Shown here: positions 1-64,000 of the stretch, in pieces
Numbering within the stretch: position 1 is the stretch's first letter
Layout of the letters: every line of letters begins with the position of its first letter
Assembly (NCBI GenBank): GCA_038961845.1
Contig: CP152408.1
Location: 62,001 to 126,000, forward strand
Length of the DNA stretch: 64,000 bases
Origin: Xylophilus sp. GW821-FHT01B05
Lineage (GTDB): Bacteria; Pseudomonadota; Gammaproteobacteria; Burkholderiales; Burkholderiaceae_C
Direction of reading: 5' to 3'
Program-made: the position numbers and the translations under genes
Notes under the pieces: generated by a model
Databases searched by the model: none
Told to the model about the DNA's origin: nothing
The model's input: only the letters and a program-made list of their open reading frames with translations

Positions 1-389
1 ACCTGGGGCTGGCCGCCGTGGCCGTTGGCGAACACCAGCTTGCGAAAGCCGGCGCGGTAGACCGATTCACCAATCTCCACCATGGTCGACAGCAGCGTGG
101 TGCCGGTGAGCGTCATGGTGCCGGGAAAGTGCAGGTGCTCTTCGGACTTGCCGTAGGTGATGGGGGCCATGGCATAGGCCGGCACGCTGGCCGGCAGCAA
201 CGCCAGCGCGCGGCCGATCACGCCGGAGGCGATGACGCTGTCGACCGAGCAGGGCAGGTGCGGGCCGTGCTGCTCGATGGCGCCGCAGGGCAGCACGATG
301 ACGGTGTTGGCGCGGTCTGGCAGCGCATCGACATCGGTCCAGCTGAGGTAGGGCAGGAAGCGGTGGGGCGGGGTGTAGCCGTGGAGCAT
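1..389 (-). CDS. Creatininase family amidohydrolase, C-terminus cut off by window edge
   Basis: The first 129 codons of a leftward gene are present; the rest lies beyond position 1. The translation begins MLHGYTPPHRFLPYLSWTDV and contains PCGAIEQHGPHLP and NGHGG, the two signature segments of the creatininase (creatinine amidohydrolase) family, whose Glu, His and Asp side chains bind a binuclear metal centre. Members open cyclic or linear amides such as creatinine or formamides. It lies downstream of the RidA gene and the cytosine-deaminase-like gene on the same strand, separated by about 170 bp that carries an intergenic repeat, so it is probably the third enzyme of one catabolic operon. The exact substrate cannot be read from the sequence. 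Confidence 0.88.
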   Translation of the reverse strand, partial: MLHGYTPPHRFLPYLSWTDVDALPDRANTVIVLPCGAIEQHGPHLPCSVDSVIASGVIGRALALLPASVPAYAMAPITYGKSEEHLHFPGTMTLTGTTLLSTMVEIGESVYRAGFRKLVFANGHGGQPQ

Positions 390-478
390 GGGAGTCTTTC
401 GGTATCAGTTATGCATGGCGCTGCGCCGACCACAGAGAGGCACCAAAGGCCGCGGAGCAGGCCATGCCAGGACATCCG

Positions 479-558
479 CGGAACCGGCTCTGCCGGGCCG
501 CTGGATGTGCCCCCTGCAAGGGGGTTGGCGAAGACGCGAAGCGCGCAGCCTGGGGGTG
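479..558. repeat. ~90-bp intergenic repeat, copy 1
   Basis: The segment starts with gaaccggctctgccgggcc, has a run of C followed by a run of G, and ends near cagcctgggggt. A second copy with the same order of motifs is at 14990-15090. The CCGGC...GCCGG and CCCCC...GGGGG parts can form short hairpins. The copy sits between the stop of the RidA gene and the creatininase start, inside an apparent operon. Confidence 0.75.
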
Positions 559-560
559 TT

Positions 561-1007
561 TCATTTGCGCGGGATGTGGGCGGTGGCTTCGACCTCGATC
601 AGCACGTCGGCCGTGGGCATGAGGCCGCTGACCTCGACCACGGTGGAGGCCGGCGGCTCGCCCGGGAAGAACTGGCGGCGCACCCGGCTGTAGAGCGGGA
701 AGTGGTCCAGGTTCTTGAAGTACTGCACCAGCTTGAACACATCAGACATCTGGCCGCCGGCGGACTCGACGGTCTGGCGGATCAGGTCCAGCACCATCCA
801 GCTCTGCGCCAGGATGGGGCCCTCTTTGATGTCGCTGGAGAACTCGCCGGTGCGGCCTATGCGCTCGGCTGCCTCGGGCGGGATGTCGGCATAGCCGCGC
901 ACGATGCGGGCGGCTTCGGGATCGACCGGGATCACGCCAGAGAGATAGACGATGTCGCCTACGCGGCGGTAGGCCGAATAACGCGCAAGAGGTTTGGCTC
1001 CGCTCAT
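561..1007 (-). CDS. RidA/YjgF/UK114 family protein
   Basis: A 148-residue protein, slightly longer than the usual ~130 of the family, with the typical ending VVEVSGLMPTADVLIEVEA and a central LDLIRQTVESAGG. RidA-type proteins hydrolyse reactive enamine/imine intermediates or, in catabolic clusters such as rut, an aminoacrylate-type intermediate. Its ATG overlaps the TGA of the upstream amidohydrolase (ATGA at 1004-1007), so the two are translationally coupled. The context argues for a pathway-specific detoxifying or hydrolytic step rather than the housekeeping RidA. The canonical imine-binding Arg was not assigned with certainty. Confidence 0.9.
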   Translation of the reverse strand: MSGAKPLARYSAYRRVGDIVYLSGVIPVDPEAARIVRGYADIPPEAAERIGRTGEFSSDIKEGPILAQSWMVLDLIRQTVESAGGQMSDVFKLVQYFKNLDHFPLYSRVRRQFFPGEPPASTVVEVSGLMPTADVLIEVEATAHIPRK

Positions 1008-2260
1008 GTGGGAACTCCTTCATTGATGGGCCGGCCCGCGCGCAAAACGGTACGCGGCTGCGTGCGCGAGGGGAAGCCCCAGCTGTCGGCGGCGGTGAAG
1101 ATGAGCAGGTCGGCGGCATCGCCCACCTGCAGCGGCAGGCGGCCCGGCGTGCGCGTGAGCCAGTCGCTGCGGCACAGCGCGTCGGTCCAGCGGTCAAAGG
1201 GCTGATCCAGCTGCGCGGCGAGTACGCCCGCGGCCAATGACTCCAGCGGGTCGTAGCTGCCAACGGGGCAGAACGGGTCTTGCACGTTGTCGCTGGCGAT
1301 CAGCAGCGGGATGCCGCGTGCGCGCGCCTCTTTCACCAGCGTGAGGCCGCGCTGGCGCGGGCTGCGGCCGGTGACGGCGTCTTGCAGCAGCAGGTTGGTG
1401 AGCGGCAGGGTGACCAGGGTGATGGGCGCCTGCGCCACCGCGTCGAGCACGGCCAGCGCCTCGGCCTCGGGCTTGGCGGCCAGCGCGCAGGTATGGCCGC
1501 AGACGGCGCGGCCGGCGTAGCCGCTGGCCTTCAGGTGGCGCGCGATGGCGGCCAGGCCTTGCGCGCCGGGGTGCAGCTCTTCGTCCACATGCAGGTCCAG
1601 GTCCAGGTCGTGGCGCGCGGCGGCATCGAGCAGATGCGCCAGCGCCTGCGGGTCCCAGTTGTGCGAATGCACGAAGCCGCCCATCACGGCGCCCGCGCCG
1701 CTGCTGGCCACGCGGCGCGCCAGTGCGTCGGCGGTGGCGGCGTCGGCATAGAGGTAGAGCGGCACCAGGGTGACCCGCTCGATGGCGATGCGGCCACGCC
1801 ATTCCTCGGCCAGCTCGCGCAGCACGTTCCACGCGACCGGCTCGGTATGCGGCTCCCACCAGTCGCAGTGCGTGCGCAGGCGGGTCACGCCGGCTGCGTA
1901 GGCCCATTGCAACGCCTTGGAGGCGCGCGCATGCACGTCGGCCGGCGTCCAGTGCTGGCGGTCGGCCATCATGGCCTCGATGGCGCCTAGCAGGCCGGGT
2001 TTGACTGCGCCCATGCGCGGCAGGGTGAAGGATTTGTCCAGGTGGGTGTGGGCGTCTACCAGGCCTGGGAGCACGGGGGCGCCTTGCAGGTGCTGTACGG
2101 CGTCACCCGTGGGTGTGTGCTGTGCGGGAACGATGCTGGCGATGCGGCCTTGGGTGATGTGGATGTCTGCCAGGGCGGGCTGCGTGCCCTGGCTGGGCCA
2201 GGTGGTGGGGAGCAGCCATTGGGGGAGGCGGGCTTGGTGGAGGAGGTGGGCTTCTCTCAT
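1004..2260 (-). CDS. Cytosine-deaminase-like metal-dependent amidohydrolase
   Basis: A 418-residue amidohydrolase-superfamily protein. The order of motifs matches CodA-type enzymes: VDAHTHLDKSF (metal-binding HxH, about residue 70), LHVDEELHPGAQG, VCGHTCALA, and IASDNVQDPFCPVG with the conserved metal-ligand Asp. Relatives deaminate cytosine, isopropylammelide and similar N-heterocycles. It is the first enzyme of an operon with RidA and a creatininase-like protein, which suggests degradation of a pyrimidine, hydantoin or creatinine-like ring. It has no signal peptide and should be cytoplasmic. About 740 bp of non-coding repeat DNA separates it from the TetR gene upstream. Confidence 0.88.
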   Translation of the reverse strand: MREAHLLHQARLPQWLLPTTWPSQGTQPALADIHITQGRIASIVPAQHTPTGDAVQHLQGAPVLPGLVDAHTHLDKSFTLPRMGAVKPGLLGAIEAMMADRQHWTPADVHARASKALQWAYAAGVTRLRTHCDWWEPHTEPVAWNVLRELAEEWRGRIAIERVTLVPLYLYADAATADALARRVASSGAGAVMGGFVHSHNWDPQALAHLLDAAARHDLDLDLHVDEELHPGAQGLAAIARHLKASGYAGRAVCGHTCALAAKPEAEALAVLDAVAQAPITLVTLPLTNLLLQDAVTGRSPRQRGLTLVKEARARGIPLLIASDNVQDPFCPVGSYDPLESLAAGVLAAQLDQPFDRWTDALCRSDWLTRTPGRLPLQVGDAADLLIFTAADSWGFPSRTQPRTVLRAGRPINEGVPT

Positions 2261-2269
2261 GGGCGGCCT

Positions 2270-2868
2270 GCCCCTGGCTTGGTGGTTTGCTTGCCTTGCT
2301 GGCGGCGGGTGCCGGAACTCGCCCCGGCGGGCGACCTACTTTGTCTTTGCTTCGCCAAAGAAAAGTAGGCAAAAGAGAGGCGAGCCGAAGTCAGGGGCCC
2401 TGCGCTGCTCGGCCCTGCCAACGGCGTGGGACAGCCTGAACATTCAACAGCCGGCCCCCACCCCAGCCCTCCCCCAGCGGGGGAGGGAGTAGTACAAACG
2501 GGCCGAGCGCAGCGATGGCCCGACTGGCTATCCGGGGTCCCCTCTGTGGCGTCGAGGAGCGGAGGAGTCGGCAGGTTGCCCGCAGCGCAGCGGAGGGACG
2601 GCGAGGACTGTTTGAGCGAAGCGAGTTCCGCAGCCGCCTGCCGACTTCGAGCACCGCAGAGCAGTCCGGCAAAGCCGGACCGCCACAGCGGGGTCGCCCT
2701 TTCTTTGGTGACTTTCTTTCGGCGACGCGAAAGAAAGTTACTCGCCCGCCGGGGCGAACTCCCGGCACCCGCCCTCCGCAGGAGACGCAATCCCCTCATA
2801 CGAACCGCCCCATCTCCCACTCGCCACAGCGCAGCACAGGCGCGCCGTGCTGCCCAGCGTAGCAACGG
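2270..2868. repeat. Large mosaic intergenic repeat, copy 1
   Basis: This non-coding stretch shares long blocks with 10262-10915 and, partly inverted, with 21065-21455. Shared blocks include the gcttcgccaaagaaaagtag hairpin, cagccctcccccagcggggg, the block ending cggcaggttgcccgcagcg, and the ctttctttcg/cgaaagaaag perfect inverted repeat near 2718-2745. Short reading frames through it have no recognisable domain. It fills most of the space between the amidohydrolase start and the putative TetR operator. Confidence 0.85.
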
Positions 2869-2908
2869 GCATCAACCAGCCGGCAGCAAAAAACGAATAC
2901 GCGCATCT

Positions 2909-2936
2909 TTGACCATTTGATTTGATCGAACGGTCA
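2909..2936. promoter_or_regulatory. Candidate operator for the adjacent TetR/RutR-like regulator
   Basis: An imperfect inverted repeat has TTGACC at 2909-2914 and GGTCA at 2932-2936 in an AT-rich stretch just downstream of the regulator gene and upstream of the amidohydrolase operon. RutR-type sites are known to contain TTGACCA/TGGTCAA half sites, although with closer spacing than here. The assignment is inferred from position and half-site similarity. Confidence 0.4.
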
Positions 2937-3003
2937 GATTTACGCAAAGGCCGTGCCAGCCTGGTGCGGTGGCCGCGCCAGCGGCGGCCGGAGGGCGCGC
3001 GCC

Positions 3004-3669
3004 TCAGTCTGGTGCCAACCCGCAGAGCAGCAGCACGGAATTGGTGATCTGGCGCGCGATGGGGGCGCGGTCTATGGGCGCGTCGGGCGGCAGGCGCAGC
3101 ATCACGCGCGCCTGCACGCCGTAGTCGGCGTAGTGCTGGGTCATGGCCCAGATCTGCATCAGCAGCAGGCGGGCGTCCACCGGCTGGATCAGGCCGCGCT
3201 GTATCCAGCCCTCGATCAGGCGCACCTTCTGGTCGGTGGAGGCAAGCGCGCGCGGCCAGTACTTGTCCAGGTGGGCACCGCCGGCCAGCAGCTCGCCGGT
3301 GAAGATGCGCGACAGGCCGCTGTTGTCCAGCGCGTAGTCGAGCTTCTTCTGCACGTAGTTGCCCAGCACGCGCTTGGGGTCGGGGTCGGTTTCGTCGAAG
3401 GCGAAGGCGTGGGACCAGCCTTCCAGAACGGACCCCAGCAGGTCTTCGTACAGCTCGTCCTTGCCGGGGATGTAGTAGTGCAGTTGCGGCTTGGTCAGGC
3501 CGGCGCGCTCGGCGATGGACTGGGTGGACGCGCCGCGCAGGCCGTGCAGGCTGAATTCCTCAATGGCCGCCTCGCGGATCGCCGCCAGGATGCGGTCGCG
3601 GCCCAGGCGCCTGCGTGGCGCGGCAGGGGCATCGGGCGTATCGGCTGTGGGCGTGGGCGGTGTCGTCAA
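3004..3669 (-). CDS. TetR family regulator, RutR-like C-terminal domain
   Basis: A 221-residue regulator. Residues about 23-70 form the TetR helix-turn-helix (STQSIAERAGLTKPQLHYYI), and the ligand domain carries IWAMTQHYADYGVQ, strongly like the IWA-TQHYADF segment of RutR, the uracil/thymine-responsive regulator of pyrimidine catabolism. The gene lies upstream of, and in the same direction as, the cytosine-deaminase-like/RidA/creatininase operon, so it most likely controls that operon in response to a nitrogen heterocycle. The N-terminus before GRDRIL is low-complexity and the start is less certain than the rest. Confidence 0.88.
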   Translation of the reverse strand: MTTPPTPTADTPDAPAAPRRRLGRDRILAAIREAAIEEFSLHGLRGASTQSIAERAGLTKPQLHYYIPGKDELYEDLLGSVLEGWSHAFAFDETDPDPKRVLGNYVQKKLDYALDNSGLSRIFTGELLAGGAHLDKYWPRALASTDQKVRLIEGWIQRGLIQPVDARLLLMQIWAMTQHYADYGVQARVMLRLPPDAPIDRAPIARQITNSVLLLCGLAPD

Positions 3670-3744
3670 GGCAGGGCGGCGGAGCTGGGGCAGTGCGGAA
3701 TTTAAGCACGATGCCTGCCGGGGCCGGCCCGAACGGGGAATTTA

Positions 3745-3797
3745 TAGAAAAAGTGCCTCTAACCCAGGTGCAGCCTGGGCTATTAGCTATAAAAAAC
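3745..3797. repeat. ~50-bp palindromic intergenic element, copy 1
   Basis: The core reads gtgcctctaacccaggtgca then gcctgggctattagctat. The CCCAGG/CCTGGG arms form a stem. Similar copies are at 8728, 28712, 28785, 52325, 53412 and 61345. This copy lies between the TetR start and the stop of the GT51 gene, where the stem followed by AT-rich DNA could also end transcription. Confidence 0.8.
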
Positions 3798-3808
3798 AGA
3801 GTGCCGCA

Positions 3809-5098
3809 TCAAGGCGCAGCAGGCACAGCCCAGGCCGGCGCCTGCTGCAACTGCGCCAGCAGCGCGCGCCGCTGCGCGGGGCGGATGCCGCGCACGCCCT
3901 CGGCCACCCAGCGGGCGCGTGGCAGGTCGATGTGGCCGTCTTGTGCCCAGCGGCTGGAGGCGGCGCCCGGGTTGTGCAGCATGGCAGCCAGCCACACCGC
4001 CTGGGCCGGGGCCAGCGTGCGGGCGCTGCGGCCAAAGTAGCGCTGCGCGGCGGCCTCGGCGCCGCACACGCCGGCGCCCCAGGGCGCGTTGTCCAGGTAC
4101 AGCTGCAGCACGCGCGCCTTGCCCAGGGTGCGCTCCATCTCTACCGCGTAGAGCAGCTCGCGCAGCTTGCGCTGGGCGTCGCGCTCGCTGCCGGTGAGCA
4201 GCAGCTTGGCGAGCTGCTGGCTCACGGTGCTGCCGCCGCGCACGATGTCGCCGCGCGCCTGGTTGGCCTCGAAGGCGGCGCCCAGCTCCACCAGGTCATA
4301 GCCGGGGTGTTCGAAAAAGCGCTGGTCTTCTGCGGCGATGACGGCGCGCGCCAGCCAGCTGTCATTGCCCAGCCCGGCGGAAGGCCCGCAGGCGCTGTGC
4401 GCGCCCAGCAATGCCTCGGTGCCCAGGCCTTCGACCGTAAAGCCCTGCACCTCCGGCCGCATTGCCAACTGCCGCTGCGGCAGGCTGAGCCGTGCCTGCA
4501 GCGCCATGCTGCCGGTGATGCGGGCCTGGCGCAGTTCGGGCAGGCCGGGCGCCAGCACCGCATACCAGTTGGCGATGGGCGTGGCCGGCACGGCGGCCTC
4601 GATCTGCAGGTCTTGCTGCGTCAGCTGGCCGTGCCAGTTGGCCTGCAGCAGCGGGCCGGGCGTGGCGGGCGCGGCCTCCAGCGTGCCGCTGAGGCGGTCG
4701 TCCAGCGCGCGCCGCACCGTCAACCGCAGCCGCGCCAGCGGCACGGCTTGCGCGCCCAGCGCGGGCAGGGCCACGCGGCAGGGCGCGCATTCCAGCGACA
4801 GCGTGCGCGTGGGCGCGTCCCAGCCCAGCAACACGCTGCCGTGGCGGGTAGCGATGCGGCGGCCATCCAGCCAGGGCGCGAACCAGGGCGTGGTGGCCAG
4901 GCGCAGCGCGCTGGGCACGCCGATGTCGATGCCGCCGACCGGCGCCGACCATTCGCCCGCAGCCGGCGCATGCAGGCGCAGGCCGAGGAACAGCAGCACC
5001 ACCACGCCCACCATGGCCACCAGCACAGCAAAGGCCACGCCGGCCGCAGCCAGTGCGCGTAGCACCTGGGCAGCGCCCCGCAGCAGCAGCGCTTTCAC
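3809..5098 (-). CDS. GT51 peptidoglycan glycosyltransferase (monofunctional), exosortase-operon member
   Basis: A transglycosylase-domain protein of 429 residues with one N-terminal membrane segment (about residues 12-38), a ~200-residue region of unknown fold, and a GT51 domain near the C-terminus. Glu257 in AAEDQRFFEHPG is the expected catalytic residue, followed by RGGSTVSQQLAKL. There is no transpeptidase domain, so it is closer to MtgA than to class A PBPs, but the long central region is unlike MtgA. I chose the GTG at 5098, which overlaps the TGA of the upstream EpsI-like gene; longer starts lie within that gene. It is the last gene of the coupled exosortase operon, which suggests cell-envelope work linked to the sorted VIT/VWA protein. 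Confidence 0.85.
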   Translation of the reverse strand: MKALLLRGAAQVLRALAAAGVAFAVLVAMVGVVVLLFLGLRLHAPAAGEWSAPVGGIDIGVPSALRLATTPWFAPWLDGRRIATRHGSVLLGWDAPTRTLSLECAPCRVALPALGAQAVPLARLRLTVRRALDDRLSGTLEAAPATPGPLLQANWHGQLTQQDLQIEAAVPATPIANWYAVLAPGLPELRQARITGSMALQARLSLPQRQLAMRPEVQGFTVEGLGTEALLGAHSACGPSAGLGNDSWLARAVIAAEDQRFFEHPGYDLVELGAAFEANQARGDIVRGGSTVSQQLAKLLLTGSERDAQRKLRELLYAVEMERTLGKARVLQLYLDNAPWGAGVCGAEAAAQRYFGRSARTLAPAQAVWLAAMLHNPGAASSRWAQDGHIDLPRARWVAEGVRGIRPAQRRALLAQLQQAPAWAVPAAP

Positions 5099-5670
5099 AG
5101 CGGCCCCCGCGCCAGCGGCGTGGCCACGGTGACGGCCTGCCATGGGCCGGTGGATTGGCCTGCGGCGGCGGACCAGTACCAGGCCGAGGTGTCGGTAAAG
5201 GCCGTGCCATCAGCGGCCTCTATGCGCTCGCACACCTGCAGCGCCGCGCCGGTGCCGTGCTGCGCGGTAAAGCAGCGCCACAGCCGCTGTTGGGCGTCTT
5301 GCTGCAGGCGCTCGGCGTTGATGCGATAGCCCAGCGCGCGGTAGCAGTCGGCGGCTGGGTGCAGCATGCGCGTGGGCGTGCGCACCTGGCGCAGCACGAA
5401 CACGCGCTGGCCATCGGTCATGCGCGCCAGGGCGCCGGGAAAGCGCTCGGCAAAGCGCTGCTCCACCGCGCCCAGTGCCAGCGGCCGCAGCGCAGCGCCG
5501 TCCCAGCTCGATGGCCATTCATGAAAGCTGTCGGCCGTGGCGACAGGGGTGGGCGATTGCCGCAGCGCCTGCGCCGTGCCCCAGGCCAGGCACAGCGGCA
5601 GCACGATGGCGCAGGCGGCCTTGCAGGCCACGCGGTGGGTGAAGCTGTTGGGCAGCCAGCGCTCAAGCAT
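5095..5670 (-). CDS. EpsI-like exosortase-associated protein
   Basis: A 191-residue protein with one N-terminal membrane segment (about residues 15-36) and a periplasmic remainder containing LHPAADCYRALGYRIN, a Cys-containing motif reminiscent of the EpsI/DUF3485 family that accompanies exosortases. It overlaps the exosortase gene by 8 bp upstream and the GT51 gene downstream, so the three are translated together. The EpsI link is based on gene position, topology and this motif; overall similarity could not be measured. Its function is likely as an accessory to sorting or to envelope polymer assembly. Confidence 0.65.
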   Translation of the reverse strand: MLERWLPNSFTHRVACKAACAIVLPLCLAWGTAQALRQSPTPVATADSFHEWPSSWDGAALRPLALGAVEQRFAERFPGALARMTDGQRVFVLRQVRTPTRMLHPAADCYRALGYRINAERLQQDAQQRLWRCFTAQHGTGAALQVCERIEAADGTAFTDTSAWYWSAAAGQSTGPWQAVTVATPLARGPL

Positions 5671-6559
5671 GATGGCCTCCGTAGGTGGTGAAGCGTGGGG
5701 TGGAGAAAGCCGGCAGGCGCTGCCCGGCCATGGCGCGTGCTATGCCGCCGCAGACCAGGGCCAGCAGCAGCAGGCCCAGCGCCTGGTGCGCCCAGGGCGC
5801 GAGCGGCTGGCCCGCGCCTTCGGCCGCCACCAGCAAGCTGTTGCGCAGCACATTGCCCAGCAGCACCAGCACGCCCACCACCGGCAGCCGCGCCAGAAAA
5901 CTGCGGCCATCGCGCTGTGCCCATAGCGCCACGGCGCAGGCGCTGAAGTAGCCGAGCCAGGCCATCTGCACGCCGGAGCAGGGCGCATCGACGATCACCA
6001 TGCGGCCATCGACCAGCAGCGTGCTGCCTTCGCGCAGCACCGTGAAGAAGGGCGCGAGCAGCCAGCGGCTGGCCTCGGCCGTGAGCACGCGCAGCGGGTA
6101 GCCGGCGTAGAACTGCAGCGACGACAGCAGCGGCAGCGCCAGCACGGCCAGCCCCACCACCGGCAGCGCCGGCACGCGCTGCACGCCATGCGTGGGCACA
6201 AAGGCCAGCAGCCCGCAGGCCAGCGCCAGCACCGACAACAGGCTGGTGAGCAGCGCCGGCAGCGCGCCACGCGTGGCCGTGGCCAGCACGGTGCCGGCCA
6301 GCGCCAGCAGCAGCCAGCCCAGGCGCGGCGATACGCGCAGCACGTGGCGGCGCTGCACCACCAGCACGGCCAGCGTGGCGAGTGCCAGCAGGCCGAGCGG
6401 GTCATCCGAGCCGTCGACCAGGCGCCGCGCCATCCAGGCCCAGGTGGGCGTGAGGGCGGCGGCCAGCAGCGCCAGCCATTGCCAGGCCGGTGCGCGGTCC
6501 AGGCGGATGCTCCAGTCGAGCAGGCGCGGGTGGCGCTGGGCGAGTTTGACGAGGGTCAT
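5663..6559 (-). CDS. Exosortase
   Basis: A 298-residue multi-pass membrane protein, mostly hydrophobic, with the three conserved exosortase residues in order: Cys194 in VDAPCSGVQMAW, Arg239 in GNVLRNSLL, and His258 in APWAHQALG. Exosortases are membrane cysteine proteases or transpeptidases that process proteins with PEP-CTERM-like tripartite tails. The start ATG overlaps the TGA of the VIT/VWA gene (ATGA at 6556-6559), and that upstream protein ends in such a tail, so it is the probable dedicated substrate. I did not assign it to a numbered exosortase subfamily. Confidence 0.9.
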   Translation of the reverse strand: MTLVKLAQRHPRLLDWSIRLDRAPAWQWLALLAAALTPTWAWMARRLVDGSDDPLGLLALATLAVLVVQRRHVLRVSPRLGWLLLALAGTVLATATRGALPALLTSLLSVLALACGLLAFVPTHGVQRVPALPVVGLAVLALPLLSSLQFYAGYPLRVLTAEASRWLLAPFFTVLREGSTLLVDGRMVIVDAPCSGVQMAWLGYFSACAVALWAQRDGRSFLARLPVVGVLVLLGNVLRNSLLVAAEGAGQPLAPWAHQALGLLLLALVCGGIARAMAGQRLPAFSTPRFTTYGGHHA

Positions 6560-8619
6560 GCGAGCCTCCGTGGGTCTTGCCGGCGGGCGCGGCGGCGCAG
6601 CATGTAGAGCATTGAGACCACCAGCGCCATGGCGCCCCAGACTTCTGGCTCAGGCGTGCCGGGCACTTCCGCGCCCACCGCCAGATCGCTCACGCCCTGC
6701 GGCATGGGCGAAGGCTGGTCCACGCTGGTGCTGTTGTTTGCAGCGTTGCGCACGACCTGGTCCACCGCGATGAAGCTGGTGTACTGCGTGAGCAACTGGT
6801 ACTGCAGGCCCAGATCAGTGATGCGCTGGCGCCAGGCGTCGCCGCCTTCCAGCGCTTCTTGGTCTGACAGGCTGGCGATGCGGTGGCGTGCCCACAGCGC
6901 GCGCAGGGCCGATGCATCGGTGCGCACGGCGCTGGCGGCATCGAGCGACTGGCTGAAGGGCCCGCTGGCGCCGAGGCCTTCGATGACCACGCGGCCCTTG
7001 GGCTCGCCGCGCCACTTGCCAAAGACGATCACCGGGCGCTCGCCCAGCACGTCGGGCAGCGCGGCGGGCTCCACGTCGTAGACATCCAGGCCTTCGAACT
7101 TGGCCTTGACGCTGGTCAGCACGGGGGACTCGACCATGCGCCGAAAGCGCGCGGCCTGCTCGGGCGCCTGCACCGGGTCGGTGATGACGAAGGGCTCGCC
7201 CATGCCGGCGCGGGCCAGGCCTTCGATCAGGCTGCGGTTGACGGAGGAGCCGATGCCAATCGCAAACAGGTTGGCCTGCGACAGGTTGCGGCGCACCAGC
7301 TCGAAGGCTTCGCGCTCGACGGTCACATAGCCATCGGTTACCACCACCACGGTGCGCGAGACGTCGGGCGATTTGGGCTCGGCATAGACGCGCTTCAGCG
7401 CCGGGATCAGCTCGGTGCTGCCGCTGCCGCTGTAGTTCTGGATGGTGGCCAGGGCCTGGTCGATGTTGGCGCGGGTGGCGGGCACCGAGTGCGGCGACAG
7501 CATCTTGTTGCTGCCCGAGAACAGCAGCACATTGAAGCTGTCGCTGGGCCGCAGGCCGCCGATCAGGCGCTGCAGCGTGGCCTTGGCCGTGTCCAGCGGA
7601 AAGCCGTGCATGGAGCCCGAGATGTCCACCACAAAGATGTAGTCGCGCGGCGTGATGGCGCTGGCGGCCACGGCCTGCGGCGGCTCGACCATGGCGAGGA
7701 AGAAGTTCTCTGCGTGCTCGCCCTGGCCCGGGTAGAGCATCAGGCCGGATGCGATGCGGTCGCCGGCCAGGCGCCAGTCGAGGATGAAGTCGCGGTCATT
7801 GGCCGGGCCGGCGTTGCTGGCCAGTGCGATGTCGGCATGGCGGTCACGGTCGGTCTTTTGCACATCGAGTGCATGGGTGCGCGAGCGGATCTCTTGCAGG
7901 CCCAGCGGCGTGTCGAGCGCGACATGCAGCTTGAACGCGGCAGGCGATGCCACGCCGGCACGCAGCGTGGGCTGCGCCACCCACTTTTCACCTGCGCTTT
8001 GTGATTGCGGGCTGTTGTAGCGTGGGCCGACCACGGTCGGGAACACGAACTGGTACTGGCCGCGATCGGGCACCAGCAGCTCGGTGTAGCGCAGCTCCAC
8101 CTTCACGTCGTCGCCCGGCAGGATGTTGGCGACATTCATCTGGAACACGTTGGGCCGTTGCTGCTCCAGCAACGCGGCGGTCTTGCCCTCGCGCTGGGCG
8201 GCGGCGTATTCGATGCGCGCCTGTTGCTTCTCGCGGATCTGCGCGGTGATGAGGCGGTCGGCCAGGCGCACGTTGAGGCCGTTCACGGCGGCGCGGGTGG
8301 AGCCCGGGAACACATAGCGCGCCTCGATCGGCCGTGTGCCTTCGTTGCGGTAGTGCTGGGTGACGGTGACGTCGGCGATCACGCCGGAGACACGCACCTC
8401 CACCTCGGTGCCCTTGAGTGGCAGCCGGTCTACCGAAGGGTCGTCGCTGGCGACGAAGAAGTAGGGGCTCTCGGCGGTGGTGGCGGACGGTGCCAGCTCC
8501 TGCGCGCCGAGCGGGTTCGCGCTCATCGCCAGATAGCAGACGGTGGCGGCGCCCAGGGTGGCGATCCAGAGCCGGAAGCTATGGCCCGTGCGCGGGTCGG
8601 CGGCTGGGAGGGACGGCAT
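6556..8619 (-). CDS. VIT/VWA-domain protein with PEP-CTERM-like tail, probable exosortase target
   Basis: A 687-residue secreted protein. Residues about 14-40 look like a signal or anchor segment. A VIT domain spans about 48-180 (VSGVIADVTVTQHYRNEG, ITAQIREKQQARIEY), and a von Willebrand A domain starts near 325 with the MIDAS motif DISGS at 332-336. The end has PEP at 656-658 within TPEPEVWG, a hydrophobic stretch (about 662-674) and RRRARR, the classic three parts of a PEP-CTERM signal. An aggaag ribosome site precedes the ATG. VIT/VWA proteins are surface or envelope metal-dependent binding proteins; sorting proteobacterial members by a dedicated sortase is known, here apparently by an exosortase. 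Confidence 0.92.
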   Translation of the reverse strand: MPSLPAADPRTGHSFRLWIATLGAATVCYLAMSANPLGAQELAPSATTAESPYFFVASDDPSVDRLPLKGTEVEVRVSGVIADVTVTQHYRNEGTRPIEARYVFPGSTRAAVNGLNVRLADRLITAQIREKQQARIEYAAAQREGKTAALLEQQRPNVFQMNVANILPGDDVKVELRYTELLVPDRGQYQFVFPTVVGPRYNSPQSQSAGEKWVAQPTLRAGVASPAAFKLHVALDTPLGLQEIRSRTHALDVQKTDRDRHADIALASNAGPANDRDFILDWRLAGDRIASGLMLYPGQGEHAENFFLAMVEPPQAVAASAITPRDYIFVVDISGSMHGFPLDTAKATLQRLIGGLRPSDSFNVLLFSGSNKMLSPHSVPATRANIDQALATIQNYSGSGSTELIPALKRVYAEPKSPDVSRTVVVVTDGYVTVEREAFELVRRNLSQANLFAIGIGSSVNRSLIEGLARAGMGEPFVITDPVQAPEQAARFRRMVESPVLTSVKAKFEGLDVYDVEPAALPDVLGERPVIVFGKWRGEPKGRVVIEGLGASGPFSQSLDAASAVRTDASALRALWARHRIASLSDQEALEGGDAWRQRITDLGLQYQLLTQYTSFIAVDQVVRNAANNSTSVDQPSPMPQGVSDLAVGAEVPGTPEPEVWGAMALVVSMLYMLRRRARRQDPRRLA

Positions 8620-8727
8620 CTTGTTCTTCCTGTGGGGCTGTGCGACGGTGCACAGGTGGCACTGTCGAAGGCGCGCGGGAAGGCAGTAAGAAGCCGGTGT
8701 GTGTTGTGTGAAGTGGCTGTGAAGTGC

Positions 8728-8792
8728 TGCTAATAGCTATGAAAAATATAGCTATAAGCCCAGGTGGGGTATGGGATGGAGGCCTATTTCTC
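8728..8792. repeat. ~50-bp palindromic intergenic element, copy 2 (degenerate)
   Basis: The segment has ctaatagctatgaaaaatat, then agctataagcccaggtgggg and aggcctattt. It is the inverted and less well conserved form of the element at 3745. It lies between the end of the sensor kinase gene and the VIT/VWA start; the 180-bp gap holds no other recognisable feature. Confidence 0.6.
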
Positions 8793-8798
8793 TTGAAT

Positions 8799-10232
8799 TC
8801 AATTGCCCGCGCGCAGTGGCAGCGCCAAGGTGGCCAACGCGCCGCCGCCTGGCGCATTGACGAGCGTGATGCGGCCGCCGTGCAGTGCCGCGATCTCGCG
8901 CACAAAGGCCAGGCCCAGGCCGGTGCTTTTCTTGCGGCCGCCGGGGCGGGCCAGGGAATAGAACTTCTCGAACACCTTGTCGCGCGCGTAGTCGGGCACG
9001 CCCGGGCCGTGGTCGCGCACGGTGATGCGGGCCAGGCGCGCGCCGGGCTCCAGCGCCAGCAGCACCTCGCTGCCAGCGGGCGCGAAGTCGATGGCGTTGT
9101 CGAGCAGGTTGCTGACCGCGCGGCGCAGCAGAAACGGGTCGCCCTCTACCGTGGCATCGGCAGGCACGGCGACCAGCACGCGCACGCCGCGCGCGGCGGC
9201 CTGGGCACCGGCCGCCACGTCCTGCAGCAGCGGGGCCAGCGCCACGGCCTGGGTCTGGTCCAGCACGCGGCGCGCCTCCAGCGCGGTGAGTTCCATCATG
9301 CGGTCGACGATCTCCTGGATACGGCCGGTCTCGCGCGTGATGTTGCCCAGGAAGCGCACGCGCTCGGGCTGCGGCATGGAGGGCTCTTGCAGCAGCTCGG
9401 CCGCGCCGCGTATGGCCGACAGCGGCGACTTGACCTCGTGCGTGAAGGTTTGCACATAGTCGGCCACGGTGTTGCGGCCGGTGAAGGCATCGCGCAGTTC
9501 GCCCACGGCGGCGCGCAGCATGCTGATGGCCTGGCGCAGCATGCGCACCGGGTGAAAGCCGCGCTGCGTGCGCAGCCAGCGTATGTAGCCAGCCGTGAGG
9601 CCAAAGGGCCGCACCAGCCAGATCGAGGCAATGGCGGCCAGCACCGCCAGTGCCAGTGCAGAGCCCGCGAAGACGCCGATGGTGCGCGCGCGCGCATCTT
9701 CCACGAACTGGCCAAAGCTCTGCACCGGCTTGCCAACGCTGACCATGCCGACGATCTCGTTGCCCCAGCGGATCGGCGCGCCCACGTACATGACGGCGCT
9801 GCGCGGCTCGCTGGCCACGTCGCGCGTGGTGCGCGCGCCGTAGGTGCCCGACAGCGTCTGCCGCACATCGCCCCAGCGCGAGAAATCCTGGCCCATGCTG
9901 CGGCCCAGCGAGTCATACAGCACGATGCCGCGCCGGTCGGTGACGTAGAAGCGCAGCTCCACCTGGTCCTTGTGCAGGTTGTAGATCTGCGCGGAAAAGC
10001 GCCGCGCGTAGACCGAGCGAAACAGCGGCCCCAGCCGCTGCGTGATGACCGCGCCAGCGACCACATCCTGCTCGACCAGGCTGGCCAGCAACTGCGAGGT
10101 TTCCACCAGCGACTCTTCGGCCGACTCGCGGTAGCGCGGATCGATGTCGGCGACGACGCGGTAGAGCAGCACGCCGATGCCGGCGGCGTAGATCAGGAGG
10201 ATGGCTAGGAAGATGCGGGTGCGGCGGGTCAT
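8799..10232 (-). CDS. creC: CreC-like sensor histidine kinase
   Basis: A 477-residue membrane kinase starting at ATG 10232. Membrane segments are at about 6-26 and 184-207, flanking a periplasmic domain with VMYVGAPIRW and GMVSVGKPV, closely matching E. coli CreC (VMYVAAPI, GVLSVGKP). The phosphorylated His265 lies in FTHEVKSPLSAIRGAAELL, followed by the N, G1 (DHGPGVPDYA) and G2 (STGLGLAFV) boxes. CreC answers to metabolic or cell-wall stress in enterics and pseudomonads. No creD follows; instead the exosortase operon lies downstream on the same strand. Its partner creB is about 0.7 kb upstream, separated by a repeat. Confidence 0.9.
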   Translation of the reverse strand: MTRRTRIFLAILLIYAAGIGVLLYRVVADIDPRYRESAEESLVETSQLLASLVEQDVVAGAVITQRLGPLFRSVYARRFSAQIYNLHKDQVELRFYVTDRRGIVLYDSLGRSMGQDFSRWGDVRQTLSGTYGARTTRDVASEPRSAVMYVGAPIRWGNEIVGMVSVGKPVQSFGQFVEDARARTIGVFAGSALALAVLAAIASIWLVRPFGLTAGYIRWLRTQRGFHPVRMLRQAISMLRAAVGELRDAFTGRNTVADYVQTFTHEVKSPLSAIRGAAELLQEPSMPQPERVRFLGNITRETGRIQEIVDRMMELTALEARRVLDQTQAVALAPLLQDVAAGAQAAARGVRVLVAVPADATVEGDPFLLRRAVSNLLDNAIDFAPAGSEVLLALEPGARLARITVRDHGPGVPDYARDKVFEKFYSLARPGGRKKSTGLGLAFVREIAALHGGRITLVNAPGGGALATLALPLRAGN

Positions 10233-10261
10233 GCTGGGTTTGCTCCCTGCCACCGCTGTTT

Positions 10262-10915
10262 CTGTGCCTCTTGCTGAGGGCGGGAGCCGGGACTCGCCCC
10301 GGCGGGCGACCTACTTGTTCTTTGCTTCGCCAAAGAAAAGTAGGCAAAAGAAAGGTGAGCCGGAGTCAGGGGCCCTGCGGGCTTCCCTGCGCTGCTCGCG
10401 CCGGGCGGGGTATCGCCCAAACTCGCCTGCGGCTCAGACAAGGGCGATCCCTGATCCGCCCGTCGCTGCGCTGCTCGGCCCTGCCAACGGCGCAAGCGGG
10501 CAGCCAACAGCCGAACAGCCGGCCCCCACCCCAGCCCTCCCCCAGCGGGGGAGGGAGCAATACCAAACGGCCTAACTTCTCTACTCCCTCTCCCTTTGGG
10601 GGAGGGCAGGGGTGGGGGCTCCGCAGGCCGAGCGCAGCGATGGCCCGACCGGTTGTCCCGGGGTCCCCTCTGTGGCGTCGAGGAGCGGAGGAATCGGCAG
10701 GTTGCCCGCAGCGAAGCGAAGGGACGGCGAGGACTGTTTGAGCCGCAGGCGAGTTCCGCAGCCGCCTGCCGATTCCGAGCACCGCAGAGCAGTCCGCGCA
10801 GCGGACCGTCACAGCGGGGTCGCCCTTTCTTTGGTGACTTTCTTTCGGCGACGCGAAAGAAAGTTACTCGCCCGCCGGGGCGAACTCCCGGCACCCGCCC
10901 TCCGCAGGAGTAGCC
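10262..10915. repeat. Large mosaic intergenic repeat, copy 2, between creB and creC
   Basis: It carries the same blocks as 2270-2868 in the same order and orientation, plus an extra block near 10375-10470 (gcgggcttccctgcgctgct). It includes the gcttcgccaaagaaaagtag hairpin at the left, a duplicated ccctcccccagcgggggagg-type stem at 10530-10620, and the ctttctttcg/cgaaagaaag inverted repeat near 10840-10865. No gene is supported in the 690-bp gap between the creB stop and the creC start. Confidence 0.87.
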
Positions 10916-10941
10916 AGACGCGGGAGTCAGCAAGGCGTCTC

Positions 10942-11685
10942 TCACAACCTCACCGGCAACTCTTCATGCAACGCATACCCCGTCCCCCGCAAGGTGCGAA
11001 TCGGCTCCACATCCGGCGCAACGGCCTTGAGCTTGGCGCGCAAGGTCTTGATATGCGCATCCACCGTGCGGTCAAAGCTCTCGCGCGTGTCGTCCCACAC
11101 CAGGTTCAGCAGCTCATCGCGCGTGAACACGCGGCCGGGGCGCTGCACCAGCAGGCGCAGCAGTCCGTACTCGTAGCGCGACAGGTCCAGCAACTGGCCG
11201 TAGTAGCGGATCTGCATGCGCTCGGCATCGACCACGAAGGGCGCGACGGGTGCTGCCGCAGGCTGCGGCGTGGCAGCGGGTGTGGACTGCACGCGGCCGC
11301 TGCGGCGCAGGATGGTGCGCACGCGGGCCACCAGCTCGCGCGGGGAGAAGGGCTTGGCGATGTAGTCGTCGGCGCCCAGCTCCAGGCCGACGACGCGGTC
11401 GATCTCGTCGCTGCGCGCGGTGAGGAACAGCATCGGCACCTCGGGCCCGCCGGCGGCACGGTTGAGGGCCTGCAGGCGCTTGAAGAGTTCGAAGCCATTG
11501 AGGTCGGGCAGGCCGACGTCGAGGATGGCGAGCGCGGGCGGCTCGGCGGTGAACTGGGCAATGGCCTCTTCGGCGGTGGCGCACCAGATGGGCGTGAAGC
11601 CGTCGGTCTGCAGCACGTACTGCAGGGTGTCGGCAATGCCGGGCTCGTCTTCGGCGATCAGGATGCGGGGCCGGGTGGTCGTCAT
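10942..11685 (-). CDS. creB: CreB-like OmpR-family response regulator
   Basis: A 247-residue regulator with a receiver domain (Asp12-Glu-Asp region EDEPGIADTL, phosphorylation site Asp56 in ILDVGLPD, TARSDEIDR, KPFSPREL) and a winged-helix DNA-binding domain ending TLRAKLKAVAPDVEPIRTLR. The receiver and end segments match CreB very closely. A proline/alanine-rich linker of about 20 residues separates the domains. It is transcribed towards creC, but a ~0.65-kb repeat intervenes. Expected targets would include the neighbouring exosortase operon, by inference from position only. Confidence 0.9.
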   Translation of the reverse strand: MTTTRPRILIAEDEPGIADTLQYVLQTDGFTPIWCATAEEAIAQFTAEPPALAILDVGLPDLNGFELFKRLQALNRAAGGPEVPMLFLTARSDEIDRVVGLELGADDYIAKPFSPRELVARVRTILRRSGRVQSTPAATPQPAAAPVAPFVVDAERMQIRYYGQLLDLSRYEYGLLRLLVQRPGRVFTRDELLNLVWDDTRESFDRTVDAHIKTLRAKLKAVAPDVEPIRTLRGTGYALHEELPVRL

Positions 11686-11703
11686 GCCCGGATTCTCGCC
11701 GTA

Positions 11704-12447
11704 TCAGGGCCGGCCCAGGGACTGCATTGCGGCTGACAGGCCGCTCCATGGCACATCGAAGCCAGCGCTGGCACGTGCGCCGGGCTGGCCACACAGCAAA
11801 GCAGCCTGGCGCGCACCGGCGGCCACGCTGTCGATCAGCGGCACGCCCACCAGGGGCTGGATGGCGGCCGCCATGCCGGCCAGGCCGGCGCCGCCAAGGA
11901 TCACCGCGTTGGCGCCGGTGGCCTGGGCGGCGTCGCGGCAGGCGCGCGCCAGCAGGTGCTGGGCGTGCTCCGGGTTGGCCGCCAGCTCGGCACCGCTGGG
12001 GGTGACGGTGTGGATGCCGGCCAGCTGCGGGCCATGGCCCAGGGCATGGGCCAGGCGCTGCAGCATGGGCTCCCAGCGCGCGCCGCCGGTGACGATGGCA
12101 AAGCGGCCGTGGGCTGCGGCTTCGATGAAGGCAGCCTCGGCCAGGCCGGTGACGGGCACGCTGGCGCTTTCGCGCAGGGCCAGCAGGCCCGGGTCGCCAA
12201 AGCAGCCGATCAGCACCGCACCGGGCTGCGGGCCGGTGTGCTGCGCTTGCCAATCGGCCCAGCAGTCGAGGGCGGCGTGCGCGGCCACGGCGTAGCTGGC
12301 TTCGCAGGCGATGTAGGGGGCGCCAAAGCGCGCGGTGGCCGTGTGTACCGTTGCCAGGTCACGGCCCAGGGCTGCGGCGACATGCTGCTGCAGCAGGGCG
12401 GTGATCGAGGCGGTGGTGTTGGGGTTGAGGACGAGCAGGTCCTGCAT
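11704..12447 (-). CDS. Asp/Glu/hydantoin racemase superfamily protein lacking the second cysteine
   Basis: A 247-residue protein beginning MQDLLVLNPNTTASIT, the usual N-terminus of the hydantoin-racemase branch. Cys82 in LIGCFGDPG is the first catalytic cysteine. The second one, normally in LGCAG, is replaced by Gly186 in ILGGAGLAG. The fold should be kept, but two-base racemisation is doubtful; a lyase, isomerase or non-racemising role is possible. I chose the ATG at 12447, 7 bp after the stop of the GntR gene. It is the last gene of an ABC-transporter/GntR operon, so it probably acts on the imported compound or its product. Confidence 0.85.
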   Translation of the reverse strand: MQDLLVLNPNTTASITALLQQHVAAALGRDLATVHTATARFGAPYIACEASYAVAAHAALDCWADWQAQHTGPQPGAVLIGCFGDPGLLALRESASVPVTGLAEAAFIEAAAHGRFAIVTGGARWEPMLQRLAHALGHGPQLAGIHTVTPSGAELAANPEHAQHLLARACRDAAQATGANAVILGGAGLAGMAAAIQPLVGVPLIDSVAAGARQAALLCGQPGARASAGFDVPWSGLSAAMQSLGRP

Positions 12448-12454
12448 GGGGATG

Positions 12455-13174
12455 TCAGGCGGCGTGGCCAAAGAGCTTTTCCAGGTCCGGGCCGGTGGCA
12501 GCGGGCGGCTCGAAGTGCAGCTGTGCTTCGAGCCGCAGCAGATGGGCGTGCATCAGGCGCGCGGCCTCGCGCGCGTCGCCAAGGCGGATGGCGTCGAACA
12601 GCGCGCGGTGCTCGCGGCAGCCGCAGGCGGTGGCTTCTTCGCGCTCGCGGGCGTGGGCCGAGCTGTAGGTCATGAGGACCAGCGAGGTGCGCGATGTCAG
12701 GTCGCGCAGGATGCGGCCGAGCGTGGCATGGCCGGAGCGGTCGGCGATCTCCAGGTGGAAGGTGCCGGCGAGCCGGATCGCGCGGCGCATGTCGCCCGCT
12801 GCGCGCGCGGCTTCTTCGTCGTCCAGGCAGCGCGCCAGTTGGGCCAGGTCTGCCTTGCTGGCACGGGCCATGAAGTGTTCGACCAGGGTGGGTTCGATCA
12901 TGCGGCGCACCTCGAACACCTCGCGCGCCTCTTGCTCGGTGGGCTGGGCCACCACCGCGCCGCGGTTGGGCGCCATGGTCACGACCTGCTCGTTGGCCAG
13001 CCGCACCAGCGCTGGGCGGATGCGCGTGCGCGAGACGCCAAAGGCGGTGGCCAGGCGGTCTTCCACCAGCTTGGTGCCGGGCGGCAACTGGTGGTCCAGC
13101 ACGGCGGCGAGGATGCGCTCGTAGATCTCGTCGCTGCCTTGGCTGGCCGCGTTGTCGGTGGCGGCGGATTTCAT
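12455..13174 (-). CDS. GntR family regulator, FCD (FadR-type) domain
   Basis: A 239-residue regulator. The winged helix includes DRLATAFGVSRTRIRPALVRL, and the C-terminal all-helical FCD domain has VRRMIEPTLVEHFM, FHLEIADRSGH and the late His in CREHRALFDAI, residues that usually bind a metal and an organic acid. The ATG at 13174 overlaps the permease TGA (ATGA 13171-13174). It is embedded in the operon it probably controls: ATP-binding protein, binding protein, two permeases, this regulator, then the racemase-like protein. Confidence 0.92.
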   Translation of the reverse strand: MKSAATDNAASQGSDEIYERILAAVLDHQLPPGTKLVEDRLATAFGVSRTRIRPALVRLANEQVVTMAPNRGAVVAQPTEQEAREVFEVRRMIEPTLVEHFMARASKADLAQLARCLDDEEAARAAGDMRRAIRLAGTFHLEIADRSGHATLGRILRDLTSRTSLVLMTYSSAHAREREEATACGCREHRALFDAIRLGDAREAARLMHAHLLRLEAQLHFEPPAATGPDLEKLFGHAA

Positions 13175-14052
13175 GTGCGCGCCTTGCCGGCACGGCGGCC
13201 CAGCAGCCGCGCCAGCAGCAAGGCCAGCGCCATCACCAGCAGCGACACCACGGTGGTGACGCTGCCCAGGGCGTAGATGGCGGGCGTGGTGACGGTGCTG
13301 GTCAGCCCTTGCAGCTCCAGCGGCAAGGTGTTGACGTCGCCAATGGCCTGCGAGGTGCGCGCAATCTCGTCCCACGACAGCGTGAAGCCGAACATGCCTA
13401 TGCCCACCACCGAGGGCGCGACCAGCGGCAGCACCACGTGCCGAAAGCCCTGCCAGGGCGTTGCGCCCAGGTCGCGCGCGGCTTCTTCGTAGGCCGGGTT
13501 GAAGCGGTTGAACACCGCGAACATGATCAGCAGGCCAAAGGGCAGGGTCCAGGTCAGGTGCGCGCCCAGGGCCGAGGTGAACAGGCCCAGCGCGGTGCCG
13601 TAGTTCTCCAGCAGGCCGTCGGCGCCCAGGGCTTCGAACACATGTTTGATGCCGGCATCGATCAGGCGGAACTGCAAACCTATGCCCAGCGAGATGATGA
13701 TGGAGGGCATGATCAGGCTGCCAATGGCCACATAGAACAGCGCGCCCGAGCCAGCAAAGCGCTTGCGAAACGCCAGCCCCGCGCCCAGCGACAGCAGCAC
13801 GGTGAGCACCATCACCACCGTGCCCAGCGCCAGCGAGCGCTGCAGCGCGGCGGCGATGTCCACCGTGCCCAGGCCTTGCCACAGCTGCGCATACCAGTGC
13901 GTGGACCAGCCGCGCATCGGAAAGGTCAGCCCGCCCGAGGGCCCCTGAAAGCTCAGCACGAAGATGGTCGCCACCGGGCCATAGAGAAACACGACGAACA
14001 GGCCAAACAACACGGCCAGGGGCCAGAAGCTGCGGGAGCGGCGGCGTGACAT
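13171..14052 (-). CDS. ABC transporter permease, PotC-like
   Basis: A 293-residue inner-membrane protein with about six hydrophobic segments and the cytoplasmic EAA loop EEAARDLGATPWQGFRHVVL used to contact the ATPase. It resembles the spermidine/putrescine PotC class. The ATG at 14052 has an aaggag ribosome site that overlaps the stop of the preceding permease gene. The operon also holds the partner permease, ATPase and binding protein. Confidence 0.9.
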   Translation of the reverse strand: MSRRRSRSFWPLAVLFGLFVVFLYGPVATIFVLSFQGPSGGLTFPMRGWSTHWYAQLWQGLGTVDIAAALQRSLALGTVVMVLTVLLSLGAGLAFRKRFAGSGALFYVAIGSLIMPSIIISLGIGLQFRLIDAGIKHVFEALGADGLLENYGTALGLFTSALGAHLTWTLPFGLLIMFAVFNRFNPAYEEAARDLGATPWQGFRHVVLPLVAPSVVGIGMFGFTLSWDEIARTSQAIGDVNTLPLELQGLTSTVTTPAIYALGSVTTVVSLLVMALALLLARLLGRRAGKART

Positions 14053-14054
14053 GG

Positions 14055-14951
14055 TCAAAGCTCCTTGCGCAGATCAACCAGGCGGTTGAGCGCGACGACG
14101 ATCATCAGCACCACCGCCAGCAGCACCACGGCGTTGGCCGCAGCCAGCGGAAACTGCAGGTAAGAGGTCTGCACCTGGATCATCTTGCCGACCGAGGCGA
14201 TCTGCTGGCCGCCCATCACACCGACGGTGACGAAGTCGCCCATGACGATGGTGAGCACAAAGATCGAACCCACCAGGATGCCGGTGCGTGACAGCGGCAC
14301 GATGACGTTCCACAGCGTCTGCCAGCCAGAGGCGCCGGCGTCGTCTGCCGCCTCCAGCAGCGAGCGGTCTATGCGCATCATGGAGTTGAAGATGGGCACC
14401 AGCATGAACATGGTGTAGAGGTGCACAAAGGCCAGCACCACCGAGAAGCGCGAGAACAGCAGCCACTCCACCGGCTCCTGCACCAGGCCGATGCCCAGCA
14501 AGAAATCATTGACCAGCCCGTTGCGCCCGAGCAGCGGCACCCACGAGATCATGCGGATCACGTTCGATGTCCAGAACGGAATGGTGCAGAGCACGAAGAG
14601 CGCGGTCTGCATGGCCGTGGAGCGCACGTGGAAGGCCAGGAAGTAGGCAATGGCAAAGCCCAGCACCAGCGTGGCGCCCCAGGCCATCAGGCTGAACTGC
14701 AGCGTGGACCAGTAGGTGCGCAGCGCCAGGCAAGGGTCGGCCAGGTTGCTGCAGCCCTCGAACAACGTGGCGTAGTTCTGCACGGTGAAGCCGGGGATCA
14801 GTTCGTACTCGCTGGAAGGCCAGAAGCTCACCGCCGCCACCAGCAACAGCGGCGCGATGAAGAAGAACAAAAACACCAGCGCAAACGGCGCCGCCTGCCA
14901 CCAGGCTTTGATAGCGTGCAGCGGCCGTGATGAAGGAGCAGGTGTGTTCAT
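14055..14951 (-). CDS. ABC transporter permease, PotB-like
   Basis: A 298-residue inner-membrane protein with a long N-terminal hydrophobic segment (PFALVFLFFFIAPLLLVAAV) and an EAA-loop segment LLEAADDAGASGWQTLWNVI. The protein is of the PotB/PotH class and pairs with the downstream PotC-like permease. The binding-protein gene lies upstream on the same strand with a ~155-bp gap that contains a 90-bp repeat. Confidence 0.9.
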   Translation of the reverse strand: MNTPAPSSRPLHAIKAWWQAAPFALVFLFFFIAPLLLVAAVSFWPSSEYELIPGFTVQNYATLFEGCSNLADPCLALRTYWSTLQFSLMAWGATLVLGFAIAYFLAFHVRSTAMQTALFVLCTIPFWTSNVIRMISWVPLLGRNGLVNDFLLGIGLVQEPVEWLLFSRFSVVLAFVHLYTMFMLVPIFNSMMRIDRSLLEAADDAGASGWQTLWNVIVPLSRTGILVGSIFVLTIVMGDFVTVGVMGGQQIASVGKMIQVQTSYLQFPLAAANAVVLLAVVLMIVVALNRLVDLRKEL

Positions 14952-14989
14952 AGTGCAGAGAATCCGACGTTCGTCCCCAAGGCAAGCGC

Positions 14990-15090
14990 AGCGAAGCCCC
15001 TTCGCAGGACACCGTGGAACCGGCTTTGCCGGGCCACTGGTGTCGCCCCCTCACAGGGGGTTGGCGAAGCGCAGCGCAGCCTGGGGGTCG
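14990..15090. repeat. ~90-bp intergenic repeat, copy 2
   Basis: Contains ggaaccggctttgccgggcc, cgccccctcacagggggttg and gcgcagcctgggggt in the same order as 479-558. The CCGGC-TTT-GCCGG and CCCCCT...AGGGGG parts form hairpins. It lies between the binding-protein stop and the permease start, so it could shield or uncouple the upstream part of the transcript. Confidence 0.78.
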
Positions 15091-15106
15091 AATGTGTGGA
15101 CTGCCT

Positions 15107-16378
15107 TCAGGCAGCCACAAATTCGTTCCATTTCCGGACCATGTATTCGTTCTCGTCCATCACCGCATTCCAGCAGGCGATGCCGCCCATGCGCTGCTCG
15201 TAGCTGCCGCCGTCGCGCACGCTGCCGGCCTTGGCCAGCAGGTCGCCGTTGGGGCTCTTGATGTCCTGGGCGGCGGGCTTGCCTTCCATCCAGTAGGCCC
15301 ACTCGTAGGCTTCCATCTTGGTTTTGGCGGTGTCGAGCACGGCGCTGTAGTAGCCCTGGCGGTTCAGGTAGGCACCGGCCCAGCCGTCGAGGAACCAGTT
15401 GATGAACTCGTAGGCCGCGTCCTGCTTCTTGCCCGCGATCGTGGCCGGCAGGCCAAAGCCGGCAGCCCAGGCGCGGTAGCCTTCCTTCAGCGGCTGGAAG
15501 TTGCAGGCAATGCCCTTGGTGCGCACGGCGGTGACGGCCGGGCTCCACATGGACTGGATCACCACTTCGCCCGAGGCCATCAGGTTCACGGATTCGTTGA
15601 AGTCCTTCCACAGCGCGCGGAACTGGCCGGCGCGCTTGGCCTCGATCAGGGTCTTGATCGTGAGGTCGATCTCGGCCTTGGTCATGTTGCCCTTGTCGGC
15701 GTACTTGTGGATGCCCTTGGCCTCGACCACCATGGCCGCGTCCATGATGCCGATGGAGGGGATGTTGAGGATGGCGGTCTTGCCCTTGAACTCGGGGTTG
15801 AGCAGCTCGGCCCAGCTCTCGATGGGGCGCTTGATCAGGTCGGGACGAATGCCCAGCGTGTCGGCGTTGTAGACCGTGGGGATCAGCGACATGAACTGCG
15901 TGGGCGACTTGGCAAACACCTTGCTCTTTTCGCCTTCGAGAAAGATCACCTTCTTGGGCGCCGTGCCCTGGTCGCCCACGGCCTTGCCGGCGATGGTGCC
16001 GGTGGTGAACAGCGAGGTGATCTTGTCGGCGTTCTTGATGCGCTTGGTGTCTATGCCCTTCAGGTTGCCGGTGGGCACGATCTTCTTGAGCGAGAAGAAC
16101 TCGGTGTCGATCAGGTCGAAGCTGTTGGGTGCGGTGACGGCGCGCTTGGTGACGTCGTCGGTGGTGACGGCCACGTACTGGATGGTGATGCCGGTGTCGG
16201 CCTTGAATTTCTCGGCAATCGCCTTGTCCTGATTCACCGCCGTGCCCAGGTAGCGCAGCACCGGCTTTTCTTGCGCGTGGACAGCGGGCGCGAGGCCGCT
16301 GGCCAGGATGCCGGCGGTGCCGGTCAGCAGCGAGCGGCGCTTCAGGCCTGCGGACGGGTGGTCGGTGGTGTCGGACAT
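15107..16378 (-). CDS. ABC transporter substrate-binding protein (polyamine-type), Tat-like signal
   Basis: A 423-residue periplasmic protein. The N-terminus has KRRSLLTGTAGILASGLAP and VHAQ, a twin-arginine-type signal with a cleavage site after about residue 35. The mature part has family segments such as VTTDDVTKRAVTAPNSFDLID and GVIPTVYNADTLG-like text (LIPTVYNADTLGIRP). The chosen ATG at 16378 has a gaggag ribosome site; a longer frame upstream is only an extension of the reading frame. It shares the PotD/PotF fold class; the ligand is unknown, probably an amine or an amino-acid derivative. Confidence 0.88.
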   Translation of the reverse strand: MSDTTDHPSAGLKRRSLLTGTAGILASGLAPAVHAQEKPVLRYLGTAVNQDKAIAEKFKADTGITIQYVAVTTDDVTKRAVTAPNSFDLIDTEFFSLKKIVPTGNLKGIDTKRIKNADKITSLFTTGTIAGKAVGDQGTAPKKVIFLEGEKSKVFAKSPTQFMSLIPTVYNADTLGIRPDLIKRPIESWAELLNPEFKGKTAILNIPSIGIMDAAMVVEAKGIHKYADKGNMTKAEIDLTIKTLIEAKRAGQFRALWKDFNESVNLMASGEVVIQSMWSPAVTAVRTKGIACNFQPLKEGYRAWAAGFGLPATIAGKKQDAAYEFINWFLDGWAGAYLNRQGYYSAVLDTAKTKMEAYEWAYWMEGKPAAQDIKSPNGDLLAKAGSVRDGGSYEQRMGGIACWNAVMDENEYMVRKWNEFVAA

Positions 16379-16421
16379 GGCTAAAGCTCCTCGAACAAAG
16401 GTTGGGGGCACCTGAGAACCG

Positions 16422-17474
16422 TCAGGCGGCGGCGGAAACGGGATGGGGCGTGGCCTGCAGCGCATGCGCATGGGCCGGCAGCCAGGCCAGCTCGACACGC
16501 TGGCCCACGGCATAGGGCAGCGCATTGAAGTCGGCCTCGGGCAGGGTCGCGGCAATGGCCGGGCCACCGCCGTCGGCGGCCGTGGCCTGCAGGCCGATCA
16601 GCACGTAGCTGCCTTGGTATTCGACATCGGTCACCTGGGCGGCGAGGCCGCTGGGCGCAGTGCCGGCTGGGGACAGGCGGATGCGGTCATTGCGCACGGC
16701 CACGGGGCCTTCTGCCGTGTGCAGCACGTTGTGGCCGCCCATGAAGCGCGCCACAAACTCGTTGACCGGGCGGTTGTAGATCTCGTGCGGCGAGCCAACC
16801 TGCTCGATCACGCCCTGGTTCATCACCACCATGGTGTCGGCCAGGGCCATGGCCTCTTCCTGGCTGTGGGTGACGTGGATGAAGGTCAGGCCCAGCTCCT
16901 TCTGCCAGCGGCGCAGCTCGGCGCGCATCTGCACGCGCAGGAAGGGGTCGAGCGCGGACAGCGGCTCGTCCAGCAGCAGCACCTTGGGGCTGGTCATGAG
17001 GGCGCGCGCCAGCGCCACGCGTTGCTGCTGGCCACCCGACAGTTCGCCGGGCTTGCGCTGCGCCAGGTGGCCCAGGGACACGCGCTCCAGCAGGTCGCGC
17101 GCCTTGGCGTGGCGCTCGCTCTTGCCCACGCCCTTCATCTTCAGGCTGAAGGCCACGTTGTCGAGCGCGGACAGGTGTGGGAACAGCGCGAAGCTCTGGA
17201 ACATCATGGCCGTGCCGCGCTCGGCTGCTGGCAGGTCAGTGATGTTGCGGTTGAACAGCAGGATGTCGCCGCTGCTCACCGACTCATGCCCGGCCACCAT
17301 GCGCAGCGTGGTGCTCTTGCCGCAGCCCGAGGGCCCGAGCAGGCAGCAGTAGCTGCCGGCCGCGATGCGCAGGTTGATGCTGTCCACCGCCACGCTGCCG
17401 CCGTCATAGCGCTTGCTCAGCGCGACCAGTTCGACTGCGAAGCCGGGAGAGGACGGGGCGGAAGATGCATCCAT
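16422..17474 (-). CDS. ABC transporter ATP-binding protein, PotA-like
   Basis: A 350-residue ATPase with Walker A GPSGCGKST, signature LSGGQQQRVALARAL, Walker B VLLLDEPLSALD and switch His in HVTHSQEEAMA, followed by a C-terminal TOBE-type domain. This is the layout of PotA/FbpC-type importers. The start MDASSAPSSPGFAVEL at 17474 was chosen because longer frames add unrelated sequence. It is the first gene of the leftward importer operon. Confidence 0.92.
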   Translation of the reverse strand: MDASSAPSSPGFAVELVALSKRYDGGSVAVDSINLRIAAGSYCCLLGPSGCGKSTTLRMVAGHESVSSGDILLFNRNITDLPAAERGTAMMFQSFALFPHLSALDNVAFSLKMKGVGKSERHAKARDLLERVSLGHLAQRKPGELSGGQQQRVALARALMTSPKVLLLDEPLSALDPFLRVQMRAELRRWQKELGLTFIHVTHSQEEAMALADTMVVMNQGVIEQVGSPHEIYNRPVNEFVARFMGGHNVLHTAEGPVAVRNDRIRLSPAGTAPSGLAAQVTDVEYQGSYVLIGLQATAADGGGPAIAATLPEADFNALPYAVGQRVELAWLPAHAHALQATPHPVSAAA

Positions 17475-17830
17475 GCCGCGCCCTGATCGCAAAAGGCATG
17501 CCATGGTTGTATGGAATAACTGGCACAAATTGCGTACAAAAAAGCTGCCGCATGGTGCGCAATGGGCGGCGTATGCGCCGAGTCGGTGCGCCGCCGGATG
17601 CTGGAGGCGGCCTATTCGGGCCCGCCCGGCGCGCCGTTGCGTAACGGGGACACTTGAGGCGGGGCGGCGCCCATGGGCGCGTGCGGGCACTGTCGCTCAG
17701 GCAAAAGTCCTTAAAATCGGCCGATCGCCTCGGGGGGCCGACGGCGTGCCGCGGACCAGAGGTGGGCGCGGACGGTTTGCTCGCCAGGGCGTACTGATAC
17801 AACCACTGTCATGGCGCCGACGAGCTTTTC
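17475..17830. promoter_or_regulatory. Divergent intergenic region between the importer operon and the GTPase-roadblock module
   Basis: About 355 bp without a gene. The AT-rich part at 17505-17550 (ttgtatggaataactggcac, aattgcgtacaaaaaag) is a plausible promoter and GntR operator zone for the leftward importer; TTGCGTACAA is nearly symmetrical. A 14-bp palindrome gcgcccatgggcgc lies at 17667-17680. A ccttaaaatcgg box near 17709 could belong to a rightward promoter. These are visual inferences only. Confidence 0.35.
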
Positions 17831-18517
17831 ATGAAAACCGGCGCCACACGATCCAACTACCTCCTGCGCTGTACCGGCCTTGCTCCACGCATGGCTGCGC
17901 AGATCAATACCTTCCTCGTGATTGCCGATGCGCGCTTTACCGCGAATTGGCACTGCGTGGAGGACGGCCAGGCCGACGCCGTGCTGCGTGCCCCTGTCGG
18001 CGGTAGCGTGGCTGTGCAGTCGCTGCTGCTGGGCTGCCCCGGATCAGGCCTGCCCGACGCGGTGTTGCCGCTGCCGTTGCAGATGGAGGATTTCGTCGTT
18101 GCACTGGGCCAGGTCGAGCAGATGCTGGGCAATGCGTTGGTGCCCCGGGCGCCGGCTGCGGCCGGCAACCGCGTCGCCCAGCAGGTGGAGCTGCGCCTCA
18201 AGCGCTGGCCTCCGGCGCTGGCCCTGATGGAGCACAAGTACTACCCGCGGCTGGCGAGCTTCATGTCGCGCCCGGTCACGCTCTCGCGCCTGAGCCTGAT
18301 GAGCAACGTGCCCATGGAGCGTTGCGTGGACTTCGTCGATTCAATGCAGGCGCTGGGCATCGTCGAGAACCCCGGTGGCGAGCCCGTGGCCAACCTTGCC
18401 CAGGCCGCGCGGCCTGGCACGGTAGAGCCTTCGGGCGCGGCGGTAACGCCAGTGCGCAGCGGGCTGGTGCAGCGCTTGCGCGCGCGGCTGGGCATTGCAG
18501 GAGGCCCGCGTGGCTGA
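17831..18517 (+). CDS. Uncharacterised protein heading the GTPase-roadblock module
   Basis: A 228-residue protein that I cannot assign to a named family. The first ~110 residues look alpha/beta; a later helical stretch with TLSRLSLMSNVPMERCVDFV then MQALGIVE has the pattern of a winged helix; the C-terminus is basic (LVQRLRARLGIAGGPRG). There is no signal peptide or membrane segment. Its stop overlaps the GTG of the GTPase gene by 8 bp, so it is translated with that gene. In actinomycete conservons a small winged-helix-like protein (DUF742) also accompanies a GTPase and roadblock proteins; similarity to that is by arrangement, not by sequence. Confidence 0.75.
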   Translation: MKTGATRSNYLLRCTGLAPRMAAQINTFLVIADARFTANWHCVEDGQADAVLRAPVGGSVAVQSLLLGCPGSGLPDAVLPLPLQMEDFVVALGQVEQMLGNALVPRAPAAAGNRVAQQVELRLKRWPPALALMEHKYYPRLASFMSRPVTLSRLSLMSNVPMERCVDFVDSMQALGIVENPGGEPVANLAQAARPGTVEPSGAAVTPVRSGLVQRLRARLGIAGGPRG

Positions 18518-19034
18518 GTACAAGATTCTTTTCAGCGGCCCGCCAGGCGCGGGCAAGACCACCGCCATCGGCGTCATCAGCGACGTGGCACCGGTGGTGA
18601 CCGATGTGCGCAACAGCGACCCGACCTTGCACAAGGAGATGACCACCGTCGGCATGGACTTTGGCGAAATCGACCTGGGCGAGGGTGACCGCGTGCGGCT
18701 CTTCGGCACGCCCGGCCAGGCGCGCTTCGACTTCATGTGGCGCGTGCTGGCGCAGAACGCGCTGGGCGTGGTCTACCTCGCCGACAACTCCGCCGCCGAT
18801 CCGCTGGCCGACATGGCCACCTACCTCGACGTGCTGGCACCCGATGCAAGCACCGCGCTGGTGCTGGGCGTGGGCCGTACCGACGCACACCCGCTGCCCT
18901 CGCTCGACGACTACGCGCAGGCATTGGCCGCACGGGGGCTGGTGTGCCCGGTGCTGGCGGTGGACGTGCGCCAGCGTGACGACGTGCTGTTGCTCGTCGA
19001 CGCCTTGCTCAATTTGGTCGACAGTGCGGGCTGA
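18510..19034 (+). CDS. Small MglA-like GTPase (COG2229 type)
   Basis: A 174-residue Ras-like GTP-binding protein starting at GTG 18510, with aggagg just upstream. The P-loop GPPGAGKTT is at residues 10-18, a switch I-like TVGMDFGEIDL follows, and the G3 region is LFGTPGQARFDFMW, the TPGQ form typical of MglA-like proteins instead of DxxG. The G4 position reads VGRTD, lacking the usual NKxD lysine. Such GTPases are switched by roadblock/LC7 proteins, and three of these follow directly. Likely a cytoplasmic switch for polarity, envelope or signalling; the output is unknown. Confidence 0.88.
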   Translation: MAEYKILFSGPPGAGKTTAIGVISDVAPVVTDVRNSDPTLHKEMTTVGMDFGEIDLGEGDRVRLFGTPGQARFDFMWRVLAQNALGVVYLADNSAADPLADMATYLDVLAPDASTALVLGVGRTDAHPLPSLDDYAQALAARGLVCPVLAVDVRQRDDVLLLVDALLNLVDSAG

Positions 19035-19062
19035 CCCTGCGGACTGTTTTTTCTCACGCTTC

Positions 19063-19449
19063 ATGACAATTTCCCATCCCCGCTACTCGCTGGCCCAGTC
19101 GCTGGCTGACGAGATCGTCTCTTCGCTCGACGGCGCGTTCTCCGTGCACTTCGCCACCATCGACGGCTTCGATGTGGCGCGCGCCTGCCGCCGCAATCTG
19201 GACGCGTCGCGTGTGGCGGCCATGACCAGCTCCCTGGTGGCGCTGTCCTGCGAACTTGGCCGCAGCTGCGACATCGGCGACACGCAGGGCGTGGTGCTGG
19301 AATCCAGCGGCGGCTACGTGGTGGCGCGCGCCATTCCGGTGTTTGGCGGCGACCTGGTGATGACCGTGGTCACCGACCGCAGCGCGTTGCTGGGCATGGT
19401 GCGCCTGCAGGTGAGCGAGGCCGCCCGGCGCTTTGCGGACGCGGCATGA
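19063..19449 (+). CDS. Roadblock/LC7-domain protein 1
   Basis: A 128-residue single-domain protein with the roadblock pattern: an amphipathic helix, VHFATIDGFDVARACRRN, a helical middle (AAMTSSLVALSCELGRSCDI), and the beta pair VVLESSGGYVVARAIPVFGG. Roadblock proteins form dimers that act as activators or docking partners of MglA-type GTPases. It overlaps the next gene by ATGA at 19446-19449. It is the first of three paralogues in the module that are mutually very divergent. Confidence 0.85.
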   Translation: MTISHPRYSLAQSLADEIVSSLDGAFSVHFATIDGFDVARACRRNLDASRVAAMTSSLVALSCELGRSCDIGDTQGVVLESSGGYVVARAIPVFGGDLVMTVVTDRSALLGMVRLQVSEAARRFADAA

Positions 19450-19817
19450 AGCAGGCCGCATTGCGGTCGGCCCTGGAGCGCCTGGTGACATTGGCAGGCA
19501 TTCGTGGATGCGCGCTGGTGGAGTCCGAGAGCGGGCTGGTGCTGTTGCACCACGGCGAAGGTGAAGAAGCCCTGTGGGAGGCCGCCGTGGACTACTGGCG
19601 CATGCACCATCGCCTGCAAGCCCACTTTGCCGCGCTGGGCCCGCTGAGTGCCGCCGTGATGTACCACGTGCGCGGTGCGCTGGCCGTGATGCCGTGCCAG
19701 GCCAGCCCCCCGTTGCTGGTGATCTGCGTGGGGGAGCTGCGCCAGACCGACTGGGTGTCGGCGCAGAAGCAGGTGCGTGCCCTGTCGCAACAGCTGGCGG
19801 CGCCGTCGGCGCCTTGA
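19446..19817 (+). CDS. Roadblock/LC7-like protein 2 (divergent)
   Basis: A 123-residue protein with a roadblock-like order: helix ALERLVTLAGIRGCALVES, beta segment GLVLLHHGEGEEAL, a helical WRMHHRLQAHFAALGPLSAA, then YHVRGALAVMPCQASPPLLV. Similarity to the other two is weak and the assignment relies partly on size and position. Its ATG overlaps the stop of the preceding gene. It may be a subunit that forms a heterodimer with roadblock protein 1 or 3. Confidence 0.7.
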   Translation: MKQAALRSALERLVTLAGIRGCALVESESGLVLLHHGEGEEALWEAAVDYWRMHHRLQAHFAALGPLSAAVMYHVRGALAVMPCQASPPLLVICVGELRQTDWVSAQKQVRALSQQLAAPSAP

Positions 19818-19889
19818 TTTTCGGGACGCAAGTCTCCTATCGCGCAGGCCCATGGAGCCTGCGTACCTGAGAAACGAGAGAAGGAAGAA

Positions 19890-20249
19890 ATGGCAACCAT
19901 CAAACAAACACTCGAAGAGCTGTTGGCGGTCGACGGCGCGCTGTGCGCCGCCGTGGTGGACTCCACCAGCGGCATGATGCTGGGCTCCGCTGGCGCCGGC
20001 GTGGACATGGAAGTGGCGGCCGCCGGCAACACGGACGTGGTGCGCGCCAAGATGAAGACGATGAAGGCTTTGGGCCTGAACGACGTGATCGAGGACATCC
20101 TGATCACGCTGGGCAAGCAGTACCACATCATTCGCCCGTCCTCGCGCCGCGACGGCGTGTTCATCTACTTCGTGCTGGACAAGGCCAAGTCCAACCTGGC
20201 GCTGGCCCGCCGCAAGGCCACCGACGTCGACAAGGACATGGTGTTCTGA
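19890..20249 (+). CDS. Roadblock/LC7-domain protein 3
   Basis: A 119-residue protein with a good ribosome site (gagagaaggaag). The pattern LAVDGALCAAVVDSTSGMML, then GNTDVVRAKMKTMKALGLND, and QYHIIRPSSRRDGVFIYFVL followed by LARRKATDVDKDMVF is typical of the shorter MglB/roadblock proteins. It closes the module and is followed 24 bp later by a strong intrinsic terminator, so the five genes from 17831 probably form one transcription unit. Confidence 0.85.
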   Translation: MATIKQTLEELLAVDGALCAAVVDSTSGMMLGSAGAGVDMEVAAAGNTDVVRAKMKTMKALGLNDVIEDILITLGKQYHIIRPSSRRDGVFIYFVLDKAKSNLALARRKATDVDKDMVF

Positions 20250-20273
20250 CCATCTGCACTGCGCGGACAGACA

Positions 20274-20302
20274 AGCCCCGAGCATCCGCCGGGGCTTTTT
20301 TC
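20274..20302 (+). terminator. Intrinsic terminator of the GTPase-roadblock operon
   Basis: A perfect 7-bp stem agccccg/cggggct encloses a 9-base loop and is followed by a run of six T. It is located right after the third roadblock gene and before the DUF502 gene. Confidence 0.9.
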
Positions 20303-20409
20303 ATGGTGCCGTTCGCATTGGCGCGGCCGCAGAACTTTGCGCTACATGCTGCGCGGCAGGGGGCGCTACCATGCTGCCGCAACAGGGCAATGCCCAGAAG
20401 GTCCCTGCC

Positions 20410-21027
20410 ATGAAACGACTGACCCAATACTTCCTGCGCGGCCTGATCACCGTGCTGCCGGTGGTGCTCACGCTCTACCTCTTGTTCATGTTCCTGGCCT
20501 GGGTCGAGGCCACGGCGCTGGCGGTGCTGCGGCCGGTGTTTGGCGACTTTCACGTACCGGGCATGGGCCTGGTGATCGCGGTGGCCTTCATCGTGGGCGT
20601 GGGCTACCTGGTGTCGGTGGCGCACGTGCGGCGGCTGCTGTGGTTCGTGGAGCTGCCCTTCACCAACATCCCGGTGGTCAAGAGCATCTACTCTTCGCTG
20701 AAGAGCTTTGCCGACTACTTCACCCCTGCGGGCAACCAGCAAAAGGCGCAACAAGTGGTGCTGCTGCGCCGGCCCGGGCAAGAGGTGGAGCTGGTGGGCC
20801 TGGTCACGCGGCGCGGCATGCAGGGCTTGCCAGAGGGCTTCCTGCCCGGCGACCGGGTGGCGGTGTATCTGCCCATGGGCTACAACATCGGCGGCTATAC
20901 CGTGTTTGTGCCTGCATCCTGGGTGACGCCGATAGAGATGTCGGTGGAAGAGGCGATGCGCTCTTCGCTGATTGCGTGGATGGCGCGGGCGCCGGTGGAC
21001 CCGGCGGCGGCGCCGCGGCCGTTTTAG
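20410..21027 (+). CDS. DUF502 family membrane protein
   Basis: A 205-residue protein starting at MKRLTQYFLRGLITVLPVVL. Two membrane segments are at about 12-32 and 58-78, then a conserved cytoplasmic or periplasmic part with ELPFTNIPVVKSIYSSLKSF and LVTRRGMQGLPEGFLPGDRV and VYLPMGYNIGGYTVFVP. These are the hallmark segments of DUF502 (COG2928), widespread in proteobacteria with no settled function. It is monocistronic here, downstream of a terminator and convergent to the PanE operon. Confidence 0.9.
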   Translation: MKRLTQYFLRGLITVLPVVLTLYLLFMFLAWVEATALAVLRPVFGDFHVPGMGLVIAVAFIVGVGYLVSVAHVRRLLWFVELPFTNIPVVKSIYSSLKSFADYFTPAGNQQKAQQVVLLRRPGQEVELVGLVTRRGMQGLPEGFLPGDRVAVYLPMGYNIGGYTVFVPASWVTPIEMSVEEAMRSSLIAWMARAPVDPAAAPRPF

Positions 21028-21064
21028 GACCCAGCCCTTTCAAGGTCTTCGAGGTATCCCTGCG

Positions 21065-21455
21065 CTGTGTGCCTTGCAGGCGGCGGGTGCCGGGATGTGC
21101 GCCCGGCGGCGCAGTCACCTTCTTTTGCTTCGCCAAAAGAAGGTAACCGAAGAAAAGGCGACCCCACTGTGGCGGTCCGCTGCGCGGACTGCTCTCCGGT
21201 GCTCAGAGTCGGCAGGTGGCTGCGGAACTCGCTTCGCTCAAACAGTCCTCGCCGTCCCTCCGCTGCGCTACGGGCAACCTGCCGACTCCTCCGCTCCTCG
21301 ACGCCACAGAGGGGACCCGGGACCGCCAGTCGGGCCATCGCTACGCTCGGCCCCGGTACTACTCCCTCCCTCGCTGGGGGCCGGCTGTTCGGTTGTTGGT
21401 TGCCCCCGCCGGGGCGAGTCCCGGCTCCGGAACTCAGCAAGTCACAAGAACTACC
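21065..21455. repeat. Large mosaic intergenic repeat, copy 3 (inner blocks inverted)
   Basis: The ends resemble copies 1 and 2 (ggcgggtgccggg at left; gccggggcgagtcccggctc at right), but the middle blocks, such as cgctgcgctacgggcaacct and ccgactcctccgctcctcga, are the reverse complement of those copies. A 9-bp stem cttcttttg/caaaagaag with a cttcgc loop is at about 21119-21142. It fills the gap between the two convergent genes and could act as a two-way terminator. Confidence 0.85.
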
Positions 21456-21487
21456 AAATACATGACAAGACCTTGAAAGAGATGCTC

Positions 21488-22510
21488 TTAAGACCCGGCC
21501 AGCACCGCCTGCAGCCGCGCCGATGGCATGGGCCGGGGCCGCTCGGTCTGGTGTTGCATCAGCTCCACCATGTGCTGGTTGCGCGGCGCCGCCAGGCCGT
21601 GCGCCTGGGCCAGCCGGACCACGGCGCCGCATAGTGCGTCGATCTCGCTGGTGCGGCCCAGGCGCAGGTCGTCGGCCATGCTGGAGCGGGCGCGGGCGTC
21701 TATGCGCAGCATGCGCGCGGCCAGCAGGCGGAACAGCGGCGTGGGCAGGCGCAGCAAGGCCGGCAGCCAGCGCGGCGGCACGGGCGATACCGGCGCCGGC
21801 TGCAGGCCCGCGCGGGCCAGCACGCTCAGCGTTTCTTCCATCAGGCCGGCCAGGCAGCGGCGGTAGCCGCGGTCCAGCAGCTCGTCGCGCAGCGGCAGAC
21901 CCGACAGCGCATTGACCGGGTTGTTGAGGTTGAGCAGCAGCTTGCCCCACAGCACTGGCCGCAGGTCGGTGTGCAGCTCCAGCGGCAGGCCGGCGTGGGC
22001 GAAGCCGGGCAGCCAGGGCTGCAGCGCGGCATCGTCTTGCGCGGCGAGCCGGCCGGTGGTGCCGCGGTGGTAGCGGCCTGGGCCTTCTTCTGCGACGTTG
22101 TAGGGGACCATGCCCGGCAGCACGCGCAGGCCAGGCGCAGCAGCTTGCGCGATGGCGGCGTTGTCGACACCGTTTTGCAGTGATAGCACCAGGGTGCCGG
22201 GTGCGAGCGATGCGGCCAGTTCTGCTGCCGCTGTGGCGGTGGCGCCGCTCTTGACCGTGAGCAGTACCAACGAGAAGGCCTCGCCATGCGGCACGCTTGG
22301 CAGCAGCCGCAGGGTCGATGCGGGCAAGTGTTGGTGTGAGCCGTCGAGATCGGTGAGCGTGAGGCCGCGCTGCACCAGCGCCGTGTGCACACGCGGGCGC
22401 ACGACAAAGCTCACTTGCGCGCCAGCAGCGGCCAACTGGCCACCCAGAAAGCAGCCGATATTGCCGGCGCCCATGACCAGCACCGGGCCGGGAAAGATCG
22501 GGCTCGCCAT
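21488..22510 (-). CDS. panE: 2-dehydropantoate 2-reductase family protein (PanE/ApbA)
   Basis: A 340-residue NADP-binding protein. The N-terminal GAGNIGCFLGGQLAAAGA is a Rossmann motif; LTVKSGATATAAAELAASL and SLQNGVDN match the active-site region, and LRPVLWGKLLLNLNNPVNAL contains the conserved catalytic Lys and Asn of ketopantoate reductase. It shares a 1-bp stop/start overlap (TGATG) with the DUF962 gene. In this catabolic-looking operon it may reduce another 2-keto acid rather than make pantoate; the gene symbol is a family label. Confidence 0.85.
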   Translation of the reverse strand: MASPIFPGPVLVMGAGNIGCFLGGQLAAAGAQVSFVVRPRVHTALVQRGLTLTDLDGSHQHLPASTLRLLPSVPHGEAFSLVLLTVKSGATATAAAELAASLAPGTLVLSLQNGVDNAAIAQAAAPGLRVLPGMVPYNVAEEGPGRYHRGTTGRLAAQDDAALQPWLPGFAHAGLPLELHTDLRPVLWGKLLLNLNNPVNALSGLPLRDELLDRGYRRCLAGLMEETLSVLARAGLQPAPVSPVPPRWLPALLRLPTPLFRLLAARMLRIDARARSSMADDLRLGRTSEIDALCGAVVRLAQAHGLAAPRNQHMVELMQHQTERPRPMPSARLQAVLAGS

Positions 22511-23046
22511 CAGGAATGGGCCGAGCGCTGCGTGTGCTGCATGGCGCTGGGAGTGGGTGGCAGGCGCGCCTCTATCGCCTGCTGCAGCTCCAGCCGCCAG
22601 CCAAAGGCAAAGCCGGCCTCGGCCGCGACGAACAGCGGGCCAATGATCAGGCCCATGATGTCGTCGACGAAGGCCGGCTTGCGGCCCTCGAACCAGTGGC
22701 CGATGAACTGCAGCACCCAGCCGACGACGAACAGGCCGATGCCGCTGGCGAGCCAGACGGTGGTGGATGCGCCCGCCAGCGTCTGCGCCAGCACCAGTGC
22801 AGCGGCCAGCAGCACGGCCATGGCCGCGCCCAGGCGCAGATCCAGCCGCAGGTAGTAGATGGCCGACAGCAGCACCGCCAGCGTGGCCGGCGACACGGTG
22901 ACGCCCAGCAGTTCAAGCCGGGGCCGGGCCAGCAGGATGGCCACGGCGACGACGATCATGGGAATACCGGCGAAATGCGTGGCGACGTTGCGGCGGTCGC
23001 GGTGGTAGGCGGCGTACTGCGTGAGCTGGTCAGTCAGGGTTTTCAT
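22510..23046 (-). CDS. DUF962/Mpo1-family membrane protein
   Basis: A 178-residue protein with four hydrophobic segments and the family motifs YHRDRRNVATHFAGIPMI and LQFIGHWFEGRKPAFVDDIM. The paired His and Asn residues match Mpo1, the yeast dioxygenase that alpha-oxidises 2-hydroxy fatty acids. Function in bacteria is not settled. It lies between the deacetylase-like gene and panE on the same strand. Confidence 0.85.
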   Translation of the reverse strand: MKTLTDQLTQYAAYHRDRRNVATHFAGIPMIVVAVAILLARPRLELLGVTVSPATLAVLLSAIYYLRLDLRLGAAMAVLLAAALVLAQTLAGASTTVWLASGIGLFVVGWVLQFIGHWFEGRKPAFVDDIMGLIIGPLFVAAEAGFAFGWRLELQQAIEARLPPTPSAMQHTQRSAHS

Positions 23047-23106
23047 GGCGTCACCGTGGGTGGTGGGGATGGAGCCATTTGACGCCTATGGACCGCCTTG
23101 CACCAG

Positions 23107-24039
23107 CTAGGGGCGACCCTCGGCATGCCAGCGCCGGTAGGCCTCCAGCGCCACGCCGTAGGTGGCGGTCTGCACCCGCAGCGTGGTGTCCATGTCGCGG
23201 CCGTAGCCGCCGGCCATGACAAAGGCCAGCGGCAGCCGGCGCTGGCCGGCCCAGTCGAATACGCGGCGGTCGCGCGCCTGCATGCCGGCGTCGCTGAGCT
23301 TGAGCCGGCCCAGGCGGTCGCCCTCGTGCGGGTCGGCGCCGGCCAGGTAGAGCACCAGGTCGGCGGCGAAGTGTTCGTCCAGCAGCGCCAGGGCGCGGTC
23401 CAGCGCGGCCAGGTAGTCGGCGTCGCCGCAGCCATCGGGCAGGCCCACGTCGAGGTCGCCGGGCGGCTTCTCGAAGGGGAAGTTGCGCTCGGCATGCAGC
23501 GACAGCGTGAACACGGTCGGGTCGCGCCGGAAGATGCGCGCCGTGCCGTCGCCCTGGTGTACGTCGAGGTCGATGATGGCGACCTGGCAGGCGCGGCGCG
23601 TGCGGCGTCCCCACTCGGCCTGCACTACGCGCGCGGCTACCGCCACGTCGTTGAACACGCAGAAGCCGCTGCCGCCGTCGGCGCTGGCATGGTGGGTGCC
23701 GCCGGCCAGGTTGGCCGAGAGGCCGTCCGCCAGCGCGGTGCGCAGCGCGGCGATGGTGCCGCCCACTGAGCGCCGCGCGCGCTCGGCCATGGCCGGCGAC
23801 CACGGAAAGCCGATGGCTTTCTGCTGCTCTGCCGTCAGCAGGCCTTGCGCCACCGCCGCGATGTAGCTGGGCGTGTGCGCCAGGGCCAGCTCGCCGTCGG
23901 TGGCCGGTGGCGCCTCGCGCAGGCGGATATCCGGGAACTGTGCCAGCAGCCGGTCGCGCAGCGCCGCGTACTTGGCCATGGGGAAGCGGTGGCCGGCCGG
24001 CAGCGGCAGCACGAAGTGGTCGGCGTAGTGGGCGATCAT
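23107..24039 (-). CDS. Histone-deacetylase-like amidohydrolase
   Basis: A 310-residue cytoplasmic protein starting MIAHYADHFVLPLPAGHRFP. The HDAC signature is complete: GGTHHASADGGSGFCVFND (paired His), IIDLDVHQGDGTARIF (zinc-binding Asp and His), AGADPHEGDRLGRL (second zinc Asp) and MAGGYGRD (the Tyr of the transition state). Bacterial relatives include AcuC and acetylpolyamine amidohydrolases. I chose the ATG at 24039, clear of the fumC stop; longer starts would overlap it. Confidence 0.9.
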   Translation of the reverse strand: MIAHYADHFVLPLPAGHRFPMAKYAALRDRLLAQFPDIRLREAPPATDGELALAHTPSYIAAVAQGLLTAEQQKAIGFPWSPAMAERARRSVGGTIAALRTALADGLSANLAGGTHHASADGGSGFCVFNDVAVAARVVQAEWGRRTRRACQVAIIDLDVHQGDGTARIFRRDPTVFTLSLHAERNFPFEKPPGDLDVGLPDGCGDADYLAALDRALALLDEHFAADLVLYLAGADPHEGDRLGRLKLSDAGMQARDRRVFDWAGQRRLPLAFVMAGGYGRDMDTTLRVQTATYGVALEAYRRWHAEGRP

Positions 24040-24058
24040 GGGCCGCCCATTGTGGCGG

Positions 24059-25453
24059 TCAGCTATGCGGCGCAGCCATGGCGGCCGGGTCCACCAAGCG
24101 GTCGTAGTCCTCGGCACTGATGAGCCCCAGCGCCAGGGCCGCGGCGCGCGGGCTAGTGCCGCGCTCCAGCGCGCTGCGGGTGATCTGTGCCACGCGGTCG
24201 TAGCCCAGCACCGGGTTGAGCGCGGTGACCGCCAGCAGCGCCTGCTCGACGTTGGCGGCCAGGCGCGCGTGGTCCAGCTCCAGGTCTTTCACCAGGCGCT
24301 CGGCGAAGACGCGGGCCGCATCGGCCAGCACGCGGATCGACTGCAGCAGGTTGTGGATCAGCACCGGCTTGGCGACGTTGAGTTCGAAGTTGCCGGAGGC
24401 ATTGGCCAGGGTGATGGTGCTGTGGTTGCCCATGACCTGCAGGCAGGCCTGTGCCAGCACTTCGGCGATGGTCGGGTTGCGCTTGCCGGGCATGATGGAT
24501 GAGGTCAGGCCGTCGTCCGGCAGGCGCAATTCGCCCAGGCCGCAGCGCGGGCCCGAGCCCAGCAGGCGGATGTCGTTGGCGATCTTCAGCAATGAGCTGG
24601 CGACGGTGTTGAGCGCGCCCGATACCTCCACCAGCGCGTCGTGCACGCCCATGCCTTCGAACTTGCTGGGGTTGGGCACAAAGGCCAGGCCGGCAAGTAC
24701 GCTGGCCTCTTCGCAGAAGGCCACATCGAAGCCCGGCGGCGCGTTGATCCCGGTGCCGGCCGCGGTGCCGCCCTGGGGCAACACCAGCAGGCGCGGCAGC
24801 GTGCCCAGCAGCCGTTCGCGTCCCAGCGCGGCCTGCCGGGCGAAGGTGTCGAAGGCCTGGCCCATGGTCATGGGCACGGCGTCCATCAGGTGGGTGCGCG
24901 CGACCTTGAGCACGCCGGCAAAGGCCTGGGCGCGCTCTTGCAGGCGATCGCGCAGCAGCGCCAGCGCGGGCAGCAGGCGCTCGTGCAGCTCTTGCGCGGT
25001 GGCGATGTGCATCACCGTGGGAAAGCTGTCGTTGGACGACTGCGAGGCGTTGACGTGGTCGTTCGGGTGCACCGGCCGCTTGCTGCCCAGCGGCTGGCCC
25101 AGCAGCTCGTTGGCGCGGTTGGCAATGACCTCGTTGGCGTTCATGTTGGTCTGGGTGCCGGAGCCGGTCTGCCAGATGGTGAGCGGGAAGTCGGCATCGA
25201 AGCGGCCTGCGCGCAGCTCGGTGGCGGCGTTGATGATGGCCTGGGCCAGCGCCGCATCAAGCGTGCCGCAGCGCAGGTTGGCGCGCGCGGCGGCGATCTT
25301 CTGCAGCCCGAAGGCGTGCAGCAGCCGCGCCGGGAAGCGCTCTTCGCCGATGTCGAACACCTCCAGCGCGCGCTGGGTCTGCGCCCCCCAGTAGCGGCCG
25401 GCGGGGATCTGGACCGGGCCGAAGGCGTCGTGCTCGGTGCGGGTGGCGCTCAT
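24059..25453 (-). CDS. fumC: Fumarate hydratase class II
   Basis: A 464-residue enzyme of the fumarase/aspartase superfamily. It has SGTQTNMNANEVIANRANE, DHVNASQSSNDSFPT and the mobile-loop signature IMPGKRNPT, in the positions expected for FumC, and interconverts fumarate and malate in the cytoplasm. Its ATG overlaps the TGA of the binding-protein gene (ATGA 25450-25453). The operon also holds a second fumarase-superfamily enzyme, which suggests that fumarate made by that lyase is passed to malate. Confidence 0.95.
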   Translation of the reverse strand: MSATRTEHDAFGPVQIPAGRYWGAQTQRALEVFDIGEERFPARLLHAFGLQKIAAARANLRCGTLDAALAQAIINAATELRAGRFDADFPLTIWQTGSGTQTNMNANEVIANRANELLGQPLGSKRPVHPNDHVNASQSSNDSFPTVMHIATAQELHERLLPALALLRDRLQERAQAFAGVLKVARTHLMDAVPMTMGQAFDTFARQAALGRERLLGTLPRLLVLPQGGTAAGTGINAPPGFDVAFCEEASVLAGLAFVPNPSKFEGMGVHDALVEVSGALNTVASSLLKIANDIRLLGSGPRCGLGELRLPDDGLTSSIMPGKRNPTIAEVLAQACLQVMGNHSTITLANASGNFELNVAKPVLIHNLLQSIRVLADAARVFAERLVKDLELDHARLAANVEQALLAVTALNPVLGYDRVAQITRSALERGTSPRAAALALGLISAEDYDRLVDPAAMAAPHS

Positions 25454-26436
25454 TCGACGCTGATGTTGGCCTCGGCCGCGACCTTCTTCCAGCGCTCGAC
25501 TTCGGCCGCGGTGTGCCGGGCGAAGGCGGCGGGCGCGTAGTCGGCCACCGGCAGCAGGCGTATGCCCTGGGCCGCCATCTTCTGCGTCCAGGCCTTGTCG
25601 TCCAGCGCCTTGAGGTAGGCCTGGTGCATCTTCTCGACCACGTCCTTGGGCGTGTTGCGCGGTGCGTAGATGCCATACCAGGTGGCGGTCTCGAAGCCCG
25701 GCACCACCTTGGCACCGAGCGCGGGCACGCCGGGGAACTGCGCCATTTCCTTGTCCGATGTCAGGCCTATGGCTTTCAGGCGTGGGCCGATCTGCGGCAG
25801 GGCGGTGTTGGTCTGGTCGAACATGGCGTCGACCTGGCCGGCGATCAGGTCGTTCATGGCCGGGGCCGCGCCCTTGTAGGCGACGGAGGTGATCTGCATA
25901 CCAGCCTTGCTGGCGAACAAGGCCGCGACCAGGTGCGAGGTCGAGCCCACGCCCGCGTTGCTGAAATTGAGGCGGCCCGGGTTCTTCTTGCCGAAGGCCA
26001 CCAGTTCTTCCGCGTTCTTGTAGGGCGAATTGGTGGGCACCAGCAGCACCAGCGGCGTGTCGGGGAAGCGGAACACCGCCTCGAAGTCCTTCACCGGGTC
26101 GTAGCTGAGCTTTTTGTAGAGCGCGGGCGCGGCGCCCATGTAGCCCATGTGGCCGACCAGGAAGGTATAGCCATCGGGCGCGGCGCGCGCCGCCTTGGCC
26201 GAGCCAATGGTGCCGCCGGCGCCGGCGGCGTTGTCGATCAGGATGGTCTGGCCCAGCTGTTTGCCGGTGCGGTCGGCGATGTCGCGCGCCAGCGCGTCGG
26301 TGGGGCCGCCGGCGGCAAAGGGCACGATCCAGGTGATGGGCCGCGCCGGCCAGGCCTGGGCCTGTGCCGTGGCGTGCAGGGTGAGTGCGCCGGCGGCCAG
26401 GGCCAGGGCGGTGGCGGTTTTCTTCAGTGCTTTCAA
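25450..26436 (-). CDS. Bug-family tripartite tricarboxylate transporter binding protein
   Basis: A 328-residue periplasmic protein with a Sec signal (cleavage near HATAQA-QA), then PITWIVPFAAGGPTDALARD, the conserved glycine-rich N-terminal loop of Bug proteins, and DNAAGAGGTIGSAKAA. Bug proteins bind carboxylates or aromatic acids. No TctA/TctB membrane genes are next to it, as is common for this greatly expanded Burkholderiales family. It is inserted between the lyase and fumC, so a dicarboxylate or amino-dicarboxylate ligand is likely. Confidence 0.93.
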   Translation of the reverse strand: MKALKKTATALALAAGALTLHATAQAQAWPARPITWIVPFAAGGPTDALARDIADRTGKQLGQTILIDNAAGAGGTIGSAKAARAAPDGYTFLVGHMGYMGAAPALYKKLSYDPVKDFEAVFRFPDTPLVLLVPTNSPYKNAEELVAFGKKNPGRLNFSNAGVGSTSHLVAALFASKAGMQITSVAYKGAAPAMNDLIAGQVDAMFDQTNTALPQIGPRLKAIGLTSDKEMAQFPGVPALGAKVVPGFETATWYGIYAPRNTPKDVVEKMHQAYLKALDDKAWTQKMAAQGIRLLPVADYAPAAFARHTAAEVERWKKVAAEANISVE

Positions 26437-26468
26437 GCGATGTCTCCTCTACGAGGTGTTGAGCGGGA

Positions 26469-27833
26469 TCAGATCTGCGCCGACAGCTGCAGCGCGCGGT
26501 CCACCATTTGCGGCGCCAGGCCCAGGTAGTTGGCGGGGTCGGTCAGGCGGTTGATGGCGGCGCGGTCGAAGTGCGTGGTGACGGCGGGCAGGGCGGCCAG
26601 CGCCTCGGCCAGGGTGCCGCCGTGCTCGTTCACGGTGCGGCAGGCGTCGTAGACGATGTCGTGCGCCTGCTGGCGGCCGGTGAAGGGGGCCAGGCCCATC
26701 ATCACGGCCTCGGCCACGATCAGGCCCTTGGTGATGCCGAGGTTGTGCGCCATGCGCGCCTCGTCCACGATCAGCCCGCCCAGGGCGAACCTGGCCTGGT
26801 GCAGCGCGCCGGCGCTGAGGATGAAGCTCTCGGGGATGGCGATCCACTCGGCATGCCAGGGGCCGGTGGCGCGCTCGAAGTCCTGCACCATGGCGTCGAC
26901 CATCAGGCCGGCGTGCTGGCGCACGGCCTTGGAGGCCGCCAGCATCAGCTCGCTGGAGATGGGGTTGCGCTTTTGCGGCATGGTGCTGCTGGCACCACGG
27001 CCCTTGACGAAGGGCTCATACACCTCGGCGAACTCGGTGGACGCCATGATCATGATGTCCAGCGCGATCTTGCCGAGCGAGCCGGTGATGAGCGCCAGCA
27101 GGTTCACGGCTTCGGCAAAGCCGTCGCGCGCCACATGCCAGGTGGTGGCGGGCACGCCCAGGCCCAGTTCTTCGGCCATGGCGGCTTGCACGGCAAAGCC
27201 TTTGTCGCCCAGCGAAGCCAGCGTGCCGGCGGCACCGGCAAATTCAAGCACCGCCACGCGCGGGCGCAGCTCGGCCAGGCGCTGCTGGTGGCGGTCGAAC
27301 ATGGCCAGCCAGATCGCGGCCTTGTAGCCGAAGGTCACCGGCAGCGCCTGCTGCAGATGGGTGCGGCCGGCCATGGGCGTGTCGCGGTACTTCTGGGCCA
27401 GGCCGGCCAGGATGGCGCGCAGCGCACGGATGTCGGCGTCGATGCTGTCGAGTGCGTCGCGCACCTGCAGGGCGACGGCCGTATCCATGATGTCTTGCGT
27501 GGTGGCGCCCCAGTGCACATAGCGGCCGGCCTCGCCACAGATGGCGACCAACTGGTGCACCAGCGGCAGGATGGGGTAGCCGACGATGTCGGTTTCCTCG
27601 CGCATGTGGTCGAAGTCGATGCGCTCGATGCGCGACTCGCGGGCGATCACCTCGGCGGCCTCGGCCGGGATCACGCCGCAGCGCGCCTCGGCCTTGGCCA
27701 AGGCCACCTCGGCGTCGATATAGCGCTGGATCAGCGCGTGGTCGGAGAAGATGGCGCGCATGCCCGCGGTGCCAAAGGCATCGCGGAAGAGAATCGAGTC
27801 GACAACGGTACTGGCGGAGAAGGCAGAGGACAT
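26469..27833 (-). CDS. Fumarase/aspartase superfamily lyase, PcaB/adenylosuccinate-lyase-like
   Basis: A 454-residue protein with the superfamily regions WGATTQDIMDTA, AGRTHLQQALPVTFGYK and the loop GASSTMPQKRNPISSEL holding the catalytic Ser. Overall it resembles 3-carboxy-cis,cis-muconate cycloisomerases and related lyases, yet no protocatechuate genes are near. Together with fumC and a Bug protein it may cleave an N- or C-substituted succinate to fumarate. It is the first gene of the operon, divergent from a GntR regulator across a 108-bp region. Confidence 0.85.
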   Translation of the reverse strand: MSSAFSASTVVDSILFRDAFGTAGMRAIFSDHALIQRYIDAEVALAKAEARCGVIPAEAAEVIARESRIERIDFDHMREETDIVGYPILPLVHQLVAICGEAGRYVHWGATTQDIMDTAVALQVRDALDSIDADIRALRAILAGLAQKYRDTPMAGRTHLQQALPVTFGYKAAIWLAMFDRHQQRLAELRPRVAVLEFAGAAGTLASLGDKGFAVQAAMAEELGLGVPATTWHVARDGFAEAVNLLALITGSLGKIALDIMIMASTEFAEVYEPFVKGRGASSTMPQKRNPISSELMLAASKAVRQHAGLMVDAMVQDFERATGPWHAEWIAIPESFILSAGALHQARFALGGLIVDEARMAHNLGITKGLIVAEAVMMGLAPFTGRQQAHDIVYDACRTVNEHGGTLAEALAALPAVTTHFDRAAINRLTDPANYLGLAPQMVDRALQLSAQI

Positions 27834-27941
27834 GGGCAGCTACGAAAACAAGGTGAACCCGGTATTAGGTCCGTACTTAATATTGGAATTTAATATGACC
27901 GGACTTGAATGTTCCCTGGGGTTTCCACGGGGGGCGTGCTG
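27834..27941. promoter_or_regulatory. Divergent promoter/operator between the lyase operon and the UTRA GntR regulator
   Basis: This 108-bp gap is strikingly AT-rich for the window. Around 27869-27903 the outer arms gtccg and cggac are inverted around two ttaatat-type segments (acttaatattggaatttaat). This is a good candidate for the binding site of the adjacent GntR regulator and for the -10 regions of both directions. The exact -10/-35 boxes were not fixed. Confidence 0.55.
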
Positions 27942-28709
27942 ATGGCCGATACCCGTTACGCCCAGATCGCGCGCGACCTGGCGGCCCGCATGGCCTCGGG
28001 CGAGATGCCGGTGGGCACGGTGCTGCCGAAGGAGGTGGACCTGGCCGAATCACTGGGCGTGAGCCGCCACACCATTCGCGCGGCGATCACCGAGCTGCAG
28101 CAGCTCGGCCTGGTGTCGCGCCGGCGCAAGGCCGGCACGCGGGTGGAGGCGGCCACGCCCACGGGCCACTACCGGCAGTCACTGACCTCGCTGGAAGACC
28201 TGGTGCATTTCGGCGCCACCCACACCCGAGTGCTGCGCGGCACGGCCACGGTGGTGGCCGACCGGGCGTTGGCTGGGCAACTGGGCTGCGCCCCGGGCTC
28301 GCGCTGGCTGCGCGTGTCCTTTGTGCGCATGGACGGCTCGCCCTCGGGCCTGCCCATGGGCTGGACGGATGTGTATGTGGACGCCGAGCAGGGCGATGTG
28401 TCCGACCTGCCCGCGCGCATAGAGGCGGCGCCCGACATGCTGGTGTCCACCCTGCTGGAGGCGCACTACGGCCGCCGCGTGGCGCAGGTGCGGCAAGACG
28501 TGCAAGGCGCGCTGGTGCCGCCCGAGCTGGCCGAGGCGCTGCAGGCGCCGGCCGGCGCGCCGGCCCTGCGCATCGTGCGCCGCTACCTGGACGGCGCGGG
28601 CCAATTGATCGACCTGAGCATTACCGTGCACCCGGCAGACCGCTACACCTTCTCGGTCCAGCTCACGCGCGAGCAGGCCAGTGCCACGGCGGCGGCGCCA
28701 GAAATTTAA
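27942..28709 (+). CDS. GntR family regulator with UTRA domain
   Basis: A 255-residue regulator starting at MADTRYAQIARDLAARMASG. The winged helix has LPKEVDLAESLGVSRHTIRAAI and LVSRRRKAGTRV; the rest is an UTRA ligand-binding domain (GSRWLRVSFVRMDGSP, SITVHPADRYTFSVQL). The ATG at 27942 was preferred because a ggggg-rich ribosome site precedes it. Divergent placement suggests control of the lyase-Bug-fumC operon. Confidence 0.9.
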   Translation: MADTRYAQIARDLAARMASGEMPVGTVLPKEVDLAESLGVSRHTIRAAITELQQLGLVSRRRKAGTRVEAATPTGHYRQSLTSLEDLVHFGATHTRVLRGTATVVADRALAGQLGCAPGSRWLRVSFVRMDGSPSGLPMGWTDVYVDAEQGDVSDLPARIEAAPDMLVSTLLEAHYGRRVAQVRQDVQGALVPPELAEALQAPAGAPALRIVRRYLDGAGQLIDLSITVHPADRYTFSVQLTREQASATAAAPEI

Positions 28710-28711
28710 GC

Positions 28712-28770
28712 AAAATATGCCTCTAGCCCAGGCGGGGCCTGGGCTATTAGCTATCTAATTGATAGTGATG
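28712..28770. repeat. ~50-bp palindromic intergenic element, copy 3a
   Basis: Contains tgcctctagcccaggcgggg then cctgggctattagctatcta. The AGCCCAGG/CCTGGGCT arms are perfect. It directly follows the GntR stop and can form a terminator-like stem with AT-rich flanks. Confidence 0.85.
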
Positions 28771-28784
28771 ATGGCTTTTGCTTT

Positions 28785-28837
28785 GAAATTGATAGCTACA
28801 TGCCAAGGCTGCGCCTGGGCTGAAGCCACTTTTCATG
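28785..28837. repeat. ~50-bp palindromic intergenic element, copy 3b
   Basis: Contains aaattgatagctacatgcca then gcgcctgggctgaagccact. It is a second, more diverged copy adjacent to 3a. Its right end reaches the stop codon of the convergent TPP enzyme gene. Confidence 0.55.
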
Positions 28838-30530
28838 CCAAACGCTTGGTGGGCGTGATCTGCCGTGGGTCGGTGACCAGCTCCAGCAAGGCCAGGCCGC
28901 CGGCTGCGCGCGCCCGCTCCAGGGCCGGGGCAAAGTCGGCGGTGGCGGCGACGCGCTCCGCATGCGCGCCAAAGGCCCGCGCCAGCGCCACGTAGTCAGG
29001 CCCTTGCAGCCGCGTGCCGCTGATGCGGTCGGGGTAGTGGTTCTCCTGGTGCATGCGGATGGTGCCGTACATGCCGTTGTTCACCACCAGCACGATGAAG
29101 CTGCCGCCGTACTCTGCGGCGGTGGCCAGCTCTTGCGGGTACATCAGGAAGCAGCCGTCGCCCGCCACGCAGACCACGCTGCGCCCGGGATGCCGCAGCG
29201 ACGCGGCCACGGCGGCGGGCAGGCCGTAGCCCATGGCGCCGCAGGTGGGCGCGAGCTCGGTGCGCGCCTGCCGGTAGGGGTAGAAGCGGTGCAGCCAGAC
29301 CGAGTAGTTGCCGGCGCCGTTGGTGAGGATGCTGTCCTCGGGCAGCACCTGGCCCAGGTGCTGCATGGCCAGGCCCATGTCCACGCCGCTGGCTTCGGGC
29401 GCGCGCTGCGGCGGCAGGCTGAAGGCCTCGTGGGTCTGACGCGCGGCGCGCGCCCAGTCGGCCCAGGGGCGCTGGGGCGGCGCGGGCAGGGCGGCCAGGG
29501 CCGCGGCCGTGGGCGCGGTGTCGGCCTGCACGCCCAGCGTTGGGCGGTACACGCGGCCGATCTCGGCGGCGTCCACATGCACATGGATCAGCGTTTGCTG
29601 CGGCACTGGCGGCCGCAGCAGGCTGTAGCCGTCGGTGGCGATGTCGCCCAGGCGCGTGCCCAGGGCCAGGATCAGGTCGGCCTCGGCCACCATCTGCCGC
29701 AGGGCCGGGTTTAGGCCCAGCGCCAGGTGGCCCACGTATTGCGGATGACGGTTGTCCAGCGCGTCCTGGCGGCGGAAGGAGCAGGCCACCGGCAGCTTCC
29801 AGGCGCTGGCAAAGGCGGCCAGCGAGGCCGACGCCTCTGGCGACCAGGCGCTGCCGCCCACCACCACCAGCGGGCGCTGGGCGGCGGCCAGCATCGTGGC
29901 GATCTGCTGCAGCGCCTGGGGCGCGGGCAGCGCCGGCGCCAGCGGGGCAGAGACAAAGGCCGGCACGCTGCTGGCTTCGGTCAGCATGTCTTCGGGCAGG
30001 GACACCACCACCGGGCCGGGCCGGCCAGAGACGGCGGTGTGAAAGGCGCGCGCCACGATCTCGGCCATGCGCGAGGCGTCGGTCACCTCCACCACCCACT
30101 TGGCCAGCTTGCCGAACATGGCGTGGTAGTCGACCTCCTGGAAGGCTTCGCGCCCGACATGGCCGCGCGCGATCTGGCCCACGAACAGGACCATGGGCGT
30201 GGAGTCTTGCTGCGCCGTGTGCACGCCGATGCTGGCGTGCGTGGCACCCGGGCCGCGCGTCACCATGCAGATGCCGGGGCGGCCGGTGAGCTTGCCGTCG
30301 GCCTCGGCCATGTTGGCCGCGCCGCCTTCGTGCTTGGCCACCACCAGCTGGATGCTGTCCTGCACGTCGTGCAGCGCATCGAGCACGGCCAGGTAGCTTT
30401 CGCCCGGCACGCAAAAGACGCGGTCTACACCGTGCAGGCGCAGCGAATCGACCAGCACCTGGCCGGCCGTACGGGCTTTGGTGGAGGTGTGGCCGGGGGC
30501 GGCGGCGCGGAGTTCGGGTTCCTGGAGCAT
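28833..30530 (-). CDS. Thiamine-pyrophosphate enzyme (acetolactate synthase-like)
   Basis: A 565-residue enzyme with the three domains of TPP decarboxylase/synthases: N-terminal Pyr domain with CVPGESYLAVLDAL and the catalytic Glu in VAKHEGGAANMAEA, a central FAD-like domain, and a C-terminal PP domain with GDGCFLMYPQELATA and NNGMYGT for Mg-TPP. Relatives include acetolactate synthase large subunits, benzoylformate decarboxylase and others. No small regulatory subunit gene is adjacent, so catabolic use is more likely than branched-chain synthesis. The substrate cannot be read. Confidence 0.87.
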   Translation of the reverse strand: MLQEPELRAAAPGHTSTKARTAGQVLVDSLRLHGVDRVFCVPGESYLAVLDALHDVQDSIQLVVAKHEGGAANMAEADGKLTGRPGICMVTRGPGATHASIGVHTAQQDSTPMVLFVGQIARGHVGREAFQEVDYHAMFGKLAKWVVEVTDASRMAEIVARAFHTAVSGRPGPVVVSLPEDMLTEASSVPAFVSAPLAPALPAPQALQQIATMLAAAQRPLVVVGGSAWSPEASASLAAFASAWKLPVACSFRRQDALDNRHPQYVGHLALGLNPALRQMVAEADLILALGTRLGDIATDGYSLLRPPVPQQTLIHVHVDAAEIGRVYRPTLGVQADTAPTAAALAALPAPPQRPWADWARAARQTHEAFSLPPQRAPEASGVDMGLAMQHLGQVLPEDSILTNGAGNYSVWLHRFYPYRQARTELAPTCGAMGYGLPAAVAASLRHPGRSVVCVAGDGCFLMYPQELATAAEYGGSFIVLVVNNGMYGTIRMHQENHYPDRISGTRLQGPDYVALARAFGAHAERVAATADFAPALERARAAGGLALLELVTDPRQITPTKRLA

Positions 30531-30625
30531 GGTGCGGGTCCTGACGATGGAAGCCGCAGTCTAGGAAGCGCCACGGCTTTGCGCACCGCCATTCCCGCAG
30601 TGCAGACTTGCCGAAAGCGCTGGGC

Positions 30626-31558
30626 TCAGCCAGCCATGCGGCTGACGCCGGGCCAATGGCCGCCGGCCACCAGCGTGGCAATCACCTGGCGCAGCAGCTG
30701 GGTTGTCTCCCACAGGCCGTTGGCGGGCGGCCGGTTGAGGGCGGTGGCCACGGCCACCGTGCGCAGCGCCTCGTCGCCTTCCAGGCGCACGGCTTGCAGC
30801 AGGCCGCGCTCTACCTCTTCCTGCACGGCGGCCAGCGGCAGCAGGGTGCAGCCATGGCCGGCCTGGACCAGGCGGCGCGTCATGAAGGTGGAGCCGTCGC
30901 ATTCCAAGGCGAGGTTCAGGCGCTTGCCGTGGCGCTGCGCCCAGCTCTCGGCCAGGCCGCGCAGGCCGTGCGGCGTGCTGGGCAGCACCAGCGGCAGGTC
31001 CAGCAGCGCGGCAATGGGCAGCGGTTCCACCGGCCGCTTGTGGCCGGGGGGCAGCACGCAGTGCAGCGGCTCTTGCAGCAGCAGGTCGTGGTCGACGATG
31101 CGCGACTGGGTCGGCACGTAGAGCAGGGCGACGTCGATCTTGCCCTCTTGCAGCCAGTCCACCAGTTGGTGGCCCAAGCCCTCGGCCAGCCGGATGCGGG
31201 CGCGCGGGAAGCGCGCCTTGAGCGCATGGCCCAGCGCCCCAAAGCTGACCTGGGCAATGGTCGGTTGGGCCGCCAGCACGATCTGCGAAGGGCCGCCGGC
31301 GGCCAGGTCGGCCGCCACGCGGCGCGTGTGCTGCAGCGCATCGACCAGCTTTTGCGCCTCGGGCAGCAGCAGCGCGCCGGCATCCGTCAGCACCATGCCG
31401 CGGCCGCTGCGGTGGAACAGCTTCACGCCGGCTTCTTCTTCCAGCCGGCCGATGTGGCGGGTCAGCGTGGACGGCTCCATGCCCAGCACGCCGGCCGCCC
31501 GCGAAATGCTGCCGCTGTGGGCGACCAGGTGGAAGTATTCAAGCGCGCCGGGGTCCAT
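30626..31558 (-). CDS. LysR family regulator
   Basis: A 310-residue regulator starting MDPGALEYFHLVAHSGSISR, with the helix-turn-helix in AAGVLGMEPSTLTRHIGRLE and a periplasmic-binding-like effector domain. It is upstream of and codirectional with the TPP enzyme gene (95-bp gap), rather than divergent as is usual for the family. It may control that gene. It begins 26 bp after the cueR-like gene on the same strand and might also receive some read-through from the copper promoter. Confidence 0.9.
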   Translation of the reverse strand: MDPGALEYFHLVAHSGSISRAAGVLGMEPSTLTRHIGRLEEEAGVKLFHRSGRGMVLTDAGALLLPEAQKLVDALQHTRRVAADLAAGGPSQIVLAAQPTIAQVSFGALGHALKARFPRARIRLAEGLGHQLVDWLQEGKIDVALLYVPTQSRIVDHDLLLQEPLHCVLPPGHKRPVEPLPIAALLDLPLVLPSTPHGLRGLAESWAQRHGKRLNLALECDGSTFMTRRLVQAGHGCTLLPLAAVQEEVERGLLQAVRLEGDEALRTVAVATALNRPPANGLWETTQLLRQVIATLVAGGHWPGVSRMAG

Positions 31559-31584
31559 GCCGGGACTGTAACCAGCCGGCGCGT

Positions 31585-32016
31585 CTATCGGGGGGCGGCG
31601 CCCGCCAGGTCGTCCAGGATCGGGCAGTCCGGCCGGCTGTCGCCGTGGCAGCAGGACACCAGGCCTTCCAGCGTGCGCTGCATGGCCTGCATGTCGGCGA
31701 TGCGGCGGGCCAGGTCGCTGATGTGCGCCTGGGCGATGCGCTTGACCTGGGCGCTGGCGCGGCTGCGGTCGTGCCAGAGGCCGACCAGCTCGCCGATCTC
31801 GGCCATGGAAAAGCCCAGGTCGCGGGCGCGCTTGATGAAGCGCAGGGTGTGCACCTCGGGCTCGCCGTACAGGCGGTAGCCGCTGTCGGTGCGGGCTACC
31901 GGCGGCAGCAGGCCCAGCGCCTCGTAGTGGCGCACCATGCGTGCCGACACGCCCGAGCGCCGGGCCGCGGCGCCTATAGTGGCGCCGGCTTCCGGGACCG
32001 CGGCAGCCGTGCTCAC
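31585..32016 (-). CDS. cueR: Cu(I)-responsive MerR-family regulator CueR
   Basis: A 143-residue MerR protein. The winged helix starts ATIGAAARRSGVSARMVRHY and a dimerisation helix follows. The metal-binding end SCCHGDSRPDCPILDDL has Cys123 and Cys131 with the eight-residue spacing and HGD--PDCPI context of CueR-type copper/silver sensors. The ATG overlaps the stop of the copZ-like gene (ATGA 32013-32016), and copA is transcribed divergently from a typical MerR-class promoter. Confidence 0.92.
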   Translation of the reverse strand: MSTAAAVPEAGATIGAAARRSGVSARMVRHYEALGLLPPVARTDSGYRLYGEPEVHTLRFIKRARDLGFSMAEIGELVGLWHDRSRASAQVKRIAQAHISDLARRIADMQAMQRTLEGLVSCCHGDSRPDCPILDDLAGAAPR

Positions 32017-32207
32017 GATGCCTTGTAGCCCGCACCCTCGATGGCCAGGCGCAGGCTTTCACGTGAGTGTGTGCTTACAACATCGACATGGCCGGTGGGC
32101 AGGTCAACCTTGACCTGGGCTTGCGGGTCAGCGGCCTGCACGGCGTTTTGCACGGCTTGCGAGCAGTGGCCGCAGCTCATGCCTTCGACCTGGAATTGTT
32201 GGCTCAT
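32013..32207 (-). CDS. copZ: Small copper chaperone, HMA domain (CopZ-like)
   Basis: A 64-residue single HMA-domain protein starting MSQQFQVEGMSCGHCSQAVQ; the two Cys of MSCGHC bind Cu(I). An aaggag ribosome site precedes ATG 32207. It is the first gene of a copZ-cueR transcript opposite copA and should hand copper to the ATPase. Confidence 0.92.
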   Translation of the reverse strand: MSQQFQVEGMSCGHCSQAVQNAVQAADPQAQVKVDLPTGHVDVVSTHSRESLRLAIEGAGYKAS

Positions 32208-32260
32208 GGGAAGACTCCTTGGTTTGAATGGGGTAGCTGCGAGTTTGAACCCTGCCACGG

Positions 32261-32307
32261 TGGCAAGGTCAAGCGCTTGACCTTGCCATGGTGTGAGGCT
32301 TTAGGCT
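32261..32307. promoter_or_regulatory. Divergent CueR operator with face-to-face MerR-type promoters
   Basis: A 28-bp perfect palindrome at 32261-32288 holds two outward -35 boxes, TTGACC at 32277-32282 (towards copA) and its mirror at 32267-32272 (towards copZ-cueR), only 4 bp apart. Rightward, a 19-bp spacer leads to taggct at 32302-32307, the overlong spacer typical of MerR-regulated promoters. Leftward, the same 19-bp spacing leads to CAAACT. The sequence lines up with the E. coli copA operator. Confidence 0.85.
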
Positions 32308-32313
32308 CGCCTT

Positions 32314-34509
32314 ATGAACACTGCAAGCAACACCCTCTCGGCCGATATTTCCGTGGGCGGCATGACCTGCGCCTCTTGTGTGGCGCGTGTCGAGCGGGCG
32401 CTGAAAGCCGTGCCGGGCGTGGAGGCCGCCGCCGTCAACCTGGCGACCGAATCGGCCCGCGTCACGGTGCAGGGCGGCGGCATGGACGCCGCGCAGTGGC
32501 AGGCGCGCCTGCGCCGCGCCGTGCGCGATGCCGGCTACGAGCCGCGCACACCTGAGCAGGCGCAGGCGGTGGAAAACGCCTCGCCCTGGGCCGGCTTTGG
32601 CCCGGTGGCGCTGGGCTTTGTGCTGTCGGCGCCGCTCTTGCTGCCGATGTTTGCCGAATGGGCCGGCCTGCACTGGATGCTGCCGGCCTGGGCGCAGTTG
32701 CTGCTGGCCGCGCCGGTGCAGTTCTGGCTGGGTGCGCGCTTTTACCGCGCCGGCTGGCATGCGGCCAAAGCGGGCGCCGGCAATATGGATTTGTTGGTGG
32801 CGCTGGGCACCTCGGCGGCGTTTGGGTTGTCGCTCTGGCTGTGGTGGCGCGCCGCGCCGGGGGAGATGCCGCATCTGTACTTCGAGGCCTCGGCCGTGGT
32901 CATCACCCTGGTGCTGCTGGGCAAATGGCTGGAGTCGCGCGCCAAGCACCAGACCACCTCGGCCATCCGCGCGCTGCAGGCGCTGCGGCCAGAGACGGCG
33001 CATGTGCTGCGCAACGGCCGGGAAATCGAGCTGCCGGTGGCCGAGCTGCTGGTGGGCGACCGGCTGGCGGTGCGCCCGGGCGAGCGCATCCCGGCCGACG
33101 GCCGCGTGCTGGAGGGCCGTTCGCAGGCCGACGAATCCATGCTCACCGGCGAGCCGCTGCCTGTGGATAAGTCCGAGGGCGACACGCTCACTGGCGGCGC
33201 AGTCAACGGCGACGGCCGGCTGGTGATGGAGGTCTCGACCGCCGGCGCCGAGACCGTGCTGGCCCGCATCATCCGGCTGGTGGAAGACGCCCAGGCCGCC
33301 AAGGCCCCGATCCAGCGCACGGTGGACAAGGTGGCCGCCGTCTTCGTGCCGGTGGTGCTGGTGATTGCCGTGCTCACCGCCCTTGGCTGGATGCTGGCCG
33401 GGCAGGGCGCGGAAGTGGCGCTGGTGCACGCAGTGGCGGTGCTGGTGATTGCCTGCCCCTGCGCGCTGGGCCTGGCGACGCCGGCAGCCATCATGGCCGG
33501 CACCGGCGTGGCGGCGCGCCACGGCATTCTGATCCGTGACGCCGAGGCGCTGGAGCGCGCGCAGCGCGTGGACACCGTGGCCTTCGACAAGACCGGCACC
33601 CTGACCCTGGGCCGGCCACGCCTCACCGCGTTGGACTTATCCACAGCTTGTGAAGAGGGTTCTGCACTGCGGCTGGCGGCTGCCCTGCAGGCAGGAAGCG
33701 AGCATCCACTCGCACGGGCGGTGTTGGCAGCAGCGGCTGAGCGTGCCATTGAGGTGCAACCCGCGCAGGATCTGCAAGCCGTGCCAGGACGCGGCATCGA
33801 AGGCCTGGTGGACGGCCGGCGCCTGCGCCTGGGCAGCCTGCGCTGGATGGAGGAGCTGGGCGTGGACCTGGGCGCGCAGGCCGCCCGCGTGGCTGATCTG
33901 CAGCAAGGCGGCGCCACGCTGTCGGCGCTGGCCGAAGGCGACCAACTGCTGGCCCTGCTGGCCTTTGCCGACACACCGCGCGTCGGTGCGCGCGAAGCCC
34001 TGGCCGCCCTGCGCGCGCGGCCGCTGCGGCTGGCGCTGGTGTCGGGCGACAACCGGGGCGCGGCGCTGGCCATGGGCGAGCGCCTGGGCCTGCGGCCGTC
34101 CGAGGTGCAGGCCGAGGTACTGCCGGCCGGCAAGGTGGACGCGGTGCGCGGCCTGCAGGCCGGCGGCCATGTGGTGGCCATGGTGGGCGACGGCGTCAAC
34201 GATGCGCCGGCGCTGGCGGCGGCCGATGTGGGCATTGCCATGGGCAGCGGCACCGACGTGGCCATGCACGCCGCCGGCATCACCCTGATGCGGCCCGACC
34301 TGGCGCTGGTGGGCGCGGCGCTGGATATTGCCGGCCGCACCGTGGCCAAGATCCGGCAAAACCTGTTCTGGGCCTTTGTCTACAACGTGGCGGGCATACC
34401 GCTGGCGGCCTTCGGCCTGCTGAGCCCGGTGGTGGCGGGGGCGGCCATGGCGCTCAGCTCGGTCAGCGTCATGGCCAATGCATTGTTGCTGCGCCGCTGG
34501 AAACCGTAA
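32314..34509 (+). CDS. copA: Copper-exporting P1B-type ATPase CopA
   Basis: A 731-residue P-type ATPase. One N-terminal HMA domain has Cys19 and Cys22 (GGMTCASC). The membrane copper site CPC is at residues 381-383 ([14 protein letters not shown]), the phosphorylated Asp425 is in [15 protein letters not shown] is the actuator loop, and [10 protein letters not shown] the hinge. The invariant late-membrane residues [12 protein letters not shown] and [13 protein letters not shown] fit P1B-1 Cu(I) pumps. It is expressed from the divergent CueR promoter. It pumps Cu(I)/Ag(I) from the cytoplasm to the periplasm. Confidence 0.96.
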
Positions 34510-34725
34510 CAGTTGGTTCGTACGTGGAATCACCCCTACAGCGATGCGAACCGCGGCCGAAAATACAGAGCCCCGGAGGTTTTTTCTCACAAAATTTACA
34601 AATTTGGCCGGGGTGACGCCTTTCAGTAGGCGTGAGCAACAACCCGCACGCCATGTCGGCGGCGGGAAGTGGCCGCAGACGCGTAACAAGCGGGCCGCCA
34701 CGTTGACCGTCCTAGGAGTGCTTGC
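34510..34725. other. Gene-free stretch between copA and the chemoreceptor
   Basis: About 215 bp with no coding signal. A small perfect stem acgcct/aggcgt with a 6-base loop lies near 34615-34632, and an AT-rich stretch gaggttttttctcacaaaat lies at about 34576-34595. A taggag ribosome site precedes the chemoreceptor start. No clear promoter was fixed. Confidence 0.4.
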
Positions 34726-36378
34726 ATGAGTTTTCTGTCTCTTCGCCGTTTCACCATCCGTTTTCGGATGTATGGCGCGATTGCCGTTGTTCTGGTCTTG
34801 CTGGGCCTGCTGGGCGGTGCGGGTGCGCTGGGCATGCTGCGCATCCAGAACATGAGCGAGAGCTTCATGAACACCTCGTATGCCGCGACCGAGCAGGTGG
34901 GCCAGCTGCGCGACGCGCTGTCGGCGGTGCGGCAGAACGAGAAGGACATGATCATCCAGTACGAGAAGGCCGAGGCAGTGAAGGCCACCCGCGTCAAGTG
35001 GCTGGACGCGCAGGCCCGTGCAGAGAAGGTCGGCAAGGCCTTCATCGAAGGCCGCAGCGCCGAAGACGCAGCGCTCATGACCACGCTGCTGCAAAAGCTC
35101 GGTGCCTACCGCGACCTGTTCGCCAGCGTGGCCAACCAGCTGGAGAGCAGCGGCTATGAGTCCGCCACCACCGCCAACCGCATGAGCGCGCGCGCCGTGG
35201 CCCAGTTCGAAGAAGCCGAGAAGCAGCTGCAGGCCCTGGAAGCCGCGCTGCGCCAGCAGGTGGAAGCTGCGCTGGAGCAGCAGCGCGAGGTGGCGCGGCA
35301 GACGCAATTGCTGTTTGCCGCCATCGTGGCGCTGATGATCCTCACGGTGGTGCCGCTCACGGTGGCCAACATGCGCTCCATCTGCGGCCCGCTGGAGCAG
35401 GCGCGCCAGTCGGCCCTGGCCATCGCCAACGCGGATCTGTCGCAAAAGATCGAATCCGAAGGCCGCGACGAGCTGGCCGACCTGCAGCGCGCACTGGCCA
35501 GCATGCAGGCCGGCCTGGGCGCCATGGTGGCCAAGGTGCGCGACTCCAGCGAGAACATCGCCACCGCCAGCCAGGAGATCGCCACCGGCAACCAGGACCT
35601 CTCCAGCCGCACCGAGCAAACCGCCGGCAATGTGCAGCAGACCGTGGCCTCGATCAGCGAGCTGAGCGGCAACGTGCAGCAGACCGCATCCTCGGCCCAG
35701 TTGGCCAACCAGCTTGCGGCATCGGCCTCGACCGCGGCCACGCGCGGCGGCAGCGTGGTGCAGCAGGCGGTGACCAGCATGCAGGAGATCTCGTCCTCCA
35801 GCCGCAAGATCAACGACATCATTGCGCTGATCGACTCCATCGCCTTCCAGACCAACATCCTGGCGCTCAACGCCGCAGTAGAGGCTGCGCGTGCCGGCGA
35901 ACAAGGCCGTGGCTTTGCCGTGGTGGCCAGCGAGGTGCGCAACCTGGCCCAGCGCTCGGCCCAGGCCGCCAGCGAGATCAAGACCCTGATCGGCAACAGC
36001 GTGACCGCAGTGGACGGCGGCGTGCGCCTGGTGGAAGAAGCCGGCGCCGCCATGAAAGAGATCGTGGGCAGCGTGCAGCGCGTGAGCGACGTCATCGGCG
36101 AAATCAGCGCGGCCGCATCCGAGCAGTCGGTGGGCATTGGCGAGGTGAGCCAGGCGGTCAACGACATCGACCGCATGACGCAGCAGAACGCCGCGCTGGT
36201 GGAAGAGTCTGCCGCCGCCGCCGAGTCGCTGCGCGAGCAGGCCGGCCGCCTGGCTGAAGTGGTGCGCCGCTTCCACCTGAGCGATGAAAGCGGCCTGGCC
36301 CTGCCAAGCAGCACCGGGCCGCGCTTTGCGCCATCGGCGGTGGCGCACCAGCCGCACAAGCAGCTTGCTGCGGCCTGA
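34726..36378 (+). CDS. Methyl-accepting chemotaxis protein 1
   Basis: A 550-residue chemoreceptor. Membrane segments are at about 16-38 and 194-215 around a periplasmic four-helix sensor domain of about 155 residues; a HAMP domain follows, then the signalling domain with the hairpin tip [20 protein letters not shown] and methylation-type helices. The C-terminus lacks an NWETF-type CheR/CheB tether. No chemotaxis genes are adjacent. A strong terminator follows. Confidence 0.95.
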
Positions 36379-36396
36379 GCAGCAAGCCAGCCCATG

Positions 36397-36423
36397 AAAA
36401 AAGCGCCTGAGGGCGCTTTTTTC
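36397..36423 (+). terminator. Intrinsic terminator after the chemoreceptor
   Basis: The stem is gcgcc/ggcgc with a tga loop, extended by A runs on the left and a run of six T on the right (ggcgcttttttc). The symmetric A and T tracts allow function in both directions. Confidence 0.9.
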
Positions 36424-36593
36424 ATTTCACAGTGACTCCGGCACTGAACAGATCAAGCTCACCAAGCCCGCGGTCGATGTCAAACGTGGGCATCTACACC
36501 GCTTTCAACCGGGGTTTCGGATCGGTGCTGCGGGACGACGTTTCTTTCAATTTCGGGAACCATGCAGGCTGCTGTTCGTAAAAATTCAATAAA

Positions 36594-36610
36594 ATGATAT
36601 TAATTCTCAT
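36594..36610. promoter_or_regulatory. Candidate Fur box upstream of the FecI-like sigma factor
   Basis: ATGATATTAATTCTCAT is a near-palindrome (six of eight base pairs match) in the only AT-rich part of the region, about 45 bp before the sigma-factor start. It resembles the NAT-A-AAT type Fur consensus. Iron control of fecI genes is general knowledge; binding here is inferred. Confidence 0.6.
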
Positions 36611-36656
36611 TTAACGCACCCATTTTCCGTTGGCCATGAGGCACAGGAAGGGCCTC

Positions 36657-37166
36657 ATGGGCACCGAAGAGTTCGCGCTGCAGCAACGGATCGAAACCCT
36701 TTACACGGACCATCACGGCTGGCTGAGAAGCTGGCTGCGTCGCAAACTGGGAAATGCCTGCGATGCCGCTGATCTGGCGCACGACACCTTTGTGCGGGTC
36801 ATGGCCTCGCGGCGGCTGCCCATGCACCTGGGCGAAGAGCCCCGGGCGCTGCTGACACACATCGCCAAAGGGCTGGTTGTCGACCATTGGCGGCGCCAGG
36901 AGGTGGAGCGCGCCTACCTGGAGGCGCTGGCCCAACTGCCCGAGCCAGAGATGCCTTCGCCTGAAGCGCGCCTGCTGATCCTGGAGGCGCTGCAGCGCAT
37001 CGACGCCATGCTGGACCGCCTGCCCGGGCGCACACGCCAGATCTTCGTGTTGTCGCAGATCGACGGCCTCACTTACCAGCAGGTTGCCGATCAACTTGGC
37101 ACATCCCTCATCACCGTCAAGCGCCACATGCGCACGGCTTTTGCCGCCTGCCTGGCGATTGGGTGA
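36657..37166 (+). CDS. FecI-like ECF sigma factor
   Basis: A 169-residue sigma-70 family protein starting MGTEEFALQQRIETLY. Region 2 has DAADLAHDTFVRVMASRR and region 4 has PGRTRQIFVLSQIDGLTYQQ then VADQLGTSLITVKRHMRTAF, matching FecI/FpvI-type iron-starvation sigma factors. The ATG at 36657 was preferred since an aggaagg ribosome site stands 5 bp before it; an ATG at 36636 is an alternative. FecR and a signal-type TonB receptor follow. Confidence 0.92.
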   Translation: MGTEEFALQQRIETLYTDHHGWLRSWLRRKLGNACDAADLAHDTFVRVMASRRLPMHLGEEPRALLTHIAKGLVVDHWRRQEVERAYLEALAQLPEPEMPSPEARLLILEALQRIDAMLDRLPGRTRQIFVLSQIDGLTYQQVADQLGTSLITVKRHMRTAFAACLAIG

Positions 37167-37170
37167 GGTG

Positions 37171-38157
37171 ATGAGCGCTGCCCATCCCCCATCGCCCGAC
37201 ATCGACGCGGCCATCTTGCTGGAGGCTGCAGACTGGCTGGTGCTGCTGCAGTCCAGTGAGGTCTCCGAGCGGGAACGCACGCGTCTTGCGCGCTGGTGCG
37301 AGCGCAGCGCTGCACATGCCGCAGCCTGGGCGCGCGCGCAGAACATGCTCGGCACGCTTGAGTTTGTGCCCTCCAGGCTGGCGCATGACACCTTGCTGCG
37401 CCCGGGCCACGCCGCCATGCGCAGGCATGCGCTGCGCATGGGCGTGCTGGCTATGGCGCTGCCCGCCGGCTGGGTGGCTTGGCGTCTGGCGCCGTGGCAG
37501 GAATGGAGCGCCGACCTGAGCACCAGCACGGGCGAGCAGAGGACGCTCACGCTGGCCGACGGCACGCGTCTGGTGCTCAACACTGGCAGCTCCGTCAATG
37601 TCTTGTTCACCGCCGCAGAGCGCCGGCTGACGCTCGTTGCGGGTGAGATTCTCGTCACTACCAGTCACCGCGATCCTGCGGCCGCGCCACGCCCCTTCAT
37701 CGTGGACACGGCCAACGGCAGCATGCGCGCGCTGGGGACACGCTTCAGTGTGCGCCACACGGACACTGACACGCGGCTGGCTGTCTTTACGGGCGCGGTG
37801 CAGGTGCGCGCGGCCGGCGGCCTCGGCTCTGCCGTGGCGCAGGTGATCGTGCGCGAGGGTGAACAGCTCCGCTTCACTGCCTCCGCCATGGAGCCCGCGC
37901 AGCCGGTGGAACCCGGCGCCGCGCTCTGGGAGCGCGGCATGCTGTTGGCCCGTGACATGCGCCTGGATGAACTGACGGCGGAGCTCAAGCGCTATCACCG
38001 GGGCGTCCTGCGCTGCGATCCGGCGGTTGCAGGCTTGACCGTCTCCGGCGCGTTCCCGGTCACCAACACCCTGGCCAGCCTGGACATGCTGGAGAAATCC
38101 TTGCCGGTGCGCGTTGAGAGCGTCACCCCGTACTGGATCACGCTGAAGGCCCGCTGA
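37171..38157 (+). CDS. FecR-like anti-sigma/regulator
   Basis: A 328-residue protein. The cytoplasmic N-terminus (EAADWLVLLQSSEVSERERT, WCERSAAHAAAWARAQNML) is the sigma-binding DUF4880-like part; one membrane segment is at about 116-136; the periplasmic FecR domain has TLADGTRLVLNTGSSVNVLF and FIVDTANGSMRALGTRFSVR. It starts 4 bp after the sigma-factor stop. It should relay the signal from the STN domain of the receptor 100 bp downstream to the sigma factor. Confidence 0.92.
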   Translation: MSAAHPPSPDIDAAILLEAADWLVLLQSSEVSERERTRLARWCERSAAHAAAWARAQNMLGTLEFVPSRLAHDTLLRPGHAAMRRHALRMGVLAMALPAGWVAWRLAPWQEWSADLSTSTGEQRTLTLADGTRLVLNTGSSVNVLFTAAERRLTLVAGEILVTTSHRDPAAAPRPFIVDTANGSMRALGTRFSVRHTDTDTRLAVFTGAVQVRAAGGLGSAVAQVIVREGEQLRFTASAMEPAQPVEPGAALWERGMLLARDMRLDELTAELKRYHRGVLRCDPAVAGLTVSGAFPVTNTLASLDMLEKSLPVRVESVTPYWITLKAR

Positions 38158-38192
38158 AGTCCATGTGATACCTTTTTTTCGTTCGTGCGGTG

Positions 38193-38233
38193 TAGCTGTT
38201 GAACGCGCGTTTGCGCACGCGTCCATACAGCTA
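38193..38233. other. Hairpin between fecR-like and receptor genes
   Basis: Arms tagctgt (38193-38199) and acagcta (38227-38233) enclose a GC-rich inner stem cgcg/cgcg. No T run follows, so it is more likely a processing or stability element within the intergenic transcript than a terminator. Confidence 0.5.
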
Positions 38234-38261
38234 AAACACACCGACGAAAGGTTCTTCGACC

Positions 38262-40709
38262 ATGGCTTTCAGGCGCTTCAGCCCAGCCCCGCAACCCAAA
38301 CCCCGCATGCGGGCCCTCGTCGTGGGTGGCTTGCTCCTGCGCATGGGAGCGGTTGGCGCCATCGCCACGCTTGCGCCCCTTCCTGCCTCGGCCATCGAGG
38401 CGGCGGATGCGGCCTCCATTCAGGACTATGCGATAGCGCCCGGCAGGCTCGGCGATGTGCTCGCACAGTTCGCCGGCGCGGCCGGCGTTCCCCTGTCCTT
38501 CGACCCCCACCTGCTTGACGGCCTGCAAAGCAGCGGGCTGCAGGGGCGCTACGCCGTAGGTTCGGGTTTCGGGCGCCTGCTGGCGGGCTCGGGCTTCGAA
38601 GCGGTGGACTCCGGCAGCGGCCGCTATGTGCTCCAGCGCAAGGGGAGCAGGCCGGAAAGCGAGGGTGCAGCCCCCGCGTTGCCAGCCGTGCTCGTGACGG
38701 CACGCGCCGAACGGGCCGACGACCTACCAGAGGCCTTTGCCGGGGGGCAGATCGCGCGCGGCGGACGTGCCGGCTTCCTCGGCAATGTGGATGTGATGGA
38801 CACGCCGCTGAGCACCGTCAACTACACGGCCCAGGCCATCGATGACCAACAGGCGCGCACCGTTGGCGAAGTGATCGCTGCCGACGCCTCCGTGCGCCTG
38901 ACCAGTCAGTCCTATGGCGTGACGGAGTCCTACGCCATCCGCGGATTCCCGATCAACGACGGCAATATTGGCGACGTATCTTTTGACGGGCTCTACGGCG
39001 TCGCGCCGAACTACCAGACGTCGGCGGCCTATGCCGAGCGCGTCGAGCTCATCAAGGGGCCGACGGCGCTGCTCAATGGCATTGCCCCCAACGGCGCGCT
39101 GGGCGGCGGCCTGAACATCGTGCCCAAACGCGCCGGCGCGCAGCCGCTGACCCGCATGACACTGGACTACGCCACGCGCAGTCAGGCTGGCGCGCATGTG
39201 GATGTGGGGCGGCGCTTCGGTGACAACCAGGAATGGGGCGTGCGCGTGAATGGTGTGCTTCGCGACGGAGACACCGAGCGGGACAAGCAGAACGCCCACA
39301 CGCAACTGGGAGCCATCGCGCTGGACTACAAGGGCAGCCAGTTGCGCGCGTCTCTGGACTATGTGAACCAGCAACTGACGGTGGATGCCCCAACCCGCCA
39401 GCCGATGCTGGCCGCAGGAGTGCGGGTGCCCGAAGCACCCGATGCGCGCCGCAACCTGGCGCAGCCCTGGGACCGATCCGTGCTGCGCGATCAGTCTCTG
39501 CTCGCCCGGGTGGACTACGAAATCTCAGACCGACTCGGTGCCTACTTCGCCACCGGCGCATCACGCAGCGCCACGGATGGGCTCTACAGCAATCCGATGA
39601 TCACCGATGCCTCGGGCCAGACCACGATGCTGCCCTCGCGCATTTCGCTGCACCTGCGCAAGTGGACGGCCGAGGCCGGCCTGCGTGGACGCTGGCGCAC
39701 AGGCGCCGTGGAGCACCGCTGGACCCTGGGCGCCAACGTCTACCACGACGAAATGGACGTGGGCTTCAACTTCGCCTCGACGCCGCTTGGCAGCAACATC
39801 TATGACCCCATTGACTTCCCCAAGGTCGATCTGTCGCGCCCGGCCGAGATGGCCTTCAGCCGCACTACGCTGCGCGGCCTGGCGCTGGCCGACACGATGG
39901 CGCTGGCCGATGACCGTGTGCTCTTGACACTGGGCCTGCGCCAGCAGCAGGTGCGCAGCGTCAATCCGGCGGCCGGCACCCGCGATGACGAACATGCACT
40001 CACTCCCATGGTGGGGCTGGTGGTCAAGCCATGGCCAAACGTGTCCCTGTTCGCCAACTACATACAGGGGTTGAATGTTGGCGACACGGCGCCCACCAAC
40101 AGTCACAACGCCGGCGAGGTCTTCAAGCCGTACAAGGCCAAGCAATACGAGGCAGGCGTCAAGTACGAGGCTGCAGGCTGGCTTGCCACCGCCAGTGTCT
40201 TTCAGATCGGCAAGCCCAGCGGCCAGTTGGGCACCGACGGCTACTACCGCCCCAATGCAGAGCAACGCAACCGCGGCCTCGAAGTTTCTCTGGCCGGCGA
40301 ACCCGTGCGTGGCCTGCGTCCCATGGCCAGCCTGAGCCTGCTCGATGGAGAGCTCACACGCGCCAGCGCCGCGGTGCAGGGCAACGACGCCCCTGGCGTG
40401 CCTCGTGTCCAGGCCAACCTGGGGCTGGAATGGGACGTGCCCGGCGTGCCAGGACTGACGCTGACGGGCCGCACCCTGTACACCAGCAGTCAGTACGTCG
40501 ACCAGGCGAACACACAACGCCTGCCCGCCTGGTGGCGCTTCGATCCGGGTGCACGCTACGCGACGCGCATCGCCAGCCGCCCGGTGGTTTTTCGGGCGCA
40601 GATATTCAACCTTGCTGATCGGCACTACTGGTCCGGCGTCACGAGCTGGGGTGGCCTGGCAATGGGTGATACGCGCACTGTGCGCGTATCCATGCAGGTG
40701 GATTTCTGA
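38262..40709 (+). CDS. TonB-dependent siderophore receptor with STN signalling domain
   Basis: An 815-residue outer-membrane receptor with a signal peptide (cleavage near LPASA). Residues about 52-125 are a secretin/TonB N-terminal (STN) domain, then a TonB-box-like AVLVTAR, a plug (RGFPINDGNIGDVSFDGLYG, ERVELIKGPTALLNG) and a 22-strand barrel ending RVSMQVDF with terminal Phe. The STN domain and the preceding fecI/fecR genes make it a transducer like FecA/FpvA. The plug segment is close to that of the second receptor at 42198. The siderophore is unknown. Confidence 0.93.
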   Translation: MAFRRFSPAPQPKPRMRALVVGGLLLRMGAVGAIATLAPLPASAIEAADAASIQDYAIAPGRLGDVLAQFAGAAGVPLSFDPHLLDGLQSSGLQGRYAVGSGFGRLLAGSGFEAVDSGSGRYVLQRKGSRPESEGAAPALPAVLVTARAERADDLPEAFAGGQIARGGRAGFLGNVDVMDTPLSTVNYTAQAIDDQQARTVGEVIAADASVRLTSQSYGVTESYAIRGFPINDGNIGDVSFDGLYGVAPNYQTSAAYAERVELIKGPTALLNGIAPNGALGGGLNIVPKRAGAQPLTRMTLDYATRSQAGAHVDVGRRFGDNQEWGVRVNGVLRDGDTERDKQNAHTQLGAIALDYKGSQLRASLDYVNQQLTVDAPTRQPMLAAGVRVPEAPDARRNLAQPWDRSVLRDQSLLARVDYEISDRLGAYFATGASRSATDGLYSNPMITDASGQTTMLPSRISLHLRKWTAEAGLRGRWRTGAVEHRWTLGANVYHDEMDVGFNFASTPLGSNIYDPIDFPKVDLSRPAEMAFSRTTLRGLALADTMALADDRVLLTLGLRQQQVRSVNPAAGTRDDEHALTPMVGLVVKPWPNVSLFANYIQGLNVGDTAPTNSHNAGEVFKPYKAKQYEAGVKYEAAGWLATASVFQIGKPSGQLGTDGYYRPNAEQRNRGLEVSLAGEPVRGLRPMASLSLLDGELTRASAAVQGNDAPGVPRVQANLGLEWDVPGVPGLTLTGRTLYTSSQYVDQANTQRLPAWWRFDPGARYATRIASRPVVFRAQIFNLADRHYWSGVTSWGGLAMGDTRTVRVSMQVDF

Positions 40710-40728
40710 GGCAGGCGAGGCACCGAAC

Positions 40729-41868
40729 GTGAAATCCCGAACCATCCGCGCCTGGAGCGCCATACACCGCTGGAGCAGCCTGGTATGCATGCTGTTCATG
40801 CTACTGCTGTGCGTGACCGGCCTGCCACTGATCTTTCATCACGAGATCGATCACTTGCTCATGCCCGCGCGTCCGGCCTTGGTGCCGGGCACAAGCGCGC
40901 CGTCCCTCGAAGCCGTTGTTCTAAAGGCGCAGGCGGCGCGTCCTGGCCAAGTCGTCAACTACATCTACTTTGTCGACGATGCGCCGCACGCCATGGTCGC
41001 CACGGCCGAGCGTCGCGATTCCCTGCCCGGCGACACCCACTACCAGCTGTTTGACTTGCGTGACGGACTGATGCTTGAGCATCGGCAGCCCACCGAGGGC
41101 TTCATGTACGTAGTGGCCAAACTGCACGTGGATCTGTTTGCCGGCATGAAGGGCATGCTGTTCCTCGGCGCCATGGCTCTGTTGCTTTTGTTAGCGATTG
41201 CCAGCGGTGTGGTGCTGTATGCGCCCTTCATGCGCAAGCTCGGCTTCGCCACCTTGCGTGACACGCGCGGGCCGCGCGTGCTCTGGCTCGATGTGCATAA
41301 CCTGCTGGGCATCGTCACAGCCGCATGGCTGGGTGTGGTCGGCTTCACCGGCGCCATCAATACGCTGGCCATGCCCGTTGAGATGCTCTGGCAGAGCACC
41401 GAACTGGCACAGATGGCAGCGCACCCGCCCGATCGCGCCGCAGGTGCGCCGCATGCCGCGGTGGACGATGTGCTGGGCAGTGTGCTGACCGCAGCCCCGG
41501 GCAAGACCGTGCGCACACTGGCCTTCCCTGGCACTCCCTTTGCCAGCCCGCATCACTTTGGCGTCTACCTGGTGGGCGACGCGCCACTCACCAGCCGGCT
41601 GCTTTCCCCCGCGCTGGTGGACGCCGGCAGTGCTCGCGTGGTCGATATGCGCGATATGCCCCTGTATGCCAAAGCTCTGTTTCTGTCGCAGCCGCTCCAT
41701 TTTGGCGACTATGGCGGCATGCCCTTGAAGATCATCTGGGCCATTCTGGATGTGCTGAGCATTGTGGTGCTCGCCAGTGGTATCTACCTGTGGCTCCGCA
41801 AGCCCCGGGCGGCGCTTGCCAGCGCTGCGGGCCGGCGCAGGCAAGCGCCGCAGGAGCGCGCGGCATGA
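40729..41868 (+). CDS. PepSY-domain membrane protein (PiuB/FoxB-like)
   Basis: A 379-residue inner-membrane protein from GTG 40729, preceded by gaggc. It has IHRWSSLVCMLFMLLLCVTG (first membrane helix with the family His), a periplasmic PepSY region, ALLLLLAIASGVVLYAPFM, LWLDVHNLLGIVTAAWLGVV and a last helix IVVLASGIYLWL. Members reduce or handle ferric siderophores in the periplasm (FoxB, PiuB type). It lies between the two receptors and couples to a small membrane protein by ATGA overlap. Confidence 0.9.
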   Translation: MKSRTIRAWSAIHRWSSLVCMLFMLLLCVTGLPLIFHHEIDHLLMPARPALVPGTSAPSLEAVVLKAQAARPGQVVNYIYFVDDAPHAMVATAERRDSLPGDTHYQLFDLRDGLMLEHRQPTEGFMYVVAKLHVDLFAGMKGMLFLGAMALLLLLAIASGVVLYAPFMRKLGFATLRDTRGPRVLWLDVHNLLGIVTAAWLGVVGFTGAINTLAMPVEMLWQSTELAQMAAHPPDRAAGAPHAAVDDVLGSVLTAAPGKTVRTLAFPGTPFASPHHFGVYLVGDAPLTSRLLSPALVDAGSARVVDMRDMPLYAKALFLSQPLHFGDYGGMPLKIIWAILDVLSIVVLASGIYLWLRKPRAALASAAGRRRQAPQERAA

Positions 41869-42059
41869 ACCAGACGCTCTGGATGATCTTTCGCGGGCCG
41901 CTTCTGCTGGCCTGCCTGAGCCTGGTGGGTCTGGTCTCGGGCCTGCTGGGTGACGGGCCGTGGGATGGACTGTCATGGCTCAGCCTGGGCATTCCGACGC
42001 TGTGGGTCAGTGCCTGGTGCCTGAAGCCCCTGATCGGGCGGCGGCCGCGCGCTCGGTGA
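41865..42059 (+). CDS. Small two-helix membrane protein of the iron operon
   Basis: A 64-residue protein starting MNQTLWMIFRGPLLLACLSL with two membrane segments (about 9-28 and 37-55) and a basic end (KPLIGRRPRAR). The ATG overlaps the stop of the PepSY gene. Small proteins of this kind often follow PepSY siderophore genes; the function is unknown. Confidence 0.8.
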   Translation: MNQTLWMIFRGPLLLACLSLVGLVSGLLGDGPWDGLSWLSLGIPTLWVSAWCLKPLIGRRPRAR

Positions 42060-42070
42060 CGCCACGGTAA

Positions 42071-42104
42071 GCAAGCCACGGCGGCCAAGGCCGCGCTGGC
42101 TTGC
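42071..42104. other. Long hairpin upstream of the second receptor gene
   Basis: Arms gcaagcca and tggcttgc enclose a second GC-rich stem (cggcggcc/ggccgcgc, imperfect). No T run follows. It lies 11 bp after the small membrane protein gene and may adjust expression of the second receptor relative to the first genes. Confidence 0.6.
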
Positions 42105-42197
42105 ATCGCCCGACATCTCCACCGTCTTGCGCCGGCACGGCGCTGACCACTCAGCCCCACCACACATATCCCCGCATCACCAAAGGAACCCCCCGTC

Positions 42198-44459
42198 ATG
42201 GCACGCCCTCATTCAGCTCACGCTTTCCGGCACACGCCGATCTTCCTGGCCTTGCAGGCCGCAGTACTGGGCGCCGCCATGGTCGTGGCCGGCATTCCGC
42301 ATGCATGGGCGCAAGCCGTTGGCGTGCCTGGCGCACCACCGGACAGCACTCCGGACCCAATCGGCCAGGCAGTGGGCACGGGCAGCTCGCATGGCCCGGT
42401 GTCTGCGCTGCCAACGGTCACTGTCACCGCCAGCAGTGAGCGCTCCCACGAACCACCGCCGCCATATGCCGGGGGGCAAGTGGCCAGCGGAGGCCGCGTG
42501 GGCCTGCTCGGGAACAAGGATTTCATGGAGACGCCGTTCAACACCATCAGCTACACCGACACCTTCGTGCAGGACGCACAGGCCATGGAGCTGAGCCGGG
42601 TCATTTCGTTGACCGATCCAGGCGTTTTCAACGATGGCGCCATCGGCCTCGTCGCCGATAGTTTTTCGATACGCGGATTCGGTGTGGCCAATAGTGACGT
42701 TGCGCTGGGCGGGTTGTACGGGCTGCTGCCTTTCTATCGCATCAGCCCCGAGATCGCAGAGCGTGTGGAGGTGCTCAAAGGGCCTTCGGCGCTGCTGAAC
42801 GGGATGCCGCCCGGGGGCTCGGTCGGGGGCAGCATCAACCTTGTTCCCAAGCGCGCGGGTGACGTGCCCCTGGCCCGCATCACGGGCACCTTTGCATCCG
42901 ATGCGCAGTTGGGTATGCACGCCGATCTGGGGCAGCGCTTTGGTGCCGAAAAGCAGCTGGGCATTCGCTTCAACGGCGTGTGGCGGGATGGTGACAGCGC
43001 CATGGCGCATCAGTCCAAGGCCGCGAAGCTCGCGGCGCTGGGTTTGGACTGGCGCTCGGATCGCCTGCGGCTTTCGGCCGATCTGTATTCCGGTGTGGAC
43101 AAGGTTGATGTCCTCAATCGCGGTATTGGGCTTGCCGCCGGGCTGCCGGTTCCGCGCGCGCCACAGGCGCGGACCATGCTGTCTCCCGATGGGACCTTCA
43201 GCACGTCAAAGGATGAAGCCATCGTCCTGCGTGCGGAGGCGGACGTCACGCGTGACATCACTGCCTACGCCAGCTATGGCCGTAGCCACACCGACTTCGA
43301 TGCGCTGGCCAGTACGGTCTACACCGTCTACAACCGGCAGGGAGACTACCGCGCGAACTACGCGCATCAGCGCTCCATCTATGACAGGGAGTCGGCCGAT
43401 GCCGGGCTCAGGACAAGGTTTCGTACGGGCGGTGTCGGCCACGAGCTGGCGCTGTCAGCAACGCACTACCAGCATGACAACAAGTTCGGATTTCTGCGCA
43501 ACATGCTGCCCAAGGATTGGGAGGGCAACCTCTATCGCTCAAGCGCGGCTCCGGGCGTTGACAGCAGCTTCAGCAATGCGCCGCTGTCGCGAACCAGCGC
43601 ATTGCACACGACGAGTTGGGGTGTCGCCAATACCGCGTCTTTCGCACAGGATCGACTGCAGCTGACACTGGGAGTACGCCGCCAGAGGGTGGTCAGCGAC
43701 ACCTTCAACGGCAGCACGGGCATTCGCACAGCCCGCTACGACGCCAGCGCCACCACGCCTGTCATTGCATTGCTGGCGAAGGCGAGCGACAGGCTGTCGG
43801 TCTACGCCAACTACATCGAGGGCCTGAGCCAGGGCTCCACCGCTCCGGCCACGGCCGCCAATGCCGGGGAGGTGTTTCCCCCCTTCAAGACAAAGCAGAA
43901 AGAGATTGGCATCAAGACAGACATGCAAGGGTTCGGCACAACGCTCAGCGTCTTTCAGATTGCCCGGCCAAGTTCGTACACGGACCCGGCAAGCAATGTC
44001 TTCTCGTTCGGCGGCGAGCAGCGCAACCGAGGCCTGGAGTGGAGCTTCTTCGGAGAGGCAAGCAAGGGCGTGCGCGTTCTCGGCGGCCTGGCCTACACAC
44101 AGGCCAGGCTGACCAGGACAGCAGGGGGCAACAACCAGGGAAAGTCCGCGACGGCCACGCCTGAATGGCAGGCCAAGACCGGTGTGGAATGGGATGTGCC
44201 GACGGTACAGGGCCTGACCCTGGCGGGCAACGCGGTCTCGGTGTCCAAGCAGTACATCAACGCCGACAACTCGCTATGGGTGGCTGGCCGCACCGTGTAC
44301 GACCTGGGCACCCGCTATGCCATGCGCGTGGGGAGGCATCCGGTCGCCATACGCGCTGCCGTCCAGAATGTGGCCAACAAAGCGTACTGGGCCGGCGCCC
44401 TCTCCAGCGGGCTGGGCGCCCCCCGCACCGTGGTCATGTCGGTCTCGGTAGACCTTTGA
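42198..44459 (+). CDS. TonB-dependent siderophore receptor without STN domain
   Basis: A 753-residue outer-membrane receptor with signal peptide (VAGIPHAWA-Q). After a TonB-box-like LPTVTVTAS there is a plug with SFSIRGFGVANSDVALGGLY and ERVEVLKGPSALLNG and a barrel ending VVMSVSVDL. The N-terminus GGQVASGGRVGLLGNKDFME parallels GGQIARGGRAGFLGNVDVMD of the first receptor, so the two are paralogues. It lacks the signalling domain and should serve in uptake only. It ends convergently 23 bp before the RND gene. Confidence 0.93.
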   Translation: MARPHSAHAFRHTPIFLALQAAVLGAAMVVAGIPHAWAQAVGVPGAPPDSTPDPIGQAVGTGSSHGPVSALPTVTVTASSERSHEPPPPYAGGQVASGGRVGLLGNKDFMETPFNTISYTDTFVQDAQAMELSRVISLTDPGVFNDGAIGLVADSFSIRGFGVANSDVALGGLYGLLPFYRISPEIAERVEVLKGPSALLNGMPPGGSVGGSINLVPKRAGDVPLARITGTFASDAQLGMHADLGQRFGAEKQLGIRFNGVWRDGDSAMAHQSKAAKLAALGLDWRSDRLRLSADLYSGVDKVDVLNRGIGLAAGLPVPRAPQARTMLSPDGTFSTSKDEAIVLRAEADVTRDITAYASYGRSHTDFDALASTVYTVYNRQGDYRANYAHQRSIYDRESADAGLRTRFRTGGVGHELALSATHYQHDNKFGFLRNMLPKDWEGNLYRSSAAPGVDSSFSNAPLSRTSALHTTSWGVANTASFAQDRLQLTLGVRRQRVVSDTFNGSTGIRTARYDASATTPVIALLAKASDRLSVYANYIEGLSQGSTAPATAANAGEVFPPFKTKQKEIGIKTDMQGFGTTLSVFQIARPSSYTDPASNVFSFGGEQRNRGLEWSFFGEASKGVRVLGGLAYTQARLTRTAGGNNQGKSATATPEWQAKTGVEWDVPTVQGLTLAGNAVSVSKQYINADNSLWVAGRTVYDLGTRYAMRVGRHPVAIRAAVQNVANKAYWAGALSSGLGAPRTVVMSVSVDL

Positions 44460-44482
44460 GCTCATGGGCGGGGTGCGGTAGC

Positions 44483-47400
44483 TCAAGCGTTGCGCTCTTC
44501 CTTAGGCGCAAACCAAGCCACATACAGCGCCGGCAGCACCACCAGCGTCAACAACGTAGCCGTAACCAGCCCACCAATCACCACGATCGCCAGCGGCCGC
44601 TGAGTCTCCGACCCGATCTCATGCGACAAGGCCATGGGCAGCAGGCCCAGCGCGGCCAGCATGGCGGTCATGAGCACGGTGCGCAGGCGTTGCATCGAGC
44701 CCTCGCGCACGGCATCGGTGACGCGCATGCCGGCGTTGCGCAGCTGCTGGAACACCGACAGCATCACCACGCCGTTGAGCACCGACTGGCCCGACAGCGC
44801 GATGAAGCCGATGGCGGCCGACACCGACAGCGGGATGCCGAACACCCACAGCGCGACAAAGCCGCCGATCAGCGCCAGTGGCACGTTGATCAGGATCAGG
44901 CCGGCCATCTTGAAGGACTTGAAGGCGTCGAACAGCAGCACGAAGATCAGCAGCAGCGAGATCGGCACCACCACGGCCAGGCGCTTCATGGCGCGCTCCT
45001 GGTTCTCGAACTCGCCCGACCAGTTGACCACGTAGCCCTGCGGGATCTGCACGTTCTGCGATACGCGCGCCTTCATGTCGGCCACCACCGAGCCCATGTC
45101 GCGGCCAGCGATGAAGATGCCGATGGCGGTGGTGCGGCGGCCGGCTTCGCGGGCGATGTTCATGGCGCCGGTGGTTTCGCGCACGGTGACCACGTCGCCC
45201 AGCGTGACAAAGCCGCCATCCGGCGTGGCGATGGGGGTGCGGCGCAGGTTGGCGATGACGCGTTCTTCGGGCGGCAGGCGCACGGCGACGGCGAACTTGC
45301 GCTCGCCCTCCCACAGGCTGGTGGCGGCCTTGCCGGCCAGCGCGGCCTCGATCACGTCCTGGATGTCGCCCACGTTCAGGCCGTAGCGCGCGGCGCGGTC
45401 GCGGTCGATGTCCAGCAGCAATTGCGGCACCTGGCCGGCGCGGTCGATTTCGGCGCGGGCCACGCCCGCCACCTGCTTGACCTCGTGCGCGATCTGCTCG
45501 GTGACCTGCTGCATCAGGTTCAGGTCGTCACCCGCGAGCTTGATGACGATCTGGCCCTTGATCTGCGAGATCGACTCCAGCACGTTGTCGCGGATCGGCT
45601 GCGAGAAGGCCGGGTCGATGCTGGGGATGGCCGACAGCACGCGGTTCATTTCCTCGGTGATCTTCTCGCGCGTCATGCCCTTGCGCCATTGGTCCTCGGG
45701 CTTCATGTCCACGAAGATCTCGGCCATGGAGATGGTCTTGGGGTCGGTGCCATCTTCTGGCTGGCCGGCCTTGGAAACCGTGGTGCGCACCTCGGGGATG
45801 GTCAGCAGCGCCTTGCGCGCCATGCGCAGGATGCGCGAGGCCTCGTTGGTCGAGACATTGGGCGACAGCGTGAAGTTGACCCAGGTCGTGCCCTCGTTCA
45901 GCTCAGGCAAAAATTCAGACCCCAAACGCGAGGCCACCACCGTGGTCAGGCCAAAGGCGACGACGGCGATCAGCACTACGGTGCGGCGGCGGCGCAGCGC
46001 CCAGTCCAGCACCGGGCCGTAGAAGTGCTTGGCGCCGCGCACCACGCGGTTGTCGCCATGCGGCAGCTTCTTGCGCAGCATCCAGTAGGCCAGCAGCGGC
46101 ACCAGCGTGAGCGAGAAGATCAGCGAGCCGATCAGCGCCGTGGTAACCGACAGCGCCATGGGCTGGAAGATGCGGCCTTCATGGCGTTGCAGCGCAAAGA
46201 TCGGGATGTGCGCGGCGATGATGATCAGCATCGAGAACAGCGTGGGCCGGCCGACTTCGTTGGCGGCGTTGACGATGACCGAGCGGCGTTCTTCGGCGCT
46301 CATGTTCTCGCGCTTCTCGGCCAGGCGGTGCATGATGTTTTCGATCACGATCACCGCGCCGTCCACGATGATGCCGAAGTCCATCGCGCCCAGGCTCAGC
46401 AGGTTGGCCGGCACGCCCATGATCTTCAGGCCCATGAAGGTCGACAACAGGGCCAGCGGGATCACCACCACCACGGCCAGGCTGGCGCGCAGGTTGGACA
46501 AGAAGATGTAGAGCACCAGCGACACCAGCAGCGCGCCTTCCACCAGGTTGCGGAAGACGGTGGAGAGCGTCTTCTCCATTAGCCAGGTGCGGTCATAGAA
46601 GGGCACGATCTGCACGCCCGGCGGCAAGGCGCGGGCGTTGATCTCGGCGATCTTGGCCTTGACGCCCTTCAGCACCACGCTGGGGTTCTCGCCCTTGCGC
46701 ATGATGACGATGCCGGTGACCACGTCGTCGTCCAGGTCCTGGCCGACCACGCCCAGGCGCGGCACGGCGCCGATCTTCACCTGCGCGATGTCGCGGATCA
46801 AGATGGGCGTGCCGTTGCGCGCGGCCACCACCACGCGGCCGATGTCGTCGGCCGAGCGCAGCAGCCCGATGCCGCGAATGGTGTACTGCTGCGCGCCCTG
46901 CGGCACGTAGCTGCCGCCGGCGTTGGCGTTGCTGCGGCCGAGCGCGTCGAGCAGGTTCTGGAAGGTGACCTTGTAGGCGCGCAGCTTGTCGAGGTCCGGC
47001 TGCACCTCGTACTGCTTGATGGCGCCGCCCATGGCGACCACGTCGGCCACGCCGGGCACCTGGCGCAGGCCGCGTTCGGCCACCCAGTCTTCGAGCGTGC
47101 GCAGCTCGGTGGTGGTGAGGCCGTCGCCCTTCAGGCGGTAGCGCATGATTTCACCCACCGGCGTGGCGTTGGGCGCGATGTCGGCCTCTACGCCGTCGGG
47201 CAGGTCGATGCCGCGCAGGCGCTCTGCCACCTGCTGGCGCGCCAGGTTCACCTCGGCCTTGTCGTCATAGGTGACGACGGTGAAGGACAGGCCGAACTGC
47301 GTGTGCGAGAACACGCGGATCGAATTGGGCAGGCCGGCCAGCGCCACCTCGATCGGCAGGGTGACCTGCTTCTCTACCTCTTCGGCCGCGCGGCCGGGGT

Positions 47401-47554
47401 AGAGCGTGATGACGGTGACCTGGGTGTCGGTAACGTCGGGGAAGGCCTCGACCGACAGGTTCTGGAAGGCGATCACGCCCGCCAGCGCGAACAACAAGGT
47501 ACCGAGGACGATGAACAGCGGCTGGTGCAGCGCGTACTGGATGAGGCGCTTCAT
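44483..47554 (-). CDS. Heavy-metal efflux RND pump (CzcA/CusA family)
   Basis: A 1023-residue inner-membrane RND protein with the first membrane helix at residues 8-30, a large periplasmic domain, and a helix-4 motif MDFGIIVDGAVIVIEN. The DFG---DGA pattern with paired Asp is that of divalent-cation (Zn, Co, Cd, Ni) exporters; CusA-type Cu/Ag pumps carry a different pattern. The gene overlaps the adaptor gene (ATGA 47551-47554). It forms a trans-envelope pump with the adaptor and the TolC-like protein upstream. The exact metal is not proven. Confidence 0.92.
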   Translation of the reverse strand: MKRLIQYALHQPLFIVLGTLLFALAGVIAFQNLSVEAFPDVTDTQVTVITLYPGRAAEEVEKQVTLPIEVALAGLPNSIRVFSHTQFGLSFTVVTYDDKAEVNLARQQVAERLRGIDLPDGVEADIAPNATPVGEIMRYRLKGDGLTTTELRTLEDWVAERGLRQVPGVADVVAMGGAIKQYEVQPDLDKLRAYKVTFQNLLDALGRSNANAGGSYVPQGAQQYTIRGIGLLRSADDIGRVVVAARNGTPILIRDIAQVKIGAVPRLGVVGQDLDDDVVTGIVIMRKGENPSVVLKGVKAKIAEINARALPPGVQIVPFYDRTWLMEKTLSTVFRNLVEGALLVSLVLYIFLSNLRASLAVVVVIPLALLSTFMGLKIMGVPANLLSLGAMDFGIIVDGAVIVIENIMHRLAEKRENMSAEERRSVIVNAANEVGRPTLFSMLIIIAAHIPIFALQRHEGRIFQPMALSVTTALIGSLIFSLTLVPLLAYWMLRKKLPHGDNRVVRGAKHFYGPVLDWALRRRRTVVLIAVVAFGLTTVVASRLGSEFLPELNEGTTWVNFTLSPNVSTNEASRILRMARKALLTIPEVRTTVSKAGQPEDGTDPKTISMAEIFVDMKPEDQWRKGMTREKITEEMNRVLSAIPSIDPAFSQPIRDNVLESISQIKGQIVIKLAGDDLNLMQQVTEQIAHEVKQVAGVARAEIDRAGQVPQLLLDIDRDRAARYGLNVGDIQDVIEAALAGKAATSLWEGERKFAVAVRLPPEERVIANLRRTPIATPDGGFVTLGDVVTVRETTGAMNIAREAGRRTTAIGIFIAGRDMGSVVADMKARVSQNVQIPQGYVVNWSGEFENQERAMKRLAVVVPISLLLIFVLLFDAFKSFKMAGLILINVPLALIGGFVALWVFGIPLSVSAAIGFIALSGQSVLNGVVMLSVFQQLRNAGMRVTDAVREGSMQRLRTVLMTAMLAALGLLPMALSHEIGSETQRPLAIVVIGGLVTATLLTLVVLPALYVAWFAPKEERNA

Positions 47555-48771
47555 TTCTTGGCGGCCTCGCTGGTGGCGCCGGATGGCTGGGCCGTGACCG
47601 GGGCCGCGTCTTCACGCGCCACGGCAAATTGGCGCGCCAGCAGCAGCGCGTTTTCTGCCACCACCTGCTCGCCCACGGCCAGGCCGCGTGCCAGCACCAC
47701 TTCGGTTGGCCCCATGTGGGCCGGCACCACCTCGCGCGGCTCGAAGACGCCGGGCTGGGTCTGCACGAAGACCGTATGGCGCGTGCCATCCAGGGTCACG
47801 GCGCCGGCCGGCACCACGACGCCCTGCAGCGATTCCTTGACCTGGGCGGTAGCCAGCATCTCGCCCTTGAGCCGGCGGTTGGCATTGGCCACCAGGCCAC
47901 GGATCTTGATGGTGCGGGTGTTGGGGTCGATGAAGTCCGCTGCTGCGGTGACGCGGCCGGTGAAGGTCTCGCCTGGATAGGCGGCGACCTGCAGCGTGAA
48001 TGTGGCGCCCGGCTGCAGGCTGGCAACGTCGCTTTCCTTGGCGTCGATCTGCACCCAGAGCGAGGTCGGGTCGGTCACCACGAACAGCGCGGGCACGCCG
48101 GGGCCGGACTGGTCGGGCCGCACTTCCTGGCCCGGGTTGAGGTTGCGCTCAACCACCACGCCGGCAATGCCGGCGCTGATGCCGAGCTGCTGGTTCACCG
48201 CGCTGCCAGCGCCGTAGAGGCTGGTGCGGGCTGCGGCGCGCGAGGCCTCGGCCTGCGCGCGTGCGCTGTCGGCCTCGGCCTGCTCCAGGTCCTTGCGGGC
48301 GATGATGCCGGCCTCGAACAGCTCGCGCTGGCGCTGCAGGTTCTTGCGCGACAGCCCCACGTCGACCTGCGCCTTGGCGGTGTCGGCCTGGGCCTGGCCA
48401 AAGTCGGGCGAGGCGATGCGCGCCAGCAGCGCGCCGGGCTTCACGCTCTGGCCCACATCTGCGCCGATGGCGGTGATGCGGCCGCCAAAGGGCGGGTAGA
48501 TGCGCTGGGTGCGCTCTTCGTTCCAGACCAGGCGCGCGGGCAGCTCCACCATCAGCTCGGTCGCGGCGGTGGCGGGCACGCTATTGAGCAGCGCGAGCTG
48601 CGGGTGGTTGGGCGGAAAGCGCAGTTGCTTGCCTTGCACGATGGGCGCGGTGGGCGGCGCTTCTGCAAGCTTGCTGCTGTCGGAGTCGCCGCCGCAGCCG
48701 GCCAGCAGCAGGACGCAGCAGGCGGCAACGGTCAGCGCGGCGCGCAGCGGAAGACGGTGGGGGTGGGACAT
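47551..48771 (-). CDS. RND efflux periplasmic adaptor (lipoprotein)
   Basis: A 406-residue membrane-fusion protein. Starting at ATG 48771 gives a lipoprotein signal with lipobox LLAGC. It has a barrel-sandwich part (ITAIGADVGQSVKPGALLAR), a coiled-coil hairpin and a beta-barrel with GQEVRPDQSGPGVPALFVV. A frame continues up to 48822, where an ATGA overlap with the TolC gene exists; I prefer the shorter start because it places the lipobox correctly. The C-terminus lacks a His-rich metal domain. Confidence 0.88.
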   Translation of the reverse strand: MSHPHRLPLRAALTVAACCVLLLAGCGGDSDSSKLAEAPPTAPIVQGKQLRFPPNHPQLALLNSVPATAATELMVELPARLVWNEERTQRIYPPFGGRITAIGADVGQSVKPGALLARIASPDFGQAQADTAKAQVDVGLSRKNLQRQRELFEAGIIARKDLEQAEADSARAQAEASRAAARTSLYGAGSAVNQQLGISAGIAGVVVERNLNPGQEVRPDQSGPGVPALFVVTDPTSLWVQIDAKESDVASLQPGATFTLQVAAYPGETFTGRVTAAADFIDPNTRTIKIRGLVANANRRLKGEMLATAQVKESLQGVVVPAGAVTLDGTRHTVFVQTQPGVFEPREVVPAHMGPTEVVLARGLAVGEQVVAENALLLARQFAVAREDAAPVTAQPSGATSEAAKK

Positions 48772-48818
48772 GGCAGGGCTCTCGGAGCAGGCGGAAAAGA
48801 GGGAGGTCATGGAACGTG

Positions 48819-50135
48819 TCATGGCTGTGCCGCCAGCAGCGCCGGCTGGGTCTGCAGCGTCCAGGCGCCGGCGGCGCGGGCGTAGTCGCCGCGCGCGGCA
48901 ATGCCGTCGAGCAGCGTGGCGCGCAGGGTGCGGCGCGCATCGAGCAGGTCCACCAGCGGGATGGCGCCGCGGCGGAAGGCCAGCTCGGCGTTTTCTGCCA
49001 CGCGGCGTGCGCGCGGCAGGATGTCGGTCTCGTAGCTGCGGGCGCGCTGCTCGGCGGTGAGCGCGGCCTGCTGCAGGCCCTGCAGCTCCAGTGCGGCGTC
49101 GCGCCGGACCTTCTCCAGCGCGTCTTGTGCCTGGGTGTAGGTGGCCTGCGCGCGGCCGATCTCGCCTTGGTAGCTATAGCCCCATTGCAGCGGGATGGAG
49201 GCACGCAGCTCGATCAGCCGGTTCGACACGCTGGGGTAATGGTCGTACGAGGCGCCTATGGTCACATCCGACTTCTTCAGCGCATTGGCGCCGTCCAGTC
49301 CGGCCTGGGCCGACTGCACGCGCGCCAGCGCGGCGCGCACTTCGGGGCGGGCTTCGGCCAGCGCCGTGTAGTCGGCGGCGGGCGTGGCCAATGCGGGCAG
49401 CGTGGGCCAGGGGCCCTGGATGGCCAGCGGCCCGCGCAGGCCGGTGGCCTGCGCCAGTGCCAGGGTGGCGCGGTCGCGCTCCAGCGCGGCCTGCTGCACG
49501 TCGGCCTGGGCGCGCTGGGCTTCGATCTCGGTGCGCAGGGCGTCTTGCGCCGGCAGGTCGCCGGCCTGCACGCGGCGGTTGGAGCTGTTGGCGAGCTGGG
49601 CCGCGCTGCGTTCGATCTCGCTCACCTCCACCAGCTTTTCCTGTGCGGCCAGCAGGTCGTAGTAGGCGCCCAGGGCGGCCACCTGTTGCTGCATCTGCAC
49701 GTCTTCGACGTCGGCGGCGGCGGCATCGGCGTCGCGCTGCGCGGCCTGGGTGCGCAGCTGGCGCTTGCCGCCGCGCTCCCAGGTCCAGTCGATGCCAATG
49801 GCCTTGTCGATGCGCTTGCGGCTCAGGGTGTTGCCCGAGCCGACGCCGTTCTGCAGATCGATGGAGGCGGTCTTGCCCGACAGCACCGGCAGCGGCGCGT
49901 GGTCGGCCGTGAGTACGTCGGCACGCGCGGCCGACAGCGCACCGCGCGAGATGGCAACGTCGAGGTTGTCGCGCGCGGCGGCCAGTGTCTGGCCCAGCGT
50001 GAGGCTGCGCGGCGCTGCCGCAGCAGTGGTGGTGGAGGCCGGTGGCGGGTTCACCGGCGGAACGGGGGGCACCTGCGCCAGGGCCGGCAAGGCCGGGCCG
50101 AGGCAGAGGGCCGCAATCAACTGTCGTATGCTCAT
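48819..50135 (-). CDS. TolC-family outer-membrane efflux protein
   Basis: A 438-residue protein with signal peptide, a proline-rich linker (about 23-40) and two repeated long-helix units typical of TolC/CusC (EDVQMQQQVAALGAYYDLLA and LEKVRRDAALELQGLQQAAL). It is the first gene of the leftward efflux operon and diverges from the response-regulator gene across a 106-bp region, where the shared control site must lie. Confidence 0.9.
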   Translation of the reverse strand: MSIRQLIAALCLGPALPALAQVPPVPPVNPPPASTTTAAAAPRSLTLGQTLAAARDNLDVAISRGALSAARADVLTADHAPLPVLSGKTASIDLQNGVGSGNTLSRKRIDKAIGIDWTWERGGKRQLRTQAAQRDADAAAADVEDVQMQQQVAALGAYYDLLAAQEKLVEVSEIERSAAQLANSSNRRVQAGDLPAQDALRTEIEAQRAQADVQQAALERDRATLALAQATGLRGPLAIQGPWPTLPALATPAADYTALAEARPEVRAALARVQSAQAGLDGANALKKSDVTIGASYDHYPSVSNRLIELRASIPLQWGYSYQGEIGRAQATYTQAQDALEKVRRDAALELQGLQQAALTAEQRARSYETDILPRARRVAENAELAFRRGAIPLVDLLDARRTLRATLLDGIAARGDYARAAGAWTLQTQPALLAAQP

Positions 50136-50241
50136 ATGCGCCTTATCGGCGGGGGCAACTGACCGTCGCCTGACCGGACTGCCAGAAACGCCTCTGAGTC
50201 CGTAGAAGTACCTATCAAATACCTATCCACAGCAGCCTTCC

Positions 50242-50934
50242 ATGCGCATTCTTGTGGTCGAAGACGACGTCGTCCTGCGGGACATGATGGTGCGCAGCCT
50301 GTGCGATGCCGGCCACCGCGTGGACGAGGCGCGCACGGTGGCCGAGGCCGACCATTTCTGGCGCGTGCAACCCTTCGATGCGGTGCTGCTGGACCTGAAC
50401 CTGCCGGCCGTCGATCCCACCGGCCCGGCGCTCTCCAGCGGCCTGACCGCGCTGCGCGCCGCGCGCAACCGTGGCGACCGCACACCGGTGCTGGTGCTGA
50501 CCGCGCGCGACCGCACTGAAGAGCGCATTGCCGGCCTGGACGCCGGTGCCGACGACTACCTGGGCAAGCCCTTCGAGCTGGCCGAGGTCGAGGCCCGGCT
50601 GCGCGCCCTGGTGCGGCGCAGCCAGGGCACGCAAGACATCTCCACCGTGGCCGCGCTGGTGCTGGACCGCAAGGCCCGCACCTTCTCGTTGCACAGCACG
50701 CGGCTGGAGCTGCCGGCGCGCGAGTTCGAGGTGCTGTGGGAGCTGATGACCCCGCCCGGGCGCGTGGTGAGCAAGCGTGCGCTGTCGCAAAAGCTGTCGG
50801 ACTTTGACGAAACCCTGGGCGACAACGCACTCGAAGCCTTCATATCGCGCCTGCGCAAGAAGCTGGGCGGCAGCGGCGCCGGCATACGCACCTTGCGCGG
50901 CCTGGGCTACATGCTGGAGGCGGAGGCGCCTTGA
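50242..50934 (+). CDS. OmpR-family response regulator (TctD/QseB-like)
   Basis: A 230-residue regulator with the acidic pocket VVEDDV, phosphorylation site Asp51 in LLDLNLP and KPFELAEV, then a winged helix ending FISRLRKKLGGSGAGIRTLR. It is divergent from the efflux operon and overlaps the kinase gene. Divergence suggests control of the RND pump. Confidence 0.92.
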   Translation: MRILVVEDDVVLRDMMVRSLCDAGHRVDEARTVAEADHFWRVQPFDAVLLDLNLPAVDPTGPALSSGLTALRAARNRGDRTPVLVLTARDRTEERIAGLDAGADDYLGKPFELAEVEARLRALVRRSQGTQDISTVAALVLDRKARTFSLHSTRLELPAREFEVLWELMTPPGRVVSKRALSQKLSDFDETLGDNALEAFISRLRKKLGGSGAGIRTLRGLGYMLEAEAP

Positions 50935-52322
50935 CTGCGCAGGCCCCAGCCCCAGGTTCTCTTCGGTCGCGCGTGCTGCAGCACGTGCTGTGGCCATTGG
51001 CCGGGGCCTGGGTGGTGGGCGGCGTGGTGTCGGTGGTGGTGGCCAGTGTCTTCACCCAGCGCGCCTTCGACCGCGCCTTGCTGGATGACGCGTATTCGGT
51101 GGCCGCCAGCGTGCGGCCGAACAGCAGCGGCGGGCTGGAGCTGACGCTTACGCCGCGCGAGGTGGGCGCGGTGCTGTATGACCAGACCGAATCCGTTTTC
51201 TTTGCCGTGCGCTGGCCCGATGGCAATTTGATCGCCGGCCATGCGGGCCTGTATGCGCCCTCGGCGCCAGAGGACACGGGCTACCGCTTCTCTGACATCC
51301 ACTACCAGGGCCGCGCCTTGCGCGCGGTGGTGCTGCAGCGCACCTCGCCGCTGGCCTTCGATGTGGTGATGGCCGAGACCACGCAGTCGCGCCAGGCCCT
51401 GCTGCGCAATGTGCTGGTGCTGTCGATCCTGCCGCAGCTGCTGCTGCTGGCGCTGCTGGCGTTCTGGCTGCGCCGCGCCATTGGCAGCGACCTGCGCCCG
51501 CTGGCCGCGCTGCAGCGCGCGGTAGAGCAGCGCGATGTGCGCGACCTGACGCCCGTGCCGGCCACGGCCTCCACGCGCGAGGTGCAGCGCCTGGGCGAGG
51601 CCGTCAACGGCCTGTTCGCGCGTGTGAACGAAGGCGTGCGCACGCAGCGTGAATTTGCCGGCAACGTGGCGCACGAGCTGCGCACGCCGCTGGCCGGCAT
51701 CCGCGCGCTGGCCGAGTACGGCCTGGCGCAGAAAGACCCGGCCGTGTGGCGCGAGCAACTGGAGCGCGTGGCGCAAAGCGAGGAGCGCGCCAGCCATCTG
51801 GTGGAGCAACTGCTGGCCATGGCGCGCGCCGACGAGGGCCGCAGCATGCAGCTGCAGCCGGTGCTGCTGGACGAGCTGGTGCGCGACGCGGTGCTGCGCT
51901 TTCTGCCGCGCGCCGACGCCGCCGGCGTGGACCTGGGCGCGCGCGGCATCGACGACCCGGTCATGGCGCAAGGCCAGCCGGCGCTGCTGGAAGGCATCCT
52001 GAACAACCTGATCGACAACGCGCTGCGCTACGGCCGGCCGGCCGCGGGCCTGCCTGCCACGATCACGGTGGCGCTGGCGCTGCAGCCAGATGCGATCACG
52101 CTGTCGGTGGTGGACAACGGCCAGGGCATTTCGGCCGAGCGGCGCAGCGGCCTGCAGCGGCGCTGGGCGCAGGGGCCAGAGGGCGAATGGCTGGGCCAGG
52201 GCGTGGGCCTGGGCCTGGCCATCGTGCAGCGCTACGCCGAGCTGCTGGGCGCGCGCCTGGTGCTGGATTCAGGCCCGCAGGGGCACGGGCTGGCGGTGGG
52301 CGTGGTGCTGCCGCGCGGCTGA
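50931..52322 (+). CDS. Sensor histidine kinase (TctE/QseC-like)
   Basis: A 463-residue kinase from TTG 50931, overlapping the regulator TGA (TTGA); a ggaggcggagg ribosome site precedes it. Membrane segments are at about 20-40 and 160-180, with a periplasmic domain containing DQTESVFFAVRWPDGNLIAG, like the TctE sensor type. HAMP follows, then His248 in NVAHELRTPLAGIRAL, VDNGQGI and GVGLGLAIVQRY. Rare TTG start and coupling indicate balanced low expression. Confidence 0.9.
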   Translation: MTAQAPAPGSLRSRVLQHVLWPLAGAWVVGGVVSVVVASVFTQRAFDRALLDDAYSVAASVRPNSSGGLELTLTPREVGAVLYDQTESVFFAVRWPDGNLIAGHAGLYAPSAPEDTGYRFSDIHYQGRALRAVVLQRTSPLAFDVVMAETTQSRQALLRNVLVLSILPQLLLLALLAFWLRRAIGSDLRPLAALQRAVEQRDVRDLTPVPATASTREVQRLGEAVNGLFARVNEGVRTQREFAGNVAHELRTPLAGIRALAEYGLAQKDPAVWREQLERVAQSEERASHLVEQLLAMARADEGRSMQLQPVLLDELVRDAVLRFLPRADAAGVDLGARGIDDPVMAQGQPALLEGILNNLIDNALRYGRPAAGLPATITVALALQPDAITLSVVDNGQGISAERRSGLQRRWAQGPEGEWLGQGVGLGLAIVQRYAELLGARLVLDSGPQGHGLAVGVVLPRG

Positions 52323-52324
52323 GT

Positions 52325-52382
52325 GTTGCTATATTTTATATAGCTAATAGCCCAAGTGCAGCCTGGGCTAGAGGCCTATTTG
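52325..52382. repeat. ~50-bp palindromic intergenic element, copy 4
   Basis: tagctaatagcccaagtgca then gcctgggctagaggcctatt: the inverted form of copy 1. It lies between two convergent genes and its stem could end transcription from the kinase gene. Confidence 0.85.
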
Positions 52383-52390
52383 GCTCATAT

Positions 52391-53398
52391 TTATTTGGCG
52401 GGCAGCACGCGCGACAAAAAGCGGGCGATGGCGCGCGGCAGCTCTGGCGCCAGGGGCAGCGTGGGGTCGCTGGAAGACGCGCGTTGCAGCGCCGGGTCGG
52501 CCGGCACCAGCTTGAGCACATGGTTCATGCCCTTGACGATGCGCAGCTCGGTATCCGGCTTGGCGCGCTGCAGCGCCTCGGCCTCGTCGGTGCGGACCTG
52601 GGTGTCGGTATCGCCCTGCAGCACCAGGGTCGGGATGCCGAGCTGGGCAAATTCCGTTGCCGGCACGTGGCTGAACCACGAGATCAGGTAAGGCTGTATG
52701 CCCGGGCGGTAGAACAGCGCCAGGGACTGCGGCACGTCGGCGGCCGGCCGGCCTTGCTCTAGTGCGCTCAGGATGGCCTCGTTGCGCGCGGCCAGGTCTG
52801 GCGGCAACTGCTTGCGCGCGAACTGCTGGCGCAGCACGGCTGCCGCGCCCTGCGCCGGGCCGGCGATGGAGACAAAAGCCTGGGCGCCGGCCTGCCGCGC
52901 CGCGAGCATGCCGATCAGCGAGCCCTCGCTGTGCCCCACCACCGCCACAGCGCTGAAGCGGCTGTCGGCGCGCAGCAGGCGCACCCAGTCGGCGGCGTCT
53001 TGCACATACAGGTCAAAGCGCAGATCGGCCTCGCGCGCGGCGGCCGGGGCACTGGCGGCAATGCCGCGCTTGTCGTAGCGCAGCGAGGCAAAACCCGCTT
53101 CCGCCAGCGCCGCGGCAAGCATCTTCAGGCTGTTGCTGGGGCCGGGCAGCAGGCTGCTGTTGCCGTTGCGGTCGGTCGGGCCCGAGCCGGCGATGATCAG
53201 CACCACCGGCATGCGCGCCCGGCCCTCGGGCAGCACCAGGCTGCCTTGCAGGGCGCCCGTGGCGGTAGCCAGCGCCAGCGGCTGCTCGGTGTAGCCGGGC
53301 GTGTCGGCCCGGGCACCGGCGAGCCCCAGCAGCAGCCATCCAATGGCCAACCCACGGACCCAACTGCCCAGCTTGCGTCTTGTTGCGGCCGTTTCCAT
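52391..53398 (-). CDS. Secreted alpha/beta hydrolase
   Basis: A 335-residue protein with a Sec signal (LGLAGARA-D) and an alpha/beta-hydrolase fold: oxyanion region IAGSGPTDRNGN, nucleophile elbow GHSEGSLIG, acid LQGDTDTQV and the late His in KGMNHVLKL. Likely a periplasmic esterase or lipase-like enzyme. It stands alone between two palindromic repeats. Confidence 0.9.
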   Translation of the reverse strand: METAATRRKLGSWVRGLAIGWLLLGLAGARADTPGYTEQPLALATATGALQGSLVLPEGRARMPVVLIIAGSGPTDRNGNSSLLPGPSNSLKMLAAALAEAGFASLRYDKRGIAASAPAAAREADLRFDLYVQDAADWVRLLRADSRFSAVAVVGHSEGSLIGMLAARQAGAQAFVSIAGPAQGAAAVLRQQFARKQLPPDLAARNEAILSALEQGRPAADVPQSLALFYRPGIQPYLISWFSHVPATEFAQLGIPTLVLQGDTDTQVRTDEAEALQRAKPDTELRIVKGMNHVLKLVPADPALQRASSSDPTLPLAPELPRAIARFLSRVLPAK

Positions 53399-53411
53399 GT
53401 GCGCTCCTTGG

Positions 53412-53470
53412 GTTGCTATCTATTAAATAGCTAATAGCCCAGGCCCACCCTGGGCTAGAGGCCTAAAAGG
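53412..53470. repeat. ~50-bp palindromic intergenic element, copy 5
   Basis: tatctattaaatagctaata then gcccaggcccaccctgggct and agaggccta, orientation as copy 4. AGCCCAGG/CCTGGGCT-type arms. Lies between the old-yellow-enzyme stop and the hydrolase start. Confidence 0.85.
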
Positions 53471-53478
53471 CCAAGATA

Positions 53479-54585
53479 TTACAAGGTCGGGTAGTCGGTA
53501 TAGCCGGCCTCGCCGCCGCCGTAGAAGGTGGCCTGGTTGGGCGCGTTGAGCGGCGCGTTTTCCTTCAGGCGGCGCACCAGGTCGGGGTTGGCGATGAAGG
53601 GCTTGCCGAAGGCGATCAGGTCGACCTCGCCGCTGCTGAGCTTTTGCTCGGCCAGGGCCTTGTCGTAGTTGTTGTTGGTCATCCAGGCGCCCTTGCCGCC
53701 AGCGTTGCGGTAGGCGGCCTTCAGGGCCTTGTAGTCGAACGGGCGGTCGGGCAGCTCGCGCGGGCCGCCGGTGGCGCCTTCGATGATGTGCACATAGGCC
53801 AGGCCCAGCGGCGCCAGCTCGCGCACCACGTATTCGAACAGCGCTTGCGGTGCGTCGTCGTGCACGTCGTTGGCGGGGGTGACGGGCGACAGGCGGATGC
53901 CGACCTTGCCGCCGCCGATGTCGTCGACGATGCCGCGCACCACTTCCAGCAGCAGGCGCGCACGGTTCTCGATGCTGCCGCCGTAGGCGTCGGTGCGCTG
54001 GTTGGCGCCGGTCTTCAGGAACTGGTCCAGCAGGTAGCCATTGGCGGCGTGTACTTCCACACCGTCGAAATGCGCCGTCTCCACCGCGTTGCGGGCGGCG
54101 GCGCGGTAGTCCTTGACGATGGCGGGCAGCTCGCCCGCGTCCAGCGCGCGCGGGGTGGAGGTCTCGGCGAACGAGCCCTGGCCTTGCGCATCGATCAGGT
54201 AGGTCTTGGCCTTGGCGGCGATGGCCGAGGGCGCGACCGGCGCCTGGCCGTCGGGCTGCAGCGTGGTGTGCGAGATGCGGCCCACGTGCCACAGCTGCAC
54301 CACGATCTTGCCGCCGGCCTCGTGCACGGCCTGGGTGACGCGCTTCCAGCCGTCGAGCTGCTCGGTGCCGTACAGGCCGGGCACGTTGGCATAGCCCTGG
54401 CCCTGGTGGCTGATGGCGGTGGCCTCGGTGATCAGCAGGCCGGCGCTGGCGCGCTGTGCGTAGTAGGTGGCGGTGATCGCCGGCGGGATGGCCTGGGGCG
54501 AGCGGTTGCGCGTCAGCGGCGCCATCACGATGCGGTTGGCCAGTTGCAGGCTGCCGGCCTGGAGGGTATCGAAGAGAGTCGTCAT
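53479..54585 (-). CDS. Old yellow enzyme-type NADH:flavin oxidoreductase / alkene reductase
   Basis: A 368-residue FMN enzyme. It has MAPLTRNRS, VVQLWHVGRISH, HFDGVEVHAANGYLLDQFLK (substrate His/Asn pair), TDAYGGSIENRARLL, and YGGGEAGYTDYPTL at the end, the NemA/OYE arrangement. It reduces activated alkenes, nitro esters or N-ethylmaleimide-like compounds with NAD(P)H. No repressor gene of the nemR type is adjacent. Confidence 0.93.
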   Translation of the reverse strand: MTTLFDTLQAGSLQLANRIVMAPLTRNRSPQAIPPAITATYYAQRASAGLLITEATAISHQGQGYANVPGLYGTEQLDGWKRVTQAVHEAGGKIVVQLWHVGRISHTTLQPDGQAPVAPSAIAAKAKTYLIDAQGQGSFAETSTPRALDAGELPAIVKDYRAAARNAVETAHFDGVEVHAANGYLLDQFLKTGANQRTDAYGGSIENRARLLLEVVRGIVDDIGGGKVGIRLSPVTPANDVHDDAPQALFEYVVRELAPLGLAYVHIIEGATGGPRELPDRPFDYKALKAAYRNAGGKGAWMTNNNYDKALAEQKLSSGEVDLIAFGKPFIANPDLVRRLKENAPLNAPNQATFYGGGEAGYTDYPTL

Positions 54586-54813
54586 GGAGGGGGCTTTCCT
54601 GGGTGGTTCGGGTCAGACGGCGCGGGGCCGGAGGCCGGAAGTTAACGCCATTCCGCAATTGCTGCAGTGCGTTGGCGTAACCGGGGATTTGCCGTCTGTG
54701 CTATGCGGCCCGGCTTGGCAGGTTTTCCGGATATCGATGCGTAAAACGGGCGCATGCGGCGGGGGCCGTGCTTCCTAGAATTTTTGACCCGTTCATCTAC
54801 CCAGGAATCGCGC

Positions 54814-55860
54814 ATGCACCCCATTCTTCCCGCCACCCGCCGGGCCGCCATTCGCGGCCTGTCTGTCCTGCTTGGCGCCAGCTTGCTCACCAGCGCCGCG
54901 ATGGCGCAAACCAGGAAAGAAGTGGTGATCGGCTACCAGGACATGGTGGTGCCGTGGCGTTACGCGCAAGAGACAAAAGAGCTGGAGCAGCGCACCGGCT
55001 ACCAGGTCAGCTACCGCAAGCTCGGCAGCGGCGCCGAGGTGGTGCGCGCGCTGGCCTCGGGCGCGATCCAGATCGGCGAGGCCGGCTCTTCGCCCTTTGC
55101 CTCGGCGCTGTCGCAGGGCGTGCCGATAGAAGTGTTCTGGGTGCTGGACGACATCCACGAAGCCGAGGCGCTGGTGGCCCGCAATGGCTCGGGCGTGAAC
55201 CAGCTGTCTGACCTGAAGGGCAAGAAGATCGGCCTGCCGTTTGTATCGACCACGCACTTCCATACGCTGGTGGCGCTGCAGGCCGCAGGCGTGGACCCGC
55301 GCAGCGTGAAGATCGTCAACCTGCGCCCGCCCGAGATCCTGGCGGCCTGGGAGCGCGGCGACATCGACGCCACCTTTGTCTGGGACCCGGTGCTGGCCAA
55401 GGCCAAGCAAAGCGGCAAGGTCATCATCACCTCGGGCCAGATCGCGGCCAGCACCGGCAAGGCCACCTTCGACGGGCTGGCGGTGTCCAAGGCCTTTGCG
55501 AAGGAGCACGACGCCTTCCTGACGCAGTTCGTGCAGGTGCTGGCGGACGCCGACCGCGCCTACACCGCCAACAAGGCGGCCTGGACGGCCGATTCGCCCC
55601 AGGTGAAGGCGGTGGCCAAGTGGACCGGCGCAGAGGCCGCGACCGTGCCTGCCAGCCTGGCGCTGTACGCCTTCGTGCCGCCGGCCGAGCAGGCCTCGCC
55701 CAAGTGGCTGGGCGGCGGCACCAATTCTGTGGCGGCGCAATCGCTGGCCGCCACCGCCGCCTTCCTGAAAGAGCAGGGCACCATCCAGGCGGTGCTGCCC
55801 GACTACTCGGTGGGCGTGAACCCCACCTGGGTCCAGCGTGCCGTACAGCGTGCGCAGTAG
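54814..55860 (+). CDS. tauA: Taurine-type ABC transporter binding protein (TauA-like)
   Basis: A 348-residue periplasmic protein with a signal peptide ([10 protein letters not shown]) and then [40 protein letters not shown] and the TauA-type segment [19 protein letters not shown]. It heads a tauABC-like operon. No taurine dioxygenase gene (tauD) follows, so a sulfonate or related ligand other than taurine is possible. Start ATG 54814 places the signal correctly. Confidence 0.9.
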
Positions 55861-56707
55861 CCTGCCAGCCACCGGCGAGGCGCCTGCACCTGCTCCCCAC
55901 GGCGGCGCGGACGACCTGCAGATTCGCGGCCTGAGCGTGCGCTATGCCGGCGCGAAGGGTGCCGAGCCCACGCTGGCACTGGCCGGGGTAGACCTGGACA
56001 TCGCCGCCGGCGAGTTGGTGGTGGCCCTGGGCGCCTCGGGCTGCGGCAAGACCACGCTGCTCAACTGCATTGCCGGCTTTACGCAGGCCTCTGCCGGGCA
56101 CATTGCCTTGGGCGGCCGCCTGGTGCGCGGGCCGGGCGCCGAGCGCGGCGTGGTGTTCCAGAAGCACGCGCTGATGCCCTGGCTCAATGTGATCGACAAC
56201 GTGGCGCTGGGCCTGCGCCTGCGCGGCGTGCCGCGCGCAGAGCGCCGCGCCCTGGCGGCAGAGAAGCTGGCCCTGGTGGGGCTGGAGGCCTTTGCGCAGG
56301 CGCCGGTGTGGCAGCTGTCGGGTGGCATGCAGCAGCGCGTAGGCATTGCCCGCGTGCTGGCCAGCGACCCGGACGTACTGCTGATGGATGAGCCATTGGG
56401 CGCGCTCGACGCCTTCACGCGCGAATCCCTGCAAGAGCTGGTGCTGCGCCTGTGGCAGCGCACCGGCAAGACCATTTTCTTCATCACCCACGACGTGGAA
56501 GAGGCTTTGTTTTTGGCCTCGCGCCTGGTGGTGATGTCGCCACGCCCGGGGCGCATCGTGCGCGAGCACGGGCTGGCCTTCAACCGCGCCTACCTGGGCG
56601 GCGAGGCTGCGCGCGCCGTCAAGTCCAGCCCCGACTTCATCGCCTGGCGCGAGCAGGTGCTGGACTGGGTCGGGCCGCAGGCCGAGCCCGTGAGGGCAGG
56701 GGCATGA
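55838..56707 (+). CDS. tauB: Taurine-type ABC transporter ATP-binding protein (TauB-like)
   Basis: A 289-residue ATPase with Walker [32 protein letters not shown], signature [15 protein letters not shown], Walker [13 protein letters not shown] and switch His [11 protein letters not shown]. The GTG at 55838 overlaps the end of tauA; GTG 55850 is an alternative. The stop overlaps the permease ATG (ATGA 56704-56707). Confidence 0.9.
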
Positions 56708-57579
56708 CCACACAGCAGACCACGACGCCGCCAGCGGCCGGCGAGCTGCTGCAGGCGCCAGCGGTGGACGCTGCCGCGCTGCCGCCGGTGGCCCCGTTTC
56801 GCCTGCCCGGCGCCGGCAGCAGCCGCGCCATCAGCGTGCTGTGCATCCTGGCGCTGCTCGGCCTGTGGTGGGCGGCCACGCACTGGCGCTGGGTGCCGCC
56901 GCTGTTCCTGCCCGGCCCTGAAGCGGTGGCGCGCGCTTTTGCCGACGCCTGGCGCGGCAATATCCAGGGCGGCGAGCCGCTGTGGCTGCACCTGCAGTGG
57001 AGCGCGCTGCGCGTGTTTGGCGCCTTTGCGCTGGCCGTGGTGACGGCCGTGCCGGTGGGCATTGCCATGGGCGTGAGTCGCATCGCGCGCGGCGTGTTCG
57101 ATCCGCCCATCGAGTTCTACCGCCCGCTGCCGCCACTGGCCTATCTGCCGCTGATCGTGATCTGGCTGGGCATAGACGAGGCCTCGAAGATCCTGCTGAT
57201 CTACCTGGCCTGCTTTGCACCCATCGCGCTGGCCGCCAAGGCCGGCGTGCGCAGCGCCAGCACCGAGCAGCTCAATGCCGCGGCGTCGCTCGGCGCCAGC
57301 CGCGCGCAGGTGGTCTGGCATGTGGTGGTGCCCGCCGCGCTGCCCGAGATCCTGGTGGGCCTGCGCATCGCCATCGGCTTTGGCTGGACGACGCTGGTGG
57401 CGGCCGAGATGGTGGCCGCCACCGTGGGCGTAGGGCAGATGGTGCTCAACGCCTCGAACTTCCTGCGCACCGACGTGGTGGTGATGGGCATCCTGGTGAT
57501 CGGCCTGGTGGCCTGGGCCTTCGATCTGCTGATGCGCTGGGCCGAGGCCCGCCTGGTGCCCTGGAAGGGGCGGGCCTGA
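56704..57579 (+). CDS. tauC: Taurine-type ABC transporter permease (TauC-like)
   Basis: A 291-residue inner-membrane protein with about six membrane helices and the EAA-loop region [20 protein letters not shown]. It completes the importer. It ends convergently with the glutathione transferase gene, with only 16 bp between them. Confidence 0.92.
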
Positions 57580-57595
57580 TCGGGCCTGCCGCTGC

Positions 57596-58204
57596 TTACT
57601 TGAGCAGGCCTTCGGCCTTCAGCGCGGCCTGCACTGCCGGGCGCGCCGCCACGCGCGCATGGTGGGCCACGACATGGGGCAGGGCCGACAGGTCGACGCC
57701 CATCTTGCCGCTCCAGTTGACCACGGTGAACAGGTAGCCATCGGCCACGGAGAAGCTGTCGCCGGCCAGGTAGTCCTTGCCTTCGAGTGCGCTGTTGACG
57801 AAGCCCAGGCGGCCGGTGATCTTGCTGCGCGTGGCCAGCTTCACGTCTTCCGGGATGGCCGGGTTGAACAGCGGGCTGAAGCCCTTGTGCAGCTCGGTGC
57901 CGATGAAGTTGAGCCACTCCTGCAGGCGGTAGCGCGCCAGCGTGCCGTTGGCGGGCGCCAGGTTCTTGGTGGGCACCTGGTCGGCGATGTATTGCACGAT
58001 CACCGCGCCTTCGCGCAGGCGCGTGCCGTCGTCCAGCTCCAGCAGCGGCACATAGCCCAGCGGGTTGATGGCGTAGTAGTCGCTGCCGTCGGGCAACTGG
58101 TGCGTCTTGGTGGACGCGGGCACGGCCTGGAAGGCCAGGCCGGCTTCCAGCAGCGCGATGTGGGGTGACAGGGAGCAGGCGCCGGGGCTGTAGTAGAGCT
58201 TCAT
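57596..58204 (-). CDS. Glutathione S-transferase, beta class
   Basis: A 202-residue enzyme starting [20 protein letters not shown]; Cys10 in GACSLSPH is the beta-class glutathione-binding cysteine, and [15 protein letters not shown] plus [13 protein letters not shown] complete the thioredoxin-like domain. The helical C-terminal half has [19 protein letters not shown]. Cytoplasmic conjugation or dehalogenation role; the substrate is unknown. Confidence 0.94.
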
Positions 58205-58401
58205 TGGAGTGTGTTGGATGTGAGAAGTGTCTGCTTACGCGCCGGAGGGCCCGCGAGCGCCGCCATGCTAGTCGTTTGCCCGCTGTCGTGCGGCGCCTGC
58301 CGGGCCATGTCCTACAAACCAACGCGGGTGCGCCCCACCCGGCGGCGCAGGGGCCCCCACCTAGGATGGAACGCAATGCTTTCGCAACAAAAGGACACAC
58401 C
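58205..58401. other. Intergenic region between the GST and YtjA-like genes
   Basis: About 200 bp without a supported gene. It must hold the divergent promoters. An acaaaaggacacacc segment precedes the YtjA-like ATG and contains a weak aagga ribosome site. I see no repeat of the window families here. Confidence 0.4.
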
Positions 58402-58587
58402 ATGATCAAGTACGCCATCATTTTTGCCCTCATCGCGCTGGTGGCCGGCGCGCTCGGTTTCACCGGCGTGGCCGCGGGCTCGGCGGCCATTGCCAAGATC
58501 CTGTTCGGCCTGTTCCTGGTGCTGGCCGTCATCTTCCTGGTGCTGGCGGCGCTGGGTGTGGGGGCGGCCCGCAAGATGCTCAAGTAA
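58402..58587 (+). CDS. YtjA/DUF1328-type small membrane protein
   Basis: A 61-residue protein, [20 protein letters not shown] then two membrane helices (about 4-24 and 30-51) and a basic end ARKMLK. Sequence and size match the DUF1328 (YtjA) family, small inner-membrane proteins of unknown role often induced by stress. A transglutaminase-like gene starts 15 bp later. Confidence 0.9.
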
Positions 58588-58602
58588 GGCCGCAGCGGCA
58601 GC

Positions 58603-59448
58603 GTGGACAACATCACCGCACTTCGCTGCGACCTGGAATATTCCATCAGCGCAGATACCCACTTTTGCTTCAACCTGCAGGCGGTGCGCGGCTACGGGCA
58701 GCAGGTGCTGCAAGAGAGCCTGCAGCTCACGCCCGAGGTCCCGCTGCAGAGCTTCGAGGACGCGCGCAGCGGCAACCGCTTCTTCCGCTGTGACGCGCTG
58801 CCGGGCCGGCTGCGGGTGCGCTACGACGCGCGCGTGGCCCTGCTGCGCGAGGCGCCCGACACCAGCTTGCCCGAGTGCCCGGTAAAGGCCTTGCCGCACG
58901 AGGTGCTGCACTACCTGATGCCCAGCCGCTACTGCCAGTCAGATGTGATGGCGCGCGCCGCGCAGCACCTGTTTGGCCAGGTGGCGCCGGGCTACCAGCG
59001 GGTGGCGCACATCTGCGAATGGATTCGCCAGAACACCGCCTACCAGATAGGAGTGAGCACGCCGCTCACCACCGCGCAAGAGGTCTACCTGCAGCGCGCC
59101 GGCGTGTGCCGTGACTTTGCCCACCTGGGCATTACCTTTTGCCGCGCGCTCAACATACCGGCGCGGCTGGTGGTGGGCTATGTGCACTTCGATGAGCCGC
59201 CGCAGGACTTCCACGCGATCTTCGAAGCCTGGCTGGGCGACCGCTGGGTGATGTTCGACCCGACCGGCCTGGTGCAGGCGCACCGCATCGTGCGCGTAAG
59301 CACCGGGCGCGATGCCAAGGACACGGCCTTTGCCACCCTCTTTGGCGCGGTGGTGATGACGCGCATGGAGCTGCAGGTGAACGAGGACGACTCGCCGCCG
59401 GTGGACGTGCCCGACCCGGTGCAGGCGACGGTGCTGCTGGCGGCCTAG
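58603..59448 (+). CDS. Transglutaminase-like protein
   Basis: A 281-residue protein with a papain-like triad: Cys169 in LQRAGVCRDFAHL, His204 in QDFHAIFEAWL and Asp219 in VMFDPTGL. The N-terminal part resembles the bacterial transglutaminase-like N-domain. No signal peptide. Such proteins are probably cytoplasmic amidases or peptidases; transamidation is not proven. The first codon is GTG at 58603. Confidence 0.9.
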   Translation: MDNITALRCDLEYSISADTHFCFNLQAVRGYGQQVLQESLQLTPEVPLQSFEDARSGNRFFRCDALPGRLRVRYDARVALLREAPDTSLPECPVKALPHEVLHYLMPSRYCQSDVMARAAQHLFGQVAPGYQRVAHICEWIRQNTAYQIGVSTPLTTAQEVYLQRAGVCRDFAHLGITFCRALNIPARLVVGYVHFDEPPQDFHAIFEAWLGDRWVMFDPTGLVQAHRIVRVSTGRDAKDTAFATLFGAVVMTRMELQVNEDDSPPVDVPDPVQATVLLAA

Positions 59449-59560
59449 ACAATTCCACCTCTCCGTCCGGGCTGAGCTTGTCGACGCCTTGGGCCCACGG
59501 CTGCCAGCCCTTCGGCAGGGTCAGGGCGAACGAAATCGACTCAACAGCATCAGGTCCAGA
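59449..59560. other. Intergenic region with a degenerate TGTCGA-type repeat
   Basis: About 110 bp between convergent genes. Contains ggctgagcttgtcgacgcct and gcccttcggcagggtcaggg, the shape of a common beta-proteobacterial short repeat (inverted halves of a gcccttcgacaggctcaggg type). This is a visual similarity only. Confidence 0.4.
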
Positions 59561-61201
59561 TCAGGCGTAGCTCGGCTCCAGCCGCGGTGCTGCGAGCTGC
59601 GGCTCGTGCTGCTGACCCGCCGGCGCCTGCAGCAGCAGCGCGTCGTGGATCAGGAAGTTCTGCACCGACTCCTGCAGGCGGCCGGTCTGGCTCTCCAGCG
59701 ACTGCGCGGCGGCGGCGGCCTCTTCCACCAAGGCGGCGTTCTGCTGCGTCACCTCTTCCATCTTCTGCAGCGCGTGGCCGATCTCTTCGATGCCGCGCGT
59801 CTGCTCGCCCGAGGCATTGGCGATTTCGCCCAGGATCTGCGACAGCGTGCCCACCGAACCCACGATCGCCTTCATGCGCTCGCCGGCCTGGCCAACCAAT
59901 GCGGCGCCGCTCTGCACGCTTTGCACCGAGTGCTCGACGATGCCGCGGATGTCCTTGGCCGCGCTGTCGGTGCGCTGCGCCAGCTCGCGCACCTCGGCCG
60001 CCACCACGGCAAAGCCGCGGCCATGCTCGCCGGCGCGCGCCGCCTCTACCGCGGCGTTGAGCGCCAGCAGGTTGATCTGGAAGGTGATGGTGTTGATGAC
60101 GCCCACGATGTCGGCGATCTTCTGCGAGCTGCCCTGGATCGTGCCCATGGTGTTGACCACATCGCCCATCACGCGCTCGCCCTCGCTCGCCTCGCGCGAG
60201 GTGCCCAGCGCCAGCGTGCTGGCGCGCTGCGCGCCCTGGCTGTTGTGCTGCACGGTGGCGGTGATCTGCTCCATGCTGGCAGCGGTCTGCTGCAGCGAGG
60301 CGGCCTGTTCTTCGGTGCGGCTGGCCAGGTCGGCATTGCCCCGGGCGATCTCCTGCACACCGAGGTTGATGGCTTCAGAGCGCACGCGCACGGCGGCCAC
60401 GGTGCGTGCCAGGCCCTGCTGCATCTGGTGCGCGGCATCCATCAGGCGGCCGATCTCGTTGCGGCCCAGCGGCGCGGCGATGCTTGCGCGCAGGTCGCCG
60501 GTCTGCATGGTGCGGAAGTGCTCCACCACCTGGTCCAGCGGGCGCACGATGGTGCGTGTGAGCAGCAGGCGCGTCAGTACCGCCAGCACCACGGCCAGGG
60601 CGATGCCGGCGGCAAGCGTGGCCAGCATCTGCGTGCGCCGCGTCTGCGCGGCCTCGTAGGTGGCGTCCATGGCCTGGGCATCAAAGGCCAGCAGCTTCTT
60701 CACCTCGGCCTCGTAGCCGCCGTAGAGCGCGGTGGATTTGCCGGCGATCTGCCGGTAGGCGTCGATATCGCCCTTGCCCAGGGCCGCCAGCGCGGGCTCG
60801 ATCAGCTGCTGCACCAGCGCCTGGCGCTGCACGGAGGCGGCGGCCACCAGCGCCTTCTTGGCCGGGTCGCCGCCGGCCAGCTTCAGGTAATCGTCCCAGC
60901 GCCGCTCGGCGTTGGCGAACTTGTCCTGCGCACGCGCCAGCGCCTTGGCGGCGGCGTCGGCCTTGTCTTCGCCCAGCAGCGACTCATGCAGCCGCAGATC
61001 CAGCCGCGCACGCAACTGCCACTCCGCGCTCTCGTCCAGCGCGCGCAGGCTGGGCACCAGGTTCTTCTGCACGGTGGAGAAGCTGTTGTTGCTTTCATCG
61101 ATGGACCACAGGCTCAGCAGGCCGATGGCGGCCATGAGCAGGGTCAGCGCGGTGAGGACGATGGTGAGGGTGGTGCGTATGGAGAGGTGGCGTAGAGACA
61201 T
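59561..61201 (-). CDS. Methyl-accepting chemotaxis protein 2 (Tar-like sensor)
   Basis: A 546-residue receptor with membrane segments at about 8-30 and 191-212, a four-helix periplasmic domain ([20 protein letters not shown]), a HAMP domain and a signalling domain with [20 protein letters not shown]. The C-terminus ends PRLEPSYA, without a clear CheR tether. It stands alone and is unlike the other receptor in its periplasmic half. Confidence 0.95.
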
Positions 61202-61344
61202 GGCAGTTGGATGGAATGGCTTGGACTTATGGACCCAGGGTTGTCACTTATTGTTTGAATTGTTGTCCATGCGTTCCATCCGCGCGGGGCCGCGCACACG
61301 CCTCCCTGCCAGGGACTTGTCTGTCCGCTGCAGGTTTTTTGAAT

Positions 61345-61400
61345 GAAAAGTGCCTCTAGCCCTTATGGCATCTGGGCTGCTAGCTATCTATTTGAGAGCT
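61345..61400. repeat. ~50-bp palindromic intergenic element, copy 6
   Basis: agtgcctctagcccttatgg then catctgggctgctagctatc. The inner arms are less perfect than in copies 3a-5. It lies between the DUF1272 stop and the chemoreceptor start. Confidence 0.75.
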
Positions 61401-61419
61401 ATGCGCTGACAAAGCAAGC

Positions 61420-61668
61420 TCAGGATGCGGCCGTGCACCCTTCGGGCTTGAACACCCGCGTGTTCGAACCCGGGTACTTATCAAGCTTGGCCGCCGGCCG
61501 CGATGGGCGCGGCAGCAATTCCCCGCCGCAGTTGGGGCATGTCCCGGCGAGGCGCTGGTTGGAGCAGTCGCTGCAGAACGTGCACTCGAAGGAGCAGATG
61601 CGGGCATCGGCTGAATCCGGCGGCAAATCCCGGTTGCAGCACTCACAACCGGGGCGCATTTGAAGCAT
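61420..61668 (-). CDS. DUF1272 small cysteine-rich protein
   Basis: An 82-residue protein starting MLQMRPGCECCNRDLPPDSA and continuing ARICSFECTFCSDCSN and GTCPNCGGEL, ten cysteines arranged as zinc-finger-like CxxC pairs. This is the signature of the DUF1272 family. No function is known; zinc binding is inferred. It lies 66 bp after the HTH gene on the same strand. Confidence 0.9.
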   Translation of the reverse strand: MLQMRPGCECCNRDLPPDSADARICSFECTFCSDCSNQRLAGTCPNCGGELLPRPSRPAAKLDKYPGSNTRVFKPEGCTAAS

Positions 61669-61734
61669 GGCGAAACCTTGGAAAGCTTGGTTGCCAAAGC
61701 TTAAGCGAAGGCGAACTGGACGATGGCCGCGATC

Positions 61735-61989
61735 TCAGGCCTTGGGCGACTGCAGGCTGACGCTGATGCCATAAAGCGCAAGCAGGCCCAGCATATGCCC
61801 CACCGACACGCCCGGCTCGCCGGACTCGATGCGGGCAATGGTCTGCACGTGCACGCCCAGGCGGGCCGCTGCAGCGGCTTGCCCCTCGCCTGCGGCCAGG
61901 CGGGCCTGCTTGGCCGCAGCGCCCATGTCCTTGATGGCCTGCACTGCATCGCTATCGATGTCGGAAGAGATTCGCTTGCCTTGGGTCAT
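61735..61989 (-). CDS. XRE-type helix-turn-helix protein
   Basis: An 84-residue protein with an HTH in QAAAAARLGVHVQTIARIES and GVSVGHMLGLLALYGISV. Size and layout match HipB-type antitoxins or small repressors. No toxin gene (such as hipA) is adjacent: it is followed by DUF1272 and preceded by the end of the integron array. Function unassigned. Confidence 0.8.
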   Translation of the reverse strand: MTQGKRISSDIDSDAVQAIKDMGAAAKQARLAAGEGQAAAAARLGVHVQTIARIESGEPGVSVGHMLGLLALYGISVSLQSPKA

Positions 61990-62098
61990 GGGTGGATTGT
62001 TTGTGCACGGTGGCTGGTGGATGTGCCCAATCGATGGCGCTGGGTTTGGTGTCGCGCGCGGTCTTTCGGAGGGCTGCTTCGGGCCTAAAGCAGCCTTT

Positions 62099-62157
62099 TC
62101 TCAACGTTTGACTTAAGCGGCATGCTGTTGTGTGTCCGCTCGATGGAAGGGTTAGGC
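62099..62157 (-). repeat. Integron attC site 1 (array-terminal)
   Basis: Read on the minus strand, the site runs from GCCTAAC to GTTGAGA with inner arms gcgg/ccgc and a TTAAGTCAAACG box shared with the other sites. The last six bases (TTGAGA) differ from the usual TTAGGC. This is expected for the last cassette of an array, whose terminal bases come from the chromosome flank. Confidence 0.85.
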
Positions 62158-62646
62158 GTCAGGTTGCCAACTGTGAACGGTCTTTCCATTGCATCGCAAG
62201 AACGCAGAGCGCACGCGATTGAGTGCGCGAAGTTCCGCAAAGAGCTTGAAGTAGGCCTTCTCCATAGTGCTCCAATCCTCGAACTCTTCATAAGCTCCAC
62301 CGTCCGCGCTGCACTCGATGTGGCCTTTGCGGCCGTGCGAAGGAACATCTTGCCAGATGGCTATCAAAGGAGCTCGCCAAGCTGACCTGCGGGAAGATTG
62401 CAGCACTTGCTGGACTTCACCCTCTGGCACAAAGCAAACGAGTTGACTGTTCGGACCTTCGAGATATAGGCGTCCGCACGCCGAGCATTGATAGCAGGTG
62501 CGAACGACAGAGTGGTCGAAGCGCCAGGGTTCCCTGTACGACTCGTGAAAGTCTTCCCAATCTTGATCTGCGATCAAGTGCCCCTTGTAGGGCAGGAAAT
62601 CTGTCTGATCGGGAATAACGTTGTCGCACTGACAGCGGAACTTCAT
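62152..62646 (-). CDS. Integron cassette protein 1, zinc-ribbon-like, unknown
   Basis: A 164-residue protein of AT-richer composition than its neighbours. It begins MKFRCQCDNVIPDQTDFLPY and carries CxC and CYQCSACGRLYLEG, so it may bind zinc. I do not recognise the family. Its TAA stop lies inside the GCCTAAC core of attC 1, and its ATG comes 5 bp after attC 2, the tight packing typical of integron gene cassettes. Confidence 0.8.
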   Translation of the reverse strand: MKFRCQCDNVIPDQTDFLPYKGHLIADQDWEDFHESYREPWRFDHSVVRTCYQCSACGRLYLEGPNSQLVCFVPEGEVQQVLQSSRRSAWRAPLIAIWQDVPSHGRKGHIECSADGGAYEEFEDWSTMEKAYFKLFAELRALNRVRSAFLRCNGKTVHSWQPDA

Positions 62647-62651
62647 CTGAT

Positions 62652-62711
62652 GCCTAACGTTTGACTTAAGCGGACCGCCGTAGGCGGGTCCGCTTGAAGG
62701 AAGGGTTAGGC
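62652..62711 (-). repeat. Integron attC site 2
   Basis: A 60-bp site with cores GCCTAAC and GTTAGGC (minus strand), and long inner arms AAGCGGACC/GGTCCGCTT around a GCC-GTA-GGC tip. It has the single-strand hairpin structure recognised by integron integrases, and is close to attC 4. Confidence 0.95.
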
Positions 62712-63203
62712 GGTACTTTCGAAATGATTTGGTCCCAGGCGCCTGACGTACAACCAGAGATTGTCAGGGGGCTCGGGAAGTAGCTCAGTGATGGCGGTTT
62801 GGCTCCAGAGGTCAGCTTCTTCATATCGCTCGTAGGAGAAATCAAAGTCGTGGCTTCTTGATACCGTATAGGTGGGACGATTGTCAGGAAATTTGAAATT
62901 GATGGAGTAGGCGTCCAAACGTGGGCCCGGCTTACCACTGCTATCGTGGATCTTCCAGAACTCCGGCATGAGCGGCCTGGATAGTTGCTCCGCAAATGCC
63001 ACAGCGTTCTTGATGTCTCGCCATGCATCTTGTACCTGCAGTTGAGCAGCCTGGATGTATGTGATTGGCCGCTCATTCTTGGGGTATTGGACGTAGATTA
63101 TTCGCGAGCCAAACTGGTACTCGCACTGCGAGACCGAGTTGGTGACATCCCAATGCCCAAGCATGGGCTCACTGGTTAGATCAATGTTCATTGCCATCGA
63201 CAT
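62706..63203 (-). CDS. Integron cassette protein 2, unknown
   Basis: A 165-residue protein starting MSMAMNIDLTSEPMLGHWDV, with no signal or membrane segment and no recognised domain. The alternative start at Met3 or Met5 is possible. Its TAA stop lies in the 5' core of attC 2 (last residues ESTA). Codon use is clearly less G+C-rich than in the chromosomal genes of the window. Confidence 0.8.
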   Translation of the reverse strand: MSMAMNIDLTSEPMLGHWDVTNSVSQCEYQFGSRIIYVQYPKNERPITYIQAAQLQVQDAWRDIKNAVAFAEQLSRPLMPEFWKIHDSSGKPGPRLDAYSINFKFPDNRPTYTVSRSHDFDFSYERYEEADLWSQTAITELLPEPPDNLWLYVRRLGPNHFESTA

Positions 63204-63216
63204 CCGTGATCGTGCC

Positions 63217-63259
63217 GCCTAACGTTTAACTTCAGCGGCCGCCGAAGGAAGGGTTAGAC
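63217..63259 (-). repeat. Integron attC site 3 (short)
   Basis: Only 43 bp: cores GTCTAAC and GTTAGGC on the minus strand around ggccgctgaagttaaac. The variable tip is almost lost compared with the 60-bp sites. The outer boxes keep the shared TTCCTTC and AAACGTTAGGC elements. Confidence 0.9.
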
Positions 63260-63640
63260 GTGGTTCTTGACATAGTGCTCGACCAGTTCCCTTAGGCCGT
63301 ATCTCTCAGCGGGCACGGGGGATATTTCGAAAGCAGTCTTTGTTTGCCAATGAATCAAACCACTCCGCTCATCTGGCTGACGAAAGTTGACGCTTCTCGA
63401 CCAAACGATTGTCGGCTTTAAGGCATGCCGTTCAAGGACTCTTCCCACGGCGTGAATCTTTGCCTGTTCACCAAAAAGCTCTGCAATTACAACTCCGTCA
63501 CCTGTGCGTAGGCGACCCAATATCTCTCGATCAGTGGTTTTCAATCCGGGAATTGGCACAACCACCATTGGAGCCTTCCGTTCGCGCATGCAGTTTTCAA
63601 CAGAATCCTCCCCAAGGTACTGAAACTTCCAGAATTTCAT
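63254..63640 (-). CDS. Integron cassette protein 3, unknown
   Basis: A 128-residue protein starting MKFWKFQYLGEDSVENCMRE; an upstream ATG at 63652 in the same frame (MEIRM) is an alternative. It contains VVVPIPGLKTTDREILGRLR and TIVWSRSVNFRQPDERSGLI. No family recognised, but the EVE/YTH-like order of beta segments is possible. The TAA stop lies in the GTCTAAC core of attC 3. Confidence 0.78.
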   Translation of the reverse strand: MKFWKFQYLGEDSVENCMRERKAPMVVVPIPGLKTTDREILGRLRTGDGVVIAELFGEQAKIHAVGRVLERHALKPTIVWSRSVNFRQPDERSGLIHWQTKTAFEISPVPAERYGLRELVEHYVKNHV

Positions 63641-63681
63641 CCGAATTTCCATTTCTGTGTTTGTGACCTTGCTGGTATGCG

Positions 63682-63741
63682 GCCTAGCGTTTGACTTAAG
63701 CGGACTGCCGAAGGCCAGTCCGCTTGAAGGACGGGTTAGGC
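63682..63741 (-). repeat. Integron attC site 4
   Basis: A 60-bp site with cores GCCTAAC and GCTAGGC on the minus strand; the second core departs from GTTRRRY by one base. Inner arms AAGCGGACT/AGTCCGCTT are perfect. It belongs to the same site family as attC 2. Confidence 0.92.
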
Positions 63742-64000
63742 GACACGGCGAGTGACCAGACCGATGTTGGACGATGCACTGAAGGGCTGGGTGAAGCGGA
63801 CACCGTTGAATGTATGGGTGCAGCACTTGCACTGCGGCGCGAGACTTTCCGGCCCTAGTGATGGATTCACAACCTGTAGCCGACCATTCTCGTCTACTCG
63901 AAGACCGCTGAAATAGCTCGCCTCGCCCGTGCGGACAAGGTCTTGCTCATCCGCCGGATGAAGCGCGACGAGCCAAGAGATCGGCTCCGGCCGATCGAGC
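63736..64000 (-). CDS. Integron cassette protein 4, N-terminus beyond the window
   Basis: An open frame runs leftward from the window edge for about 87 residues and ends RRVA with a TAA in the GCCTAAC core of attC 4. It includes ISWLVALHPADEQDLVRTGE, LAPQCKCCTHTFNGVRFTQP. The CKCC motif suggests metal binding. No family recognised; the start lies right of 64000. Confidence 0.7.
   Translation of the reverse strand, partial: LDRPEPISWLVALHPADEQDLVRTGEASYFSGLRVDENGRLQVVNPSLGPESLAPQCKCCTHTFNGVRFTQPFSASSNIGLVTRRVA

What the first reader, a model, noticed from the sequence alone, without database searches (positions are those of the whole stretch)
62099..64000. Distal end of an integron cassette array; integrase predicted to the right of the window
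Four attC-like sites (62099-62157, 62652-62711, 63217-63259, 63682-63741) share outer cores of the GCCTAAC/GTTAGGC type and inner arms, and alternate with four leftward genes of unknown function and lower G+C. The canonical attC orientation is on the minus strand, so the attI site and intI should lie beyond 64000, and the array ends at 62099 next to a DUF1272/HTH pair. None of the cassette proteins is recognised, so they are potential new functions.
Basis: partly seen in the sequence, partly recalled or inferred. Interest (0 to 1): 0.85.

Follow-up and report, generated by a model that had tools for sequence, protein, structure and literature searches.

The report
Integrase-less integron gene cassette cluster
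Four small genes of unknown function sit in a row, each followed by the hairpin site that integrons use to move genes, but no integron enzyme gene lies beside them, so this is an ordinary stranded piece of an integron rather than a working one.

Summary
The array has four cassettes; the first crosses the window's right edge and ends 250 bases beyond it. The next gene to the right is an AraC-type regulator, its stop codon 18 nt from the outer core. No intI above the curated cut-off lies within 1.45 Mb, and the attI region shared by the genome's three resident arrays is absent here. It is a CALIN (cluster of attC lacking an integrase). The genome's three IntI genes each look defective: shifted N-terminus, truncation, or three catalytic residues replaced. 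The outer junctions have the G|TT form expected for insertion at a non-attI (attG-like) site, but no empty site was found, and a truncated former integron stays possible. The cassette proteins match no known family; relatives of three of the four occur in attC arrays elsewhere. New member of a known kind; modest interest.

The parts
62099..62157 (-). attC site of cassette 4 (distal end); its R' core GTTGAGA comes from the flanking DNA
   Evidence: R1 34.2 bits, E 2e-7; sequence
62152..62646 (-). cassette 4 gene, 164 aa, CxC...CxxC motif (putative zinc ribbon, by eye), no significant family match
   Evidence: 24 proteins at E<=1e-3, own included; relatives of its N-terminal half beside attC in 2 of 2 other family genomes with a match
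62652..62711 (-). attC site of cassette 3, canonical 60 bp
   Evidence: R1 67.9 bits, E 5.7e-17; folds with z -6.2 on the + strand
62706..63203 (-). cassette 3 gene, 165 aa, no significant family match; AF2 model pLDDT 91 without a confident structural match
63217..63259 (-). attC site of cassette 2, shrunken (43 bp), no extrahelical G in the predicted fold
   Evidence: R1 34.3 bits, E 1.9e-7; fold not better than shuffles
63254..63640 (-). cassette 2 gene, 128 aa from the ATG at 63640 (132 aa if the ATG at 63652 is used), no family match
   Evidence: a 37-residue C-terminal fragment lies in an attC array of G147
63682..63741 (-). attC site of cassette 1; R' core is GCTAGGC instead of GTTRRRY
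   Evidence: R1 59.7 bits, E 1.2e-14; sequence
63736..64000 (-). cassette 1 gene (3' part in window; full gene L009:7736-8236 -, 166 aa); its 5' core GTTAGGC is L009:8244-8250, 18 nt from the stop of the AraC gene L009:8269-9303 -
   Evidence: 1518 homologues
61735..61989 (-). left flank: HTH gene (host, not part of the array)
   Evidence: HTH_31/HTH_3; homologues in 48 of 399 family genomes at E<=1e-12, own included
62072..62099 (+). left flank: inverted repeat followed by TTTTCTC, terminator-like by eye
   Evidence: read from sequence; not listed by the consensus scan

Best explanation
A CALIN: four integron gene cassettes (about 2.15 kb) between an AraC-type regulator gene and an HTH gene, with no integrase or attI. 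Shown: the attC sites, their orientation, the gene-then-attC order, both array ends, and the absence of intI and of the resident attI. Inferred: an integron integrase once supplied in trans recombined the folded bottom strand of attC with a non-attI (attG-like) GTT site just after the AraC gene, depositing cassettes one by one. The cassettes then stayed because the genome's integrases decayed. The cassette genes lie co-directional with and just downstream of the AraC gene, so they may be read by transcription from it. The array itself is now largely fixed: one site has a changed core and one has shrunk.
For: attC: independent covariance model. Four genes, same strand, 4 of 4 overlapping the start of their own attC. 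No intI nearby: TIGR02249 hits over cut-off only at 1583314, 2092104 and 3398371; a weak 22-bit hit at 166.6 kb overlaps a 127-aa ORF that by eye looks like the start of another recombinase. The 122-nt attI region is kept at 96-97% in the three resident arrays (2.092, 2.838, 3.399 Mb) and has no match in 118-158 kb at E 0.1; the array's right end is ..CCTTGGTCACAC|GTTAGGC. Junction form: right flank ends in G, left flank begins TTGAGA, so the implied target holds G|TT, as expected for secondary sites (PMC10127599 and PMC12901181, passages). Of 30 attC outside the array that were compared, the last one of resident array 2 is closest to sites A1, A2 and A4 (77, 88 and 87% identity); for the short A3 two sites of other genomes are marginally closer (63 against 62%). 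IntI decay. CALINs away from intI occur in about half of Xanthomonas genomes (PMC12444791, passages).
Against: No empty target site was seen: the nearest relative with the AraC gene (G004, 74% protein identity) has it directly beside a transglutaminase-like gene and lacks the HTH, DUF1272 and MCP genes there. The 13 nt before the right core resemble an attC L' arm more than most GTT sites do (6, 12 or 28 of 899 background sites score as high, by training set; 0 of 13, 5 of 33 and 4 of 29 true attC score lower), which would also fit an attC cut in two by a deletion.
Confidence: 0.6

Rival explanations
1. Remnant of a former complete integron at this locus: intI, attI and the proximal cassettes were deleted, with the right breakpoint falling inside an attC so that only its L'-R' half remains beside the AraC gene.
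For: [quoted passage not shown] The resident integrons are decaying. The right end GTCACAC|GTTAGGC resembles the GTCAAAC|GTTAGGC of the array's own sites; only 6 of 899 background GTT sites score as high with the resident-plus-array matrix.
Against: No intI match at E<=1e-3 in 118-158 kb and no match there to the attI region of the three resident arrays. The distal tail shared by those arrays (GTTGAGCGTCCGCTTCGACATCAA, exactly three copies) is absent here. The right-end score lies below all 13 resident and array sites in leave-one-out.
Confidence: 0.35
2. Not attC at all: a dispersed palindromic repeat of the genome next to unrelated genes.
For: The outer cores are simple palindromes.
Against: In the genome scan (150 of 11169 first-look candidates scored) the 12 sites found, plus one long site found later, all lie in four clusters, and the other three clusters lie beside intI genes or an intI fragment. 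The strand asymmetry of the scores fits attC.
Confidence: 0.02
3. Still an active, trans-mobilised cassette store maintained by selection.
For: Two sites (62652, 63682) fold well; one resident IntI keeps its catalytic core.
Against: The core of the 63682 site is changed, the 63217 site is shrunken, and all three IntI genes over the cut-off look impaired.
Confidence: 0.03

Closest known systems
CALIN elements as defined by IntegronFinder
   Same: At least two attC in one orientation, cassette genes, no neighbouring integrase; chromosomal
   Different: Four attC, a little fewer than the mean of almost 6 reported (PMC9024848, passages); one site of only 43 bp and one with a changed core
CALINs of Xanthomonas away from ilvD
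   Same: Cassette clusters spatially separated from the resident integron platform (PMC12444791, passages)
   Different: Host is probably of genus Xylophilus in the GTDB sense (inference); here the resident IntI copies look defective
attG insertions (Loot et al. 2024, known here only through citing papers)
   Same: G|TT junction outside attI, single-genome setting with resident integrons
   Different: No experiment and no empty site; four cassettes in a row

Membership tests
CALIN | two or more attC sites close together in one orientation | tested here: met
   four hits on minus strand within 1.65 kb
CALIN | no integron integrase nearby | tested here: met
   nearest TIGR02249 hit over cut-off 1.45 Mb away
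CALIN | cassette genes each followed by its attC | tested here: met
   4 of 4 genes overlap the start of their attC
attC site | R''/R' and L''/L' pairing with an extrahelical base, as single strand | tested here: inconclusive
   met by 62652 and 63682; 62099 and 63217 do not fold better than shuffles though the covariance model matches them
complete integron | adjacent intI | tested here: not met
complete integron | attI at the proximal end | tested here: not met
   resident attI region has no match in 118-158 kb; an attI of an unrelated type cannot be excluded
attG-type insertion | GTT or GWT triplet at the implied crossover | tested here: met
   flanks give G|TTGAGA; weak test, as few letters are constrained
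attG-type insertion | empty site without cassettes in a relative | tested here: inconclusive
   no relative with both flanks found
functional attC | recombination by an integron integrase | not testable with these tools
   needs a bench assay

The most novel reading that the evidence does not exclude
A natural, multi-cassette attG-born CALIN: cassettes that left a resident integron and were seeded behind a chromosomal regulator gene, then locked in place by loss of every integrase in the genome.
Probability: 0.4. Interest if true: 0.4.

Novelty: new member of a known kind. Interest (0 to 1): 0.25.

Why it matters
CALINs are common, but whether one is a decayed integron or cassettes inserted at a non-attI site is hard to tell from a single genome. 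This genome keeps three decayed integron relics with the same attI region and the same distal boundary, plus a CALIN with a clean G|TT junction, so one close relative with the empty site would decide the matter. The four cassette proteins are untested families; relatives of three of them occur in attC arrays of other genomes (1 of 8 for cassette 1, one fragment for cassette 2, 2 of 2 for cassette 4).

Tried and rejected
Empty-site search: AraC relatives in 7 genus genomes (3 with a match, own included) and 47 genome-contig loci. Of 48 loci with an AraC match (own left out, and L024 and L026 are the same place), 29 keep livK beside it and 9 the transglutaminase-like gene, while 0 show HTH or DUF1272 (E<=1e-6) or the MCP (E<=1e-30) in the DNA held, up to 6 kb each side. 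HTH homologues elsewhere (L074-L092, plus L137-L139) were fetched; L074-L092 show no AraC match, L137-L139 were not tested for it. Flank DNA gave no match at the junctions.

Rfam at gathering score: no match in the window and only two tRNAs in four further loci; attC is not an RNA family, so this tests nothing.

Rows dropped before counts: of 18 regex attC, 11 were aligned; left out were 4 longer than 100 bp, one wrong-strand duplicate, one overlapping duplicate and one near-identical repeat.

Full report
Setting. The window is G000:C1:62001-126000 of a single-contig genome of 5,832,500 bases. Locus L009 (118001-138000) extends it to the right and is identical where it overlaps. A congeneric genome, G004, has its AraC match at the same contig coordinates as Xylophilus sp. 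ASV27, so the host is probably a Xylophilus species in the GTDB sense; this is inference.

Observation. I collected attC sites beside intI genes of other genomes of the family (the 30 best TIGR02249 loci, each a match without internal stops), aligned 11 of the 18 regex hits and built covariance model R1 with the R and L boxes paired. The pairs covary: 95.2% of cells paired, 19 two-sided changes against a shuffled mean of 6.3. No site of this genome was used. In the whole genome it finds 12 sites (150 of 11169 first-look candidates scored), and one long site more. They form four clusters: four sites here, four at 2087.5-2091.5 kb, three at 3399.7-3401.5 kb, two at 2839.5-2840.1 kb.

Anatomy. 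Read along the minus strand: AraC-type gene (stop at L009 8269-8271), 18 nt, core G|TTAGGC, cassette 1 gene (166 aa), attC 63741-63682, cassette 2 gene (128 aa), attC 63259-63217, cassette 3 gene (165 aa), attC 62711-62652, cassette 4 gene (164 aa), attC 62157-62099, then flank TTGAGAAAAGG.. and an HTH gene. The cassettes have 50-59% G+C against 68.6% in window 1-62098. Three sites depart from canon: 62099 has its R' core from the flank (as any last cassette would), 63682 has core GCTAGGC, and 63217 is 43 bp with no extrahelical G in its predicted fold. As single-stranded DNA, 62652 and 63682 fold far better than shuffles (z -6.2 and -3.4 on the + strand), 62099 and 63217 do not (z -0.9 and -0.3).

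No integrase to the right. To the right lie the AraC-type gene (PF14525, HTH_18) and genes whose translations read as a branched-chain amino-acid ABC operon (label by eye); livK lies beside AraC in 29 of 48 related loci. TIGR02249 gives three hits over its cut-off: 1583314, 2092104 and 3398371, the nearest 1.45 Mb away. A 22-bit hit at 166.6 kb overlaps a 127-aa ORF that by eye looks like the N-terminal part of another recombinase. R1 finds no attC in L010 or L136 at E<=1. The 122-nt attI region of resident array 1 recurs at 96-97% identity in the two other resident arrays and has no match at E 0.1 in L009 or L010 (118-158 kb) or in the 20 kb around int3.

State of the resident integrases. int1 (2.092 Mb) matches IntI4 of Vibrio cholerae (2a3v) over its catalytic core, but a short insertion relative to int2 shifts the frame near the N-terminus. 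int2 (3.398 Mb; 89.8% identical to int1 over 236 residues) loses its sequence after the central region and lacks the C-terminal catalytic part. int3 (1.583 Mb) is full length but has Q in place of R147, K172 and H278 (numbers of the trimmed L100 row), which are identical in 30 of 30 intI relatives; that these are the catalytic Arg, Lys and His is from general knowledge of tyrosine recombinases. The array at 2.84 Mb has only an N-terminal intI fragment (31 bits). So none looks intact; activity was not tested.

Origin. The attI of resident arrays 1 and 2 ends ..TTCTGCGGGATAYATTGC|GTT; the CALIN's right end is ..CCTTGGTCACAC|GTTAGGC. The three resident arrays end in an identical 24-mer found exactly three times in the genome; the CALIN ends otherwise. 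The implied target is G|TTGAGA, in keeping with the GNT/GTT requirement of secondary sites (PMC10127599, passages) and with attG sites (PMC12901181, passages; the primary paper, Loot et al. 2024, was not read). Among 30 attC outside the array, the last site of resident array 2 is closest to A1, A2 and A4 (77, 88 and 87%); for A3 it is not (62% against 63% for two others). Against insertion, the 13 nt before the right core score like a poor L' arm: 6, 12 or 28 of 899 background GTT sites score as high, depending on the training set, and 0 of 13, 5 of 33 or 4 of 29 true sites score lower. A site cut by deletion is therefore possible. No relative with both flanks was found: in G004 the AraC gene adjoins a transglutaminase-like gene, and the MCP, DUF1272 and HTH genes are absent there (the transglutaminase and MCP labels are by eye).

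Cassette genes. None matches Pfam, NCBIfam, PADLOC or PHROGs significantly. Cassette 1 has 1518 homologues at E<=1e-3 (best 120 listed); in 399 family genomes 9 have it, own included. Of the 8 others, 1 lies beside attC as the first cassette of an intI array, two of whose sites were among R1's training rows; the other 7 have no R1 match within 1.5 kb and no attC-like motif in the 330 bp downstream, so it is also a plain chromosomal gene. It also has relatives (under 60% identity) on 608 of 72,556 plasmid records, 575 of them Klebsiella; the one examined lies near a TerY-C-domain gene. Cassette 4 has 24 proteins at E<=1e-3, own included; the 2 others in 399 family genomes match its N-terminal half at 43-46% and both lie beside attC, one at only E 1.5e-4. 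Cassette 2 has one 37-residue fragment in 260 family genomes, inside an attC array. Cassette 3 has 12 proteins, own included; two distant relatives (25-29%) in 260 family genomes have no attC below E 0.01. Its AF2 model is confident (pLDDT 91) but matches no solved fold convincingly.

Expression. No sigma-70-like promoter was found in L009 5900-9400 (0 against 0.7 in shuffles), which tests little in this organism. The cassettes are co-directional with the AraC gene, so read-through is the likeliest way of expression; this is inference.

Context in print. IntegronFinder 2.0 reports 2961 CALINs against 2760 complete integrons, with almost 6 attC per CALIN (PMC9024848, passages). About half of Xanthomonas genomes have CALINs away from the integron locus (PMC12444791, passages). 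Integrases are common in this family: 113 of 250 genomes at E<=1e-60, though not in the three congeners listed (G001, G003, G004). Three searches showed no paper on this array in their listings (Xylophilus and genome, 20 of 1,128 shown; integron, Comamonadaceae and attC, 7 of 7; Xylophilus rhododendri, 4 of 4). The finding is a real but ordinary member of a known kind.

Noticed in passing
G000:C1 2087486-2087509, 2840103-2840126, 3401483-3401506: Three resident cassette arrays end in an identical 24-mer (GTTGAGCGTCCGCTTCGACATCAA), exactly three copies in the genome; similarity runs 42-61 bp. They also share a 122-nt attI region at 96-97%. The integron platform seems to have been duplicated within the genome.
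   Followed up: partly
G000:C1 1583314-1584258 (L020): A full-length, stand-alone IntI with Q at three positions that are R, K and H in 30 of 30 relatives, and no attC in the 20 kb around it: an integrase-like protein without its catalytic residues that keeps an open frame.
   Followed up: partly
window 63217-63259: A 43-bp attC, shorter than the other sites met here; whether such a site recombines is untested.
   Followed up: no
L160 (NZ_CP125167.1 154418-154900): A homologue of the cassette 1 protein (44%) in a family found on 608 plasmid records, mostly Klebsiella; in the one examined it lies near TerY-C and PP2C-type genes.
   Followed up: partly
window 59561-61989: The MCP, DUF1272 and HTH genes between the transglutaminase-like gene and the array are absent from that place in the nearest relative, where AraC and the transglutaminase-like gene adjoin.
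   Followed up: partly
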